DNA of 51,877 bases from positions 1 through 51,877 of the forward strand of contig JAKASX010000014.1 in NCBI GenBank assembly GCA_021818865.1, written 5' to 3'. Source of the DNA: Acidobacteriota bacterium. GTDB lineage: Bacteria; Acidobacteriota; Terriglobia; Acidiferrales; UBA7541. Below are positions 1-51,877 of the stretch, piece by piece (position 1 is the stretch's first letter; every line of letters starts with the position of its first letter). The notes beneath the pieces are model-generated. The model had not been told where the DNA came from. It was given only the letters and a program-made list of their open reading frames with translations, and ran no database searches. A program made the translations under genes and the position numbers.

Positions 1-6
1 TGGATT

Positions 7-420
7 TCATCGTCTCTTCTCTTTCCACAGCTCGCGGCCGAGCGCCTCGAATTCGCGCACGATCGCTTTCGGACTCAAACCGTCGGCGGCGGCTTTGGCC
101 AAAAGGCCTTCGAGCCGCCGCGAAAATTCCTCCTGCGCCCGCGAATTCGCGCGCTGGCCCTCCCGCGCCACCACCACCGCGCCGCGTCCGCGCCGCAGCT
201 CCAGCCAGCCCTCCTCGGCGAGCGTGCGATAGGCGAGCGCGACGGTGTTGTGATGCACGCCCAAATCCACCGCGAGCTGGCGCACCGTCGGCAGGCGGGT
301 TCCCGGAGCGAGCGCGCCCGAAACCAGCAGCGCGCGGAGTTGCGCGACGATCTGCGCGTAGGCGGGAGCGCCGGAGCCGAGATCGATGCGGACGATGGGC
401 GGGTCGGGCATACCAAGCAT
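7..420 (-). CDS. GntR-family regulator, YtrA-like subfamily
   Basis: This is a DNA-binding repressor of 137 residues. The N-terminal winged helix covers about residues 8-85 and reads as GntR type: PTVRQLAVDLGVHHNTVALAY is the recognition region and a wing with GRG follows. The C-terminal part is only about 50 residues. That short helical dimerisation tail is typical of the YtrA subfamily, whose members usually control ABC transporters. The gene is divergent from the orphan permease at 541, and an inverted repeat lies between them. The ATG at 420 is 3 bases from that repeat and has no Shine-Dalgarno sequence. The transcript may therefore have a very short leader, or translation may start at the second ATG (411). 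Family assignment is firm; the target is inferred from position. Confidence 0.88.
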   Translation of the reverse strand: MLGMPDPPIVRIDLGSGAPAYAQIVAQLRALLVSGALAPGTRLPTVRQLAVDLGVHHNTVALAYRTLAEEGWLELRRGRGAVVVAREGQRANSRAQEEFSRRLEGLLAKAAADGLSPKAIVREFEALGRELWKEKRR

Positions 421-422
421 GC

Positions 423-443
423 TTGTACAATGTATATGTACAA
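423..443. promoter_or_regulatory. inverted-repeat operator between gntR and permease
   Basis: TTGTACA (423-429) and TGTACAA (437-443) form a perfect 7-base inverted repeat around a 7-base AT-rich spacer. It sits in the divergent promoter region and overlaps possible -10 sequences on both strands: TACAAT at 439-444 on plus, and TACAAG opposite 422-427 on minus with TTGACT opposite 445-450 at 17-bp spacing. Symmetry, position and the adjacent GntR gene suggest an autoregulatory operator. Binding itself is inferred. Confidence 0.7.
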
Positions 444-540
444 TAGTCAACGGCGCGTTCCGCGAGCGCCACCCCGCTCCCCATTGCAATGCTCCGTCCC
501 CGGTGGCAGACTGCCGCCAAGCTCCCGGAAAGGCGGCGAA

Positions 541-3048
541 ATGGCAAAGCCCGGTGCTTTCCACTCCCTTTGGCAGGATGTGCGATTCGGCGCGCGGCTG
601 CTCGCGCGCAGCCCCGGGTTCGCCGTCCTTGCAATCCTCATTTTGGCGCTCGGCATCGGCACGGTTTCGGCGGCGTTTGTGCTGGCCGACGCGGCGTTCC
701 TGCGGCCGTGGCCGGGCCGCGACCCAGCCTCGCTGGTGCAGATTTTCCAGAGCTGGCATGGCAATCCGCGAGGCGCGATTTCCTGGGCGGAATACGAGGA
801 TATTGCGCGAGATACGCACGCGCTTTCCGGCGTCCTGGGCTACGAACGGCACGGCTGCGTAATTGGCCACTCGCCCGATGCACCGCTCGTGCTTGATGAT
901 TGGGTTTCCCGTAACTATTTTTCCGTGCTCGGTCTGCCGCTGGCCATGGGCCGCGGATTCTCGCCGCAGCCCGAGCACGAATTGACGGCTGTCGTCGGCT
1001 ACGACGTCTGGCGTGACGAATTCGGCGGAAAGTCCGATATCATCGGAAAAACCATTCTGGTTAGCGGGCGGAAGGTCACTGTGATCGGCGTCGCTCCGCG
1101 CGGCTTCCACGGGCTCAGTCCATTCGTCCAGACGCATCTCTGGCTTCCCGTGGACGAATGGATGAGCCCAAAGGAACTCGTCGATCGCGCGGGTGGTGGA
1201 GTCAGCGGGGTGGTGGGACGCTTGCGTTCCGGAGCGACGTTTGCCGCCGCGCGCGGCGAAGTGGCCTCGCTCGGCGACCATCTGGCGTCGGCCTTCCCAG
1301 CGACGAATCGCGATACGACGCTCACGCTTGAAACGCTCGCCGAATACCAGAAATCGCGTTTACCAGCTTCGTTGATTTTCCTCCTCGGTCCCGCGGCGAT
1401 CGTGTTGTTGATCGCTTGCGGCAACGTTGCTGGCTTGCTGCTCGCTCGCGCCGAAAGTCGGCGCAGGGAAATCGCCATTCGGCTGGCGCTAGGGGCGACG
1501 CGGATGCGGCTCGTGCGGCAATTGCTTACCGAAGGCTGTTTGCTCGCTCTGCCGGCGGCCGGTCTCGGTCTACTCCTCGTGCGCTGGCTGATGATGCTCG
1601 AACCGGCGCTCCTTCCACCTGTCGGAATCGCCCTGGGAGGACCGAGCTTGCGCCTCGACGCGCCGGCGCTGGCCTTTGCGCTGCTCACCACGATAGTCGC
1701 CGTGCTCATTTTCGGTCTCGCACCCGCGCTCAGCGCGCGCAAAGGCGACATTGCCTCGGCCGGTAAGGGCGGCGTCGCCGCGCCAACGCCACACGCCGGA
1801 AGGCCGATCGGCCGAAACGTCTTGGTCGTCGCCCAAATTGCGTTGGCAACGACAGTCCTCACGGCCGGCGGCCTTCTTCTGCGAAGCTTTCTCTATAGCA
1901 GCAGCATCAATCCCGGTTTCGACGTTCACGGCAAGCGCCTGATTTTCAACGTGTCCCTTGGAGGCGGCCCGCAAGCGAAAGCGCTGCAAAGCGAACTGGC
2001 GGCGTTGCGTGGGAAGCCAAACACATCTGGAGAAAGAGCGGCCCTGGTTGCGAAGGCGATGGAAAGCGATCGCGCCGCCTTGCGCGAGCGCGTGCTCGGC
2101 TTGCCCGGTGTGCGTGGCGCGGTCTGGTGCCAGCGATTTCCGCTCTCCGAAAGTGGCGGAGGGGTAGAGGTCCCTGTCGCGTTCACGGGCGAAGTTCTCC
2201 AGCGGGCAAAAACGGCAACGGAAATCCATTACGATTCCGTTGACCCCGGATACTTTCGCCTGGTCGGCACGCGCTTGCTGGCTGGGCGATCGTTCAACGA
2301 AACCGATACGGCGAATTCCGAGCCGGTCGCCATCGTCAGCCAAACCATGGCGCGCCGGTATTGGCCCTCGGGAGATGCACTGGGACGCGAATTGCTGGTG
2401 GACGGGAAGCGAATCACCATCGTCGGAATCGCCGAAGACGTGAAAATGAACGGCTTGCACGAATCCCCGCAACCCTATCTCTACTTTCCGCTCGCTCAGC
2501 ACAACTGGGGCGAGCCGACGCTCGTCGTGCAGACGGCCCAGCGCGGCGGCCCATCCATCGAAACTCTGCGCAACGCCATGCGCGCGGTTGATCCCGGCAT
2601 CTATTTCATCACCGCCATGCCGGTCCAGCAGTTGATGAGCGACGCGCTTTGGCAGGACTGGCTTCTCTCCGGCATTTCCGGCGTGATCGCCGGGATGGGA
2701 ATTTTGCTGGCCGCGGTTGGTCTCTTTGCCGTGATGGACTATTCCGTTCGCCGGCGAATTCCCGAATTCGGGGTGCGAATGGCGATGGGCGCCGAGCCCG
2801 GCGACGTTCTGAGAATGGTGCTGCGCATGGGACTGTGGCTTGCGCTTGTGGGCTGCGCGGTGGGTCTGGCAGCGGGTTTCGCTGTTTCGCAGTTGCTGCG
2901 CTCGGTGCTCTACGGAGTCACCCCTGGCGACCCGGTCACCTATATCTTCGTCGCGGCGCTGCTCGTCGTGGTGGCTCTTGTGGCAAGTTTTCTGCCCGCG
3001 CGTCGCGCCACGCGCGTGGACCCGGCCACAGCCTTGCGCTGGGAGTGA
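541..3048 (+). CDS. ADOP/MacB-type orphan ABC permease
   Basis: This is a membrane permease of 835 residues with two MacB-like periplasmic core plus FtsX repeats. A first helix near residue 30 follows the sequence RFGARLLARSPGF. Further helix clusters sit at about residues 280-420 and 700-835. The ending RRATRVDPATALRWE is the typical terminus of this family. The gene is preceded by GGAAAGGCGG and starts with ATG. No ATPase gene is present in the window. Unlike the three permeases at 35-43 kb it lacks the N-terminal block with RNRESQLDSELRF, and it is paired with GntR instead of PadR. The family is thought to act in export or envelope transport, but the substrate is unknown. Confidence 0.88.
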   Translation: MAKPGAFHSLWQDVRFGARLLARSPGFAVLAILILALGIGTVSAAFVLADAAFLRPWPGRDPASLVQIFQSWHGNPRGAISWAEYEDIARDTHALSGVLGYERHGCVIGHSPDAPLVLDDWVSRNYFSVLGLPLAMGRGFSPQPEHELTAVVGYDVWRDEFGGKSDIIGKTILVSGRKVTVIGVAPRGFHGLSPFVQTHLWLPVDEWMSPKELVDRAGGGVSGVVGRLRSGATFAAARGEVASLGDHLASAFPATNRDTTLTLETLAEYQKSRLPASLIFLLGPAAIVLLIACGNVAGLLLARAESRRREIAIRLALGATRMRLVRQLLTEGCLLALPAAGLGLLLVRWLMMLEPALLPPVGIALGGPSLRLDAPALAFALLTTIVAVLIFGLAPALSARKGDIASAGKGGVAAPTPHAGRPIGRNVLVVAQIALATTVLTAGGLLLRSFLYSSSINPGFDVHGKRLIFNVSLGGGPQAKALQSELAALRGKPNTSGERAALVAKAMESDRAALRERVLGLPGVRGAVWCQRFPLSESGGGVEVPVAFTGEVLQRAKTATEIHYDSVDPGYFRLVGTRLLAGRSFNETDTANSEPVAIVSQTMARRYWPSGDALGRELLVDGKRITIVGIAEDVKMNGLHESPQPYLYFPLAQHNWGEPTLVVQTAQRGGPSIETLRNAMRAVDPGIYFITAMPVQQLMSDALWQDWLLSGISGVIAGMGILLAAVGLFAVMDYSVRRRIPEFGVRMAMGAEPGDVLRMVLRMGLWLALVGCAVGLAAGFAVSQLLRSVLYGVTPGDPVTYIFVAALLVVVALVASFLPARRATRVDPATALRWE

Positions 3049-3123
3049 CGAACGGCCACGGTCACGGTGCACTGGCTCCCAACGCAAAAACTAAGGGTTT
3101 GGCGGATTGGCGAATTCATCGCG

Positions 3124-3140
3124 GCGGGTTTCACACCCGC
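3124..3140. terminator. hairpin between convergent genes
   Basis: GCGGGT (3124-3129) and ACCCGC (3135-3140) form a 6-bp stem with a 5-base loop. It lies between the permease stop at 3048 and the convergent gene ending at 3160. There is no U tract, so intrinsic termination is only a possibility. Confidence 0.35.
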
Positions 3141-3159
3141 TCATGCGCAGCCGCGCGGC

Positions 3160-4275
3160 TCACAACGCGCCGACCAGTTGCTCGATGGCCGAGCGCATAT
3201 CCCAGCGGCCGTCGAGAAACGGCTGCCAATAGAGGGTGAGAAGCGCATCGTAAGTTTGCCAGCCCCGCTCTGCCACGTACTGGCTGTGCGCGGCGACGAA
3301 AGCGGCCGGGTTGGGCGTCGAAGCTCCCTGCGCGGCCGCGCCGGGAAACGCCTGCCGAAAAACCTGCATGGTGGTATAGAAAACGAGCGCAGGCCACAGC
3401 CCGCGCGGCTCGGGTTTCGTGTCCCTGCGGCAGGCGCTGGCGATGGCTTCGCTCACCGGTTCGGCGATGGAGTGCGAAGACTCGCGGAACACCACCTCCA
3501 GCGCGAGGATTCCCTGGTTTTGCGGAGCGGCGCTTGAAATGTCGACGTGGAGCGGAAACAGCGTGGTATACGCGCCGTAAGGGCCGGCGTAGAGCGTCAC
3601 GTCGATCGGAATCGGATCGGCGGGCCAGGTGTTGTTGAAGAGATTGGCGAGCAGTTCGGCCGGTTTTCCGCCATATTCGCGAACCATCTGGCTCGCCTGC
3701 TCGATCCACGCCCGATTGGCCTTCCGCTGTTCTGGCCACCAATGCGCGCGATAGATCGGCGCGGCCTGCTCGAGCGCGGTCGTAAGCGCGGGATCGAGCC
3801 CGGCGTCGCACACGTTTCCACCTTTCCCGGTCAAATCTGCGCAATCGCTCATTTCGCTCAAGCGCCTATCCACGCGGGTGAGGGAACTGTCGTAGGCAAG
3901 ATCGAAATCGGCGAAATTCCGCTCGTAGTAGGCAACCGCATTCTGCCAGGCGGTGCGTTCGGCCGGCGCGAGCGCGGATAAATCGGCCGCTCGCCAGGCA
4001 ACCGGCGAAGGTCCGCCATTTGGGGCGACGGAGAGGCCGCGCGCGAGCCGCGCTTGCAAGTAGAGGAAATGCTCTAGGTTCACCCAGAAGCCGTTCCTGA
4101 ACTGAAAAACGGGCATCCAAAGCCGCGTCTGCTCGGAAGCCTCTCGCGCTTGCGCCGGCGTGACGGAAGAACCTCTTCCGGGGCTGGGCACTTGCGCTAC
4201 GAGCGAGCGCGCGGCTGCGAACGTCAGCAGCAGAATCACCGGCAGCCAGCGCGCGCTTGGGAAATTCTTCCGCAT
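3160..4275 (-). CDS. exported protein of unknown function
   Basis: This protein has 371 residues. A signal peptide is clear: MRKN followed by a hydrophobic core (WLPVILLLTFAAARSLVA) and likely cleavage before QVPSP. The mature part is rich in aromatic residues and has no family I can name. A short ESSH near residue 270, in a helix-like context followed by EPVSEAI, loosely resembles part of a metalloprotease helix but is not a full HExxH. The gene is convergent with the permease and lies 57 bases from the end of the next minus-strand gene. No clear Shine-Dalgarno sequence precedes ATG 4275. A secreted or periplasmic location is well supported; function is unknown. Confidence 0.75.
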   Translation of the reverse strand: MRKNFPSARWLPVILLLTFAAARSLVAQVPSPGRGSSVTPAQAREASEQTRLWMPVFQFRNGFWVNLEHFLYLQARLARGLSVAPNGGPSPVAWRAADLSALAPAERTAWQNAVAYYERNFADFDLAYDSSLTRVDRRLSEMSDCADLTGKGGNVCDAGLDPALTTALEQAAPIYRAHWWPEQRKANRAWIEQASQMVREYGGKPAELLANLFNNTWPADPIPIDVTLYAGPYGAYTTLFPLHVDISSAAPQNQGILALEVVFRESSHSIAEPVSEAIASACRRDTKPEPRGLWPALVFYTTMQVFRQAFPGAAAQGASTPNPAAFVAAHSQYVAERGWQTYDALLTLYWQPFLDGRWDMRSAIEQLVGAL

Positions 4276-4332
4276 GGCAAGACAGCGATTTTACCGCGCA
4301 CGGGGCTGGATGAGACCACGGCGCGCTATGGA

Positions 4333-5289
4333 TTACTGGGAACCGGAGGGCTCGGCCGGCGGCGAGATGACTGGATCCTCGGCGGTCGCCGGCGCGCCCT
4401 GCTTATCGGCGGCGTGGAGCTTGCCGTCGAGACCGAGGAAAAACGACCGGCGGCCGGTTTTGTCATAAACTTCGGGCACCGCGGCAAGTTCGAAACCCTG
4501 AATATCGCCATTCGTATCGGTCACCAGGTGAAGGCGGAAGCGATAGCCGTCGGTGACACCGGAAGCAAGCCGCGAGGAAACCAGTTGGGCGTGTTCGGGC
4601 GATACCTGATTCGGTGGAGCGGGGCCAAGCTGCGCGAGCGTTTCGGGCCATCGGCCGAAGCCTTCGTGGTACGTCTTGATGGCTTTCGCAAGCTGTTCCA
4701 GATCGGCGATGGTCGTCACCTCGTTCGCTTCCATTTCCGCGTGTTCCCATTGCCGCACGAGTGCCGGCACGTTGATCACGAGCAGATCGAGCGAAAAAAG
4801 GCGCCAGCCGTCGGGTTGGCGCACCAGGCCAAAGTTCGTGCTTTCTCCGCCGGAAACCTGAACGGGAACGAAAGCGACGTTCCGATCGAGTTGCACGGGC
4901 AACAGACGGAAGGTGATGCTTTCGGCCGGATTGTCGCAGCGAACGACGGTTTGACCGCTCGTATCGAGAAAAACTCGGGCGTGGCCCGTGATCGAGGTGA
5001 GCGCGAATCGCTTCAATAGCGCCTTCTGCCGCGCGGGCGTGAGCGCGAGAAACGCGCGCCGGCTGCCGGCCAGCAGAAAGGTCGAAAACTGCCGCGGATT
5101 TTCAGTGCACGCCGCCGAAAGAGCTCCAACCAGGGCGTCGCGCGGCGTGGCTCGCGAGAGGGTTTGCGCCTGGGAAGCGCGGGCTGACGTCGCGGTGGAA
5201 AGGATCAGCGCGAGAAAGGCAAAAAGGATTTTTCGGGGCGCGGAACCCACGAAGCGCTCTCGCGCTGGTTGTTGGGCCGTATCTTGCAT
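4333..5289 (-). CDS. exported protein with C-terminal pseudopilin-like domain
   Basis: This is a 318-residue protein. A signal peptide or anchor spans about residues 19-40 (RKILFAFLALILSTATSA). The middle part is unclassified. The C-terminal third (about residues 190-300) has the layout of the globular domain of acidobacterial type-II/IV pilin-like proteins: LEQLAKAIKTYHEGFGRWP, then a beta-rich section ending GRRSFFLGLDGKLHAAD. The start ATG (5289) overlaps the stop of the upstream receiver gene as TGATG, so the two are probably translationally coupled. A longer reading frame exists upstream but would overlap that gene by about 90 bases, so it was not chosen. Role unknown. Confidence 0.72.
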   Translation of the reverse strand: MQDTAQQPARERFVGSAPRKILFAFLALILSTATSARASQAQTLSRATPRDALVGALSAACTENPRQFSTFLLAGSRRAFLALTPARQKALLKRFALTSITGHARVFLDTSGQTVVRCDNPAESITFRLLPVQLDRNVAFVPVQVSGGESTNFGLVRQPDGWRLFSLDLLVINVPALVRQWEHAEMEANEVTTIADLEQLAKAIKTYHEGFGRWPETLAQLGPAPPNQVSPEHAQLVSSRLASGVTDGYRFRLHLVTDTNGDIQGFELAAVPEVYDKTGRRSFFLGLDGKLHAADKQGAPATAEDPVISPPAEPSGSQ

Positions 5290-5663
5290 CAGGAAATCTT
5301 CCGCTCCACTTTTCCTCGCGCGCGCGCCAGCACCATCGGCAATTCCTGCGTGAATTTTCCCTGCGGCATCACCTGCGTGCACCCCGCAGTCGCCGCTTCC
5401 GCCGCCAAATCGGTCTGCGTGTGCGAGAGATAGCCCAGAATGGTCGGCACCGTTTCCAATTCCTTCAACTTCCGCACCGTTTCGAGCGCGCCCGATTTCG
5501 CGTTCAAGTCAATGATAACCAGCGACGGCGCATTTTCGCGCGCCGCTGCCACCATGTCCTCTCCGGTCGGCACGATTTTCACTTCCACACCGATCTGTTT
5601 GGCCACGGCCTGGATCCTCGCCTGAAAAAACATGTTGTCCACCAACGCCAGAACGTAACTCAT
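5289..5663 (-). CDS. receiver-like (CheY-fold) protein, degenerate
   Basis: This is a 124-residue stand-alone receiver-like domain. The hydrophobic strand with the putative phosphorylation site VIIDLN puts the Asp at residue 52, and a Lys lies in PQGK near residue 103. The N-terminal acidic pair that normally binds magnesium is reduced to VDN at 8-10. Phosphorylation is therefore doubtful and this may be a pseudo-receiver. GAGGGGGTG lies just upstream of ATG 5663, which decides the start over an upstream ATG 18 bases away. It is the first gene of a two-gene unit with the exported protein at 4333. Confidence 0.75.
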   Translation of the reverse strand: MSYVLALVDNMFFQARIQAVAKQIGVEVKIVPTGEDMVAAARENAPSLVIIDLNAKSGALETVRKLKELETVPTILGYLSHTQTDLAAEAATAGCTQVMPQGKFTQELPMVLARARGKVERKIS

Positions 5664-5756
5664 CGTGACACCCCCTCTCACCCTGTCTTGTTGGTATCAT
5701 GGCTTCGGGCGGCACACAAGTGCGGCCCGAGGAACTTCCGGGCGGAGGGGGAAACC

Positions 5757-6296
5757 ATGGCCATGGATACCACGCTGCCGGCGCCGGTGCTCGCTTCGCT
5801 GCGGCAGACGCCTGAACTTCTCGAAAAGCTTCTCGATGCCGCCACCGAAGAAGCGATGATCTGGAAACCCTCCGCTGATCGCTGGTCCATCTCCGAAGTG
5901 CTCGGCCATCTGAACCACGTCGAACGTGAACTTTACCGCAAACGCATCCAGCAGTTTCTCGACGAAGAAGATCCGCTCCTCGAAGCCTACGATCAAAACG
6001 ACTGTTACGAGCGCGGCGAATACGCCCTGCCGCTGGGCGCGACCGCCCGCGCTCAGCTCAAGCGATTCGCCGGCGAGCGTTGGCATTCGCTCGCACTGCT
6101 CTACCAGATGCCTCCCGACGCCGAGCGGCTGCCGGCGCGCCACGCCCGCTTCGGCCCGCTCACCCTCGAAACGATGCTCAATGAATGGGCGTATCACGAC
6201 CTCGGCCATATCCGCCAAATCGCCGAGCTTTACCGCGCCTATGCGTTTTATCCGGAAATGGGGCCTTACCGGAGCTACTACACGCCGCGGCCGTGA
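5757..6296 (+). CDS. DinB-family (DinB_2) protein
   Basis: This 179-residue protein is a four-helix-bundle member of the DinB/YfiT-like superfamily, many of which are metal- or thiol-dependent enzymes. The putative metal ligands are visible as histidines in LGHLNHVE (H51, H54) and YHDLGHIRQ (H147, H151). WSISEVLGHL is a common signature of the family. GGAGGGGGAAACC precedes ATG 5757; an in-frame ATG at 5763 is a less likely start. The downstream gene is almost contiguous, so the two may be co-transcribed. The substrate is unknown. Confidence 0.85.
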   Translation: MAMDTTLPAPVLASLRQTPELLEKLLDAATEEAMIWKPSADRWSISEVLGHLNHVERELYRKRIQQFLDEEDPLLEAYDQNDCYERGEYALPLGATARAQLKRFAGERWHSLALLYQMPPDAERLPARHARFGPLTLETMLNEWAYHDLGHIRQIAELYRAYAFYPEMGPYRSYYTPRP

Positions 6297-6313
6297 CGCC
6301 GGGCGAGGCTTCC

Positions 6314-6796
6314 ATGCACGAATCCGCGCGACGCATCCTCGAATCTTTTGACCGCCTTGGGCATTCGCGGCTTACCGCAGCCGATTTTGCTGACGCTTGC
6401 GGTTTGCGCGGTGGGGCCAATGAGGCCAATGGCCATGCCTCGGCCGAAGCGGCGATTCGCGACCTTGTCGCTGCGGGCGCCCTACGAGAAATCGCCGGGG
6501 GCTACGAGCGCACCGAATTCGGGCGCTTGGAAGCTGCTGACCGTCTCACCCTGACCCTGCTCGGTCGCCGAGGTTGCCATCTCTGCCAAGAGGTTCTCGT
6601 TTGGCTCGAACCGCTCGTCGCACGGCTCGGCGTAACCCTCCGCAAGGTGGATGTGGATACGGACGGGGTGCTGCGCGAGCGCTACGGAAATGAGGTCCCG
6701 GTGCTTTTCCTGGGTGCAAGGGAACTGGCTCGGAACCATTTTGAGGCGCCGCTCGTGGAGAAATCGGTGAAAATGGCGCGGCAAGCAAGCCGCTAG
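6314..6796 (+). CDS. glutaredoxin-like (DUF836-type) protein with N-terminal helical domain
   Basis: This 160-residue protein has a glutaredoxin-like C-terminal half (residues 78-160) with the redox motif C88-H-L-C91 in RRGCHLCQ. The partner strand reads VDVDTDGVLRERYGNEVPVLFLG, which is typical of the small DUF836/glutaredoxin-like thioredoxin-fold family. The first 75 residues resemble a winged helix (AIRDLVAAGALREIAGGYERTEFGR). That fusion is unusual. ATG 6314 follows GGCGAGG. A GTG at 6293 that overlaps the upstream TGA would add seven residues and is a possible alternative. Its place just ahead of the cysteine operon hints at thiol metabolism, but this is positional inference. Confidence 0.75.
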   Translation: MHESARRILESFDRLGHSRLTAADFADACGLRGGANEANGHASAEAAIRDLVAAGALREIAGGYERTEFGRLEAADRLTLTLLGRRGCHLCQEVLVWLEPLVARLGVTLRKVDVDTDGVLRERYGNEVPVLFLGARELARNHFEAPLVEKSVKMARQASR

Positions 6797-6892
6797 GAAT
6801 AACCTACTGGAAACACGGGGTTTCTGCTAAACTCCTTTCATCGTTGCAGCCAGCTTATTTTTTTGAACCCTCAGGCGTTCGGCGAGCATCTA

Positions 6893-6920
6893 GACTACCG
6901 GACCTTTGTGGTCGTATATT
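6893..6920 (+). promoter_or_regulatory. candidate promoter/operator of the cysteine operon
   Basis: GACC (6901-6904) and GGTC (6910-6913) flank TTTGT, forming a short dyad. TATATT at 6915-6920 is a plausible -10 just downstream. A GGAC..GTCC-like dyad next to a -10 resembles sites of Rrf2-type regulators of cysteine or iron-sulfur genes, but this is a resemblance only. Transcription from this -10 would start near 6926, so translation should begin downstream of that point. Confidence 0.4.
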
Positions 6921-6950
6921 GGAGTCTTGAGAAGTATAGGTGTAAACACC

Positions 6951-7919
6951 TTGACCGCAGCGCACAGCGAAGTGTTCGCCTCCGGGCCCCTGCCGCTCGC
7001 CGAGCCGGCTGTTTCCGTGCTTGATCGGATTGGCCGAACGCCGCTTTTGCGGCTGGAGCGGGTGAGCCGCGAATTTCCCGGCGTGGAAATTTCTGCCAAA
7101 GCGGAATGGTTCAATCCCGGCGGGTCGGTGAAGGATCGCGCGGCGCTGGCGATGATTCAGGAAGGCGAGCGGAGCGGGGAACTGGTCCCGGGAAAAACGA
7201 TTCTCGACGCCACCAGCGGCAATACCGGCATTGCCTACGCGATGATCGGGGTGGTGAAGGGTTACGGTGTGAAGCTCTGCATTCCCGAAAGCGCTTCCGC
7301 AGAGCGCAAGCGCATCCTGGCAGCTTACGGCGCCGAACTCATTTGGACCCCGGCGGGCGACGGATCGGACGGGGCAATCCAGCGCGCCCGTGAAATTTAC
7401 GCGGCCGATCCCGGCCGCTATTTCTATCCCGATCAATACAACAATCCCGCCAATTGGCAGGCGCATTATCATTCGACCGGCGTGGAAATCTGGCATCAGA
7501 CGGGCGGCCGGCTGACCCATTTCGTCGCCGGTTTGGGGACCACAGGCACCTTCGTCGGCACGGCGCGCCGCCTAACGGAATATTCGCCGGCGATTCGCCT
7601 GGTGAGCGTGCAGCCAGCGACCCCCTTCCACGGTCTCGAAGGATTGAAGCATCTGCCCTCGGCGATCGTGCCGGGAATTTACGATCCGGCTCTGGCCGAT
7701 GAGAATCTGTGGATCGAGACCGAGACCGCTTACGAGCAGGTGCGCCGGCTGGCGCGCGAGGAAGGCTTGCTGGTAGGGTTGAGTTCCGGGGCCGCGCTGG
7801 CTGCGTGCCTGGAAATCGCCCGCAAACTTCCGCCGGGTGAGCGCGCTCGCATCGTCACCATATTTCCGGATTCGGGCGATCGCTATCTGGGCGACCGTCT
7901 GTGGGAAGAGAACATCTGA
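6951..7919 (+). CDS. cysM: cysteine synthase, CysM type
   Basis: This is a PLP-dependent beta-replacement enzyme of 322 residues, close to the usual length. The Schiff-base lysine is K61 in NPGGSVKDR, the phosphate or substrate loop SGNTG is at 89-93, and a glycine-rich GLGTTGTFVG loop and a late GLSSGAAL complete the fold. Its neighbours are a JAMM protease, a CysO-like carrier and a MoeZ-like activator. So it most likely uses O-phosphoserine and a protein thiocarboxylate, as the Mycobacterium CysM does. By eye, the Mycobacterium substrate Arg in its ALRN segment aligns with a Lys here (GLKH). The start is uncertain. TTG 6951 is preferred because it lies downstream of the predicted -10; TTG 6906 and GTG 6972 are alternatives. 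Confidence 0.9.
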   Translation: MTAAHSEVFASGPLPLAEPAVSVLDRIGRTPLLRLERVSREFPGVEISAKAEWFNPGGSVKDRAALAMIQEGERSGELVPGKTILDATSGNTGIAYAMIGVVKGYGVKLCIPESASAERKRILAAYGAELIWTPAGDGSDGAIQRAREIYAADPGRYFYPDQYNNPANWQAHYHSTGVEIWHQTGGRLTHFVAGLGTTGTFVGTARRLTEYSPAIRLVSVQPATPFHGLEGLKHLPSAIVPGIYDPALADENLWIETETAYEQVRRLAREEGLLVGLSSGAALAACLEIARKLPPGERARIVTIFPDSGDRYLGDRLWEENI

Positions 7920-8353
7920 TGCTGAAGCTGAGCGAGGAACTCGCCGAACGGATTCGCGCGCACGCGGCGCAAAGCTACCCTTACGAATGTTGCGGAGCGA
8001 TGCTCGGAACCGAAGCGGCGGGCGCGCGCCTGGTGAAGGAACTGGTGATGCTCGATAATCAGCGCGAGGATTCACCGCGCAACCGATTCCTGGTGCATCC
8101 CGCGGACGTGCTGCGCGTCGAACGAGCGGCGCAAGCGCAGGGGCTCGATCTCGTCGGTTGGTACCATTCGCATCCGGACGCGCCGCCGCGACCCAGCGAA
8201 TTCGATCGCGAGCACGCCTGGCCCTGGTACAGCTACGTGATTGTCGCTGTCGAGGCGGGAGTGCCGCGCCGCATGGCCAGCTGGCGGCTGCTCGATGACC
8301 GTTCGCGTTTCGACGATGAGGAGATCGGGTCCGATTTGATGACGGTGGGCTAG
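7919..8353 (+). CDS. mec: JAMM/MPN+ metalloprotease (Mec-like)
   Basis: This zinc peptidase of 144 residues carries a complete JAMM motif: H83-S-H85, then S93 and D96 (HSHP..PSEFD), plus the upstream catalytic glutamate E23 in YECCGAMLG. In Mycobacterium the homolog cleaves CysO-cysteine to release cysteine. In related systems JAMM proteases trim masked ThiS-like carriers. The ATG overlaps the cysM stop (TGATG) and GGGAAGAG lies 8 bases upstream, so coupling to cysM is clear. Because the neighbouring carrier ends in GG-RSC, this enzyme may do both jobs: first unmask the carrier, then release the cysteine adduct. The second role follows the known family; the first is inferred. Confidence 0.9.
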   Translation: MLKLSEELAERIRAHAAQSYPYECCGAMLGTEAAGARLVKELVMLDNQREDSPRNRFLVHPADVLRVERAAQAQGLDLVGWYHSHPDAPPRPSEFDREHAWPWYSYVIVAVEAGVPRRMASWRLLDDRSRFDDEEIGSDLMTVG

Positions 8354-8418
8354 CGCGGCGGGAACGATTTCGTTCTTCCATATTGAATTCATTTTCTTTT
8401 TTTTCGAGGAGACTTTGC

Positions 8419-8703
8419 ATGGCAGTGAAAGTGATGATTCCCACCCCGCTCCGGCCGTACGCGGGCCGTCAGGCGAGCGTTAGCGTGGAAGCCCAAACGG
8501 TCGGCGAGGCGCTCGATGCGCTCACCGGCCAGTTCGCCGATTTGCGCCGCCATCTCTACGCCGATGGCGGACGGTTACGCAGCTTTGTGAACGTCTACCT
8601 GAACCAGGAAGACGTCCGTAACTTGCAAAAAGATCAAACTCCGCTTCGCGACGGCGATACGATCTCGATCGTTCCTTCGATCGCCGGCGGGCGATCCTGC
8701 TAG
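8419..8703 (+). CDS. cysO: CysO-like sulfur-carrier protein with C-terminal RSC tail
   Basis: This 94-residue ubiquitin-fold sulfur carrier belongs to the ThiS/MoaD family. Features shared with Mycobacterium CysO are IPTPLRPYAG near the start, FVNVYLNQEDVR at 56-67 and DGDTISIVPSIAGG at 78-91. A functional carrier must end in a free GG, but here G90-G91 is followed by R92-S93-C94 before the TAG stop. So the gene product appears to be a pro-form that needs proteolysis before adenylation. GAGGAGA precedes ATG 8419. It lies 65 bases after the JAMM gene and 11 bases before moeZ, within one operon. Confidence 0.92.
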   Translation: MAVKVMIPTPLRPYAGRQASVSVEAQTVGEALDALTGQFADLRRHLYADGGRLRSFVNVYLNQEDVRNLQKDQTPLRDGDTISIVPSIAGGRSC

Positions 8704-8714
8704 GAGAAATTCAC

Positions 8715-9905
8715 ATGCCTGAAACGATCGAAAAAACAAAACACGCTGCTCCCGCCGCACCCGTATCGCTTTCCAAAGAGGAAGTTCTGCGCTACAGCCG
8801 GCATTTGATCATGCCCGAAGTAGGCATGGAAGGTCAGCTGAAGCTGAAGCAGGCCAAAGTGCTGCTCGTGGGCTCGGGCGGGCTTGGCGCGCCGCTCGCG
8901 CTCTACCTCGCCGCCGCCGGCGTCGGCAGGCTGGGCCTGGTGGATTTCGACCGCGTGGATTTCACGAATTTGCAGCGCCAGGTGCTTTTTGGCACCTCCG
9001 ACGTCGGCAAACCGAAGCTCGAAGCCGCCAAGCGCCGCTTGCAGGATTTGAACCCGGAAATTCAGATCGACGCCTTCGAAACCAAACTGACCAGCGAAAA
9101 CGCTCTCGATCTCCTGCGCCCCTACGACATCGTCGTGGACGGCACCGACAATTTTCCCACTCGCTACCTGGTGAACGATGCGGCTGTTCTGCTTGGCAAG
9201 CCAAACGTCTACGGCTCGATTTTCCGCTTCGAGGGTCAGTTGAGCGTTTTCGGCCTCGCCGACGGCCCTTGCTATCGCTGCCTCTATCCCGAGCCCCCTC
9301 CGCCGGGTCTCGTGCCGTCGTGCGCCGAGGGCGGCGTGCTCGGCGTGCTGCCGGGAATCGTCGGTTCGCTGCAGGCGATGGAAGTTCTGAAGCTGATCCT
9401 CGGCAACGGCGACCCGATGGCCGGCCGCTTGCTCCTCTTCGATGCGCTCGAAATGACGTTTCGCGAGCTGCGCTTGCGCAAAAATCCCGATTGCCCCCTC
9501 TGCGGCTCGAATCGTACGATTCACCAGCTCATCGACTATTACGAATTCTGCGGCGTGCGCGGCGAAGAAGCGCCTCCGCCATCGGTCGAGGTCCCCCAGA
9601 TGGGTCCGCGCGAACTGGCCGAACGTCTGAAGCGCGGCGAAAACATCTTCGTGCTCGACGTACGCGAGCCGCACGAATATCAGATTTGTAATCTGGGCGG
9701 CATCCTGATTCCGCTCGGCGATCTGCCGCGCCGCGTCCAGGAAATCGATTCCGCCGCGCCGGTGGTGGTCCATTGCCGCAGCGGCGCGCGATCGGCACAG
9801 GCCGTGGATTTTCTGCGCAAAGCGGGATTCCGCCGCGTGTGGAACCTGCGCGGTGGTATTCTAGCGTGGTCGGATGAAGTGGATTCTTCCGTCCCGAAAT
9901 ACTAA
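8715..9905 (+). CDS. moeZ: MoeZ-like adenylyltransferase/sulfurtransferase
   Basis: This two-domain enzyme of 396 residues activates a carrier-protein C-terminus with ATP and converts it to a thiocarboxylate. The E1-like MoeB/ThiF domain (about 23-270) has the nucleotide loop GSGGLGAP at 53-60, D145 in DGTDN, four zinc cysteines (C186, C189, C260, C263) and the candidate acyl-transfer cysteine C203 in PSCAEGG. The rhodanese domain (about 297-396) has its persulfide cysteine C354 in VVHCRSGARS. The RBS overlaps the cysO stop (TAGGAG). Position and order assign it to CysO; a side role in molybdopterin synthesis is possible. Confidence 0.93.
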   Translation: MPETIEKTKHAAPAAPVSLSKEEVLRYSRHLIMPEVGMEGQLKLKQAKVLLVGSGGLGAPLALYLAAAGVGRLGLVDFDRVDFTNLQRQVLFGTSDVGKPKLEAAKRRLQDLNPEIQIDAFETKLTSENALDLLRPYDIVVDGTDNFPTRYLVNDAAVLLGKPNVYGSIFRFEGQLSVFGLADGPCYRCLYPEPPPPGLVPSCAEGGVLGVLPGIVGSLQAMEVLKLILGNGDPMAGRLLLFDALEMTFRELRLRKNPDCPLCGSNRTIHQLIDYYEFCGVRGEEAPPPSVEVPQMGPRELAERLKRGENIFVLDVREPHEYQICNLGGILIPLGDLPRRVQEIDSAAPVVVHCRSGARSAQAVDFLRKAGFRRVWNLRGGILAWSDEVDSSVPKY

Positions 9906-9950
9906 CGGCATCCTGGCCGCAATCCGCGATTTCAAACGAGGGGGGAGAAC

Positions 9951-10175
9951 ATGGCAGCGACCCGCATCACGGTCCGTCCGAACGGACCTTACCGCGTCGA
10001 AGGCGAAATCGAGCTGGTGGACGGGCAGGGCAAACCGTTTGGTCTAGGGGGACGAACGGCGATTTCCCTGTGCCGTTGCGGCCATTCGAACAACAAGCCG
10101 TTTTGCGACGGCAGCCACGCGAAAGCCGGTTTCCAGAGCACCGTCGAAGCGCGGGATTTGCCGCCTCAGTCCTGA
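9951..10175 (+). CDS. CDGSH iron-sulfur domain protein
   Basis: This small protein of 74 residues has the full CDGSH pattern C-x-C-x2-S-x3-P-x-C-D-G-S-H (CRCGHSNNKPFCDGSH). It ligates a 2Fe-2S cluster with three cysteines and one histidine, as in the mitoNEET superfamily. Bacterial members are linked to redox or iron-sulfur handling. GAGGGGGGAGAAC precedes the ATG. It lies 45 bases after moeZ on the same strand and may belong to the same transcript, which would fit sulfur metabolism. Confidence 0.9.
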   Translation: MAATRITVRPNGPYRVEGEIELVDGQGKPFGLGGRTAISLCRCGHSNNKPFCDGSHAKAGFQSTVEARDLPPQS

Positions 10176-10260
10176 TTCCGCGTCACCGCAGCCGACGCCC
10201 GGAAGAAATTGAAGAATACGATGGACCGGGATCGCGCATTGTTCGCGCCGGGCCTTTCGG

Positions 10261-10566
10261 CTACTGCACGAAACCCACGTTGGGAGCCGGGCCGGCCGCC
10301 GGCGGTTCGGGAATTGGGCCGAATTGCGCCTCGTACCGGCTGATATTCTCCCCCAGCGCCCGCATCAGCCGTTTCGCGTGGGCCGGGCTGACGATGATGC
10401 TCGATACCAGCTTGCCCTGCGGCACGTTCGGAAACAGATAAATAAAATTCAGCGTGAACTCCTCGCCGGTGTGATGAATCATCGCGAGGTTCGCGTACTG
10501 CCCGAGCATTTCCTTTTCGTCCGCCTTGATCTGCAATTGCGGCTGCTGCGCCTGGGGTTCGCTCAT
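10261..10566 (-). CDS. DUF3467 family protein
   Basis: This is a 101-residue protein. The core YANLAMIHHTGEEFTLNFIYLFP, followed by GKLVSSIIVSPAHAKRLMRALGENISRYE, matches the layout of the DUF3467 family, small soluble proteins of unknown function. The tail is rich in proline. GGAGGACGACG lies directly ahead of ATG 10566. The gene is convergent with the CDGSH gene. The family call is from memory of the pattern; no function is known. Confidence 0.82.
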   Translation of the reverse strand: MSEPQAQQPQLQIKADEKEMLGQYANLAMIHHTGEEFTLNFIYLFPNVPQGKLVSSIIVSPAHAKRLMRALGENISRYEAQFGPIPEPPAAGPAPNVGFVQ

Positions 10567-10772
10567 CGTCGTCCTCCGCGTTTCAGGCTAGCACGTTTTT
10601 TGCGCGAACCCGAACGAAGCGTTCGCGCGGCGCCGGCCTTTCCCGGTGCCGCAGTGGTTCCGGTCTTTGTCCGTTTTTATTAAGCGGCGTTCACTCTTTT
10701 CGTTTATCATAATTAACTCGCTCCGATTCGGCCCTCCTCCCGGCCGATCTTCGCAATCTTGCGAGCGCGGCC

Positions 10773-12140
10773 ATGAATTTCAGACCCGCACAACGCGAAC
10801 TGGCTCCGCCCGGCGCACTCGGCGCTCCGCCCGCCGAACTCACGCACGAAGACCTCGATCGCGCCGCCGACCGCCTGCGGGTGAAGCGCGCGCGCGCCGC
10901 GAAGCGCCTGCGGCCGCTCTGGCTGCTGTGGCTGTTCGTCGGGCCGGGCGTGCTGGTTTTCCTCGGCGAAAACGACGCGCCGAGCATGCTTTCCTATGCC
11001 ACTACCGGCGCGCGTTACGGCATCGGTTTCTTCCTGCCCATCATCGTCGTTCCCTTCGCCATGGCGTTCGTCATTCAGGAAATGACGATGCGGCTGGGTG
11101 CGGTGACGCATCGCGGCCACGCCGAGCTGATTTTCGACCGGTTCGGAAAATTCTGGGGCGGGTTTGCCATGGCCGATCTGGTGCTGGGTAATTTCCTCAC
11201 GTTGGCGACGGAGTTCGTTGGCGTGCGCGCCGGCGCCAGCTATTTCGGCATTCGGCCCGCCATTGCGGTCGGTTTCGCGCTGCTGGTGGTTTTCGCCGCG
11301 ATGCTCACCGGCCGCTACTGGACCTGGGAACGACTCGCTCTCGGCTTGGCAGCGTTCAATCTCCTGTTCATTCCCGTGGCGCTCCTGGCGCATCCGCCCT
11401 GGCACGCGGTGGGCCGCGCGCTGTTCACCTGGTCGCCGCTGCCGCACGGCCGCGCGCTCGATATTTTGGTGCTGATCATGTCCGATCTCGGCGCCACGGT
11501 GACGCCCTGGATGGTTTTTTTTCAGCAAAGCGCCGTGGTCGATAAGGGTGAACAGCCGCGCGACATCACCATCGGCCGCGTCGATACGATGATGGGCATG
11601 GGCCTGGCAGCCGTTTGCGGCCTCGCCGCGGCTCTGGCGGCCACGCCGCTTTTCCTTCATGGCATGAGTGCGGCCGCCTTTGAGCGGGGCGAATTCGCCC
11701 AGGCGCTTCGGCCGTGGATTGGAAACGTCGGCGCGACGCTCTTCGCGCTCGGCCTCATCGAGGCCGGGCTGCTCGCCGCCATCACGATTTCCGCCTCTTC
11801 CGCCTACGCCTTTGGCGAAGTGCTCGGCGTCGGCCACAGCCTCAACTGGCCGGTGCGCAAAGCGGCGCCGTTTTATCTGGTGCTGATGGGATCGGCCGCG
11901 CTGGCAGCCGGCTTGGTGCTCATTCCGCACGTGCCGCTCGTGGCGATCGCGCTGGTGGTCAACGTTCTCGCCACGCTCGAAATGCCGCCGGTGCTGGTTT
12001 TCCTGCTGATGCTGGTGAATGACCGCGAATTGATGGGAGACCAGGTAAACGATTCCGGCGCCAATTTCGCGGCTATCGCCGTGGTTGTGATTCTGGTGCT
12101 GTGCGGACTGGCTTACGCGGGGGCCATGCTGACAAGTTGA
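10773..12140 (+). CDS. NRAMP-like membrane transporter, atypical metal site
   Basis: This integral membrane protein of 455 residues has about 11 helices after a 50-residue basic N-terminus. The first helix holds GPGVLVFLGENDAPS where classical NRAMP proteins have the DPGN metal-binding turn. Helix 6 reads GATVTPWMVFFQQSAVVDKG where they have a Met-Pro-His signature. The selectivity methionine is therefore absent. This suggests a divergent NRAMP branch that may not carry manganese or iron; magnesium-transporting relatives also lack that methionine. ATG 10773 has only a weak Shine-Dalgarno sequence. Fold assignment is good; the substrate is open. Confidence 0.8.
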   Translation: MNFRPAQRELAPPGALGAPPAELTHEDLDRAADRLRVKRARAAKRLRPLWLLWLFVGPGVLVFLGENDAPSMLSYATTGARYGIGFFLPIIVVPFAMAFVIQEMTMRLGAVTHRGHAELIFDRFGKFWGGFAMADLVLGNFLTLATEFVGVRAGASYFGIRPAIAVGFALLVVFAAMLTGRYWTWERLALGLAAFNLLFIPVALLAHPPWHAVGRALFTWSPLPHGRALDILVLIMSDLGATVTPWMVFFQQSAVVDKGEQPRDITIGRVDTMMGMGLAAVCGLAAALAATPLFLHGMSAAAFERGEFAQALRPWIGNVGATLFALGLIEAGLLAAITISASSAYAFGEVLGVGHSLNWPVRKAAPFYLVLMGSAALAAGLVLIPHVPLVAIALVVNVLATLEMPPVLVFLLMLVNDRELMGDQVNDSGANFAAIAVVVILVLCGLAYAGAMLTS

Positions 12141-12166
12141 TTCGCAGGGAACAGGGAGATTCGCGC

Positions 12167-12439
12167 ATGATGCCGGAAGAAAAAAACGAGCCGCAAAAAA
12201 AAGCCGCTCCGGAACCTTTGGGCGCTACGCCAAAGGGCCGCGAGGAACTCGAGCTGCGGCCCGAACTGGCGGCTGAACTCCTCGAACCGGACCAGGTCGT
12301 TGCAGCCAAGCGAGTGCGTTTCGGCCGTAGACCGCTCAAGCCGTGGGAGCGGGCCCTGCTGTGGGCGCTGCGGGTCTACGTGGTGGCAATGCAGATTATC
12401 GTGGTGCTGGCGGTGATCCGAGCGCTGCGTGGAACCTGA
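12167..12439 (+). CDS. small single-pass membrane protein, unknown
   Basis: This 90-residue protein has a charged N-terminal half (MPEEKNEPQKK and a run of Glu/Leu) and one C-terminal transmembrane helix at about residues 67-85 (ALRVYVVAMQIIVVLAVI). GGGAGA precedes the double ATG at 12167. It follows the NRAMP-like gene by 26 bases and is probably co-transcribed with it. I recognise no family; an accessory role to the transporter is only a positional guess. Confidence 0.6.
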   Translation: MMPEEKNEPQKKAAPEPLGATPKGREELELRPELAAELLEPDQVVAAKRVRFGRRPLKPWERALLWALRVYVVAMQIIVVLAVIRALRGT

Positions 12440-12475
12440 CACTTCCGCTCCCGCCGACCCCCTCCCGCCAGAATC

Positions 12476-12506
12476 CGTAGGGGCCACCCATGGATCGCCC
12501 CGCCTA
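12476..12506. repeat. palindromic REP-like element
   Basis: An imperfect palindrome centred on CATG: GGGGCCACC at 12480-12488 and ATCGCCCC at 12494-12501, enclosed by outer CGTAG and CCTAC. It sits between the convergent 12167 and peroxiredoxin genes. It may act as a repeated intergenic element or a bidirectional terminator; copy number cannot be judged from this window. Confidence 0.45.
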
Positions 12507-12536
12507 CGGGCTGGCCCCGAGAATTTCCCGGGCGGC

Positions 12537-12995
12537 TTAGTCCAAGCCGACGAGCGCCTTTTCCACTTCGGCGATATCGGGAAGCTGCAGAATTTCGTAT
12601 TGCTTGAACCATGCGAGCTTGCCCTGCTTGTCCACGATGGCGATTGCGCGGCCGGTGATGCCCTTGTCGGCGAGATAGACGCCGAATTTGTCGGCGACGG
12701 CGCCGCGCGGATGAAAATCGGCCAGCAGCGGATAGCTCACGCCCATCTTGTCCGCCCAAGCCTTGTGCGACCACACGCTGTCCACGCTGAGCCCGAGGAT
12801 CTGCGCGTTCAGGCTCTCGAATTTCTTCATGTCGTTCACGAAGCAGGCGTGCTCGTTCGTGCACACCGGGCTCCAGTCGAGCGGATAGAAAACGATCACC
12901 ACGTTTTTCCCGCGATAATCGGACAGCTTCACATCCTTCTGCGATTGATCCTTCAGCGTGAAATCCGGCGCGGTTTGACCGACGGCAAGGCTCAT
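12537..12995 (-). CDS. peroxiredoxin (AhpC/TSA, AhpE-like)
   Basis: This thiol peroxidase of 152 residues has the peroxidatic cysteine C45 in YPLDWSPVCTNE, the classic Prx active-site loop. Another cysteine (C51) lies nearby, and no obvious C-terminal resolving cysteine is present, which suggests the 1-Cys or AhpE-like type. The thioredoxin-fold core reads APDFTLKDQ ... NVVIVFYPLDWSP ... AIAIVDKQGK. CAGGAGGCACGCTC ahead of ATG 12995 fixes the start. It would reduce hydrogen peroxide or organic hydroperoxides in the cytosol. Confidence 0.93.
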   Translation of the reverse strand: MSLAVGQTAPDFTLKDQSQKDVKLSDYRGKNVVIVFYPLDWSPVCTNEHACFVNDMKKFESLNAQILGLSVDSVWSHKAWADKMGVSYPLLADFHPRGAVADKFGVYLADKGITGRAIAIVDKQGKLAWFKQYEILQLPDIAEVEKALVGLD

Positions 12996-13149
12996 GAGCG
13001 TGCCTCCTGATGGCGATTTGCGTTGCGAAAAATCCGGTGGCACGCCTATGCTACCGCACGCTGCGCGGCGCACCAAACCCTGGCACGCCATTCGCTCTTG
13101 CTTCGAGCTTGGCCGCCGGGGTATGCTCGGCCCGCGAGGGGGAACACTC

Positions 13150-13707
13150 ATGAAACGAAATTCCGTAGTTTTCGCATTCGCCATCCTACTTTTGGGCATG
13201 ACGCCGCTGGCCGCGCGCGCGCAGCAGAATCCGGTGACCGACGCGATGCGGCAGATGGTGAAGCAACATGCGAAGTGGTTGATTGCCGGCGCCGAGGAAT
13301 ATCCCGCCAACAAGCTGAACTTCCGGCCCACTCCGCAACAATGGACGTTCGGGCATTTGATGTTTCACATCGCCAACGCCAACGAGTTCTTCTGCTCGCG
13401 GCTCAGCGGGGAAAAGGCGCCCGCGCTCGGGCACATAACGCCGCAGAGCTCGAAGGCTGTGCTGCTTGCGGCGATGAAAAAATCCTTCAACTTCTGCGAA
13501 CAATCGCTGGCCAGCGTGAAGGACAGCGATATGGGCCAGATGGTGAGCTTCTTCGGCGGGCGCAAGATGACCAAGGGTGCGGTGGTGATCGCCATGGCCA
13601 ACGACTTTGCCGATCACTACGCGCAGGAAGCCGTCTACCTGCGCCTCAACGGTCTTCTGCCACCGACCGCCATGCCGCACCGCGGCATGCCCATGAAGAA
13701 GAAGTAA
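13150..13707 (+). CDS. exported DinB-family protein
   Basis: This 185-residue protein has a signal peptide (MKRNSVVFAFAILLLGMTPLAARA, cleavage before QQNP) followed by a DinB-like four-helix domain. Putative metal-site histidines lie in TFGHLMFHIANANEF and NDFADHYAQEAVYLR. It is a distant exported counterpart of the cytosolic DinB protein at 5757. CGAGGGGG precedes ATG 13150. Such secreted DinB proteins are frequent in Acidobacteria; their activity is unknown. Confidence 0.82.
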   Translation: MKRNSVVFAFAILLLGMTPLAARAQQNPVTDAMRQMVKQHAKWLIAGAEEYPANKLNFRPTPQQWTFGHLMFHIANANEFFCSRLSGEKAPALGHITPQSSKAVLLAAMKKSFNFCEQSLASVKDSDMGQMVSFFGGRKMTKGAVVIAMANDFADHYAQEAVYLRLNGLLPPTAMPHRGMPMKKK

Positions 13708-13735
13708 GCGGAGTTCCTCCTGAAGAGCAAGCGGA

Positions 13736-13806
13736 GCGAGGCGCAAAGCCTGCGGCAAGCCCTGCGCTTGGCGCCTCGCGCCGCAAATGAGCCGGTTTGC
13801 CGGCTC
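13736..13806. terminator. two hairpins between convergent genes
   Basis: GCGAGGCGC (13736-13744) pairs with GCGCCTCGC (13771-13779), a perfect 9-bp stem over a 26-base loop. GAGCCGG (13789-13795) pairs with CCGGCTC (13800-13806), a perfect 7-bp stem with loop TTTG. They lie between the convergent DinB and pckG stops. There is no U tract, so a bidirectional Rho-independent role is plausible but not certain. Confidence 0.5.
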
Positions 13807-13809
13807 GGG

Positions 13810-15564
13810 TTAGGCGACGCTTGAGGAATGAAGTTGCTTGGCGATCCGGTCGGTTTCCTCGTGCAGTTCGCGCGGCAGTTCGGCGCCGAATTTTTCGAAG
13901 AACGCCTTCACCAGGTCGAGTTCCGCCGCCCAATCCGACGGATCCACTCGCAGCAGTCCTTCCACCGATTCGCGTGACATCTTGAGGCCGTCCAGCGTGA
14001 GCGAACTGGCGCTCGGCACCAGGCCGATTGGCGTTTCGCGCGCTTCGGCCGAACCGTCCATGCGATCGAGCATCCATTTCAGCACGCGAACGTTTTCGCC
14101 GAAGCCCGGCCAGAGGAAGCGGCCGGAATCGTCGCGCCGGAACCAATTCACGTGGAAAATGCGCGGCGGGTGGGTGAGCCGGCGTCCCATTTCCAGCCAG
14201 TAGCCGAAATAATCGGCCATGTTGTAGCCGCAGAAGGGCAGCATCGCCATCGGATCGCGCCGCAATACGCCGACGTCTCCGGTCGCCGCGGCCGTCGTTT
14301 CCGAAGCGAGCGTTGCCGCGGCGTAAACGCCATGCTGCCAACCGGTCGCTTCGTAAACCAGCGGCTCGAGCCTCGCGCGCCGTCCGCCAAAGATGAAGGC
14401 GGAGATCGGCACGCCGGCCGGGTCTTCCCAGCGCGGGGAAATCGAGGGCGATTGGCGCGCGGGAACGGTGTAGCGCGAGTTGGGATGCGCCGCGGGACCG
14501 TTTGCCGGCGACCACGGCTTGCCCTTCCAATCGGTCAGGTTTTCCGGCGGGACCTCGGTCAATCCCTCCCACCAGGGTTCGCCGTTCGCGGTCAGCGCCA
14601 CGTTGGTGAAAATCGTGTTCTGGTGCAGCGCTTCCATCACGTTGGTGTTCGTCCGCGTGTTCGTTCCGGGCGCCACGCCGAAAAATCCGGCTTCCGGATT
14701 GACGGCGTACAGGTAGCCGTCGGGTCCGGGATGCAGCCAGGCGATGTCGTCACCGACGGTCCAGACGCGATAGCCTTCTTCCTCGAGCGCGGAAACCATC
14801 ATCGCCAGATTTGTTTTTCCGCACGCGCTCGGAAACGCTGCCGCCATGTAGGTGACGCGTCCGTCGGGACCCTCGAGGCCCAATATCAGCATGTGCTCGG
14901 CCATCCAGCCCTGCTGCCGAGCCATCCAGCTCGCGATGCGCAGCGCGAAGCATTTCTTGCCCAGCAGCGCGTTTCCGCCGTAGCCCGAGCCGACGCTCCA
15001 GATCAGTTTTTCCTCGGGAAAATGCAGGATGAACCGGCGCTCGGGATCGAGATCGCCAATCGAATGGAGGCCAGGCACGAATTCGTCCGAGCGGCCCAGC
15101 CGGTCGAGCGCCACGCGGCCGACGCGCGTCATGATGCCCATGCTGGCGGCGACGTACGCGCTATCGGTCACTTCCACGCCCACGCGCGCATAGGGCGATT
15201 CGGCCGGGCCCATCACGTAGGGCACCACGTACATCTTGCGGCCCTTCATCGCGCCATCGAGGAGCGGCCGCACCTTGTCTTTCGCTTCTTCCGGCGCCAT
15301 CCAGTTGTTTGTGGGACCCGCATCGCGGCGATTGCGCGTGCAGATGAAAGTGACTTGCTCGGTGCGGGCAACGTCGCGAGTATCGCTGCGGTGCAGATAG
15401 CAACGCGGATACGTGCGTTCGTTCAGTCGAAATGAACTGCCATCCTGGAGCATCTCCCCGATCAGCCGTTCGTGCTCGGCGGCGGAGCCATCGCACCAGT
15501 CAATCTTCTCAGGTCGCGTCAGCGAGGCGACCTCGTCAACCCATGCTTCGAGTGGAGTCGGCAC
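13810..15564 (-). CDS. pckG: phosphoenolpyruvate carboxykinase (GTP)
   Basis: This 584-residue enzyme converts oxaloacetate and GTP to phosphoenolpyruvate, GDP and CO2 at the entry to gluconeogenesis. The GTP-type signature AAAFPSACGKTNLAMM (P-loop-like, residues 244-252), FGVAPGTNTRTNTN and FGGRRA are all present, and the length fits the family (about 600). The start chosen is GTG 15564, because GGGAGG lies four bases upstream on the coding strand. The longer frame upstream has no ribosome-binding site. It runs alone on the minus strand. A gluconeogenic enzyme fits an organism that also carries the beta-oxidation genes at 18-32 kb. Confidence 0.96.
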   Translation of the reverse strand: MPTPLEAWVDEVASLTRPEKIDWCDGSAAEHERLIGEMLQDGSSFRLNERTYPRCYLHRSDTRDVARTEQVTFICTRNRRDAGPTNNWMAPEEAKDKVRPLLDGAMKGRKMYVVPYVMGPAESPYARVGVEVTDSAYVAASMGIMTRVGRVALDRLGRSDEFVPGLHSIGDLDPERRFILHFPEEKLIWSVGSGYGGNALLGKKCFALRIASWMARQQGWMAEHMLILGLEGPDGRVTYMAAAFPSACGKTNLAMMVSALEEEGYRVWTVGDDIAWLHPGPDGYLYAVNPEAGFFGVAPGTNTRTNTNVMEALHQNTIFTNVALTANGEPWWEGLTEVPPENLTDWKGKPWSPANGPAAHPNSRYTVPARQSPSISPRWEDPAGVPISAFIFGGRRARLEPLVYEATGWQHGVYAAATLASETTAAATGDVGVLRRDPMAMLPFCGYNMADYFGYWLEMGRRLTHPPRIFHVNWFRRDDSGRFLWPGFGENVRVLKWMLDRMDGSAEARETPIGLVPSASSLTLDGLKMSRESVEGLLRVDPSDWAAELDLVKAFFEKFGAELPRELHEETDRIAKQLHSSSVA

Positions 15565-15694
15565 AAAACCTCCCGGTTGGTGGAAAGGCCACGGCAGCGT
15601 TTGCTGGCGATTTCCTGCGTGCGTCCGCAAAAAAAGTCTAGTCCGCGAAAGAGCGAAATGCAAGGCAAGCGCGCCGGGATGTTGCGACCACCGC

Positions 15695-15703
15695 TGCTAT
15701 AAT
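15695..15703 (+). promoter_or_regulatory. extended -10 promoter
   Basis: TG at 15695-15696, one base, then TATAAT at 15698-15703 form a consensus extended -10. No good -35 is seen. It lies 20 bases ahead of GTG 15724, which would give a short leader with GAGGTG as ribosome-binding site. Confidence 0.5.
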
Positions 15704-15723
15704 GCGCGCTGCGAGGTGAATTC

Positions 15724-16020
15724 GTGTACGCGCGCCGGCTGGAGATCGAAATCGTCGTCGCGGGCGAGCGCCGTCCCTGCCCGCTCGATTGGCTCGATGA
15801 GTTCGCGATGCGCAACTTCACCGGGTCGGCTGAATTCGACGACACGCTGCCCGTCGCCGATGGCCAGCTCGAAGCCGGTTTCCGCGTTCAGCCCGAGCGC
15901 CTGGCCGAAGCGCTCGCCGCATGGTTCAATCGCCGCGGAAAAGGTGCAGGTCAGCCGGTAAGCGTCGAGATTCGCGAAATTCCCCGTTCGTCGCCGGTCG
16001 GCGAAAGCGGCGCGGGCTAA
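15724..16020 (+). CDS. hypothetical protein
   Basis: This 98-residue soluble protein of unknown function starts at GTG 15724 behind GCGAGGTG and an extended -10 promoter. It has an alternating hydrophobic start (LEIEIVVAGERRPCPLDWLDEF), then PERLAEALAAWFNRRG and a beta-like end. I know no family. Its stop overlaps the stop of the convergent patatin gene by three bases (16017-16020). Coding potential is supported by the start signals and codon bias. Confidence 0.65.
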   Translation: MYARRLEIEIVVAGERRPCPLDWLDEFAMRNFTGSAEFDDTLPVADGQLEAGFRVQPERLAEALAAWFNRRGKGAGQPVSVEIREIPRSSPVGESGAG

Positions 16021-16961
16021 CTCTCTCGCTCGCTCGATCGAGAACCATCCCCAGTCGGCTCCGGTTCAGCGGGCGCGGGCGCCGGCTCCCGCACGCGCTC
16101 CGCGCGATGGAGGGCATCGAGAATGCGCGGCAGCGCTTGGCGCGTGGCGCGCTCGCCCGCTGCGATCAACTCGGGCGTGCGCGGGAAATCATCCCAGCGG
16201 AATTCGGTCACGTCCGGCTCGATCACCACGTCCGCCGCCGGCCGCCAGTTCATTTCGGTGTAGTTCATCAGAATGGAAAACGACCGGCTGATGATTTCGA
16301 AAAGATTCGTCGGCCGCTCGTCTTTCGAAAGACTGGCCAGATTCACCGCAACCACGAAATCCGCGCCCAGGTTTCGCGCCGCTTCGGTGGGAACCGGTGC
16401 AGCCAGAAAACCGTCCACCAGCAGCCGTCCGTCGCGTTCGACCGGCCGGAAAAGGCCGGGGTAAGCGCAGGAAGCGCACAGCGCCGAGCCGATATCGCCC
16501 TTTGTGAACGAAGCGGCTTCCGCGGTCAGAATGTCCGTGGCAACGATCGCCAGCGGAATGCGCAACTCCTCGAACCACCGCATCGGGGTCAGCCGCCGCA
16601 GGTACCGCTGCAGCCGCGTATCCGATGCGAGCCCTTGCCAGGAAACCGTCCACTCGGCGAAATCCTTGAATCGCGTCGCCAGCCCCACCTGCTCCATCTC
16701 TTCGAGCGTCGATCCGCCCGCGTACCCCGCGGCAATCAGCGCGCCCACGCTCGTGCCGGCCAGATAATCAATGGGAATTTGATTTTCTTCGAAGACGCGC
16801 AGAACGCCGATGTGCGCGATGCCTCGAGCGAATCCTCCGCCGAGGGCGAGCCCGATTTTCGGCCGCGGCGCCGGCAGCACGGGCGGCTCAGTTTTCGGTT
16901 CGTAAGCGAAAGCGCGAACCCTCCGGACAGTCTTGTCGAGCCATCTTTCTTCGCCCGCCAT
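16017..16961 (-). CDS. patatin-like phospholipase
   Basis: This serine acyl-hydrolase of 314 residues carries every patatin block: the oxyanion loop GGGFARG at 41-47, nucleophile S71 in GTSVG, and the dyad aspartate D183 in VDGF. It resembles the RssA/YchK group of bacterial patatin proteins. No signal peptide is seen, so it is cytoplasmic or membrane-associated. The last 25 residues are a low-complexity Pro/Glu/Ser tail. It would cleave fatty acids from membrane lipids. Confidence 0.92.
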   Translation of the reverse strand: MAGEERWLDKTVRRVRAFAYEPKTEPPVLPAPRPKIGLALGGGFARGIAHIGVLRVFEENQIPIDYLAGTSVGALIAAGYAGGSTLEEMEQVGLATRFKDFAEWTVSWQGLASDTRLQRYLRRLTPMRWFEELRIPLAIVATDILTAEAASFTKGDIGSALCASCAYPGLFRPVERDGRLLVDGFLAAPVPTEAARNLGADFVVAVNLASLSKDERPTNLFEIISRSFSILMNYTEMNWRPAADVVIEPDVTEFRWDDFPRTPELIAAGERATRQALPRILDALHRAERVREPAPAPAEPEPTGDGSRSSERES

Positions 16962-17024
16962 CGCCCAACCCCAATTTCACTATAGTTCCGCCGCCACGCC
17001 CAGAGCAACGCCGGCGGAATCTTC

Positions 17025-17053
17025 TTGACACTCCCCGCTCTCACGCATATATA
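17025..17053 (+). promoter_or_regulatory. strong sigma-70-like promoter
   Basis: TTGACA (17025-17030), a 17-base spacer and TATATA (17048-17053) form a near-consensus promoter, the best in the window. The leader to ATG 17185 would be about 125 bases. It drives a reading frame that is broken as assembled. Confidence 0.75.
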
Positions 17054-17184
17054 GTTCGGCCAGTTTCGGTCGTTCGGCTCGTCACACGGGGTCTCAGGTG
17101 GGAAAAATTAATTTAGCGGCGATGAGTCCAACGGTCCCGTCCGCCGGCATGTGCCGCGAGCACAAAGAGCGCGGGAGGGTCAAA

Positions 17185-18093
17185 ATGACCTCACAAATTT
17201 CCTCCAACCTCCAAACCGGCCCCCCGAACCAAGCCACTCTTGCTCGCAGCCATTTTCCTGGCGCTCGCGCTTTGGGCCGTGCCTGCTTCGGCGCAGCAAA
17301 GTAACATCCTCACGAACGTGAACGAGGCCCAAATCGCCAGCCTGTTCACCTCCGGAGGTGCGTACGCGCCAGCCATTTCGTTACGGAGAATGCGCGCCTA
17401 CTGGCCACCGGCGGCCGGGTGGTGCAGGGCGTTGCCGCTGCCGTTTGCGATGTCGCCGGCAACTGTTCGAACGCCGGCCCGATCTCCGGTATCATGGTGG
17501 CCCGCAGGCCTCCGGTCATCACGATCACCACGCCCGGCTCGAATAATCCTTCTTATCTACTGAATCAAGCGGTCGCGGCCAACTATTCCTGCACCGACGG
17601 CGGCTCGGGCGTCACCACCTGCACGGGAACGGTCCCCAGCGGCAGCAATCTCAACACGTCGGCGGTCGGCGCGGAAACGTTCTCGGTGAACGCGACCGAC
17701 AACGTGGGCAACGCCTCGAACCAGTCCGAGTCCTATTCGGTCTCCTACAACATCTGTTTGCTCTACGATCCGACGAAGGCGGTCGAGAGCAACGCGACGA
17801 TTCCGATCAAATTCGATCTCTGCGACGCGAACTCCGCAGACGTCTCGTCTTCCGCTATCGCGGTGAATCTGGCCGGCATCCAGCAGATTTCCACCACGAC
17901 CAGCGGGGAAATCGCGGCGTATCCCGCCGCCGCGCCCGACGCGAATTTCCGCTATTCGTCGGATCTCGGCACGACTGGCGGCTACATCATGAACCTCAGC
18001 ACGCAGGGTTACGCCGCAGGCACGTATCAGATCACGTTCACCGTAGCGAACGACCCGATCCCGCATAGCATGCAATTCGAAGTGAGCCAGTAG
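17185..18093 (+). pseudogene. exported PxKF-domain protein, two compensating frameshifts
   Basis: A strong promoter and GGGAGGG ahead of ATG 17185 start a frame that opens MTSQISSNLQTGPP and then stops. The next frame holds the signal peptide (KPLLLAAIFLALALWAVPASA-QQ). After about 17370 the first frame resumes with GGRVVQGVAAAVCDVAGN, Ig-like repeats, and a C-terminal domain containing LYDPTKAV and IPIKFDLCD, typical of the PxKF domain found at the ends of secreted acidobacterial NHL or Ig-like proteins. Removing one C from the C6 run at 17218-17223 joins the N-terminus to the signal peptide perfectly. A second, opposite shift lies near 17345-17375. It is either a genuine decayed gene or two assembly errors. 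Confidence 0.75.
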
Positions 18094-18234
18094 CGTCGGC
18101 GCAGAGGCAGTCGACGTCCGGCGCCGGGCGCGCGGCTGGCGGGAGAGCTGGCAGGCGATTTGTTTGATTCTCCGCGTTTCGTCCAGTAGGCTCATGGGTG
18201 AGGTCGCACGGCACATCTGCGCGGCCGCTCATCC

Positions 18235-20625
18235 ATGAAGAAAACGATCGAACACGTTGTGGTTCTTGGCGCGGGAACGATGGGCGCTCGTCTGGCCGCG
18301 CATTTCGCCAATGCCGGCCTGCGCTGCTCGCTGCTCGACGTCGCCTCCGGCGATAAATCCGCTCCGCTCGCCGAGCGCAGTCGCGCCGCCGACTCCGGCC
18401 TGAAAGCGGCGTTGGCCGCAAAGCCGGCGGCCTTTTTCACTCCCGACGGCGCGCGCCAAATTCGCACCGGCAATTTCGAGGACGACCTAGGCTGGTGCGG
18501 CGAAGCCGATTGGATTCTCGAAGCGGTGGTGGAAAATCTGGAAATCAAGCGCCAGCTGCTTTCGCGCGTGGACGAATGCCGCAAGCCGGGAACGCTCGTC
18601 ACCACCAACACTTCCGGCTTGCCCATTGCGCAAATCGCCGAGGGACGTTCGGCCGATTTTTTGGAGCATTGGGCCGGAACGCATTTTTTCAATCCGCCGC
18701 GCTATTTGAAGCTGGTCGAAATCATTCCCGGCCCCTCGACGCGCCCCGAAGCACTCGATCTGCTCGCGCGTTTCGCCGACGAGCGGCTGGGCAAAGGCGT
18801 GGTTTTCGCCAAGGACACGCCCAATTTCATCGCCAATCGCGTCGGCACGTTCGCGCTGATGAACGTTCTCGCGCTGATGGAAGAACTCGATTTGACCGTC
18901 GAGGAAATCGATTCGCTCACCGGGCCCCTGCTCGGACGGCCGCGCTCGGCGACATTTCGCACCGCCGATATCGTTGGCATAGACGTTTTGGCGCACGTCG
19001 TTCGCAATCTTTACGAAAACTTGTCCTCCGATGAATCGCGCGAAACGTTTCGCGTGCCGAAATACATCGAGGACATACTGGCGCGGAAGTGGCTGGGCGA
19101 AAAAACGAAACAAGGTTTTTACCGGAAAGCCGCGAAAGGCGACGGCGAAATCGAAGCGCTCGATTGGCGCACGCTCGAATATCATCCGCGCCAGCGCGCC
19201 AAATTCGCTTCCGTCGAATCCGCGTCGCTGGCCACCGATACCGGCGAGCGCTTGCGCGCGCTCCTCGCGCCGCTGCTCGAAGGCCGCTCCGGCGACAAAG
19301 CCCAGCGCTTTCTCTGGGGTGCGGTTTCGCGTTCCTGCCTTTACGCCGCGCGCCGCATCCCCGAAATCGCCGATTCGCTCGTGGACGTGGACCGCGCCAT
19401 GCGCTGGGGTTTCGGCTGGGAACTCGGGCCGTTCGAAACCTGGGATGCCGTTGGCCTTGAACCGATGGCCCGCGCGCTCGAACGGGAAGGGAACTCCTTG
19501 TCGCCGCTCGTCGAGCGCGCCCTGAGCGCCGGCCGGCGCGCCTTCTACGAATCTTCCGCCGGCCGCACGAGCTATTTCGATTTCGGCTCGAACGCCATGA
19601 GACCTGTGCCGGAGCCGGAAGGCATTCTGGTGCTGAAATCCCTTGCCGAGCGCTCGCAAGTGGTCGAGCGAAACGCCGGCGCGAGCCTGATTGACTTGGG
19701 CGATGGTGTCCTTTGCTGCGAATTTCACTCGAAAATGAACGCCCTGGGCGGCGACACGTTTCCCATGCTTCAATCCGGCCTGCGCCGCCTCGAATCCGAT
19801 TTCGACGCGATGATCGTCGCCAATCAGGGCGAGCATTTTTCCGCCGGCGCCAATCTGATGCTTCTTCTCGTCGCTGCGCAGGAACAGGATTGGGACGAAA
19901 TCCAGCTCGCCGTCCGCCAGTTCCAGCGCGTGAATCAGGCCATTCGCTACGCGCCCAAACCTGTCGTTTCCGCGCCGCACGGAATGACGCTTGGCGGCGG
20001 CTGCGAACTCTCGCTCCACGCCGCGCGTCGCCACGCGGCCGCGGAAACCTACATGGGACTGGTCGAAACGGGCGTCGGCTTGATTCCCGCCGGCGGTGGC
20101 TGCAAAGAGATGCTCATTCGCGCTGGACTCGTCGCGTCCGCCGGCGCCGATTTGGACCTGTTCCAGCACCTGCGCCCGATTTTCGAAAATATCGCCATGG
20201 CCAAAGTCGGCACTTCGGCCGAGGAAACTCGCCGGCTTGGCTATCTCGACGACGCCGATCCCATCGCGATGAATGGCGATCGCCTCGTCGCGCAAGCCAA
20301 GCAGACCGCGCTCTCGCTCGCCCGCGCCGGTTACCATCCTCCGGTTGCGCCCGCGATTCGCGTTCTCGGCGAGGAGTTCCTCACCGCGGCCAGGCTCGCG
20401 ATTCACATGATGCTTCGCGCCGAATATATTTCGGAATACGACGCCGTCGTCGCTCGCAAGCTCGCCTACGTTCTCGCCGGCGGCTCGCTCACTTCGCCGC
20501 AAACCGTCTCGGAATCCTACATCCTCGATCTCGAACGCGAGGCCTTCGTTTCCCTCTGCGGCGAACGCAAAACGCAGGAACGCATCGCCCACACCCTGAA
20601 AACCGGTAAACCGCTGCGGAATTAA
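18235..20625 (+). CDS. fadN: 3-hydroxyacyl-CoA dehydrogenase / enoyl-CoA hydratase, FadN-like
   Basis: This bifunctional beta-oxidation enzyme of 796 residues has the 3-hydroxyacyl-CoA dehydrogenase first: Rossmann loop GAGTMG at 12-17, then NTSGLPI and HFFNPPRYLKLVE. The second C-terminal dehydrogenase domain lies in the middle. The crotonase domain (about 480-690) comes last, with EHFSAGANL and HGMTLGGGCEL forming the oxyanion region. This order is that of Bacillus FadN, the reverse of E. coli FadB. The product would feed the thiolase at 25697. The gene is preceded by the frameshifted exported protein and has no strong Shine-Dalgarno sequence. Confidence 0.93.
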   Translation: MKKTIEHVVVLGAGTMGARLAAHFANAGLRCSLLDVASGDKSAPLAERSRAADSGLKAALAAKPAAFFTPDGARQIRTGNFEDDLGWCGEADWILEAVVENLEIKRQLLSRVDECRKPGTLVTTNTSGLPIAQIAEGRSADFLEHWAGTHFFNPPRYLKLVEIIPGPSTRPEALDLLARFADERLGKGVVFAKDTPNFIANRVGTFALMNVLALMEELDLTVEEIDSLTGPLLGRPRSATFRTADIVGIDVLAHVVRNLYENLSSDESRETFRVPKYIEDILARKWLGEKTKQGFYRKAAKGDGEIEALDWRTLEYHPRQRAKFASVESASLATDTGERLRALLAPLLEGRSGDKAQRFLWGAVSRSCLYAARRIPEIADSLVDVDRAMRWGFGWELGPFETWDAVGLEPMARALEREGNSLSPLVERALSAGRRAFYESSAGRTSYFDFGSNAMRPVPEPEGILVLKSLAERSQVVERNAGASLIDLGDGVLCCEFHSKMNALGGDTFPMLQSGLRRLESDFDAMIVANQGEHFSAGANLMLLLVAAQEQDWDEIQLAVRQFQRVNQAIRYAPKPVVSAPHGMTLGGGCELSLHAARRHAAAETYMGLVETGVGLIPAGGGCKEMLIRAGLVASAGADLDLFQHLRPIFENIAMAKVGTSAEETRRLGYLDDADPIAMNGDRLVAQAKQTALSLARAGYHPPVAPAIRVLGEEFLTAARLAIHMMLRAEYISEYDAVVARKLAYVLAGGSLTSPQTVSESYILDLEREAFVSLCGERKTQERIAHTLKTGKPLRN

Positions 20626-20850
20626 ACGGGCGCGCGAATCCTGTACCCTTGCACTCAGTTGCCGGTTTCAAGAACCCGCGTTTGCAGTTCGGCGTGCCTT
20701 GGCTCTTGACCGAACCGGCACAAGCCTTGGTATGGCGCTGCGTCCCGGCAGCGTTGGGGTTACGATTTCATTGAAGGCTAAAGCCGGGACGGATGCGGTC
20801 AGGAGGGCAACCGTCTTGCCCGGACAGAAAGTTCCACTAAGGGCCTCGTC

Positions 20851-22338
20851 GTGTTACGCCGAACGATTACCCTCGCTTTTGCTGGCACGCTAGCGCTGCT
20901 CGCCGGCCTCGGGCACGACTCTGCCCAGACCCCCGCGCAACCACGGTCGACGACAAGGACCATCAATGTCACCGGCGGCGAACCCGTCGTCAAGGCGATC
21001 GACGTGATCGAGAAGCGTTACGGCGTTCCCATCGATTATTCAGGCCCGATTTACGCCAGCACGCAGGACACGCAGCTGATTTACACCATACGCTGCGGCA
21101 TGTGCGCCCCAATTAAGCCGGGGGAAAAAGGCGCCCCGCCGCAATCGGCCTTCGGACCGCAAGTCATACGCCTTCCTGTGCCGCAGCTCGTCCCCAGGAC
21201 CCGAACGATCTCGGTCCAATACGAGGAGGTGGATGAAAGCCCGAAGGGCATCTCCTATCTTTCCTGCAAAGTTCAGTCGCTTGTTTGCAACCCGGTGAGC
21301 GTCTGGCCGAAGCGTGGAATCACCGCGCTGATCCGGAAGGTTCTGAACAATCTCGCCGCCAATGGCGGCCAGATTTTCACCGTTCGTAAGGTCTGGAAGA
21401 CCACGGGACCGTGGTACGAGGTCGGACCCAGGTGGGAAGTCTACCCGCTCAAGGCTCGCAACGCCGCAGACTCCTTCGTTTCTCAGCCGGATTTTCTCGG
21501 TGCCATCTTGCACATCCCAACGGCGCGCAGAACGCTAAACCAGATGCTCGACCTGATTGCACAGCAGCTTACACAGAAGTGGGACGTCAAGTTTTCCGTC
21601 GGCTTCACGCCTCCGTGGGAAAACGACGTAGGCATCCCGCCGAGCAAAAGCGAACTCGGCGCCGAAGGAGTGACAGCTAGGCAAGCCATCATCCGTTTAC
21701 TCGATCCCACAGACGCCCTCCGCATCATTGGCGGCATGGGCGATCCTCCGAGCTTCGGGATCAACATAGCAGCGCTGCCTTACCGCGAGCCTCCGCGACC
21801 GCCAACGCCGCAGGCCGTCCCGGCAAGAATGGCCCCGCCAGAGCCCTACTACACCTTCGACTGGGTTGCCTTCAGTCACTCGTCAAAAGGGACGCGCGAA
21901 ATCCAGGGCGCGCTGGCAGAGGCAGGTTATCTGCACACAGAGCCGACGTCCAATTGGGACGCGAACGCCGTCAGCGCCCTGCGCAGCTTCCAGGCGGCAA
22001 ACGGTCTGCGGCCCACTGGGACCTTCGACATTCTGACGGCCGGCAAACTGCTTCCCTACCTGCCCGAAATCCCCGCCCATCTCGTGCCGGCCAAGCCCGC
22101 CATGGACCCAGCGCTCGCGTACTGGCTCGAAAGCACGTCGGACGGACGAAAAGAAATCGAGCAGGCGCTCGCGAAAGCCGGTTTTTACCATGGCCCCGTA
22201 ACCAGCGCTCAAAATAACCCCGCTGCGCAAGCGGCCCTGAAGGCGTTCCAAAAGGCCAATGGCCTCCAGCCAACCGGATACTTCGACTACGCCACGGCGG
22301 AAAAGCTTGCGCCCTTTCTGCCAAACCCGAAACAATAG
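20851..22338 (+). CDS. exported STN-like / double peptidoglycan-binding protein
   Basis: This 495-residue protein has a signal peptide (RRTITLAFAGTLALLAGLGHDSA) and an N-terminal section (TINVTGGEPVVKAIDVIEKRYGVPI) that resembles the STN or secretin N-terminal fold. A cysteine-containing middle and a proline-rich linker follow. Two C-terminal PG_binding_1 repeats (about 350-405 and 430-492) are marked by LRSFQAANGLRPTG and LKAFQKANGLQPTG. It is a paralog of the minus-strand gene at 26904. The start is GTG 20851 with AAGGG upstream. It probably sits in the periplasm on the cell wall. The exact role is unknown. Confidence 0.82.
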   Translation: MLRRTITLAFAGTLALLAGLGHDSAQTPAQPRSTTRTINVTGGEPVVKAIDVIEKRYGVPIDYSGPIYASTQDTQLIYTIRCGMCAPIKPGEKGAPPQSAFGPQVIRLPVPQLVPRTRTISVQYEEVDESPKGISYLSCKVQSLVCNPVSVWPKRGITALIRKVLNNLAANGGQIFTVRKVWKTTGPWYEVGPRWEVYPLKARNAADSFVSQPDFLGAILHIPTARRTLNQMLDLIAQQLTQKWDVKFSVGFTPPWENDVGIPPSKSELGAEGVTARQAIIRLLDPTDALRIIGGMGDPPSFGINIAALPYREPPRPPTPQAVPARMAPPEPYYTFDWVAFSHSSKGTREIQGALAEAGYLHTEPTSNWDANAVSALRSFQAANGLRPTGTFDILTAGKLLPYLPEIPAHLVPAKPAMDPALAYWLESTSDGRKEIEQALAKAGFYHGPVTSAQNNPAAQAALKAFQKANGLQPTGYFDYATAEKLAPFLPNPKQ

Positions 22339-22707
22339 GTTGCGGCGCGCGCCCGATACGCGATTTTCCGCCACTCTTTTCTCACGGCAGTGGGAGCGCT
22401 CTGATTAGCCCCGTGCGGGAGGGCACCGTCTGTCCGTTTTCCACTCCCCAAATCAGCATCAGCCCACCGAGCAGCGTCGCTGCCCGCAGCCCCACGCGGC
22501 GTCCGGAAATCGCGAAAGGGAAGCCGGCGCGACTGGTGCAAAAAGTCTCAGATTTAGTGCCCCTGTGTGTTATTTTCCCCCTCCCAACTTGGTCCTGCCT
22601 CTTCGCTCGGAACAAGTGGAGAAATGCCAGTCACTTCCGGCCTAAGCCTCCCTGCCGTGGTGGTCCCTCACTTGCAACAAAACAAGGCAAACGGGGAGGT
22701 AGTGGCC
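22339..22707. other. 369-base gap without a convincing gene
   Basis: No convincing gene, RNA or repeat was found between the STN/PG-binding gene and the M48 protease gene. A 77-codon minus-strand frame at 22382-22615 contains one hydrophobic stretch (RAATLLGGLMLIW) but has no ribosome-binding site. Confidence 0.5.
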
Positions 22708-24195
22708 ATGCATGCCGGTCTCGCGCGTCGCGCCATAGTAATTTTCCTTGTGGAACTGCTCGCTTTCCTGCCGATGGAGGGTACGGCGTCCGCCCGCCAG
22801 GAACAGAGCGCCGCGCCCGCGCGTCAAGATCAGCCGCTCGCGACGTACTTGCGCAAGCCGTATATGGAACTCTTCCAGATTTCGCCGGAATTGCGGTTTT
22901 CCACAGGCCAGCTCGATTCCGAGCGCAAATCGCTGGGCGAAGCGAAGGACCGATGCGCCAAGCGCTTCAAGGATCAATCGAAGCAGTATGAAAAGCAGCT
23001 CGAAGCGGCGCGCGAGGAACTGAAAAAGAAAAGCTCCACGATCACGCCGGAAGAGCGCAACGCCATCCACTGCCGCATCCAGAATCTCGATCTGCTTCAA
23101 AGCGAATCTGCGGTTCTTTCTCAGCACGCCATCCCCACGGCTTACGCGAACCTTCAGGCAAAGCTCGACCTGATTCAGAAATGGCCTGCGGTCTACCGCG
23201 AAACCGAAAGTGAAATCGCGAGCGGCGCCTATCACCAGCGCCGCTGGGGCGACGTTCAGGATATCGGTTTCCGCCAGATTGCCTCGGATCAGCAGGACGA
23301 TATCAAGACCGGCCAGCGCGCGGTGGAGGAAATGAAGCGCGCCGGCCTGTTGCCGCCCGAACTCAAAAACGAGGCGATTCAGGAATACGTGAATTCGGTC
23401 GCTCAGCGCGTGGCGAAAAATTCCGACCTCAAGATTCCGCTCCACGTCACCGTGCTCCAATCGCGCGAAATCAACGCGTTCGCGCTGCCCGGCGGCTACC
23501 TGTTCGTCGAACGCGGCCTGCTCGAAGCCGCCGACAACGAATCGGAACTCGCCGGCGTGATCGCGCACGAAATCGCCCACGACGCCGCGCGACACGGCCA
23601 CAAGCTGATGAAGCGCGCCACGATCGCCTCGATCTTCTTCCAGGCCGCGCAAATCGCCGCCATCGTCCTCACCGGCGGCGTGGCCGGCATCGGCACCTAC
23701 TACGCCCTTCAGTACGGCTTCTACGGCCTGGGCCTCGTCCTCAATCTCAAGCTGCTCGGCGTCAGCCGCGATTACGAACTCGAAGCCGATCGGCTCGGCG
23801 CGCAATACGCCTGGAAAGCGGGCTACGATCCGGCCGGATTCGTCCGATTCTTCGACAAAATGGCCACCGTCAAGGGCTACATCAACGGCGTTAGCTGGTT
23901 TCGCACGCATCCGCCTTTCTATCAGAGGATGGTGGACGCTCAGCGCGAAATTCTCTTCCTCGGCGAAAAACCGAGCATGGTGGTGCAAACCGCCGCGTTC
24001 GAGCGGATGAAGCAGGAACTCCAGCCCATCGTCACCAAGGCCGAACAGGAAGAAAAAGAAAAGCCGAGCCTGCTGATCCCTCGCGCCGAAGGCTGCGAGC
24101 CGCCTCAGAAAATCGAATATAAACCCGGCCAGCCGATCGAAGACCTGTGCGGCGCGCCGATGCGTCAGGTCCCGGAGCAAAAACCGAAGAACTAA
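22708..24195 (+). CDS. M48-family metalloprotease, exported
   Basis: This zinc protease of 495 residues has the active site H287-E-I-A-H291 and the third ligand glutamate in the later YELEADRLG. A signal peptide covers about residues 7-30. A charged coiled-coil region (about 70-135, with ERKSLGEAKDRC and EKQLEAAREELKKK) precedes the catalytic domain. A hydrophobic stretch after the active site (residues about 306-350) is likely membrane-inserted. It resembles BepA/LoiP-type envelope quality-control proteases of the M48 family. ATG 22708 follows GGGGAGG. It lies inside the split fad cluster, and no link to fatty-acid oxidation is evident. Confidence 0.9.
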   Translation: MHAGLARRAIVIFLVELLAFLPMEGTASARQEQSAAPARQDQPLATYLRKPYMELFQISPELRFSTGQLDSERKSLGEAKDRCAKRFKDQSKQYEKQLEAAREELKKKSSTITPEERNAIHCRIQNLDLLQSESAVLSQHAIPTAYANLQAKLDLIQKWPAVYRETESEIASGAYHQRRWGDVQDIGFRQIASDQQDDIKTGQRAVEEMKRAGLLPPELKNEAIQEYVNSVAQRVAKNSDLKIPLHVTVLQSREINAFALPGGYLFVERGLLEAADNESELAGVIAHEIAHDAARHGHKLMKRATIASIFFQAAQIAAIVLTGGVAGIGTYYALQYGFYGLGLVLNLKLLGVSRDYELEADRLGAQYAWKAGYDPAGFVRFFDKMATVKGYINGVSWFRTHPPFYQRMVDAQREILFLGEKPSMVVQTAAFERMKQELQPIVTKAEQEEKEKPSLLIPRAEGCEPPQKIEYKPGQPIEDLCGAPMRQVPEQKPKN

Positions 24196-24307
24196 ATCGG
24201 CGCCATCGTGCGCCGCGGCCACGAACGAGCCGGCGGGAACTACTCGCGATGCCCGTGCATCCCGCGTCGCGGCGAATCATCTAACGCCACTGCAGGAGGA
24301 AGCGCTC

Positions 24308-25216
24308 GTGCCGCTGAGCCCGTCCCAGAACGCCGCCTGGCCCGAATTGCCCCTCGCCGATTGGCGCGATACGCGCGATACGCTCCACATGCTGACGCAG
24401 ATCGTCGGCAAGGCCCGCTGCGCGCTGAGCCCGCTCGTCAACCATTGGTGGAACGTCACGCTTTACGTCGCCCCGCGCGGATTCACCACGTCCGCGATTC
24501 CGTTTGCCGAAGGCCTCTTCGAAATCCGCTTCGATTTCTTCGATCATCAGCTCATCATCGAAACGAGCGATGGCACCGCAAAACGCCTGCCGCTCGGCCC
24601 TCGCGCCATCGCCGATTTCTACGCCGATTTCATGGCCGCGCTCGCCTCGCTTGGCATCCATCCGAAATTCCACGCTCGGCCAGATGAACTGCCCGATCCC
24701 ATCCCGTTTGCCGAAGACCGCGTGCATTCTTCTTACGACCGAGAGCAGGTCGAGCGTTTCTGGCAAACGATGATTGCGATCGAGCCCGTTTTTCAGGAAT
24801 TTCGCAGCCGATTCATCGGCAAATGCAGTCCCGTGCATTTTTTCTGGGGCGCGTTTGATTTGGCCGTTACGCGCTTTTCCGGCAGGCGCGCCCCCGAACG
24901 GCCCGGCGCCGACGCCATCCAGCGTGAAGGCTATTCGCACGAAGTCTCGAGTGCCGGATTCTGGACCGGAGGCGCTTCCGGCGTGGACGAACCCGTCTTC
25001 TATTCCTACATGGCGCCCGAGCCGGAGGGCTTTCGCCGGGCGCGCGTTTCGCCCTCTTCTGCCTTTTATCACGAGGGTTTCGGCGAATTCTTTCTGCCTT
25101 ACGACCACGTTCGCCGTTCCGATTCGCCCGCCGAAACGCTTCTCGCGTTTTTCCAAAGCTGCTACGAGGCCGGCGCTAATCTCGCCCACTGGGATCGCGC
25201 CTCGCTCGAAAGGTAG
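24308..25216 (+). CDS. DUF5996 family protein
   Basis: This 302-residue soluble protein matches the DUF5996 pattern: WPELPLADWRDTRDTLHM near the start, NHWWNVTLYVAPRGFTTSAIP, FWGAFDLAVTRFSGR, and a late AFYHEGFGEFFLPYD. The family function is unknown. GCAGGAGGAAGC precedes GTG 24308. It follows the M48 gene by 112 bases. Confidence 0.85.
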   Translation: MPLSPSQNAAWPELPLADWRDTRDTLHMLTQIVGKARCALSPLVNHWWNVTLYVAPRGFTTSAIPFAEGLFEIRFDFFDHQLIIETSDGTAKRLPLGPRAIADFYADFMAALASLGIHPKFHARPDELPDPIPFAEDRVHSSYDREQVERFWQTMIAIEPVFQEFRSRFIGKCSPVHFFWGAFDLAVTRFSGRRAPERPGADAIQREGYSHEVSSAGFWTGGASGVDEPVFYSYMAPEPEGFRRARVSPSSAFYHEGFGEFFLPYDHVRRSDSPAETLLAFFQSCYEAGANLAHWDRASLER

Positions 25217-25264
25217 CGCTTTGGAGATTCGCGTCGACCGGCAATGGGGAGTTCGAACCGTACG

Positions 25265-25319
25265 GGCACGGCTTCAGCCGTGCCGCAACTGGCGCAAGAA
25301 GCAGCGGCTTCAGCCGCTG
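25265..25319. repeat. pair of palindromic REP-like units
   Basis: Two perfect palindromes with a TC centre: GGCACGGCT/AGCCGTGCC at 25265-25284 and CAGCGGCT/AGCCGCTG at 25302-25319. Similar short GC-rich palindromes are common between acidobacterial genes. They lie just ahead of the UBP zinc-finger gene and could form hairpins in its leader. Confidence 0.65.
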
Positions 25320-25345
25320 GGGCCGCAAACAGGGAAGGGGAAGCC

Positions 25346-25636
25346 ATGGCCGGAAAATGCCAGCACGTGAACGAAGCCAAATTCTTCGAGACCAAAACGC
25401 GCGTCTGCGAGGATTGCGTCAAGACCGGCGACCGCTGGGTTCATCTGCGCATGTGCCTCGTCTGCGGCCACGTCGGGTGCTGCGATTCCTCGAAAAACAA
25501 GCACGCCACGCGCCACCATCACGAAACTGCCCATCCGCTCGCGCGCTCCATCGAGCCCGGCGAAAATTGGGTTTGGTGCTACGTGGACGAAGATTTCGCC
25601 GGCGAAATCGTCAAGGGACGCCTGATTCCCGCCTGA
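25346..25636 (+). CDS. UBP-type zinc-finger protein
   Basis: This small zinc protein of 96 residues has the ubiquitin-hydrolase (UBP/BUZ) zinc-finger ligand pattern: C5 and H7 in CQHV, CEDC, CLVCGHVGCCDSS, and the histidine run KHATRHHHETAHPLARS. Bacterial stand-alone versions are widespread; their partner is unknown. GGGAAGGGGAAGCC precedes ATG 25346. The family call is firm. Confidence 0.9.
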   Translation: MAGKCQHVNEAKFFETKTRVCEDCVKTGDRWVHLRMCLVCGHVGCCDSSKNKHATRHHHETAHPLARSIEPGENWVWCYVDEDFAGEIVKGRLIPA

Positions 25637-25696
25637 CCGGTTGCATTTTGTCCGCGCCGGTCGTCCAATAGAAAAAGCGTAACGCGAGGAGCGGCC

Positions 25697-26875
25697 ATGC
25701 GCGAAGCGGTCATTGTCAGTGCGGTCCGAACGCCGGTCGGCAAAGCCTATAAAGGCGCGCTGGGCTCGACGCGCCCCGACGATCTCGCCGCCGTCGTGCT
25801 CGCCGAAGCCCTGCGCCGCGCTCCCGGCCTCGATCCTCGCGAAATTGACGACGTGATTCTGGGCTGCGCGATGCCCGAAGGCGAGCAGGGAATGAACGTC
25901 GCGCGCATCGCCATGCTCCGCGCCGGTTGGCCCGTGGAAATTTCCGCGATGACGATCAATCGCTTTTGCTCATCGGGCCTTCAGTCGATCGCCCTGGCTT
26001 CCGAACGCGTCGCCGCGGGCCATGCTGAAGCGATCGTCGCCGGCGGCACCGAATCCATGAGCCTCGTCCCGATGGGCGGCAATAAAATTTCACCGAATCC
26101 TTGGCTGGTCGAGCATTACCCGGACGCATATCTGAATATGGGCCTCACCGCGGAAAACCTGGCGCGCGAATTTTCAATTACTCGTCAGCAGTGCGATGAA
26201 TTCTCGCTGGCGAGCCATCAAAAAGCAGTCGCCGCGATTTCCGCGGGCAAATTCCGCGACGAAATCGTTCCCGTCGAAGTCCGCCGCGTCAGCCTTGGCA
26301 ACGGCAAGCCGAAGACCGAACAGATTGCATTCGACACCGACGAAGGCCCGCGCGCCGATACGTCCATGGAAGCCCTCGCCAAGCTGAAACCCGCCTTCCA
26401 CGCCCACGGTGTCGTCACCGCGGGCAACAGCTCGCAAATGAGCGACGGCGCCGCTGCCGCCGTCGTGATGAGCGCCGAGCGCGCCCGTTCGCTTGGCCTC
26501 AAACCGCTCGCCCGCCTCGTTGCTTACGCCACGGCCGGCTGTCCGCCTGAACGCATGGGCGTCGGCCCCGTTTTCGCGATTCCCAAAGCCTTGAAAATGG
26601 CTGGTCTGACGCTCGACCAAATCGAGTTGATCGAATTGAATGAAGCCTTCGCCGCGCAATCCCTCGCCGTGATTCAGCACGCCGGCCTCGACCCCGCGCG
26701 CGTCAATCCCAATGGCGGCGCCATCGCGCTCGGCCATCCGCTCGGTTGCACCGGCGCGAAGCTCACCGCCACGCTCCTCGCCGAAATGGCTCGCCGCAAT
26801 TCGCGCTACGGCATGGTCACGATGTGCGTCGGCGGCGGCATGGGCGCCGCCGGCATTTTCGAACGCTTGTCGTGA
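25697..26875 (+). CDS. fadA: thiolase (acetyl-CoA C-acyltransferase)
   Basis: This enzyme of 392 residues would cleave 3-ketoacyl-CoA in beta-oxidation. The nucleophile is C91 in NRFCSSGLQ, the base pair is H347 in GHPLGCTG and C377 in MCVGGGMG, and NEAFAAQ is present. The length is standard. GCGAGGAGCGGCC precedes the ATG. With fadN at 18235 and fadE at 30519 it makes a Bacillus-like fadN-fadA-fadE order with unrelated genes inserted. Confidence 0.95.
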
Positions 26876-26903
26876 ACGCCGCGCGTTGGGCGCGTGCGGC
26901 GGC

Positions 26904-28337
26904 TCAGTTTTTCATTTTGAGGAGTATCGGCGCGAGCTTTATCTGCGTCGCCTCATCAAGGAGGCCGGTCGGCTTCAGCCCGTTGGCTCGCTGAAAATCC
27001 TTCAGCGCCCTACTCGTCTTCGCATCTGCGGTCTCCCCGGTCAGGGCGCCGCTGTAAAAGCCCTCCTCGGCCAACGCCCGCTGAATGTCCCTGTTGCCCC
27101 GGCGGGTGCTCTGGTACCACATGGAAAGGTTGGTGCCCAGGGGGTTTCGGGGCCGCGTGTCCGGCGGAAATAGTGGCAAGTAAGGCTCAAGCTTCGCCGC
27201 TGTGGAGAGGTCCACCTTGCCAGTTGGCCGCAGGCCCCTGCTGGCCTGGAATCTGCGCAGAGCGGCGACGGCCTTCGCATCCCACCGGGTTGTCACCCGC
27301 CCCCGCAAATAGCCGGTCTTCACCAGCGCGCCTTGGATCTTCGCGACACCCCCCGAAGTGCGCGCCAGCATGACCCAACCTGCCACAGGCGCCTCATGCC
27401 AGACCCGGTCGCCCGTCATTGGCGGAGGCGCTGGCGCTGGCTTCGGCCATGGGCGGTAAGGCATGAGGACGACGTTGGGGTAATACATCCCGTCATCCGG
27501 GGCATAGAAGAGACGAAGAACCCGGGTCGCCCCAATCATCTCGGCGAGCGCCCTCCCGGCACTCACTGTCTCGCCGCCCATCAAGGAGTAGGCTGCTGAG
27601 CCGGGTTTGCCGACCGAGCCGCCCGCCAGCTTGAACCTGGGGCCCCACGCCGCCTCGATCTGTTGGTAGACGGAGCCAAGGCGGCTACGGGCAGCCTGGC
27701 GCGCCTTTGGAACGTAGCCCCGCCAGTACTTCCTCGTTCCGACGACCATCCCTGCCGGAACCTGCGGAGCGTTCGGCAGGAAAACCTTCGTACCCAAAAT
27801 GTCCGGTTGATATGTAAATGTGCCCGCGTGGTTTCGGGCCTCCTTTGGATACACCTCCCACCGCGGACCGTAGGGCATCTCCATTTTGCGGACACCGAAA
27901 ATCTGCCCGCCGTCAGCGGCGAATTGGTCGAGTACTTGGCGAATGAGAGACGTAATTCCGCCGGCCGGGTGCTCCGTGACCGGGGCGCAGCCCATCGTCG
28001 TAGTCGAGCATAGGATGTAGGGAACGCCTTTCGGAGGACCGGGGACCTGGACGTATTGCACGGAAAGCGAGCGGATCCGCGGCCCTACCGTGACCCGGCC
28101 GGGGCGATAGCTTATCCCCACCTCGTCCTGGGGCGCAGCGTACCGGGGATCCAAGTAGTCGATCAGAACCGCGTACCTTTTTTCGATCAAATCCATTGCC
28201 TTCGCTACTGGTCGCGCGCCCGTGACGCTGATTGTCTCCGTTGTTGCGTTTCCTTGCGGCTGGCGTGCATCGGCGCGAATGCGACAGAGCAACGCGAGCG
28301 CCAGCGCCGGAGGGACTGCCAGTATCCACGCTCTCAT
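26904..28337 (-). CDS. exported STN-like / double peptidoglycan-binding protein, second copy
   Basis: This 477-residue paralog of the protein at 20851 has the same build: signal peptide, TISVTGARPVAKAMDLIEKRYAVLIDY (STN-like), GGITSLIRQVLDQFAADGGQIF, a Pro-rich linker, and two PG_binding_1 units with LRRFQASRGLRPTG and LKDFQRANGLKPTG. ATG 28337 is preferred because GGAGGG lies five bases upstream. An earlier ATG (28352) overlaps the upstream stop as ATGA. It is co-directional with the TIG-domain gene and probably in one operon with it. Confidence 0.82.
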   Translation of the reverse strand: MRAWILAVPPALALALLCRIRADARQPQGNATTETISVTGARPVAKAMDLIEKRYAVLIDYLDPRYAAPQDEVGISYRPGRVTVGPRIRSLSVQYVQVPGPPKGVPYILCSTTTMGCAPVTEHPAGGITSLIRQVLDQFAADGGQIFGVRKMEMPYGPRWEVYPKEARNHAGTFTYQPDILGTKVFLPNAPQVPAGMVVGTRKYWRGYVPKARQAARSRLGSVYQQIEAAWGPRFKLAGGSVGKPGSAAYSLMGGETVSAGRALAEMIGATRVLRLFYAPDDGMYYPNVVLMPYRPWPKPAPAPPPMTGDRVWHEAPVAGWVMLARTSGGVAKIQGALVKTGYLRGRVTTRWDAKAVAALRRFQASRGLRPTGKVDLSTAAKLEPYLPLFPPDTRPRNPLGTNLSMWYQSTRRGNRDIQRALAEEGFYSGALTGETADAKTSRALKDFQRANGLKPTGLLDEATQIKLAPILLKMKN

Positions 28338-28348
28338 GCCGGCCCTCC

Positions 28349-29785
28349 TCATGGCTTACACGGCTTTTTGCCGACCTTGGATCCCGAGTAATATTCGCAG
28401 CCCTTCACGACGCTTCCGCCCTGGGGCTGAACCTCAGAATAGATCTCGTTGGAGTCTATTTCATACGTCAGCTGGTTGAGGGTGTACTTATAGGTGGTCG
28501 TCCGCCCGTCGATGTACATCTCCTGCGAAACGGTCCAGTCGCATGGGAGGGCTACGTTACTCTGGTACCAGTCGACCCACTGGCTTGACTCGCCGATGTC
28601 GTCGTACTCCCAGACCCCCGCTGAGGTTACGAACCACCCACCACCGGACAGCCCGGTTACCGGACGGATCCACGACGGGGCGGACGGGGCACCCTCCGTG
28701 TAGCAGCTATCGGACGCGCCGGCACCGTTCTGCTCGTAAACAAACCTCCCCGCGAACTCCACCAAAAGATTTCCACCGCTCAGCACCTCCGGGAACTGGC
28801 GCGACCATTCACCGAACGTGGGATTGACAGACGCATCCCACGACGGGCCCAGCCCCCAGCTATCGAACGTAGGTGTCTCCCCGGAGGGTTGGTCCGTCGC
28901 GCTCTTGAAAAGCGGCGGCTGCGCTAGGTAATAGTAGGGCCCCTCCGACTCGTCCATCAGCGTCTGTAGGAAGTTCTGTACTGGTTGAACCGCGCAGCCG
29001 CCGCCACTGCCACCGAACCCCTGCGACGTTACGTCGCCCGAGCCAAGAACCAACCACTCGACGCAGGAGTTTCCACAAGGAAAGTAGAGCGCCATGTCCC
29101 CGTATTGGTCGAGCACCCCGGTGACGTCCGCCAATTGACCACTGCAGGGCGAGTTCTCCACCGCCCCTGTGATTGGCCAGTCCCCGCTCGCGTCCTGTTG
29201 GCCCTGCGTCAGGCTGAGCATGAGCTCGCCCGACCCGTTGTTCATGTCCCAAGTCCCGTCCACGTACTGCGGTACCGACGGCAGACCCCCCACGAGCGAG
29301 GGGGGAGGGCTCGGGCAGTTGGGGGCCAAGCAGGTCAGTGGAGGATCGTCCGGAGGCTCCGCGACGAAGCTCGCGTTCACCTTGTCGTTGCCACACCAAT
29401 CGGGATCAGTGCCGCCACAGGCCCGCTGGCTCTCGGTCAACGTGTCGTCGCTGCCGTACCCCGAGGTGACCTTCAGGTCCCCCGTACTCGCGTCGAAGGG
29501 CAGGATGAACGCGACCTCTGCGTCAGTGCAGAAAACGATATCGTTCATGGCTTCGCCGTTAAGAGTGACAGTGCTATTTCCCTGACTGTCCCCGAAGCAC
29601 CACCCCTGTATGTAAACTTCGGTGACGCCGGCGATACCTACCTATGGCGACACGCTCTCGATGTGCGTCGTTCCCTGCACAGGCGGGTACGCGCCTCCGG
29701 GCGCGTAACAAGCGCGGGCCGCGCGCGGGACGAGGAAGCCCACGAACGCCGCCGAGAGGACAATAAGAACGAGTTGCCGGACCAT
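28349..29785 (-). pseudogene. exported IPT/TIG-domain protein interrupted by in-frame TAG
   Basis: AAGGAG and ATG 29785 start a signal peptide (MVRQLVLIVLSAAFVGFLVPRAARA-C). The frame reaches ESVSP at codon 47 and then meets TAG (29642-29644). The same frame continues without shift as VGIAGVTEVYIQGWCFGDSQG, the normal second part of an IPT/TIG domain, and stays open to 28349. The downstream part (with its own ATG at 29548) is a 399-residue Cys/Gly/Ser-rich extracellular-looking protein of unknown function. Without read-through that part would lack a signal peptide. This is a nonsense mutation, a sequencing error or suppression. Confidence 0.78.
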
Positions 29786-29821
29786 ACCCCCGCCACTCCT
29801 TTACCAAACAACTATTACCGA

Positions 29822-29850
29822 GAAATACTACCTCCGTCGGCCATAGTCAA
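29822..29850 (-). promoter_or_regulatory. promoter of the TIG/PG-binding operon
   Basis: On the minus strand TTGACT (opposite 29845-29850), 17 bases, then TATTTC (opposite 29822-29827). It is well placed for ATG 29785. Confidence 0.5.
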
Positions 29851-29993
29851 TACAATTTTTCATGTACTGCCTTGGGCGAGCGTGACGTGGCCGCAAAAGC
29901 TGCCACCAGCTAAGATGGTCGCGCAATTGCCCGTTCCGCCCGTTCCAGCTACCATAAGCCGTTCACACGAACTGTCAGCTTTTCCGGAAAACG

Positions 29994-30446
29994 ATGCCTG
30001 CAAACGTCTGGTATTTCGCCTACGCGAACGACATGAGCCGCGCGCAAATGCAATCGCGGGTCAGTGAGATTGCCGAGCAACGTCCGGGCAAGCTGGAAAA
30101 TTACGAAATCGTTTTCAATAAGAAGGCGCGCGGCGGCTCCGCTACGGCGAATATCCGTCCCGCGTCCGGCAAAGCCGTCTACGGCGTCCTCTATCGCGTT
30201 TCCGAGCCGGCGCTCAAAACGCTCGACCGCTTCCAGGGCGCGCCCGAGCATTACCGTCGCATCGAGGTCAACGTCACCCTCGATTCCGGCGAGCGGATCC
30301 CCGCGCAAGCGTTCATCGCCACGAAAGTCGAAAAAGGCTTGCGCCCCGCTCCTCATTACCTCCAGGGCATTCTCGACGCCGCGGCGGAGAACCAACTCCC
30401 CGGGGCTTATATCACGGAGCTGAAATCCGCCGCCCGCCCCGGCTAA
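29994..30446 (+). CDS. gamma-glutamylcyclotransferase-like protein
   Basis: This 150-residue protein has the GGCT fold. The substrate loop YFAYANDMSRAQM corresponds to YGSNM in the family, and LDRFQGAPEHYRRIEV holds the expected catalytic glutamate region. Family members cleave gamma-glutamyl peptides to 5-oxoproline, or act as maturation enzymes. The YxxGSN motif is changed (FAYAND), so activity should not be assumed. The ATG has only a weak GGAAAA upstream. Confidence 0.82.
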   Translation: MPANVWYFAYANDMSRAQMQSRVSEIAEQRPGKLENYEIVFNKKARGGSATANIRPASGKAVYGVLYRVSEPALKTLDRFQGAPEHYRRIEVNVTLDSGERIPAQAFIATKVEKGLRPAPHYLQGILDAAAENQLPGAYITELKSAARPG

Positions 30447-30518
30447 CTTCATCTACCCGATGCGGCTCTCGGCCGTTTTTGCCCGCACGGCGTAGAATGG
30501 GGCGAGGAAAAAGCGGTT

Positions 30519-32372
<1,854 letters not shown>

Positions 32373-32475
32373 CCGGAAATCGAAGCTCGAAAAGTGAGAC
32401 TCGAAACCCGGAGCAACGGCCGGCGCGACGCCAGGGCGGCAGGCTCCGAATGAAGAGACTGTCAGGCCGAAAGCC

Positions 32476-33033
32476 ATGAGAGACGAACTCCAATCCGTCA
32501 CCTGGATCCGCGAATTGGCCCGTCCCTATCTTTCCGGCTTCTCTCCGGGGCTCGAATCCTCGCGCGTCCTGCGCGGCTATCGATTCTCGCGTTCGCTCGG
32601 CCGCGGCAAAACCGTCGAAGTCGGTTTCTTCGCCGGCTATCTGCTCGGAAACAAAGGCTTCGAGCCGTTCGAGCCCGCTCCGCCTGAATGCATCCTTTTC
32701 GCCTACGTGCATCCGCGCCGCGGCGCGCTTCACCAGCAACTCGTCGCACGGCCCAACGGACTTTTCCGCTCGACGCACCGCTACATTTCCTGGCTGACGC
32801 ACCATCCACCCCGTTTTCAATTCTCGGAAACAAGCACGGCGGCGCTCGCGCGTCATTTGCCGGTTTCCTGTTGGCCTGAAGGCCGCCGTGCGCACTACGC
32901 CCGCAATTTCCTCACCGAAGGGTTGGCGTGGCTCGTCCGCAGCGCGCTGGTGCGCCGGCTCGCTTCGGAAAGTCTGCAAAAAGAAGCGGCGCAAAATCGC
33001 TACGCGTTCGCTTCTGGTGCCGATCGCGCCTGA
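32476..33033 (+). CDS. hypothetical protein
   Basis: This 185-residue protein has no family that I recognise. It is rich in Arg, His and aromatic residues, with no signal peptide or transmembrane helix. A longer minus-strand frame covers the same bases, but plus-strand codon bias is better. ATG 32476 has a poor Shine-Dalgarno sequence. Confidence 0.55.
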   Translation: MRDELQSVTWIRELARPYLSGFSPGLESSRVLRGYRFSRSLGRGKTVEVGFFAGYLLGNKGFEPFEPAPPECILFAYVHPRRGALHQQLVARPNGLFRSTHRYISWLTHHPPRFQFSETSTAALARHLPVSCWPEGRRAHYARNFLTEGLAWLVRSALVRRLASESLQKEAAQNRYAFASGADRA

Positions 33034-33134
33034 TCTTCTCCCGCCTGTAGCGGCGCGGTCCTCGCGCCCGGCCTGCTTCCCCGCCCGGCCTTCGCTCATC
33101 TAACGGTTGGAAGCAGAGTGGGGGGAATTTCGGC

Positions 33135-33566
33135 ATGGATACAAATGGGTTTCTGAATCCTCAAGGTTTATGGAATCAAACGGGGGCGCTTCTCGCGGCA
33201 GTATTTGCCCTTGCCATTATCGTTCCGCAGCATCTTCTCTTCTTCGAAGGATTGCTCGCGGCTCTGGTACTTTTCAGCGCCGCGTGGCTGCCCATGCTTT
33301 TGGCGGCTTTTCTGTTGGCCGTCGTCTCCCTGGTCGTTCAAAGAGTCCCGGCTTTTGCCATGCGCCGCTCGACAGCGCTCGTTGCGTTCTCCCGTCACGC
33401 GCTTGCGGAGCGGCCGTGGCCTGGACTTTTCGATTGGCTACGCCAGCCCATGCGTTCCGCGTTCCCGCGGATTCCGGTTTTGCGGCCCATGCGCGCAGCG
33501 GCAATCCTCGATTGGCCGCGTCGCGCATCGGCGTCAAGGCCGCCCGAGCGTCGCCGCGCGGCCTAG
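33135..33566 (+). CDS. small membrane protein, unknown
   Basis: This 143-residue protein has two closely spaced hydrophobic helices at about 18-38 and 42-68 (LLAALVLFSAAWLPMLLAAFLLAVVSLVV), then an Arg/Pro-rich cytoplasmic tail. GTGGGGGGAA precedes ATG 33135. There is no recognised family. The frame is credible up to about residue 75; the tail is compositionally simple. Confidence 0.5.
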   Translation: MDTNGFLNPQGLWNQTGALLAAVFALAIIVPQHLLFFEGLLAALVLFSAAWLPMLLAAFLLAVVSLVVQRVPAFAMRRSTALVAFSRHALAERPWPGLFDWLRQPMRSAFPRIPVLRPMRAAAILDWPRRASASRPPERRRAA

Positions 33567-33770
33567 CCGCATTACCCGCGCGCAACCTGAACGGAAATTA
33601 ATCCAAAGTTAAGCGATTCGCTCATTCCGCGGTGTAACCTTCGGGCGAGCGAAGCGGTCCTACGAGTGCCGGAGGGTCGTGGGCCGCTCGCTCATTACGC
33701 CGATTCCCGGTGCGTTCGTTCCGAGCGCGATCTCCGCGCGGTTGGCAATCGAGGAGGGGGCAACAGAGAC

Positions 33771-34901
33771 ATGAAAAATGAATGGATGGAAGTTCGTGCC
33801 ATGATACCCAAGGCGTTTTTGGCAGCGCTGCTTTTTGCCGGCCTGATGCTCGCGAGTGGAACCGCTCGCGTACGCGCCGCGAATCGCCCGCCCTTGCCCG
33901 CCGTGGCATCGGCGAAGGCGGGCGCCGCTCCCGTAGCCGGCTATCACCTGGTTCGCACGATAAAAATCGGTGGCACCACGTTCTGGGACTACATGGGCAT
34001 TGACGTTGCGCGCCGCCATCTTTTCGTTTCCCACGGCACGCACGTCGTCGTGCTCGATGCGGATACAGGCAAAATCATCGGCAATATCCCCGATACGATG
34101 GGCGTGCATGGCATCGCCATCGCTCCTGAGCTCGATCGCGGCTTCATCAGCGACGGCGCGGCAAATCAGATCACAATTTTCAGTCTGTCGACCCTCAAAA
34201 CGATCGGTACCGTGAAAGTCACCGGCCGCGGCCCCGATTGCATCGTCTACGATCCCGCTTCCCAGCGCGTTTTCACCTTCAACGGCGGCAGCGATTCCTC
34301 CACGGCCATCAACGCTAAAACCGGCAAAGTCGTCGGCACGATCGATCTCGGTGGTCGCCCCGAATACGCCGTCGCCGATGGCCGCGGCCACGTCTACAAC
34401 AACCTGGTGGACAAAAGCGAGGAAATCGAAATCAATTCGCACACGCTGAAAATCACCAATCGCTGGTCGCTCGCTCCTTGCCAGCATCCCTCCGGCTTGG
34501 CGATGGATACCACTAATCGCTGGCTGATCGTCGGCTGCCACAACGACATGATGGCCATCGTGAATCCCGATACCACCAAAGTCGCCAAGACCGTTCCCAT
34601 CGGCCCTGGCGTTGATGCCTGCCGTTTCGATCCCGGTCTCGAGTACGCTTTCTGCTCCACCGGCGGCGATGGCGGCGAATTTACCGTCGTTCACGAGGAC
34701 CCCGCCGGCACGTTCACTCTGCTCGGCCACGTGCCGACCGAGCCCGGCGCGCGCACCATGGAAGTAGACTTGAAAACGCACGATGTCTTCACCGATACTG
34801 CGAATTTCGGTCCGCGTCCGGCCAAAGCGACTCCCCACAATCCGTATCGCATGGGCAAGATGGTTCCGGGAAGCTTCCGCGTGCTCGAGTACGCGCGGTA
34901 G
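33771..34901 (+). CDS. exported YVTN-type beta-propeller protein
   Basis: This 376-residue protein has a signal peptide (PKAFLAALLFAGLMLASGTARVRA) and about six repeats of a YVTN-like propeller: LFVSHGTHVVVLDADTGKIIGNIPDT, then DRGFISDGAANQITIFSLSTLKTIGTV, RVFTFNGGSDSSTAINAKTG, and so on. The blades usually bind ligands or partners outside the cytoplasm. GAGGAGGGGGCAAC precedes ATG 33771. It is monocistronic, 257 bases from the padR unit. Confidence 0.88.
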   Translation: MKNEWMEVRAMIPKAFLAALLFAGLMLASGTARVRAANRPPLPAVASAKAGAAPVAGYHLVRTIKIGGTTFWDYMGIDVARRHLFVSHGTHVVVLDADTGKIIGNIPDTMGVHGIAIAPELDRGFISDGAANQITIFSLSTLKTIGTVKVTGRGPDCIVYDPASQRVFTFNGGSDSSTAINAKTGKVVGTIDLGGRPEYAVADGRGHVYNNLVDKSEEIEINSHTLKITNRWSLAPCQHPSGLAMDTTNRWLIVGCHNDMMAIVNPDTTKVAKTVPIGPGVDACRFDPGLEYAFCSTGGDGGEFTVVHEDPAGTFTLLGHVPTEPGARTMEVDLKTHDVFTDTANFGPRPAKATPHNPYRMGKMVPGSFRVLEYAR

Positions 34902-34993
34902 ACCGCCAGCCGCCGGCTAGCGCTGGCTTATCCGTTCTTTTCGTCGCGCCCTTGCCCGCCATAGCCTCGGCGACGGCGGGTGCCACGCCCATG

Positions 34994-35092
34994 GTCATTC
35001 CGACCCCGGCCTGCCGGGGAAAAAATCTGCTGTTCTTGCCACAGCCCCAGTGCGGTCATCCCGAGGCTTTCTTTCAGGCCGAGGAATCTGCT
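34994..35092. repeat. two 38-base copies of a GTCATYCCGA ... AATCTGCT element
   Basis: Copies at 34994-35031 and 35055-35092 share GTCATyCCGA at the left and GrrGAAATCTGCT-like right ends, each 38 bases with variable middle. The form (GTCATTCCGAG ... GAGGAATCT) is a familiar dispersed intergenic palindrome in several bacterial phyla. The two copies differ by many substitutions, so they are old or diverged. Confidence 0.6.
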
Positions 35093-35108
35093 TTCCCAAA
35101 TTGCGTTC

Positions 35109-35137
35109 TTGACACATAGAACTCCAAGGGGTAAACA
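35109..35137 (+). promoter_or_regulatory. padR-permease operon promoter
   Basis: TTGACA (35109-35114), a 17-base spacer and TAAACA (35132-35137). Transcription would start near 35144, about 15 bases before GTG 35159. Confidence 0.65.
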
Positions 35138-35155
35138 TAGGACTCCTAGGGGTGA
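35114..35155. promoter_or_regulatory. tandem 21-bp repeat, likely PadR operator
   Basis: Two head-to-tail copies with consensus ATAGrACTCCwAGGGGT start 21 bases apart (copy 1 from 35114, copy 2 from 35135), i.e. two helical turns. Within each, ACTCC and GGGGT form an imperfect dyad. Copy 1 covers the -35/-10 spacer and copy 2 the start of transcription, a classic repressor arrangement. Assignment to PadR is by adjacency. Confidence 0.6.
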
Positions 35156-35158
35156 TCC

Positions 35159-35494
35159 GTGACCGACGAAAAAACCGCCATCCTCAAGGGCACGCTCGAT
35201 ATGCTAATCCTCAAGGTCGTTGCCCTCGGCCCGATCCACGGCTACGCCATTTCTCAGCGTATCCAGCAAATCTCCAAGGATTATTTCCAGCTTCAGGAAG
35301 GCTCGCTCTATCCCGCCTTGCATCGCCTGGAAAATCGCGGCTTCCTCGCCGCCGATTGGCAATCCACCGATACCGGCCGCGAAGCCAAGTTCTACAAGCT
35401 CACAAGAAAGGGCCGGAAGCGCCTCGAAACGGAAATGGAAGGTTGGGAGCGCATGACGGAAGCCGTCGCGCTGATTCTCCGCACCGCGGAATAG
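35159..35494 (+). CDS. PadR-family transcriptional regulator
   Basis: This 111-residue winged-helix protein follows the PadR pattern: LKGTLDMLILKVVALGPIHGYAISQRIQQIS, then LQEGSLYPALHRLENRGFLAADW and REAKFYKLTRKGRKRLE. It has a very short C-terminal helix. GTG 35159 is nine bases after GGGGTGAT, part of the tandem repeat, so the operator overlaps the leader. The permease gene at 35504 follows within 10 bases. PadR regulators typically repress the genes that follow them and respond to a small molecule; the ligand here is unknown. Confidence 0.95.
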   Translation: MTDEKTAILKGTLDMLILKVVALGPIHGYAISQRIQQISKDYFQLQEGSLYPALHRLENRGFLAADWQSTDTGREAKFYKLTRKGRKRLETEMEGWERMTEAVALILRTAE

Positions 35495-35503
35495 GTGACA
35501 GTG

Positions 35504-38215
35504 ATGAGCTGGCTCGGCCGCTTTTTCCGCAAACGCAACCGCGAATCGCAACTCGATTCCGAATTGCGCTTCCACATCGAGCAAAAAACCGCGCAACTGA
35601 CCGGCCCTGGTGTCGAGTCAGCCGAGGCCCGTCGCCGAGCGATGGCGAAATTCGGCGGCGTCGAAGCCGTCAAGGAAAATTGCCGCGAAGCCCGCGGAAC
35701 GTATTTTATCGAGACGCTGGGGCGGGACGTTCGTTACGCGTTCAGAACGCTGAGCAAGTCTCCCGGATTTACAGCCGTTGCCGTCATCACATTGGCCCTC
35801 GGTATCGGCGCCAACGCCGCGATTTTCCAGCTGATTGACGCCGTCCGTCTCCGCACCTTGCCAGTGAAGGACCCTGGCGCCCTCGCGATCGTGCATTTGA
35901 ACAAAAACCATTGGGGCAGTGGAAATTTCAATGGCCCGTACGCGGAGTACACGTACCCGCTGTGGCGGCAGATTCGCCAGCGCCAGGAGGCATTCTCGCC
36001 CATCGCCGCCTGGGGCGCTGATTCGCTGAACCTGGCCGTCGGTGGAGAAGTGAATTATGCCAATGCGATTTGGGTCTCCGGCGCCTTCTTCCGGACGCTT
36101 GGCATCCGGCCCCTTCTGGGACGGTTGATCTCCGATTCCGACGATCGGCCCGGCTGCGCTGGCGGCGTGGATTTGAGCTACGCATTCTGGCAGAAGCGCT
36201 ATGGCGGGGCCGCAGACGTGATTGGCAAGACGCTTACTCTGGAGGACCATCCTTTTCCTATCCTCGGCGTCGCGCCGCCGACTTTTTATGGCGTTTCCGT
36301 GGGCAACCGCTTCGACGTCGCCGTGCCCGTTTGTGCCGAGCCGACGGTTTTCGGCGTGCACTCGCGAATCAACGGGCCAAGGGCGCGCGAATCGTGGTGG
36401 CTGTCGGTTTTTGGACGGCTCAAGCCAGACTGGACTCTGCCGCGCGCCACGGCGCAGCTCAATACGATACTTCCGGCGGCGCTGCGCGAAACGATTCCGT
36501 CGCAATATGACGCGGATATGGTCAAGCGTTACATGGCCTACTCGATCGAAACGCGTCCGGCGGCCAACGGCTTCTCCAGCTTGCGCAAAGATATGTCCAC
36601 GCCGTTGTGGCTGCTCCTTGGGCTTTCCGGGCTCGTACTGCTGATCGCCTGCGGCAACCTTGCGAACCTGCTTCTCGCGCGAGCCGCCACCCGGGAACGC
36701 GAATTCGCCCTGCGGCTGGCTTTGGGAACCTCGCGCTTAAGGCTCCTTCGGCAGTTGCTTTGCGAAAGCGCACTTCTCGCCATCGCCGGAACGATCTGCG
36801 GCGGATTTCTAGCCGCGGCCTTGAGCAAGTCCCTGGTGGCCTTCCTCAGCACGCCCGGCAACCCGATCTTTCTCGATATGCCGACTGACTGGCGAGTCCT
36901 CGGGTTTGCCGCGGGCCTGGCAATCCTGACGACAGTTCTTTTCGGGCTTATACCGGGATTGCGCGCGGGGAGGGTGCCTCCGGCCTCCGTTTTGAGAAGC
37001 GGCGGACGCGGAATGACCGCGGGCCGCGAGCGCTTCCGCCTTCAGCGCATCCTGGTGGCCTCGCAGGTTGCGCTATCGCTGGTGCTGCTCGCCGGGGCTC
37101 TGCTTTTCGCGCGCAGCCTCCAAAACCTGATGTCGAGGAATTTGGGATTCCAGCAGAACGGCGTGCTGGTGGCGAACGCGGATTTCACGCGGCTTCATCT
37201 GCCTGAGGCGCAGAGCGATTCGTTCGTCCGCGATCTGCTCCATCGCATCCGCGCGATCCCAGGAGTCGCCGCTGCGGCCGATTCCATCCGCTCGCCCGTG
37301 AGTGGCGACATCAGCAATCGGTGGGTGGTCGATAAGAACGGCAAACACCCAAACGGCGCATCCTTCCTCGATTACGTCAGCCCTGGCTATTTCGAAACCA
37401 TGCAGATGCGCCTTGTGCAGGGCCGGGACTTCAACGCAGCGGATACAGCCACGTCTCCGAAAGTCGTCATCGTCAATGAGGCCTTCGTGAAGAAGTTTCT
37501 CAAGGGCACGGAGGACCCGATTGACGAACAAATCCGCTTATGGTCGCCGCCGGGGAAGCCGGAACCGGATTACACCGTGGTCGGAGTGGTGGCGAATTCG
37601 GTCTACGACGATATGCACGCGCCCTTTCAACCGATCATGTATTTTCCCAGTTCCGAACTGGAGCCTCGATACGCCAACGAAGGAGCCGTGTTTTTGGTCC
37701 GGTCAAGGCTTGGCGCGGCCGCGCTTCTCAATCCCGTAAAGGAGACGATTGCCGGCGTAAATCCGGGAATCGACGCGCAGTTCGTGGTGCTGCGGACGCA
37801 GATTCGCCAGTCGCTGATTCAAGACGAACTCATGGCCACGTTATCCGGATTCTTCGGCGGGCTGGCCGTGCTCTTGGCGGCGATCGGGCTTTACGGCGTG
37901 ATCTCCTATACCGTAGCACAGCGCACGAACGAAATTGGCGTGCGCATGGCGCTCGGCGCGCAGCGTTCGAGCGTAATTCGGCTGATTCTCGGCGAAGTCT
38001 CATTTTTGATCGCGATCGGAGTGGCCGTCGGCGCGGGGCTGACGCTTGCGGGAAGCCGAGCCGCGGGTTCGCTGCTCTTCGGGCTAAAGGCTGATGATCC
38101 CCTCACTTTAGCTGCGGCGGTTGTCATCCTTGCGGGAATTGGGCTGACGGCGAGCTTCATGCCGGCCCGGCGAGCGTCGCGCCTGGACCCAATGGCCGCT
38201 CTGCGCCAGGAATAG
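35504..38215 (+). CDS. ADOP orphan permease 1
   Basis: This 903-residue membrane protein has an N-terminal cytoplasmic helix block with RKRNRESQLDSELRFHIEQK, a first transmembrane helix after RYAFRTLSKSPGFTA, a MacB-like periplasmic core, and FtsX-type helix clusters at about residues 370-490 and 780-903. The C-terminus ends RRASRLDPMAALRQE. It has no ATPase partner. ATG 35504 (AGGTGACAGTG upstream) is preferred over GTG 35495. It is the second gene of the PadR operon. Confidence 0.92.
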   Translation: MSWLGRFFRKRNRESQLDSELRFHIEQKTAQLTGPGVESAEARRRAMAKFGGVEAVKENCREARGTYFIETLGRDVRYAFRTLSKSPGFTAVAVITLALGIGANAAIFQLIDAVRLRTLPVKDPGALAIVHLNKNHWGSGNFNGPYAEYTYPLWRQIRQRQEAFSPIAAWGADSLNLAVGGEVNYANAIWVSGAFFRTLGIRPLLGRLISDSDDRPGCAGGVDLSYAFWQKRYGGAADVIGKTLTLEDHPFPILGVAPPTFYGVSVGNRFDVAVPVCAEPTVFGVHSRINGPRARESWWLSVFGRLKPDWTLPRATAQLNTILPAALRETIPSQYDADMVKRYMAYSIETRPAANGFSSLRKDMSTPLWLLLGLSGLVLLIACGNLANLLLARAATREREFALRLALGTSRLRLLRQLLCESALLAIAGTICGGFLAAALSKSLVAFLSTPGNPIFLDMPTDWRVLGFAAGLAILTTVLFGLIPGLRAGRVPPASVLRSGGRGMTAGRERFRLQRILVASQVALSLVLLAGALLFARSLQNLMSRNLGFQQNGVLVANADFTRLHLPEAQSDSFVRDLLHRIRAIPGVAAAADSIRSPVSGDISNRWVVDKNGKHPNGASFLDYVSPGYFETMQMRLVQGRDFNAADTATSPKVVIVNEAFVKKFLKGTEDPIDEQIRLWSPPGKPEPDYTVVGVVANSVYDDMHAPFQPIMYFPSSELEPRYANEGAVFLVRSRLGAAALLNPVKETIAGVNPGIDAQFVVLRTQIRQSLIQDELMATLSGFFGGLAVLLAAIGLYGVISYTVAQRTNEIGVRMALGAQRSSVIRLILGEVSFLIAIGVAVGAGLTLAGSRAAGSLLFGLKADDPLTLAAAVVILAGIGLTASFMPARRASRLDPMAALRQE

Positions 38216-38224
38216 GAGCCTGCG

Positions 38225-40897
38225 ATGCGCTGGCTGCCAATTCTTCCCCGCAAACGCAACCGCGAATCGCAACTCGACTCCGAGCTGCGCTTCCACATCG
38301 AGCAAAGAACCGCGGACCTGATCGCCCAGGGCGTCGACCCGTCCGAAGCCCGTCGTCGCGCGATGGCCAAATTCGGCGGAATCGAATCCGTCAAGGAAGC
38401 CTGCCGCGAATCCCGCATTCTCTACTGGCTCGAAAGCCTCTTCGCGGACGTCCGCTACGCTATTCGCACCCTCCGCAAGTCCCCCGGTTTCGCCGCCGTC
38501 GCCATCGTCACCCTCGCTCTCGGCATCGGCGCGAATGTGGGGATCTTCAACCTTATCGATTCGCTTATTCTGCGGCCGCTCCACGTGCGTGATCCCTCCC
38601 AGCTGGTAGAGATGTATACCGTCGATCGGGACCGGCAGTGGGCAGCTATCACAGTTCCGGAGATCGAGCAGATCCAGCGCGCACAAAGCGTATTTACGGG
38701 CGTGCTCGGTCGTGATTACCCGAACGACTCGAGCGCGGAGATCAGCGGCCGGCTCTGGCCCATCAATCTTGGGTACGTTACCGGCAAGTATTTTTCGGTC
38801 CTTGGCGTAAACCCCTTTCTCGGCCGGCTGATCGCGCCGGAGGACGTGGGGCTATCGCGCGGCACTCCCTTGGCGGTCGCGGTCCTCAGCCACGATTTCT
38901 GGAAAAGGGCTTACGGCGGAAACCCGGACCTGATAGGCAAAAGCATTCTGATCGCCAAGAAGCCGTTCACCACCATTGGCGTTGCGCCGAAAGGCTTTTT
39001 CGGGGACGAGGTGGGATTCTCCGTGGACATCTACGTTCCCATCACGGAGATTCCCGGGCGGCCGGCGAATGCGAAGCAGGCGCTGTTTTGCCAGGACGCG
39101 TTTGGAAGGTTGCGCAAAGGCGTCAGCGTCGAGCAGGCCCGTGCACAGATCGTGTCGCTCTGGCCCGCAGTTCGGCAAGCGACCGTTCCGGCTGGCCTTA
39201 CGCCATCTGAGCGAGGAGCCTTTTTGGCTGGCCGGATTCGCGTCGAAAGGGCCCCGACCAACGGCACTTCCTATCTGCGGGATCGATTCTCGAACCCGCT
39301 GTACGTCCTGATGGGCATTTCTGGTCTGATCCTGCTCATCGCCTGCGTCAGTCTGGCCACGCTCCTGCTCGCTCGCGCTTCGGCACGTAGACATGAGATG
39401 GAGATGCGAGTCGCACTGGGAGCGAGCCGGCGAAGAATTCTGGGACAGCTTTTGACGGAAAGCGTCCTCCTCTCCGTGCTCGGCGGGGGGCTCGGCCTGG
39501 GCCTCGCGCTCTGGGCCAGCGGCTGGCTGGCCCAATTCTGGAGCCGGATCCCCTTCAACCCGCCGACGGCGATCGATCTCAGCCCCCGCGCCGGCGTATT
39601 CGCCTTCCTTGCGGGGATAGCGGTCTTTCTGGGGATCGTGTTCGGACTCGCGCCGGGATGGTTTGCATCGAGCAAACTTCATGCCGGATATCCTCAAGGA
39701 GGCAGGCATTCGTTAGGGAGAGAGGCCCGTCGACTGGGAAGGCTGCTCAACATCTTTCAGGTGGCCCTTTCGCTTACCCTGGTTGCGACCGGCGGGCTGC
39801 TCGTTCGAAGCCTGCAAAATCTACGCTCTGTTCGCCCGGGGTTCGATTACCGGCACGTGGAAGTGCTGCAACTCAAATCCTACTCGGGAGCCTACGAAAA
39901 GCTGGGAGATAATTACTATCGTAGCCTCGTCCAGAGGCTATCCGCCTTGCCTGGCGTGCGCACTGCTTCTCTCTCCCAGATGCTGCCCGAGGCGGGCTTT
40001 GGAGAGAATGAATCGGTCCGGCCAACTGACGCTCGCACCGAAGCAGGCATCGCGTCCGATTTCCAAATCGTCTCACCCGAATTTTTCCAGACCATGGGGA
40101 TCTCGTATGTGCGCGGCCGCGATTTCTCTTGGCAGGACAACACGTACACCCCTCGTGTCGCGGTCATCAGCAATCGCCTGGCTGAAAGGCTGTTCCCCTC
40201 AGGCGATCCGATCGGCCGAGATATCAGTATTGGCGCGAATCCCCAGCGACGGAATGTGGAAGTAGTAGGGGTAGTGAATGATGCGCGCGTCCGGGATATC
40301 CGCCGGCCGACTCCGTACACCGTCTATGTGCCGTTTCTGCAGGAGCCCGAGTACATCCGCTACTGGACCAACGTTGAGATACTTTCAACGGCCCCGCCGG
40401 CGACGACTCTCCGCGCCGCGCGGAGCCGCATCGATTCGCTCGGCCACCAATTCGTCTTCTATTCAGCGACGCTAGGCCAGGTGATCGACGATGCACTTGC
40501 CAACCAACGGGCGGCGGCATCGGCGTCCGGATTTTTCGACGCTCTGACGCTGTTGATGGCCGGGATCAGCCTGTTTGGCCTATCGGCCTATTCAGTGACG
40601 CAACGTGCGCGGGAAATCGGCGTTCGAATGGCGCTCGGAGCTCAATCCAGTTCCTTGCTCAAAATGATTCTGAAGGAGGGGTTGACGTCCACGATCGTGG
40701 GTGTCGTTTTGGGCGTGCCCGGCGCGTTGCTTGGCGCCCACTTGGTTCGTCACATGCTGTTCGGCATTCCCCCCGACGACCCCAGTACGCTTATCGGTGT
40801 TACGGCCGTGCTGCTGGGTGTCACGCTCCTCGCCTGCTGGATTCCCGCGCGCCGCGCGATGCGAGTGGATCCCGTAGAAGCACTGCGTCAGGAATAG
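38225..40897 (+). CDS. ADOP orphan permease 2
   Basis: This 890-residue paralog of permease 1 has the N-terminal block RKRNRESQLDSELRFHIEQR, HVRDPSQLVEMYTVD in the first periplasmic part, and the ending RRAMRVDPVEALRQE. Its first 280 bases are much more similar to permease 3 than the rest of the gene is. It starts at ATG 38225 behind AGGAGCC, nine bases after permease 1 stops. Substrate and energy source are unknown. Confidence 0.92.
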   Translation: MRWLPILPRKRNRESQLDSELRFHIEQRTADLIAQGVDPSEARRRAMAKFGGIESVKEACRESRILYWLESLFADVRYAIRTLRKSPGFAAVAIVTLALGIGANVGIFNLIDSLILRPLHVRDPSQLVEMYTVDRDRQWAAITVPEIEQIQRAQSVFTGVLGRDYPNDSSAEISGRLWPINLGYVTGKYFSVLGVNPFLGRLIAPEDVGLSRGTPLAVAVLSHDFWKRAYGGNPDLIGKSILIAKKPFTTIGVAPKGFFGDEVGFSVDIYVPITEIPGRPANAKQALFCQDAFGRLRKGVSVEQARAQIVSLWPAVRQATVPAGLTPSERGAFLAGRIRVERAPTNGTSYLRDRFSNPLYVLMGISGLILLIACVSLATLLLARASARRHEMEMRVALGASRRRILGQLLTESVLLSVLGGGLGLGLALWASGWLAQFWSRIPFNPPTAIDLSPRAGVFAFLAGIAVFLGIVFGLAPGWFASSKLHAGYPQGGRHSLGREARRLGRLLNIFQVALSLTLVATGGLLVRSLQNLRSVRPGFDYRHVEVLQLKSYSGAYEKLGDNYYRSLVQRLSALPGVRTASLSQMLPEAGFGENESVRPTDARTEAGIASDFQIVSPEFFQTMGISYVRGRDFSWQDNTYTPRVAVISNRLAERLFPSGDPIGRDISIGANPQRRNVEVVGVVNDARVRDIRRPTPYTVYVPFLQEPEYIRYWTNVEILSTAPPATTLRAARSRIDSLGHQFVFYSATLGQVIDDALANQRAAASASGFFDALTLLMAGISLFGLSAYSVTQRAREIGVRMALGAQSSSLLKMILKEGLTSTIVGVVLGVPGALLGAHLVRHMLFGIPPDDPSTLIGVTAVLLGVTLLACWIPARRAMRVDPVEALRQE

Positions 40898-40906
40898 GAG
40901 CCATCG

Positions 40907-43552
40907 ATGCGCTGGCCGACGCGCTTCTTCCGCAAACGCAACCGCGAATCCCAACTCGACTCCGAGCTGCGCTTCCACATCGAGCAGAAGACTGCGGAGT
41001 TGATCGCGAAGGGCGTTGACCCGTCCGAAGCTCGTCGCCACGCGATGGCGAAATTCGGCGGGGTCGAAGCCGTCAAAGAAGATTGCCGCGAATCCCGCGC
41101 CTTCTACTGGCTCGAAAGCCTCCTCGCGGACGTCCGCTACGCTATTCGCACCCTCCGCAAATCCCCTGGCTTTACGACCACCGCCATCCTCACTCTTGCT
41201 CTCGGCATCGGCGCAAATACCGCCATCTTTTCCGTCGTAGATGCCGTATTGCTGAGGCCGCTCCCCTACAAAGACCCCGCGCACCTTGTCTGGGCCACGA
41301 TTCAATTCCCCAAAGCAAAAATGCACGGATCTTTTGTGCCTCATCCGATCTATTTCGCTTGGCGCGACCAGAACGACGTGTTTTCCGGAATTGCCGCGAC
41401 GCATTCGGAGGGGAATTTCACGCTCACGGGAGGGGGCATTCCGGAAAGGATTCGGGGCATGGGCGTGTCCGCGAATTTTTTCTCCGTGCTCGGCGTAGAG
41501 CCAGCACTCGGTCGAGACTTCACTTCGGAAGAAGATCGTCCGGGAGGGCCGCACGCGGCCATACTGAGCTACGGACTTTGGCAGTCGCGCTTTGCGGGCG
41601 ACCCGAGGGCCCTCGGGCAGCCGATTATGCTGAACGACAGGGGCTATTCCACAGTCGGAGTGCTTCCTGCGAGTTTCAAATTCCCAATCCCGGGCAGGCA
41701 GCCGCAGCTCTTCGTCCCCCTCGCGGTGCCGACGAGTACACGTTCGGAGGTTTGGTATCTTAATGTCATTGCGAGACTCAAGCGGGGCGTGACGCTAGCT
41801 CAAGCAGAAGCCGACCTTTCATTGATTGAGAGCCGCGCATTTCCCCTGCTTCCGAAGTTTTTTGGACGTTTTACGCAAGAGGTTCATCTGAGCGTCATTC
41901 CCCTGCACGATCATTTGACAGCTGGCGCCCGTGTTCCTCTCTTGACGCTGATGGCCGCAGTTGTTTTTATTTTACTGATTGCCTGCGCAAACATCGCGAA
42001 CCTCCAACTTTCGCGCGGCTCTGTCCGCGCCCGCGAATTCGCCTTGCGCTCCGCTCTCGGCGCCACTCGTTCCCGCCTTGCGCGACAGCTCCTGACGGAA
42101 AGCATGCTTCTGTCAGTCATGGGCGGGCTCGTTGGCCTGGCCGGGGGATTTTGGGGAGTCGTGCTTCTTCGCGCTTTCGTGCCTGTGGGCTTGCTCAACG
42201 TCTGGAATGTGCATATCGACGGCACCGCGCTGGCGTTTACGATCGCCGTCTCCGCCTTGGCCGGCGTCGTCTCCGGTCTCTGGCCGATGTCGACCCTTTT
42301 CAGCCCGGGCCTCAACGACACCCTCCAGACGACCGGCCGCGCGCAGGCCACGGGCTCACGGAGCAATGTATTCCTGCGAAATCTGCTCGCCGTCGCGGAA
42401 GTTGCGGCCGCCGTGGTTTTGCTGATCGCGGCGGGTCTGCTGCTCAGAAGTTTTCTTCGCCTGACGGATGTGAGCCTTGGATTCAACACCCACGATCTCC
42501 TGACCGCCCAAATTTCTCTTCCATCCGAGAAGTACTCGACAAGCCCGCAGCTGGAGGCGTTTTCCGCACAACTCCTCGGCCGCATCAGCGCTCTTCCGGG
42601 GGTTCGCGCCGCGAGCCTTTCCACCAGCCTTCCAAACGCGCTGTACATGGATATGCGCGTTGGAATCGAGGGCCGCCCGGTCCCCGGGTTGAACGATCCG
42701 ACGTCCTTTGTTCCCCTCGACTCGGTGAGCGACGGCTATTTTCGCACCCTCGGAATCCCAATCCTCCTGGGCCGTGGATTCGACAACCGGGATGGGCCGA
42801 AGACGGCAAGAGTCGCGGTTGTGAACCAGGAGTTCGTCCGCCGGTTTTTTCCACATGGCGAAAATCCCATCGGCAAAGTCATCCTCCTGGCCCCTGGCGG
42901 CGCCTACCAGAGGGCGGTCCCCATCATCGGCGTGGCTGCCGCCATTCAGCGTGCTGGGCTCAGCGGCAAACCGCTCCCGGAAATCTTCCAACCGATTGCC
43001 CAATCGCCGAGCAGCGACATAAGGGTTTTGCTCCGCACCGCGTCCGATCCACGCATCCTCGCGCCAGCGCTCCGCTCGCAGGTGCTGGCCATCGATAGGC
43101 AGCTGCCGCTCTCCCACGTTGCCACAATGGACGATTTGCTCGCCGGGGAAACTTCTCGCCAGCGTTTCGAGGCGGCGGTCGTCGGCCTTTTTGCGGCGTT
43201 AGCGCTGGCGCTCGCTGGAGTCGGAATCTACGGCGTGATTTCCTACACGGTCGATCAGCGCACCCATGAGATCGGCATCCGCATGGCCCTCGGCGCGGAG
43301 CGAGACGATGTGCTTCGGCTGGTAATTCGCGATGGGATGTTCATGGCCGGAACAGGGGTCGTCGTGGGGATTGGGGGCGCATTGGCGTTGACGCGGCTCT
43401 TGCGAAGCCTACTTTTTCAGATTACGCCCGCGGATCCAGCAACCTACTCGGCCGTCGCCGTCGTTCTGGCTACCGTCGCGCTGATGGCTTGCTGGATTCC
43501 GGGGCGCCGGGCGATGCGCGTCGATCCCAACGTCGCCTTGCGGCACGAGTAG
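40907..43552 (+). CDS. ADOP orphan permease 3
   Basis: This 881-residue third tandem copy has RKRNRESQLDSELRFHIEQK at the start, GIGANTAIFSVVDAVLLRPLPY (the commonest form of this helix in MacB-like permeases), two FtsX helix clusters and the ending RRAMRVDPNVALRHE. It starts at ATG 40907, nine bases after permease 2 stops, behind AATAGGAGCC. The spacing implies a single polycistronic message from the padR promoter. Confidence 0.92.
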   Translation: MRWPTRFFRKRNRESQLDSELRFHIEQKTAELIAKGVDPSEARRHAMAKFGGVEAVKEDCRESRAFYWLESLLADVRYAIRTLRKSPGFTTTAILTLALGIGANTAIFSVVDAVLLRPLPYKDPAHLVWATIQFPKAKMHGSFVPHPIYFAWRDQNDVFSGIAATHSEGNFTLTGGGIPERIRGMGVSANFFSVLGVEPALGRDFTSEEDRPGGPHAAILSYGLWQSRFAGDPRALGQPIMLNDRGYSTVGVLPASFKFPIPGRQPQLFVPLAVPTSTRSEVWYLNVIARLKRGVTLAQAEADLSLIESRAFPLLPKFFGRFTQEVHLSVIPLHDHLTAGARVPLLTLMAAVVFILLIACANIANLQLSRGSVRAREFALRSALGATRSRLARQLLTESMLLSVMGGLVGLAGGFWGVVLLRAFVPVGLLNVWNVHIDGTALAFTIAVSALAGVVSGLWPMSTLFSPGLNDTLQTTGRAQATGSRSNVFLRNLLAVAEVAAAVVLLIAAGLLLRSFLRLTDVSLGFNTHDLLTAQISLPSEKYSTSPQLEAFSAQLLGRISALPGVRAASLSTSLPNALYMDMRVGIEGRPVPGLNDPTSFVPLDSVSDGYFRTLGIPILLGRGFDNRDGPKTARVAVVNQEFVRRFFPHGENPIGKVILLAPGGAYQRAVPIIGVAAAIQRAGLSGKPLPEIFQPIAQSPSSDIRVLLRTASDPRILAPALRSQVLAIDRQLPLSHVATMDDLLAGETSRQRFEAAVVGLFAALALALAGVGIYGVISYTVDQRTHEIGIRMALGAERDDVLRLVIRDGMFMAGTGVVVGIGGALALTRLLRSLLFQITPADPATYSAVAVVLATVALMACWIPGRRAMRVDPNVALRHE

Positions 43553-43561
43553 GAAATTGCT

Positions 43562-43666
43562 GTGCGGCGGCTCACTTCACTCTTCCGCAAGCGCAAGTTC
43601 GAAGCCCAGATCGACTCCCAGCTGCGGTTTCACATCGAGCAGAAGACTGCGGATGTGATCGCGCAG
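43562..43666 (+). pseudogene. remnant of a fourth ADOP permease gene
   Basis: The 35 codons from GTG 43562 reproduce the start of the neighbouring permeases (SLFRKRKFEAQIDSQLRFHIEQKTADVIAQ, split by substitutions). Similarity ends abruptly near 43666. The frame then runs on to 43879 with unrelated sequence. It lies nine bases after permease 3, the same spacing as between the intact copies. It is most likely a truncated tandem copy whose body was lost by deletion. Confidence 0.72.
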
Positions 43667-43907
43667 AGCCTTGCGTTACGCAGCGCCCCCGTTGCGAAAA
43701 TCCCCACTCCTCGGCGCTTCCAGCCTCATTTTTCACTCGCCCGCGCTGCCCGATGCCCAATTGACTTCCAGCTAACCGTAATCCTTTCAATCCAGAACAT
43801 GCCTCGCGCCCAAACCACCCGCCAACCGTCCTTTTGCCCAATCCGTTATGGCGGCTGGCGGATGAATTCGGTATCATGAGAAACCGACAGGGGAGAGGGC
43901 TGACCAG

Positions 43908-44897
43908 ATGAGCCCAGCGAGCAATGGCGCTGCCGGCGCCAACGGCGGAAACGGTGTGAAGAAGCCTGGAATACTGCTGCGGGTACGCCCGCGCGGCTTC
44001 TGCGCCGGCGTCGTGCGCGCCGTGGATATCGTCGAGCTGGCCATCGAAGCCTATGGTCCTCCTGTCTACGTTCATCACGAGATCGTCCATAACCGCCACG
44101 TGGTTGAGCAGTTGCGCCGCCGGGGCGCCATTTTCGTCGAAAGCATGAGCGATGTGCCCGACGGATCCGTGCTGATTTTCAGCGCCCACGGCGTTCCTCC
44201 GCGCCTGCGCGAGGAAGCCGAAGCGCGCAAGCTGCGCGTGATCGACGCCACCTGTCCGCTCGTCACCAAAGTTCACCTGGAAGCGCAAAAATTCGCTCGC
44301 GAAGGCCGCACGATCGTGCTCATCGGCCATCGCGATCATCAGGAAATCGTCGGAACGTCGGGCGAAGCGCCGCTGCAAACCGTCGTCGTCGGCAGCGTCG
44401 AGGAAGTGGACGAACTCGTCGTCCCAGATCCCGAGCGTCTGGCGTTTCTAACCCAGACCACCCTCAGTCTTTACGACACGCAGGAAATCGTCGAGCGGCT
44501 GAAACAGCGTTTTCCGCAAATTCTCGGGCCGAAATCCTCCGACATCTGCTACGCCACGCAAAACCGCCAGGAAGCGGTCGAGCAGGTGGCGCGCGAAGTG
44601 GATTTGATCCTCGTCGTCGGCTCCGCGAACAGCTCGAATTCGAATCGCCTGGTCGAAGTGGCAAAGCGGCGCGGCGTGCCGGCGCGGCTGATCGAGGATG
44701 AACACGATCTGGAACCGCAATGGTTCGAAGGCGTGCACGGAGTGGGCTTGACCGCCGGTGCCTCGGCGCCCGAAGTGCTCGTGCAGCAGGTGAGCGAGCG
44801 CCTGGCGCAACTCGGTTTCACCGATCAGCGCGATCTCGATCTGATCCGCGAAGACGTTCGTTTCACCCTTCCCGCGGAGTTGGTGGCTCTCCGCTGA
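43908..44897 (+). CDS. ispH: 4-hydroxy-3-methylbut-2-enyl diphosphate reductase
   Basis: This 329-residue iron-sulfur enzyme is the last step of the MEP isoprenoid pathway, making IPP and DMAPP. The three cluster cysteines are C32 (RGFCAGVVRA), C116 (DATCPLVTKVH) and C214 (SDICYATQNR). SAHGVP, GHRDHQE and GSANSSNS, which bind substrate, are present. GGGGAGAGGG precedes ATG 43908. It is intact and of normal length. Confidence 0.97.
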   Translation: MSPASNGAAGANGGNGVKKPGILLRVRPRGFCAGVVRAVDIVELAIEAYGPPVYVHHEIVHNRHVVEQLRRRGAIFVESMSDVPDGSVLIFSAHGVPPRLREEAEARKLRVIDATCPLVTKVHLEAQKFAREGRTIVLIGHRDHQEIVGTSGEAPLQTVVVGSVEEVDELVVPDPERLAFLTQTTLSLYDTQEIVERLKQRFPQILGPKSSDICYATQNRQEAVEQVAREVDLILVVGSANSSNSNRLVEVAKRRGVPARLIEDEHDLEPQWFEGVHGVGLTAGASAPEVLVQQVSERLAQLGFTDQRDLDLIREDVRFTLPAELVALR

Positions 44898-44996
44898 TTG
44901 GCAAGGGGTGGTTGCCGTCCGCGGCCGAAATGGCCGAAGCGGTTTCTTGGGTGGCCGGGACGGTTTCTCTTCGTGAGCTGGAAACAAGGGGTTGAT

Positions 44997-46217
44997 TTGA
45001 CCGCCAAGCTGATTCGACATCCTGACCAGCTTGCCCTGATGGGCGCGCCCACCAGCGCCGCCGCCGCTGCGGCCGGTCTCGAACGCGGTCCCGAAGCGTT
45101 GCGCGCGGCCATCGGCACTCGCCTCGTCGAGGTCGGCTACCAAACCGGCGACGCCGGCGATCTGCCCGCCGAACTGTTCCAGCCCGATCCCGAAAGCCCG
45201 CGCGCGAAAAACGTTCGCGCGGCGCTCGGCGTCCTCGAAGCTCTCCGGTTGCGCGTCGAGCAGCCGGCGAAGTCCCATGCGTTTCCGCTGGTTCTCGGCG
45301 GCGATTCGACGGTGATTTTGGCGCTCGTCGCCGGTTTGCGGCGTCAGGCGCCCAGCCTCGGCCTCCTCCACATCGGCCGCCACGCCGATCTCCACACGCC
45401 CGTTTTCACCGAGGACGGCGTCGTTGAGGCGATGACCGTTTCGCATTTGATCGGCCAGGGAGCGCCCGAGCTCGTTCGCTTCTGGAAAGAGCCGCCGCTC
45501 ATTCGCGAGCCGGATTTGGTCCTCTTCGGCCTGGTGGAATCCGACGCGATCGATCGCGAGCGGCTCTCCACCACGGCCGTAGGCCGGTTCCCGCTCGAGC
45601 GGATTCGGCGCGAAGGCGTGCGCGCCGCGGCTGAGACGGCACGCGAGCGCATCCGGGCGCCAAAACGCGATTTCGTCGTTTTTCTCGACGTCGCTGTTTT
45701 TTCCTCGGCCGAAATGCCGGGCGCGCCGCGCGGCGCCTCGGACGGCCTCGCGCTGGCCGAAGCTCGCGAAACGCTCGCTTGCTTCGCCACGCTTCCCACG
45801 TTCGCCGGGCTGGCCGTCGCTGGCTACGATCCCGCTCTCGACCCCGACCGTCGCGGCGCTGCCGCGATCGCGGATTTGATTGTCGAGGCGCTGGCCTCGC
45901 GGCACACAGCTCTGGTGCAGCCGAAAATCGAGCAAGTGGAGGCCGAACCAGCGTCGCAGCCTTCCGCTGCCGATGCGGAAAGAGCCAAAAGCGGCGAACT
46001 GAGCCATCAACCGGCCGTGCCGCCGGGCGAACCGGAAGCGAAGCCCGCGGCCGCCGACGCCACGGAACCCCGCTCCGCCACGGCCGAAAATTCCTCCAAT
46101 GCTCCGGCTGCCGTGGCCGAGCCGCAAGCCCAAACGGCCGGCGCAAGCGGTTCGAGTTCTTCCTCCGATTCGGCCGATCTTGCCCCTTCAGACGGCTCGG
46201 AACCCGCCAATTCCTGA
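44997..46217 (+). CDS. arginase-fold protein with degraded metal site
   Basis: This 406-residue protein has the ureohydrolase fold: GGDSTVILAL at 101-110, LGLLHIGRHADLHTP at 121-135 and DFVVFLDVAVFSSAEMPG at 225-242 match arginase blocks 1-3. But the metal ligands of GGDH, DAHxD and DxD read GGDS, GRHAD and DVA, so three of six are lost. Catalytic activity as arginase or agmatinase is therefore unlikely. A low-complexity Ala/Pro/Glu/Ser tail takes up the last ~90 residues. TTG 44997 (AAGGGG upstream) is the preferred start; GTG 44973 is an alternative. Confidence 0.78.
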   Translation: MTAKLIRHPDQLALMGAPTSAAAAAAGLERGPEALRAAIGTRLVEVGYQTGDAGDLPAELFQPDPESPRAKNVRAALGVLEALRLRVEQPAKSHAFPLVLGGDSTVILALVAGLRRQAPSLGLLHIGRHADLHTPVFTEDGVVEAMTVSHLIGQGAPELVRFWKEPPLIREPDLVLFGLVESDAIDRERLSTTAVGRFPLERIRREGVRAAAETARERIRAPKRDFVVFLDVAVFSSAEMPGAPRGASDGLALAEARETLACFATLPTFAGLAVAGYDPALDPDRRGAAAIADLIVEALASRHTALVQPKIEQVEAEPASQPSAADAERAKSGELSHQPAVPPGEPEAKPAAADATEPRSATAENSSNAPAAVAEPQAQTAGASGSSSSSDSADLAPSDGSEPANS

Positions 46218-46277
46218 GCGGTTCTCCTGTTCGCCAGCCCCCTCCCGAATTTCCGCCCGTCGGCACGGCAAAAAAGA

Positions 46278-46306
46278 TTGCAACCCTTTTCTCGGGGACA
46301 TACCAT
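46278..46306 (+). promoter_or_regulatory. promoter of the 46352 gene
   Basis: TTGCAA (46278-46283), 17 bases, then TACCAT (46301-46306). A hairpin GGGAGC/GCTCCC (46321-46339) follows in the leader, right before the ribosome-binding site. Confidence 0.5.
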
Positions 46307-46351
46307 CAAAGTAATTGTCAGGGAGCTATTCCTGCTCCCGGGAGAAGCGAA

Positions 46352-46741
46352 ATGCTGCGTAGATCCTCGAAAATTCTGATGTTCGTTGCTGCGTTTGCCC
46401 TCGTCGCCGGCTCATCGGCCTTTGCTCAAACCAAGCGCCATCCGCGCCGCATGCGCGCGGTTGCCTCGCGGCAAGCCGGTGGATCCGGTCTGGGTTTTGG
46501 CGTTTCCGAATCGCTTTCCGGCACCATCCAGATGGTCGTCGCCGACCAGAGGTTGGTGGTGGTGGAAGGCCCGAATAGCGTTCCCTACGATCTGATCGTG
46601 ACGCCGAAAACGGTCATCATGGTCGGCGACAAGCGCGCCACGCTCGAATCGCTTACCGATATGGCCGGCAAAACGGTTTCCGTCGGCTTCGTGCCCCAGC
46701 GCGACGGCAATTTCGCCACCAGCATTGAAGTGACTGGATAA
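46352..46741 (+). CDS. small exported protein, OB-like
   Basis: This 129-residue protein has a signal peptide (RRSSKILMFVAAFALVAGSSAFA-QT) followed by an acidic/basic linker and a beta-rich domain: GTIQMVVADQRLVVVEGP, YDLIVTPKTVIMVGDKRATLESLTDMAGKTVSVGFVP. This is reminiscent of DUF5666-like OB-fold exported proteins. GGGAGAAGCG precedes ATG 46352. A dedicated promoter is predicted. Function unknown. Confidence 0.7.
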   Translation: MLRRSSKILMFVAAFALVAGSSAFAQTKRHPRRMRAVASRQAGGSGLGFGVSESLSGTIQMVVADQRLVVVEGPNSVPYDLIVTPKTVIMVGDKRATLESLTDMAGKTVSVGFVPQRDGNFATSIEVTG

Positions 46742-46933
46742 TCCATTTCTCGTTCTGCGCGGCCGGCTCGATGTCGGCCGCGCGGCGCGAATTCCTCCGA
46801 ATTGTTCTCTTGGCGCGTTTTCACCGCCCGCTCGGAAAAAACGCCCGATTCTTATGCCGCCGCGCGCATGGCGCGTCGCCTCGCGCCGCGCAGCAATGGA
46901 TTTGCACTCCCGTTTCTGGCAGACTGGCGGGCA

Positions 46934-47674
46934 ATGGAGAGCGCGAGAAGGGATTTTTTCTTTCGGAATCGGCGCTGGTTCCTGCTGGCGCTGTTCGTTC
47001 TCGTCTTTTTCGGCATGGGGTTCGTTTCCGCGCCTGTTGGCGAGCGCCTGGCCCATTTCTTCGCCTCCCATGTCCCTGGAACGAGCCTCGCGCTCTGGCG
47101 TCACGCCGCCTACGCGGTTTCGGCCGCGCTCGTCGCTCTCGGTGCCTTCTGGCGCACCTGGGGCACATCGTATCTCACCACGAGCGTAGTGCAGGACAGG
47201 CAAATGCACACCGATCGCCTGCTCGCCGATGGCCCGTACCGATACAGCCGCAATCCGCTCTATTTCGGAAATATTCTTTTTTCGATCGGAATCGGCATGC
47301 TTCTCGTGCCAATCGCATGCCTGGTGCTCATCATTGGCATGTGGATTCTGGTGAGGCTGTTCATTCGAGACGAGGAAGCTGGCCTCGAAGCCACGAAAGC
47401 AGAATCCTATCGCGCCTATCGCGCCGCCGTACCGCGCCTGTTTCCGGCGTTCCGTGCCAGAATTCCCGCCGCCGGCGCGCGCCCCCGCTGGCTGCAAGGC
47501 TTTTGCGGCGAAGCGTTGTTGTGGGCGCTCGCAGTGGCCGAAACGGGGATGGCCGTCACGCTCGATCCCGCGTGGCTGCATGATCGCTTGCTCTGGGCGT
47601 TTGTAATCGCGCTCGGCCTCTATCTGTGGGCGCGCAGTAGCACCAGGAAACCAGCCCCTGGGAACACCGCCTAA
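46934..47674 (+). CDS. isoprenylcysteine-methyltransferase-like (ICMT/PEMT) membrane protein
   Basis: This 246-residue integral membrane protein has about five helices. The hallmark GPYRYSRNPLYFGN (residues about 95-108) and the later EEAGLEATKAESYRAYRAAVPRLFP are the two SAM-binding blocks of the bacterial ICMT/PEMT family. It would methylate a lipid-like or thiol substrate; which one is unknown. ATG 46934 has only weak Shine-Dalgarno sequence (GGCGGG). Confidence 0.85.
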   Translation: MESARRDFFFRNRRWFLLALFVLVFFGMGFVSAPVGERLAHFFASHVPGTSLALWRHAAYAVSAALVALGAFWRTWGTSYLTTSVVQDRQMHTDRLLADGPYRYSRNPLYFGNILFSIGIGMLLVPIACLVLIIGMWILVRLFIRDEEAGLEATKAESYRAYRAAVPRLFPAFRARIPAAGARPRWLQGFCGEALLWALAVAETGMAVTLDPAWLHDRLLWAFVIALGLYLWARSSTRKPAPGNTA

Positions 47675-47689
47675 CCTCGCTCTACCAAT

Positions 47690-48424
47690 CTATCTTGCGG
47701 CCAGTCGCTCGTGCAGGAACGCGAGCGAGAGCGCCCATGCTTCTTTGGCGGATTCAGGGTGGTAGCTGGGGCGCGCATCGCAGAAAAACGCGTGGTCCGC
47801 ATCGGAAAAAGTCACTTCGATGTGCGTCTTTCCCGCTTCCGTGAGCGCGTCGGCAACGGCGCGGCGCTGTTCGGCGCTGATATGCTTGTCGCGCCCACCC
47901 CAGAACAGCAAAATCGGCCCGCTTAAATTTTTCGCTCTCCCAAGCAAGCCCGGTCCCATCTGGCTCGGCGCGATTCCTCCGCCATAAAACGAAATGGCCG
48001 CAGAGAGCGGCGCCACTGCATCGGCCAGATACGCCACGCGCCCGCCCATGCAGAAACCAACAGCGGCGACACGCCCCGCTTCGACTTGTGAATCCGCCAC
48101 AAGCGCCTGATGCGCCGCGCGAATATCCGCTTCTATCCCTGCTTCGGTCAGCGCGCGCACCTGTGTCATTGCATTGGGCAAATCGGTGTAAGGAATGTCC
48201 ATCCCCGGTGCGGTGCGATGAAAGAGTTCCGGCGCCAGCGTGACGAAACCCTCCGCGACGATCCGTTTACAGACGTCGCGAATGTGCCCGTTCACCCCAA
48301 ACGCTTCCTGAAAAACCAGCATCCCGGGGTGTTTCGCGCCATCCGCCGGCCGCGCCAGAAACCCGTTCATCTCGGTGCCGTCGGAAACTCGCAACGTAAT
48401 GGTTTCGGTTTGCAGTTCGCCCAT
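47690..48424 (-). CDS. dienelactone hydrolase family protein
   Basis: This 244-residue alpha/beta-hydrolase has the dienelactone hydrolase triad: C125 in GFCMGGR, D179 in GGRDKH and H211 in DADHAF. E40 in FQEAFGVN is the usual helper glutamate. GGGAGGACGCC lies right before ATG 48424. A minus-strand frame upstream adds 420 codons, but it is only the antisense of the nucleoside hydrolase gene. Substrates may be lactones of aromatic degradation or other esters. Confidence 0.94.
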   Translation of the reverse strand: MGELQTETITLRVSDGTEMNGFLARPADGAKHPGMLVFQEAFGVNGHIRDVCKRIVAEGFVTLAPELFHRTAPGMDIPYTDLPNAMTQVRALTEAGIEADIRAAHQALVADSQVEAGRVAAVGFCMGGRVAYLADAVAPLSAAISFYGGGIAPSQMGPGLLGRAKNLSGPILLFWGGRDKHISAEQRRAVADALTEAGKTHIEVTFSDADHAFFCDARPSYHPESAKEAWALSLAFLHERLAAR

Positions 48425-48541
48425 GGCGTCCTCCCGTTTGTGGCGGCTCCCGCGCGCCAACTGGCATACAATACGCCCTTCGCGGCGGCTCGTGCCATGA
48501 ACGCTGCCGCGGCGAAGTTTTTTCGAGGAGAAGACGGCCGC

Positions 48542-49708
48542 ATGCGCATCCGAGCATTGTTCCTGGCCGCGATTGCAGCGGTGTTTTTCGTCTCGCTGCC
48601 GGTTCACACACAACCAAGGTCGCCGCAACCCGCCCCTCCGGCATCGAAGCGGTCGGATTCTGACCGTGCGGACCGCCCCGCGTCTGTGAATGCAGCGGGG
48701 CGCAAAATCATCATCGAGGAAGACGCCGCCGGTCCCGCAGGCACGGATCTCCAGGCGATTCTCGCGCTCATTCAGTCGCCCCATACCGACGTGCTCGGCA
48801 TCACCGTCGTCACCGGCGACCAGTGGCGCGACGAGGAAGTTGCGCACACCCTGCGCCTGCTCGAACTCATCGGCCGCACCGATATTCCCGTGGTTCCCGG
48901 CGCCGTTTTCCCCATTGACAACAGCCCCCAATTCATCGCCCATTGGGAAAAACTCTACGGCAAGGTCGTCTACCAGGGCGCCTGGAATTGGGGCAAAGTC
49001 CGCGGCCCTTACGTCGTTCCCCCGCTCCCGGAGGGAAATCCCACGACGAAACCTTCCCGCGAAACCGCCGCCGAATTCCTCGTTCGCATGGTCCACAAAT
49101 ATCCGCATCAAGTGACCATTTATTGCGGCGCCCCGCTCACCGATCTCGCGCTCGCCGTCACCATGGACCCTCATTTCGCCGCGCTCACCCGCGGCCTGGT
49201 GCTGATGGGAGGCAGCATCGATCCGCAAACGCAAAATCCCGAATTTCGCGATCATCCTCGGCGCGAATTCAATTTCTGGATGGATCCCGAAGCCACCCAC
49301 GCCGTGCTCCACGCGGACTGGCCGAAAATCGTGGATACGCCCGTGGATATTTCCATCCAGACGCGCCTGAGCCGCGCCATGATCGCCCGCATCGCCCGCG
49401 CCAATACGCCAGTCGCACGTTACCTCGCCCGCTACGCGCATCCCGCATACATGTGGGACGAGCTGGCGGCAATCGCCTGGCTCGATCCCGCCGTCATCAC
49501 GCGCACCGAAAAGCTCTACATGGACGCCTCGATCGATCCCGGCCCGAGCTACGGCGATACGCTCGTCTGGCAACCCGGCCAGAATCCGGGGCTCGGCGAG
49601 CGGCTCGTCACCGTCAACGTCGCTCTCGATAAAGCTCGTTTTTATAGCGATTTCATTCGCTTGATGACCTCGCCCACCCCCGGCGCGCATTTCGCCGTGG
49701 CAAAATGA
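48542..49708 (+). CDS. exported nucleoside hydrolase (IU_nuc_hydro)
   Basis: This 388-residue protein has a signal peptide (MRIRALFLAAIAAVFFVSLP). The fold of inosine-uridine nucleoside hydrolases is seen as VLGITVVTGDQWRDEEVAHTLRLLELIGRTDIPVVPGA, PHQVTIYCGAPLTDLALA, LVLMGGSIDP and EFNFWMDPEA. The canonical DxDxGxDD calcium motif reads EEDAAGPAGTD, a variant. Export suggests scavenging of nucleosides outside the cytoplasm. ATG 48542 is preceded by GAGGAGAAG. It is divergent from the dienelactone hydrolase gene. Confidence 0.88.
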   Translation: MRIRALFLAAIAAVFFVSLPVHTQPRSPQPAPPASKRSDSDRADRPASVNAAGRKIIIEEDAAGPAGTDLQAILALIQSPHTDVLGITVVTGDQWRDEEVAHTLRLLELIGRTDIPVVPGAVFPIDNSPQFIAHWEKLYGKVVYQGAWNWGKVRGPYVVPPLPEGNPTTKPSRETAAEFLVRMVHKYPHQVTIYCGAPLTDLALAVTMDPHFAALTRGLVLMGGSIDPQTQNPEFRDHPRREFNFWMDPEATHAVLHADWPKIVDTPVDISIQTRLSRAMIARIARANTPVARYLARYAHPAYMWDELAAIAWLDPAVITRTEKLYMDASIDPGPSYGDTLVWQPGQNPGLGERLVTVNVALDKARFYSDFIRLMTSPTPGAHFAVAK

Positions 49709-49733
49709 CGGCCACGCCGCGCATCTTTTCCTC

Positions 49734-49762
49734 TTGACTCTCGACGCCAGTCAACCTATAAG
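49734..49762 (+). promoter_or_regulatory. promoter of the permease gene at 49801
   Basis: TTGACT (49734-49739), 17 bases, TATAAG (49757-49762), about 38 bases ahead of ATG 49801. Confidence 0.65.
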
Positions 49763-49800
49763 CAGCGCGGGCCCCGTTTCACGGAAAGGAACCTCGCGCC

Positions 49801-50784
49801 ATGTTCACTCCGCATAGTTTTTCGCTCGCGCTGGTGATGGTGATCGTCAGCACCGTCTGCTGGGGCTCTTGGGCAAACACCTTCAAGGGCGTCAAGAACT
49901 ACCGCTTTGAGCTGTTTTATTGGGACTACGCGATAGGCATCTTTGTTATTTCGCTGATCCTCGCCTTTACCATGGGCAGCATTCATTCCGGCCCGTCGAG
50001 CTTCCTGGCGAATCTTCGTTCCGCCGATACGGGCAACATGATTTCGGCCATGGTTGGCGGCGTGGTGTTCAATCTGGCGAATCTCCTGCTCGTCGCGGGG
50101 ATCGAAATGGCGGGGATGGCCGTCGCGTTTCCCGTTTCGATCGGCTTGGCGCTGGTGGTTGGCGTGGTGCTCAGTTACCTGCTCCAGCCGAAGGGCAATC
50201 CGGCGCTTCTCGCATTGGGCGTCGCGCTGGCGATCGTTGCCGTTGTCCTCGATGGCAAGGCCTACGCCGCGCTCAGCGCTTCGGGCAAGAGCATATCGCG
50301 GAAGAGCATCTGGGTTTGCGTCGTTTCGGGCATCCTGATGGGTCTTTGGGCGCCGTTTGTGACGCACTCGCTCGCGTCGGGCCATGCACTTGGGCCTTAT
50401 GGCACCGCGGTTTTCTTCACGTTCGGCGCGCTCGTTTCCTGCCCGGTTTTCAATACCTATTTGATGAAACGCCCGCTCTCCGGCGAGCCGGTGGATGGCA
50501 GCGGATTTTTCAAGGCCTCCGCCGGTGCGCACCTGCTTGGCATAGCCGGCGGATTCGTTTGGGGCGTTGGCACCGTGTTCAATCTGGTGGCGGCCAATTT
50601 CACCGGCGTCGCCATTTCCTACGCAATTGGCCAGGCTTCGCCGATGGTCGCCGCGCTTTGGGGCGTGCTGGCCTGGCACGAATTCCGTGGCGCCAACTCC
50701 AAAGCGAAAACGCGCCTCGCCCTGATGTTCGTCTTCTACCTCCTGGCCATTGCCACCGTGGCAGCCGCCAACCGCGCCGCCTGA
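49801..50784 (+). CDS. DMT-like permease (GRP/RhaT/ureide-permease type)
   Basis: This 327-residue polytopic membrane protein has about 10 helices and no signal peptide. WGSWANTFKG in helix 1 and FEL..WDYAIGIF are hallmarks of the sugar/rhamnose (GRP/RhaT) and plant ureide-permease branch of the drug/metabolite superfamily. The later SPMVAALWGVLAWHEFRGA is typical of the last helices. Its position behind an exported nucleoside hydrolase suggests uptake of ribose, a base or a nucleoside, but both genes have their own promoters. AAAGGA precedes ATG 49801. Confidence 0.82.
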   Translation: MFTPHSFSLALVMVIVSTVCWGSWANTFKGVKNYRFELFYWDYAIGIFVISLILAFTMGSIHSGPSSFLANLRSADTGNMISAMVGGVVFNLANLLLVAGIEMAGMAVAFPVSIGLALVVGVVLSYLLQPKGNPALLALGVALAIVAVVLDGKAYAALSASGKSISRKSIWVCVVSGILMGLWAPFVTHSLASGHALGPYGTAVFFTFGALVSCPVFNTYLMKRPLSGEPVDGSGFFKASAGAHLLGIAGGFVWGVGTVFNLVAANFTGVAISYAIGQASPMVAALWGVLAWHEFRGANSKAKTRLALMFVFYLLAIATVAAANRAA

Positions 50785-50899
50785 CACCCCGCTGCCGCTT
50801 GCAACCCGGCTGTCTGCCACGCGTCATGCCAACATCCGGTTTCCGCGCCGGGTGGGAACGAGTGGCGCGGGGAGACGCAATTTTGGGAAATCGGGAACC

Positions 50900-51034
50900 A
50901 TGCGAAAGCGTTTCCAGACGGCGTTCTATTCGGTTTCGATCGCGCTCTTGGTCGTGGCCTCTTTCGCCTGCGTTCGCGCCTTTCCGCCTCCGCATTGGGA
51001 GTCGCGCGTTTGCCTTGCGCCAAAAGTGCCATAA
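50900..51034 (+). CDS. small hydrophobic peptide, unknown
   Basis: A 44-codon frame with a basic start (MRKRFQ), a hydrophobic stretch (AFYSVSIALLVVASFACVRA) and a short tail. It looks like a small exported or single-pass peptide. GGGAAATCGGGAACC lies ahead of the ATG. It could also be a chance frame. Confidence 0.35.
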   Translation: MRKRFQTAFYSVSIALLVVASFACVRAFPPPHWESRVCLAPKVP

Positions 51035-51052
51035 TGGATGCGGGGGAAAGCA

Positions 51053-51553
51053 ATGGTATCCATTCAGAATCCCAATCTTTGCGACCGATTAATCCGCATC
51101 ATCGAAACTCATGCCGAGGAGCTGACTCAGCGCACAATCGAAAAGCTTCGCACCAGCCCGCAGACGACCTCCTATCATTCTCTTTCGCACCAGGATCTTC
51201 ACAGCCGCGTCTATGCCGTCTATCACGATCTCGGCCGCTGGCTCTGGGAAAAATCGAGCGACTCCGTTCGCGCCTGGTACAACGAGCTCGGCGAGTATCG
51301 TTGCAAGGAAGGCGTTCCTTTGGCCGAGGTCTTGTGGGCGCTCGTCCTCACGAAAGAACGACTGCTCGATTATCTTGCTGCATATGGTTTCGCTGATTCC
51401 GCCATGGAACTCTATCAGCAGCAGGAATTCGAGCGCCTGGTCAGCCATTTCTTCGACCGCGCCGTCTGCTTCACCGCCGAGGGTTACGAGCACCGCGCGC
51501 ACATTCAGGAACAGATCGCCGCGGCGACCGGCGCCCATTCCGGCGTCTTGTGA
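51053..51553 (+). CDS. RsbRD N-terminal-like sensor protein
   Basis: This 166-residue all-helical protein resembles the N-terminal sensor domain of RsbRD (RsbT co-antagonist) or a globin-like sensor: IRIIETHAEELTQRTIEKLR, YHDLGRWLWEKSSDSVRAWYNELG, RCKEGVPLAEVLWALVLTKE. It would act in a partner-switch network of stress control. GCGGGGGAAAGC precedes ATG 51053. The next gene encodes a STAS protein, which supports this. Confidence 0.75.
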   Translation: MVSIQNPNLCDRLIRIIETHAEELTQRTIEKLRTSPQTTSYHSLSHQDLHSRVYAVYHDLGRWLWEKSSDSVRAWYNELGEYRCKEGVPLAEVLWALVLTKERLLDYLAAYGFADSAMELYQQQEFERLVSHFFDRAVCFTAEGYEHRAHIQEQIAAATGAHSGVL

Positions 51554-51653
51554 TCTCCGCCATCGCCGGCAAAGCCGCGAACCGCTCCGGCTCGCGATTT
51601 CGCGGCCAGAATACGCTTGATTGCGCCGGCTAAATCCGATACTGTTCCGTGCC

Positions 51654-51877
51654 ATGATGGAGAATTCGCTTTCGATCGCTCGCTCGGACGGCAACCGCGC
51701 CGGCCAGCGCGTTTTCCGCCTGCAAGGTCCCTTGACGCTCAGCACCCTTTTCCCGTTCCAAACGGCCGTTCGCGAGGAAACCTGCTCCGCGCTGCTGCTG
51801 GATCTCGCCGGCGTGCCCTACGTGGACTCCGCCGGGCTCGGCTCGCTCGTCGGAGCCTTGGTCACGCTCCAGCGGGC
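51654..51877 (+). CDS. STAS-domain anti-sigma factor antagonist (partial)
   Basis: The first 74 codons of a STAS (SpoIIAA/RsbV-like) protein; the rest lies beyond the window. The phosphorylatable serine is in YVDSAGLGSLVG. FRLQGPLTLSTLFPFQTAVREE fits the first strand and helix. It starts at ATG 51654 or 51657. It probably works with the RsbRD-like protein just upstream in a partner-switch module that frees a sigma factor. Confidence 0.85.
   Translation, partial: MMENSLSIARSDGNRAGQRVFRLQGPLTLSTLFPFQTAVREETCSALLLDLAGVPYVDSAGLGSLVGALVTLQR

Follow-up and report, generated by a model that had tools for sequence, protein, structure and literature searches.

A capped CysO-type sulfur carrier, probably trimmed by the JAMM protease of its own operon, in an Acidobacteriota bacterium

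A CysO-type sulfur carrier for cysteine synthesis in a soil bacterium of the Acidobacteriota appears to be made in a capped form, with extra residues behind its Gly-Gly, and to be trimmed by the JAMM protease of its own operon; from sequence comparison we put the probability of this reading at about 0.8. The carrier gene lies in a stretch of 51,877 nucleotides, the whole of which is referred to below as the window. An earlier note on this DNA had proposed a masked pro-carrier with the operon JAMM as its trimming enzyme, and comparison with relatives strongly supports that proposal: tails and carrier-E1 fusions go with linkage to a JAMM gene, and carriers of other types in this family nearly always stop at Gly-Gly. 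There are known examples of capped carriers that JAMM proteases cut; the fusions and the Cys-codon tails of relatives look like a new variation on them, and the window carrier would itself be a further, well-supported member of the established kind.

Results

The operon and the C-terminal end of its carrier

The four genes of the operon lie on one strand in the order cysM, JAMM, carrier and E1/rhodanese. Their positions in the window, with those of the carrier's C-terminal features, are as follows.

6906 to 7919, + strand: cysteine synthase (CysK/CysM family), which opens the operon and whose true start may lie downstream of 6906 (Pfam PALP, 5e-70)
7919 to 8353, + strand: JAMM/M67 metalloprotease of 144 amino acids, the proposed unmasking enzyme (Prok-JAB, 6e-28)
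8419 to 8703, + strand: CysO-like sulfur carrier (ThiS/MoaD family) of 94 amino acids, ending GG-RSC (Pfam ThiS; CysO structure match)
8686 to 8691, + strand: Gly-Gly codons, with the predicted cleavage point after 8691 (sequence; AGG invariant in 17 carrier-E1 fusions)
8692 to 8700, + strand: tail Arg-Ser-Cys, predicted to be removable (sequence; unconserved among relatives)
8701 to 8706, + strand: stop codon TAG of the carrier, which forms part of the Shine-Dalgarno-like TAGGAG ahead of the E1 gene (sequence)
8715 to 9905, + strand: MoeZ-type E1 adenylyltransferase with a rhodanese domain (Pfam ThiF, 2.5e-86; Rhodanese, 1.8e-15)

The JAMM gene had been placed two positions upstream of the carrier gene; it is in fact the immediate upstream neighbour, and it is cysM that lies two upstream. 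The cysteine synthase matched the TIGR01138 cysM model at 2e-110, which is below that model's cut-off, and its best solved matches were M. tuberculosis CysK1 and E. coli CysM, with M. tuberculosis CysM ranking lower. Flanking the operon are a gene for a CDGSH iron-sulfur protein on the 3' side (window positions 9951-10172) and a glutaredoxin-like (DUF836) gene on the 5' side (6185-6793).

The Pfam ThiS match of the carrier (3e-15) spans residues 5-91 and ends exactly at Gly-Gly, and the best solved relative of the protein is M. tuberculosis CysO (3dwg_C, 3e-16). Its C-terminus reads ...PSIAGG-RSC-stop, window positions 8680-8703 being ATC GCC GGC GGG CGA TCC TGC TAG (I-A-G-G-R-S-C-stop); residues past Gly-Gly are likewise present in JAMM-processed capped carriers of the QbsE/PtmS2 type. 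The ATG of the E1 gene is at 8715, leaving a spacer of 11 nt behind the carrier stop, and as that stop overlaps the TAGGAG of the E1 gene, the length of the tail is linked to where the next gene begins.

The description of a gene that runs past Gly-Gly into Arg-Ser-Cys before its TAG is thus borne out by the sequence, and a tail is found in the nearest sister genome as well, where the carrier is 96% identical and the equivalent site reads GG-RSR-TAG-GAG. A sequencing or assembly slip at the stop was ruled out, because the sister keeps its tail (RSR) at the same place. Within the genus of the window, the tails are RSC (window), RSR (sister) and SRD (L005), and in L004 and L006 the carrier is fused to the E1. 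The earlier note's suggestion that the terminal cysteine of the tail aids recognition does not survive this comparison, and a conserved tail or end cysteine as a recognition signal was rejected for the window on the same variation.

The JAMM protease

The catalytic set of the JAMM protein (E23, H83, H85, S93 and D96) is invariant in 46 JAMM homologs. The structure model of the window protein has a pLDDT of 92, and Foldseek matched it to PfJAMM1-SAMP2, CsRpn11-Ub (archaeal Rpn11) and a bacterial Ubl-deubiquitinase. A profile made from the loci served to find JAMM genes in relatives, and 181 of its 183 matches keep the HxH-x7-S-x2-D motif. The genome of the window holds a second JAMM gene (C74:6123-6461, L125), between ftsZ and a serine hydroxymethyltransferase gene, so that the assignment to the operon JAMM is not exclusive there. 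Most genomes of another genus with tailed carriers (g2) hold a single Prok-JAB match, at the place of the operon.

Residues behind Gly-Gly in homologous carriers

C-termini were read for about 210 distinct carriers, among which the JAMM-linked set comprised 140 after removal of duplicates. Residues follow Gly-Gly in 139 of these 140 distinct JAMM-linked Acidobacteriota carriers, the sole exception (L027) having its stop directly behind Gly-Gly; homologs ending exactly at Gly-Gly, which the earlier note had named as the refuting case, are therefore confined to 1/140 of the JAMM-linked set. Its expectation of a conserved GG-plus-tail in acidobacterial homologs held in part: Gly-Gly is conserved and the tail near-universal, but the sequence of the tail is unconserved. 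Nothing but Gly-Gly is kept at this end of the protein, and some relatives carry a tail of one residue. The one exception, present at L027 (genome G087) and L048, offers a natural contrast. The E1 gene already starts within the tail codons at L082, L105, L109 and L110 (GG-CGATGCTAA, with a longer out-of-frame overlap in L110), and the residues of these tails are thus set by the overlap of the genes.

Carriers without a nearby JAMM gene were divided, 30 ending at Gly-Gly and 40 being tailed (Fisher p 7e-16 for JAMM linkage against tail, not corrected for relatedness). On the carrier tree, linkage and tails each fall into clusters, with only 1 independent pair on well-supported branches, and the association is partly phylogenetic; the caveat of relatedness is a serious one. 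A single paralog clade accounts for 33 of the 40 unlinked tailed carriers. Its neighbours are aspartokinase in the genus of the window and threonine synthase at two other loci inspected, and a cysteine directly follows Gly-Gly in 13 of 34 paralogs. The paralog in the genome of the window (C49:3650-3922, L002) lies beside aspartokinase and ends GG-CPAAE; its counterpart in genus g2 lies beside threonine synthase (two loci inspected) and has mixed tails, many of them just GG-C. Five genomes have the paralog and no strong JAMM match: the paralog ends at Gly-Gly in G004, G022 (which has a weak match) and G031, and is tailed in G003 (63% complete) and G013, both of which have no JAMM match.

As controls, other carriers of the same bacterial family were read in the same way, and Gly-Gly was the C-terminus of ThiS in 28 of 30 proteins and of BNR-linked MoaD-like carriers in 29 of 30; the window's own genome has GGG-stop at the end of ThiS and GG-stop at the end of its BNR-linked carrier. 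Stop-codon drift is therefore confined to some carriers and does not characterise these genomes as such. Outside the phylum, eight plasmid-borne carriers were compared. A JAMM gene nearby and a tail occur together in Aliarcobacter (GG-I) and Burkholderia (GG-RS); Tsukamurella and Nonomuraea have a JAMM gene nearby and no tail, and Arthrobacter, Mycetohabitans, Rhizobium and Sinorhizobium have neither. Tails seem to require a JAMM protease, but JAMM genes also occur beside untailed carriers.

Fusions of the carrier to its activating enzyme

At about 40 distinct loci the reading frame runs through Gly-Gly into the E1, giving a single ThiS-ThiF-rhodanese chain with its domains intact and about 390 residues beyond the carrier. 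Two of the five species in the genus of the window have this fused form (L004/L033 and L006/L035). Between Gly-Gly and the E1 motif lies a linker of 16-39 residues in which Ala, Glu and Pro are frequent. In only 1 of 38 fusions does the linker contain an ATG, so that the E1 mostly lacks an ATG to start from; GTG and TTG are present in many of the linkers. All 17 aligned fusion proteins keep Ala-Gly-Gly, and the residues that follow vary. In a structure model of the L033 fusion, confidence is low at the junction (87-100), as if it were disordered, which at an overall pLDDT of 72 and with 17 sequences is only suggestive. On the E1 tree the fused or free state changes 12 times, and at least 7 of these changes are forced by well-supported branches.

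As the E1 family acts on a free C-terminal glycine, a fused carrier must be cut, and these in-frame fusions are the strongest indirect support for the predicted cleavage after Gly-Gly in this carrier family. A search of the open-access literature, which leaves most subscription papers outside it, returned no description of an E1-rhodanese protein joined to a CysO-type carrier, nor of the tail pattern, and the joining of carrier and E1 seems to be a new variant of capped carriers. The genome of the window also encodes a MoaD-MoaE fusion (C68:12098-12328, L114) with an internal GG-SG, which by precedent would need cutting.

Cysteine-rich tails in Terriglobia relatives

Where more than 150 nt separate Gly-Gly from the E1 motif (46 loci, the long-gap set), the tails are rich in cysteine, with 78 of 343 residues (22.7%). 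Dinucleotide shuffles gave 2.8%, with a maximum of 4.3%, and the 51 tails with a short gap held 3.6%. Examples are CCSC, CCCC, CCCCCCL, TSC, CCR and RC[IV]CS. Cysteine tails go with long gaps at p 4e-10, a value not corrected for phylogeny; 8 independent pairs on well-supported branches gave a median p of 0.25. TGT makes up 54 of 85 cysteine codons in the tails and 61 of 853 in the E1 genes, where TGC supplies 792 of 853; the lower GC content of noncoding sequence may account for some of this preference.

One Terriglobia clade has a conserved stem of 7 bp immediately behind the tail RC[IV]CS and its TAG, and a single compensatory change occurs in it; this stem-loop (GCCTGGG...CCCGGGC) directly follows the carrier stop in L050, L058, L065, L066, L073, L076, L091, L097 and relatives. 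Rfam returned no match in 14 related loci, and none in the four stem-loop loci that were searched. At L096, the spacer between carrier and E1 holds, after a one-residue tail, a separate Cys-rich frame ending NCSCQLCCCPACCCR, which resembles a poly-Cys leader peptide. Compared with shuffles, the carrier-E1 spacers had no overall excess of RNA structure (mean z -0.23), no intrinsic terminator was called in the spacer of L217, the one example scanned, and short Cys-dense frames upstream of cysM occurred at 3 of 73 loci, about the shuffled rate.

Discussion

We propose that the JAMM protease would cut the window carrier after Gly-Gly and release RSC, upon which the MoeZ-type enzyme would adenylate and thiocarboxylate the freed glycine and the cysteine synthase would build cysteine on the carrier from the thiocarboxylate. 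The same JAMM may also cut the carrier-cysteine amide (GG-Cys), chemically the same kind of cut. If everything behind Gly-Gly is removed, selection would keep Gly-Gly and not the stop codon, and the stop would drift; in the many relatives without a stop, carrier and E1 would form one chain and be freed by the same cut. The 40 tailed carriers with no JAMM gene nearby are assumed to be trimmed in trans. JAMM-linked carriers that end at Gly-Gly (M. tuberculosis CysO, Tsukamurella, Nonomuraea and L027) suggest that release of cysteine may be the main reason for keeping the JAMM gene.

Trimming could instead be the work of a different protease, the operon JAMM serving only to release cysteine from the adduct as Mec does in Mycobacterium. 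A JAMM gene adjoins an untailed CysO in Actinobacteria, the enzyme that cuts MoaX in mycobacteria has no assigned identity (PMC4326299), and the tailed paralogs sit away from any JAMM gene. A general trimming enzyme, however, would let ThiS and the BNR-linked carriers drift as well, and these are untailed in the same family while tails and E1 fusions track the JAMM-linked group; we consider this explanation unlikely. The tail might also be a neutral artefact, borne by a carrier that works untrimmed or chewed back by non-specific carboxypeptidases, as its lack of conservation, down to one residue in some relatives, would allow. This is the least credible of the explanations weighed here: adenylation targets the C-terminal glycine carboxylate in MoaD and CysO (PMC3227635, PMC4326299), and a carboxypeptidase could not free the carrier from about 390 fused residues without destroying the E1.

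A further reading, compatible with trimming, makes the tail of the window a regulatory leader whose Cys codons stall ribosomes and control the E1 under cysteine shortage. It draws on the relatives, namely on the cysteine excess over shuffles in long-gap tails, the TGT preference and the RC[IV]CS-stop with its conserved stem, and on the poly-Cys short frames that act as cysteine-responsive attenuators in mycobacteria (Canestrari 2020, as cited in PMC9094748). The window itself, though, has one Cys codon, an 11-nt spacer and RSR in its sister, and for its own tail we judge the reading very improbable. Even in the relatives, the spacers are no more structured than shuffles, the 8 independent pairs are too few to decide the matter, the scanned spacer has no terminator and 5 of the 7 stem pairs never vary. 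Since the JAMM would discard everything behind Gly-Gly, the 3' end of the carrier gene would be free for other uses, and we tentatively suggest, at somewhat short of an even chance, that in several Terriglobia lineages the tail became a cysteine-sensing leader for the E1 while others made a carrier-E1 polyprotein at the same junction. Alternatively, a cysteine behind Gly-Gly may mimic the carrier-cysteine adduct cut by a Mec-type JAMM, which the paralogs fit better.

If the window carrier is indeed a capped form trimmed by its JAMM, capping of the sulfur carrier of a cysteine pathway would be the rule in a large bacterial phylum. If the suggestion for the Terriglobia relatives holds as well, one proteolytic step would make room for a regulator built into the gene or for a sulfur-relay unit in one chain. 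Should the Cys-codon tails prove regulatory, a disposable protein tail would serve as the leader peptide of the next gene, an arrangement that is to our knowledge new. The carrier-E1 fusions resemble precursors of ubiquitin-type modifiers, which need a cut at Gly-Gly. The window (GG-RSC), its sister (GG-RSR), the fusions of the same genus and the one GG-stop exception form a natural contrast set, which makes it directly testable whether one JAMM serves both carrier activation and product release.

Comparison with known systems

HcyS and HcyD of Wolinella are a capped sulfur carrier and its JAMM protease. QbsE/QbsD of thioquinolobactin synthesis and PtmS1/2/3 likewise combine a small ThiS-fold carrier, one to a few residues past Gly-Gly, an adjoining JAMM and a MoeZ-type E1. 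In Streptomyces platensis, PtmS2 (GG-MV, beside the JAMM PtmS1) and PtmS3 (GG-C) are capped carriers, with QbsD as biochemical precedent, and deletion of the JAMM or E1 gene in Streptomyces abolishes formation of thiocarboxylic acid (PMC6006322). The parallel drawn in the earlier note with masked carriers trimmed by JAMM proteases, such as QbsE, is well founded in these cases. The window carrier differs from them in its setting, an Acidobacteriota cysteine-synthase operon, and in its tail, RSC, and its relatives add E1 fusions and Cys-rich tails.

Other likenesses concern a carrier fused in frame or extended. DRJAMM of Deinococcus cuts MoaD-MoaE (PMC8832034), and M. tuberculosis MoaX is cut between Gly82 and Ser83 (PMC4326299). 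In these fusions too the carrier is joined in frame to a partner and activity needs a cut after Gly-Gly, but the partner there is MoaE, on the sulfur acceptor side, and here the activating E1. In Caldiarchaeum, CsRpn11 and CsJAMM process pro-ubiquitin and SAMP precursors, and CsRpn11 trims pro-ubiquitin precisely after Gly-Gly (PMC6043591); a JAMM again removes a C-terminal extension, but in a protein-modifier system and not in a cysteine operon.

The operon itself corresponds to class 4c of Iyer, Burroughs and Aravind 2006 (ThiS/MoaD, E1-rhodanese, JAB and cysteine synthase), for which Solibacter usitatus of the Acidobacteria is listed; the portion of that survey used here also predicts that JAB frees fused ThiS/MoaD domains and describes, for some ThiF proteins (Campylobacter), a fused Ub-like domain that differs from ThiS, and it holds neither tails past Gly-Gly nor a carrier-E1-rhodanese fusion (PMC1779556). 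The CysO-CysM-Mec-MoeZ pathway of Mycobacterium has the same four gene functions and, in M. tuberculosis CysO, the best solved match to the window carrier. The cysteine synthase of the window is not specially close to M. tuberculosis CysM, and, as the earlier note rightly held, Mycobacterium CysO has no tail: the M. tuberculosis chain ends exactly at Gly-Gly, whereas the window carrier is capped.
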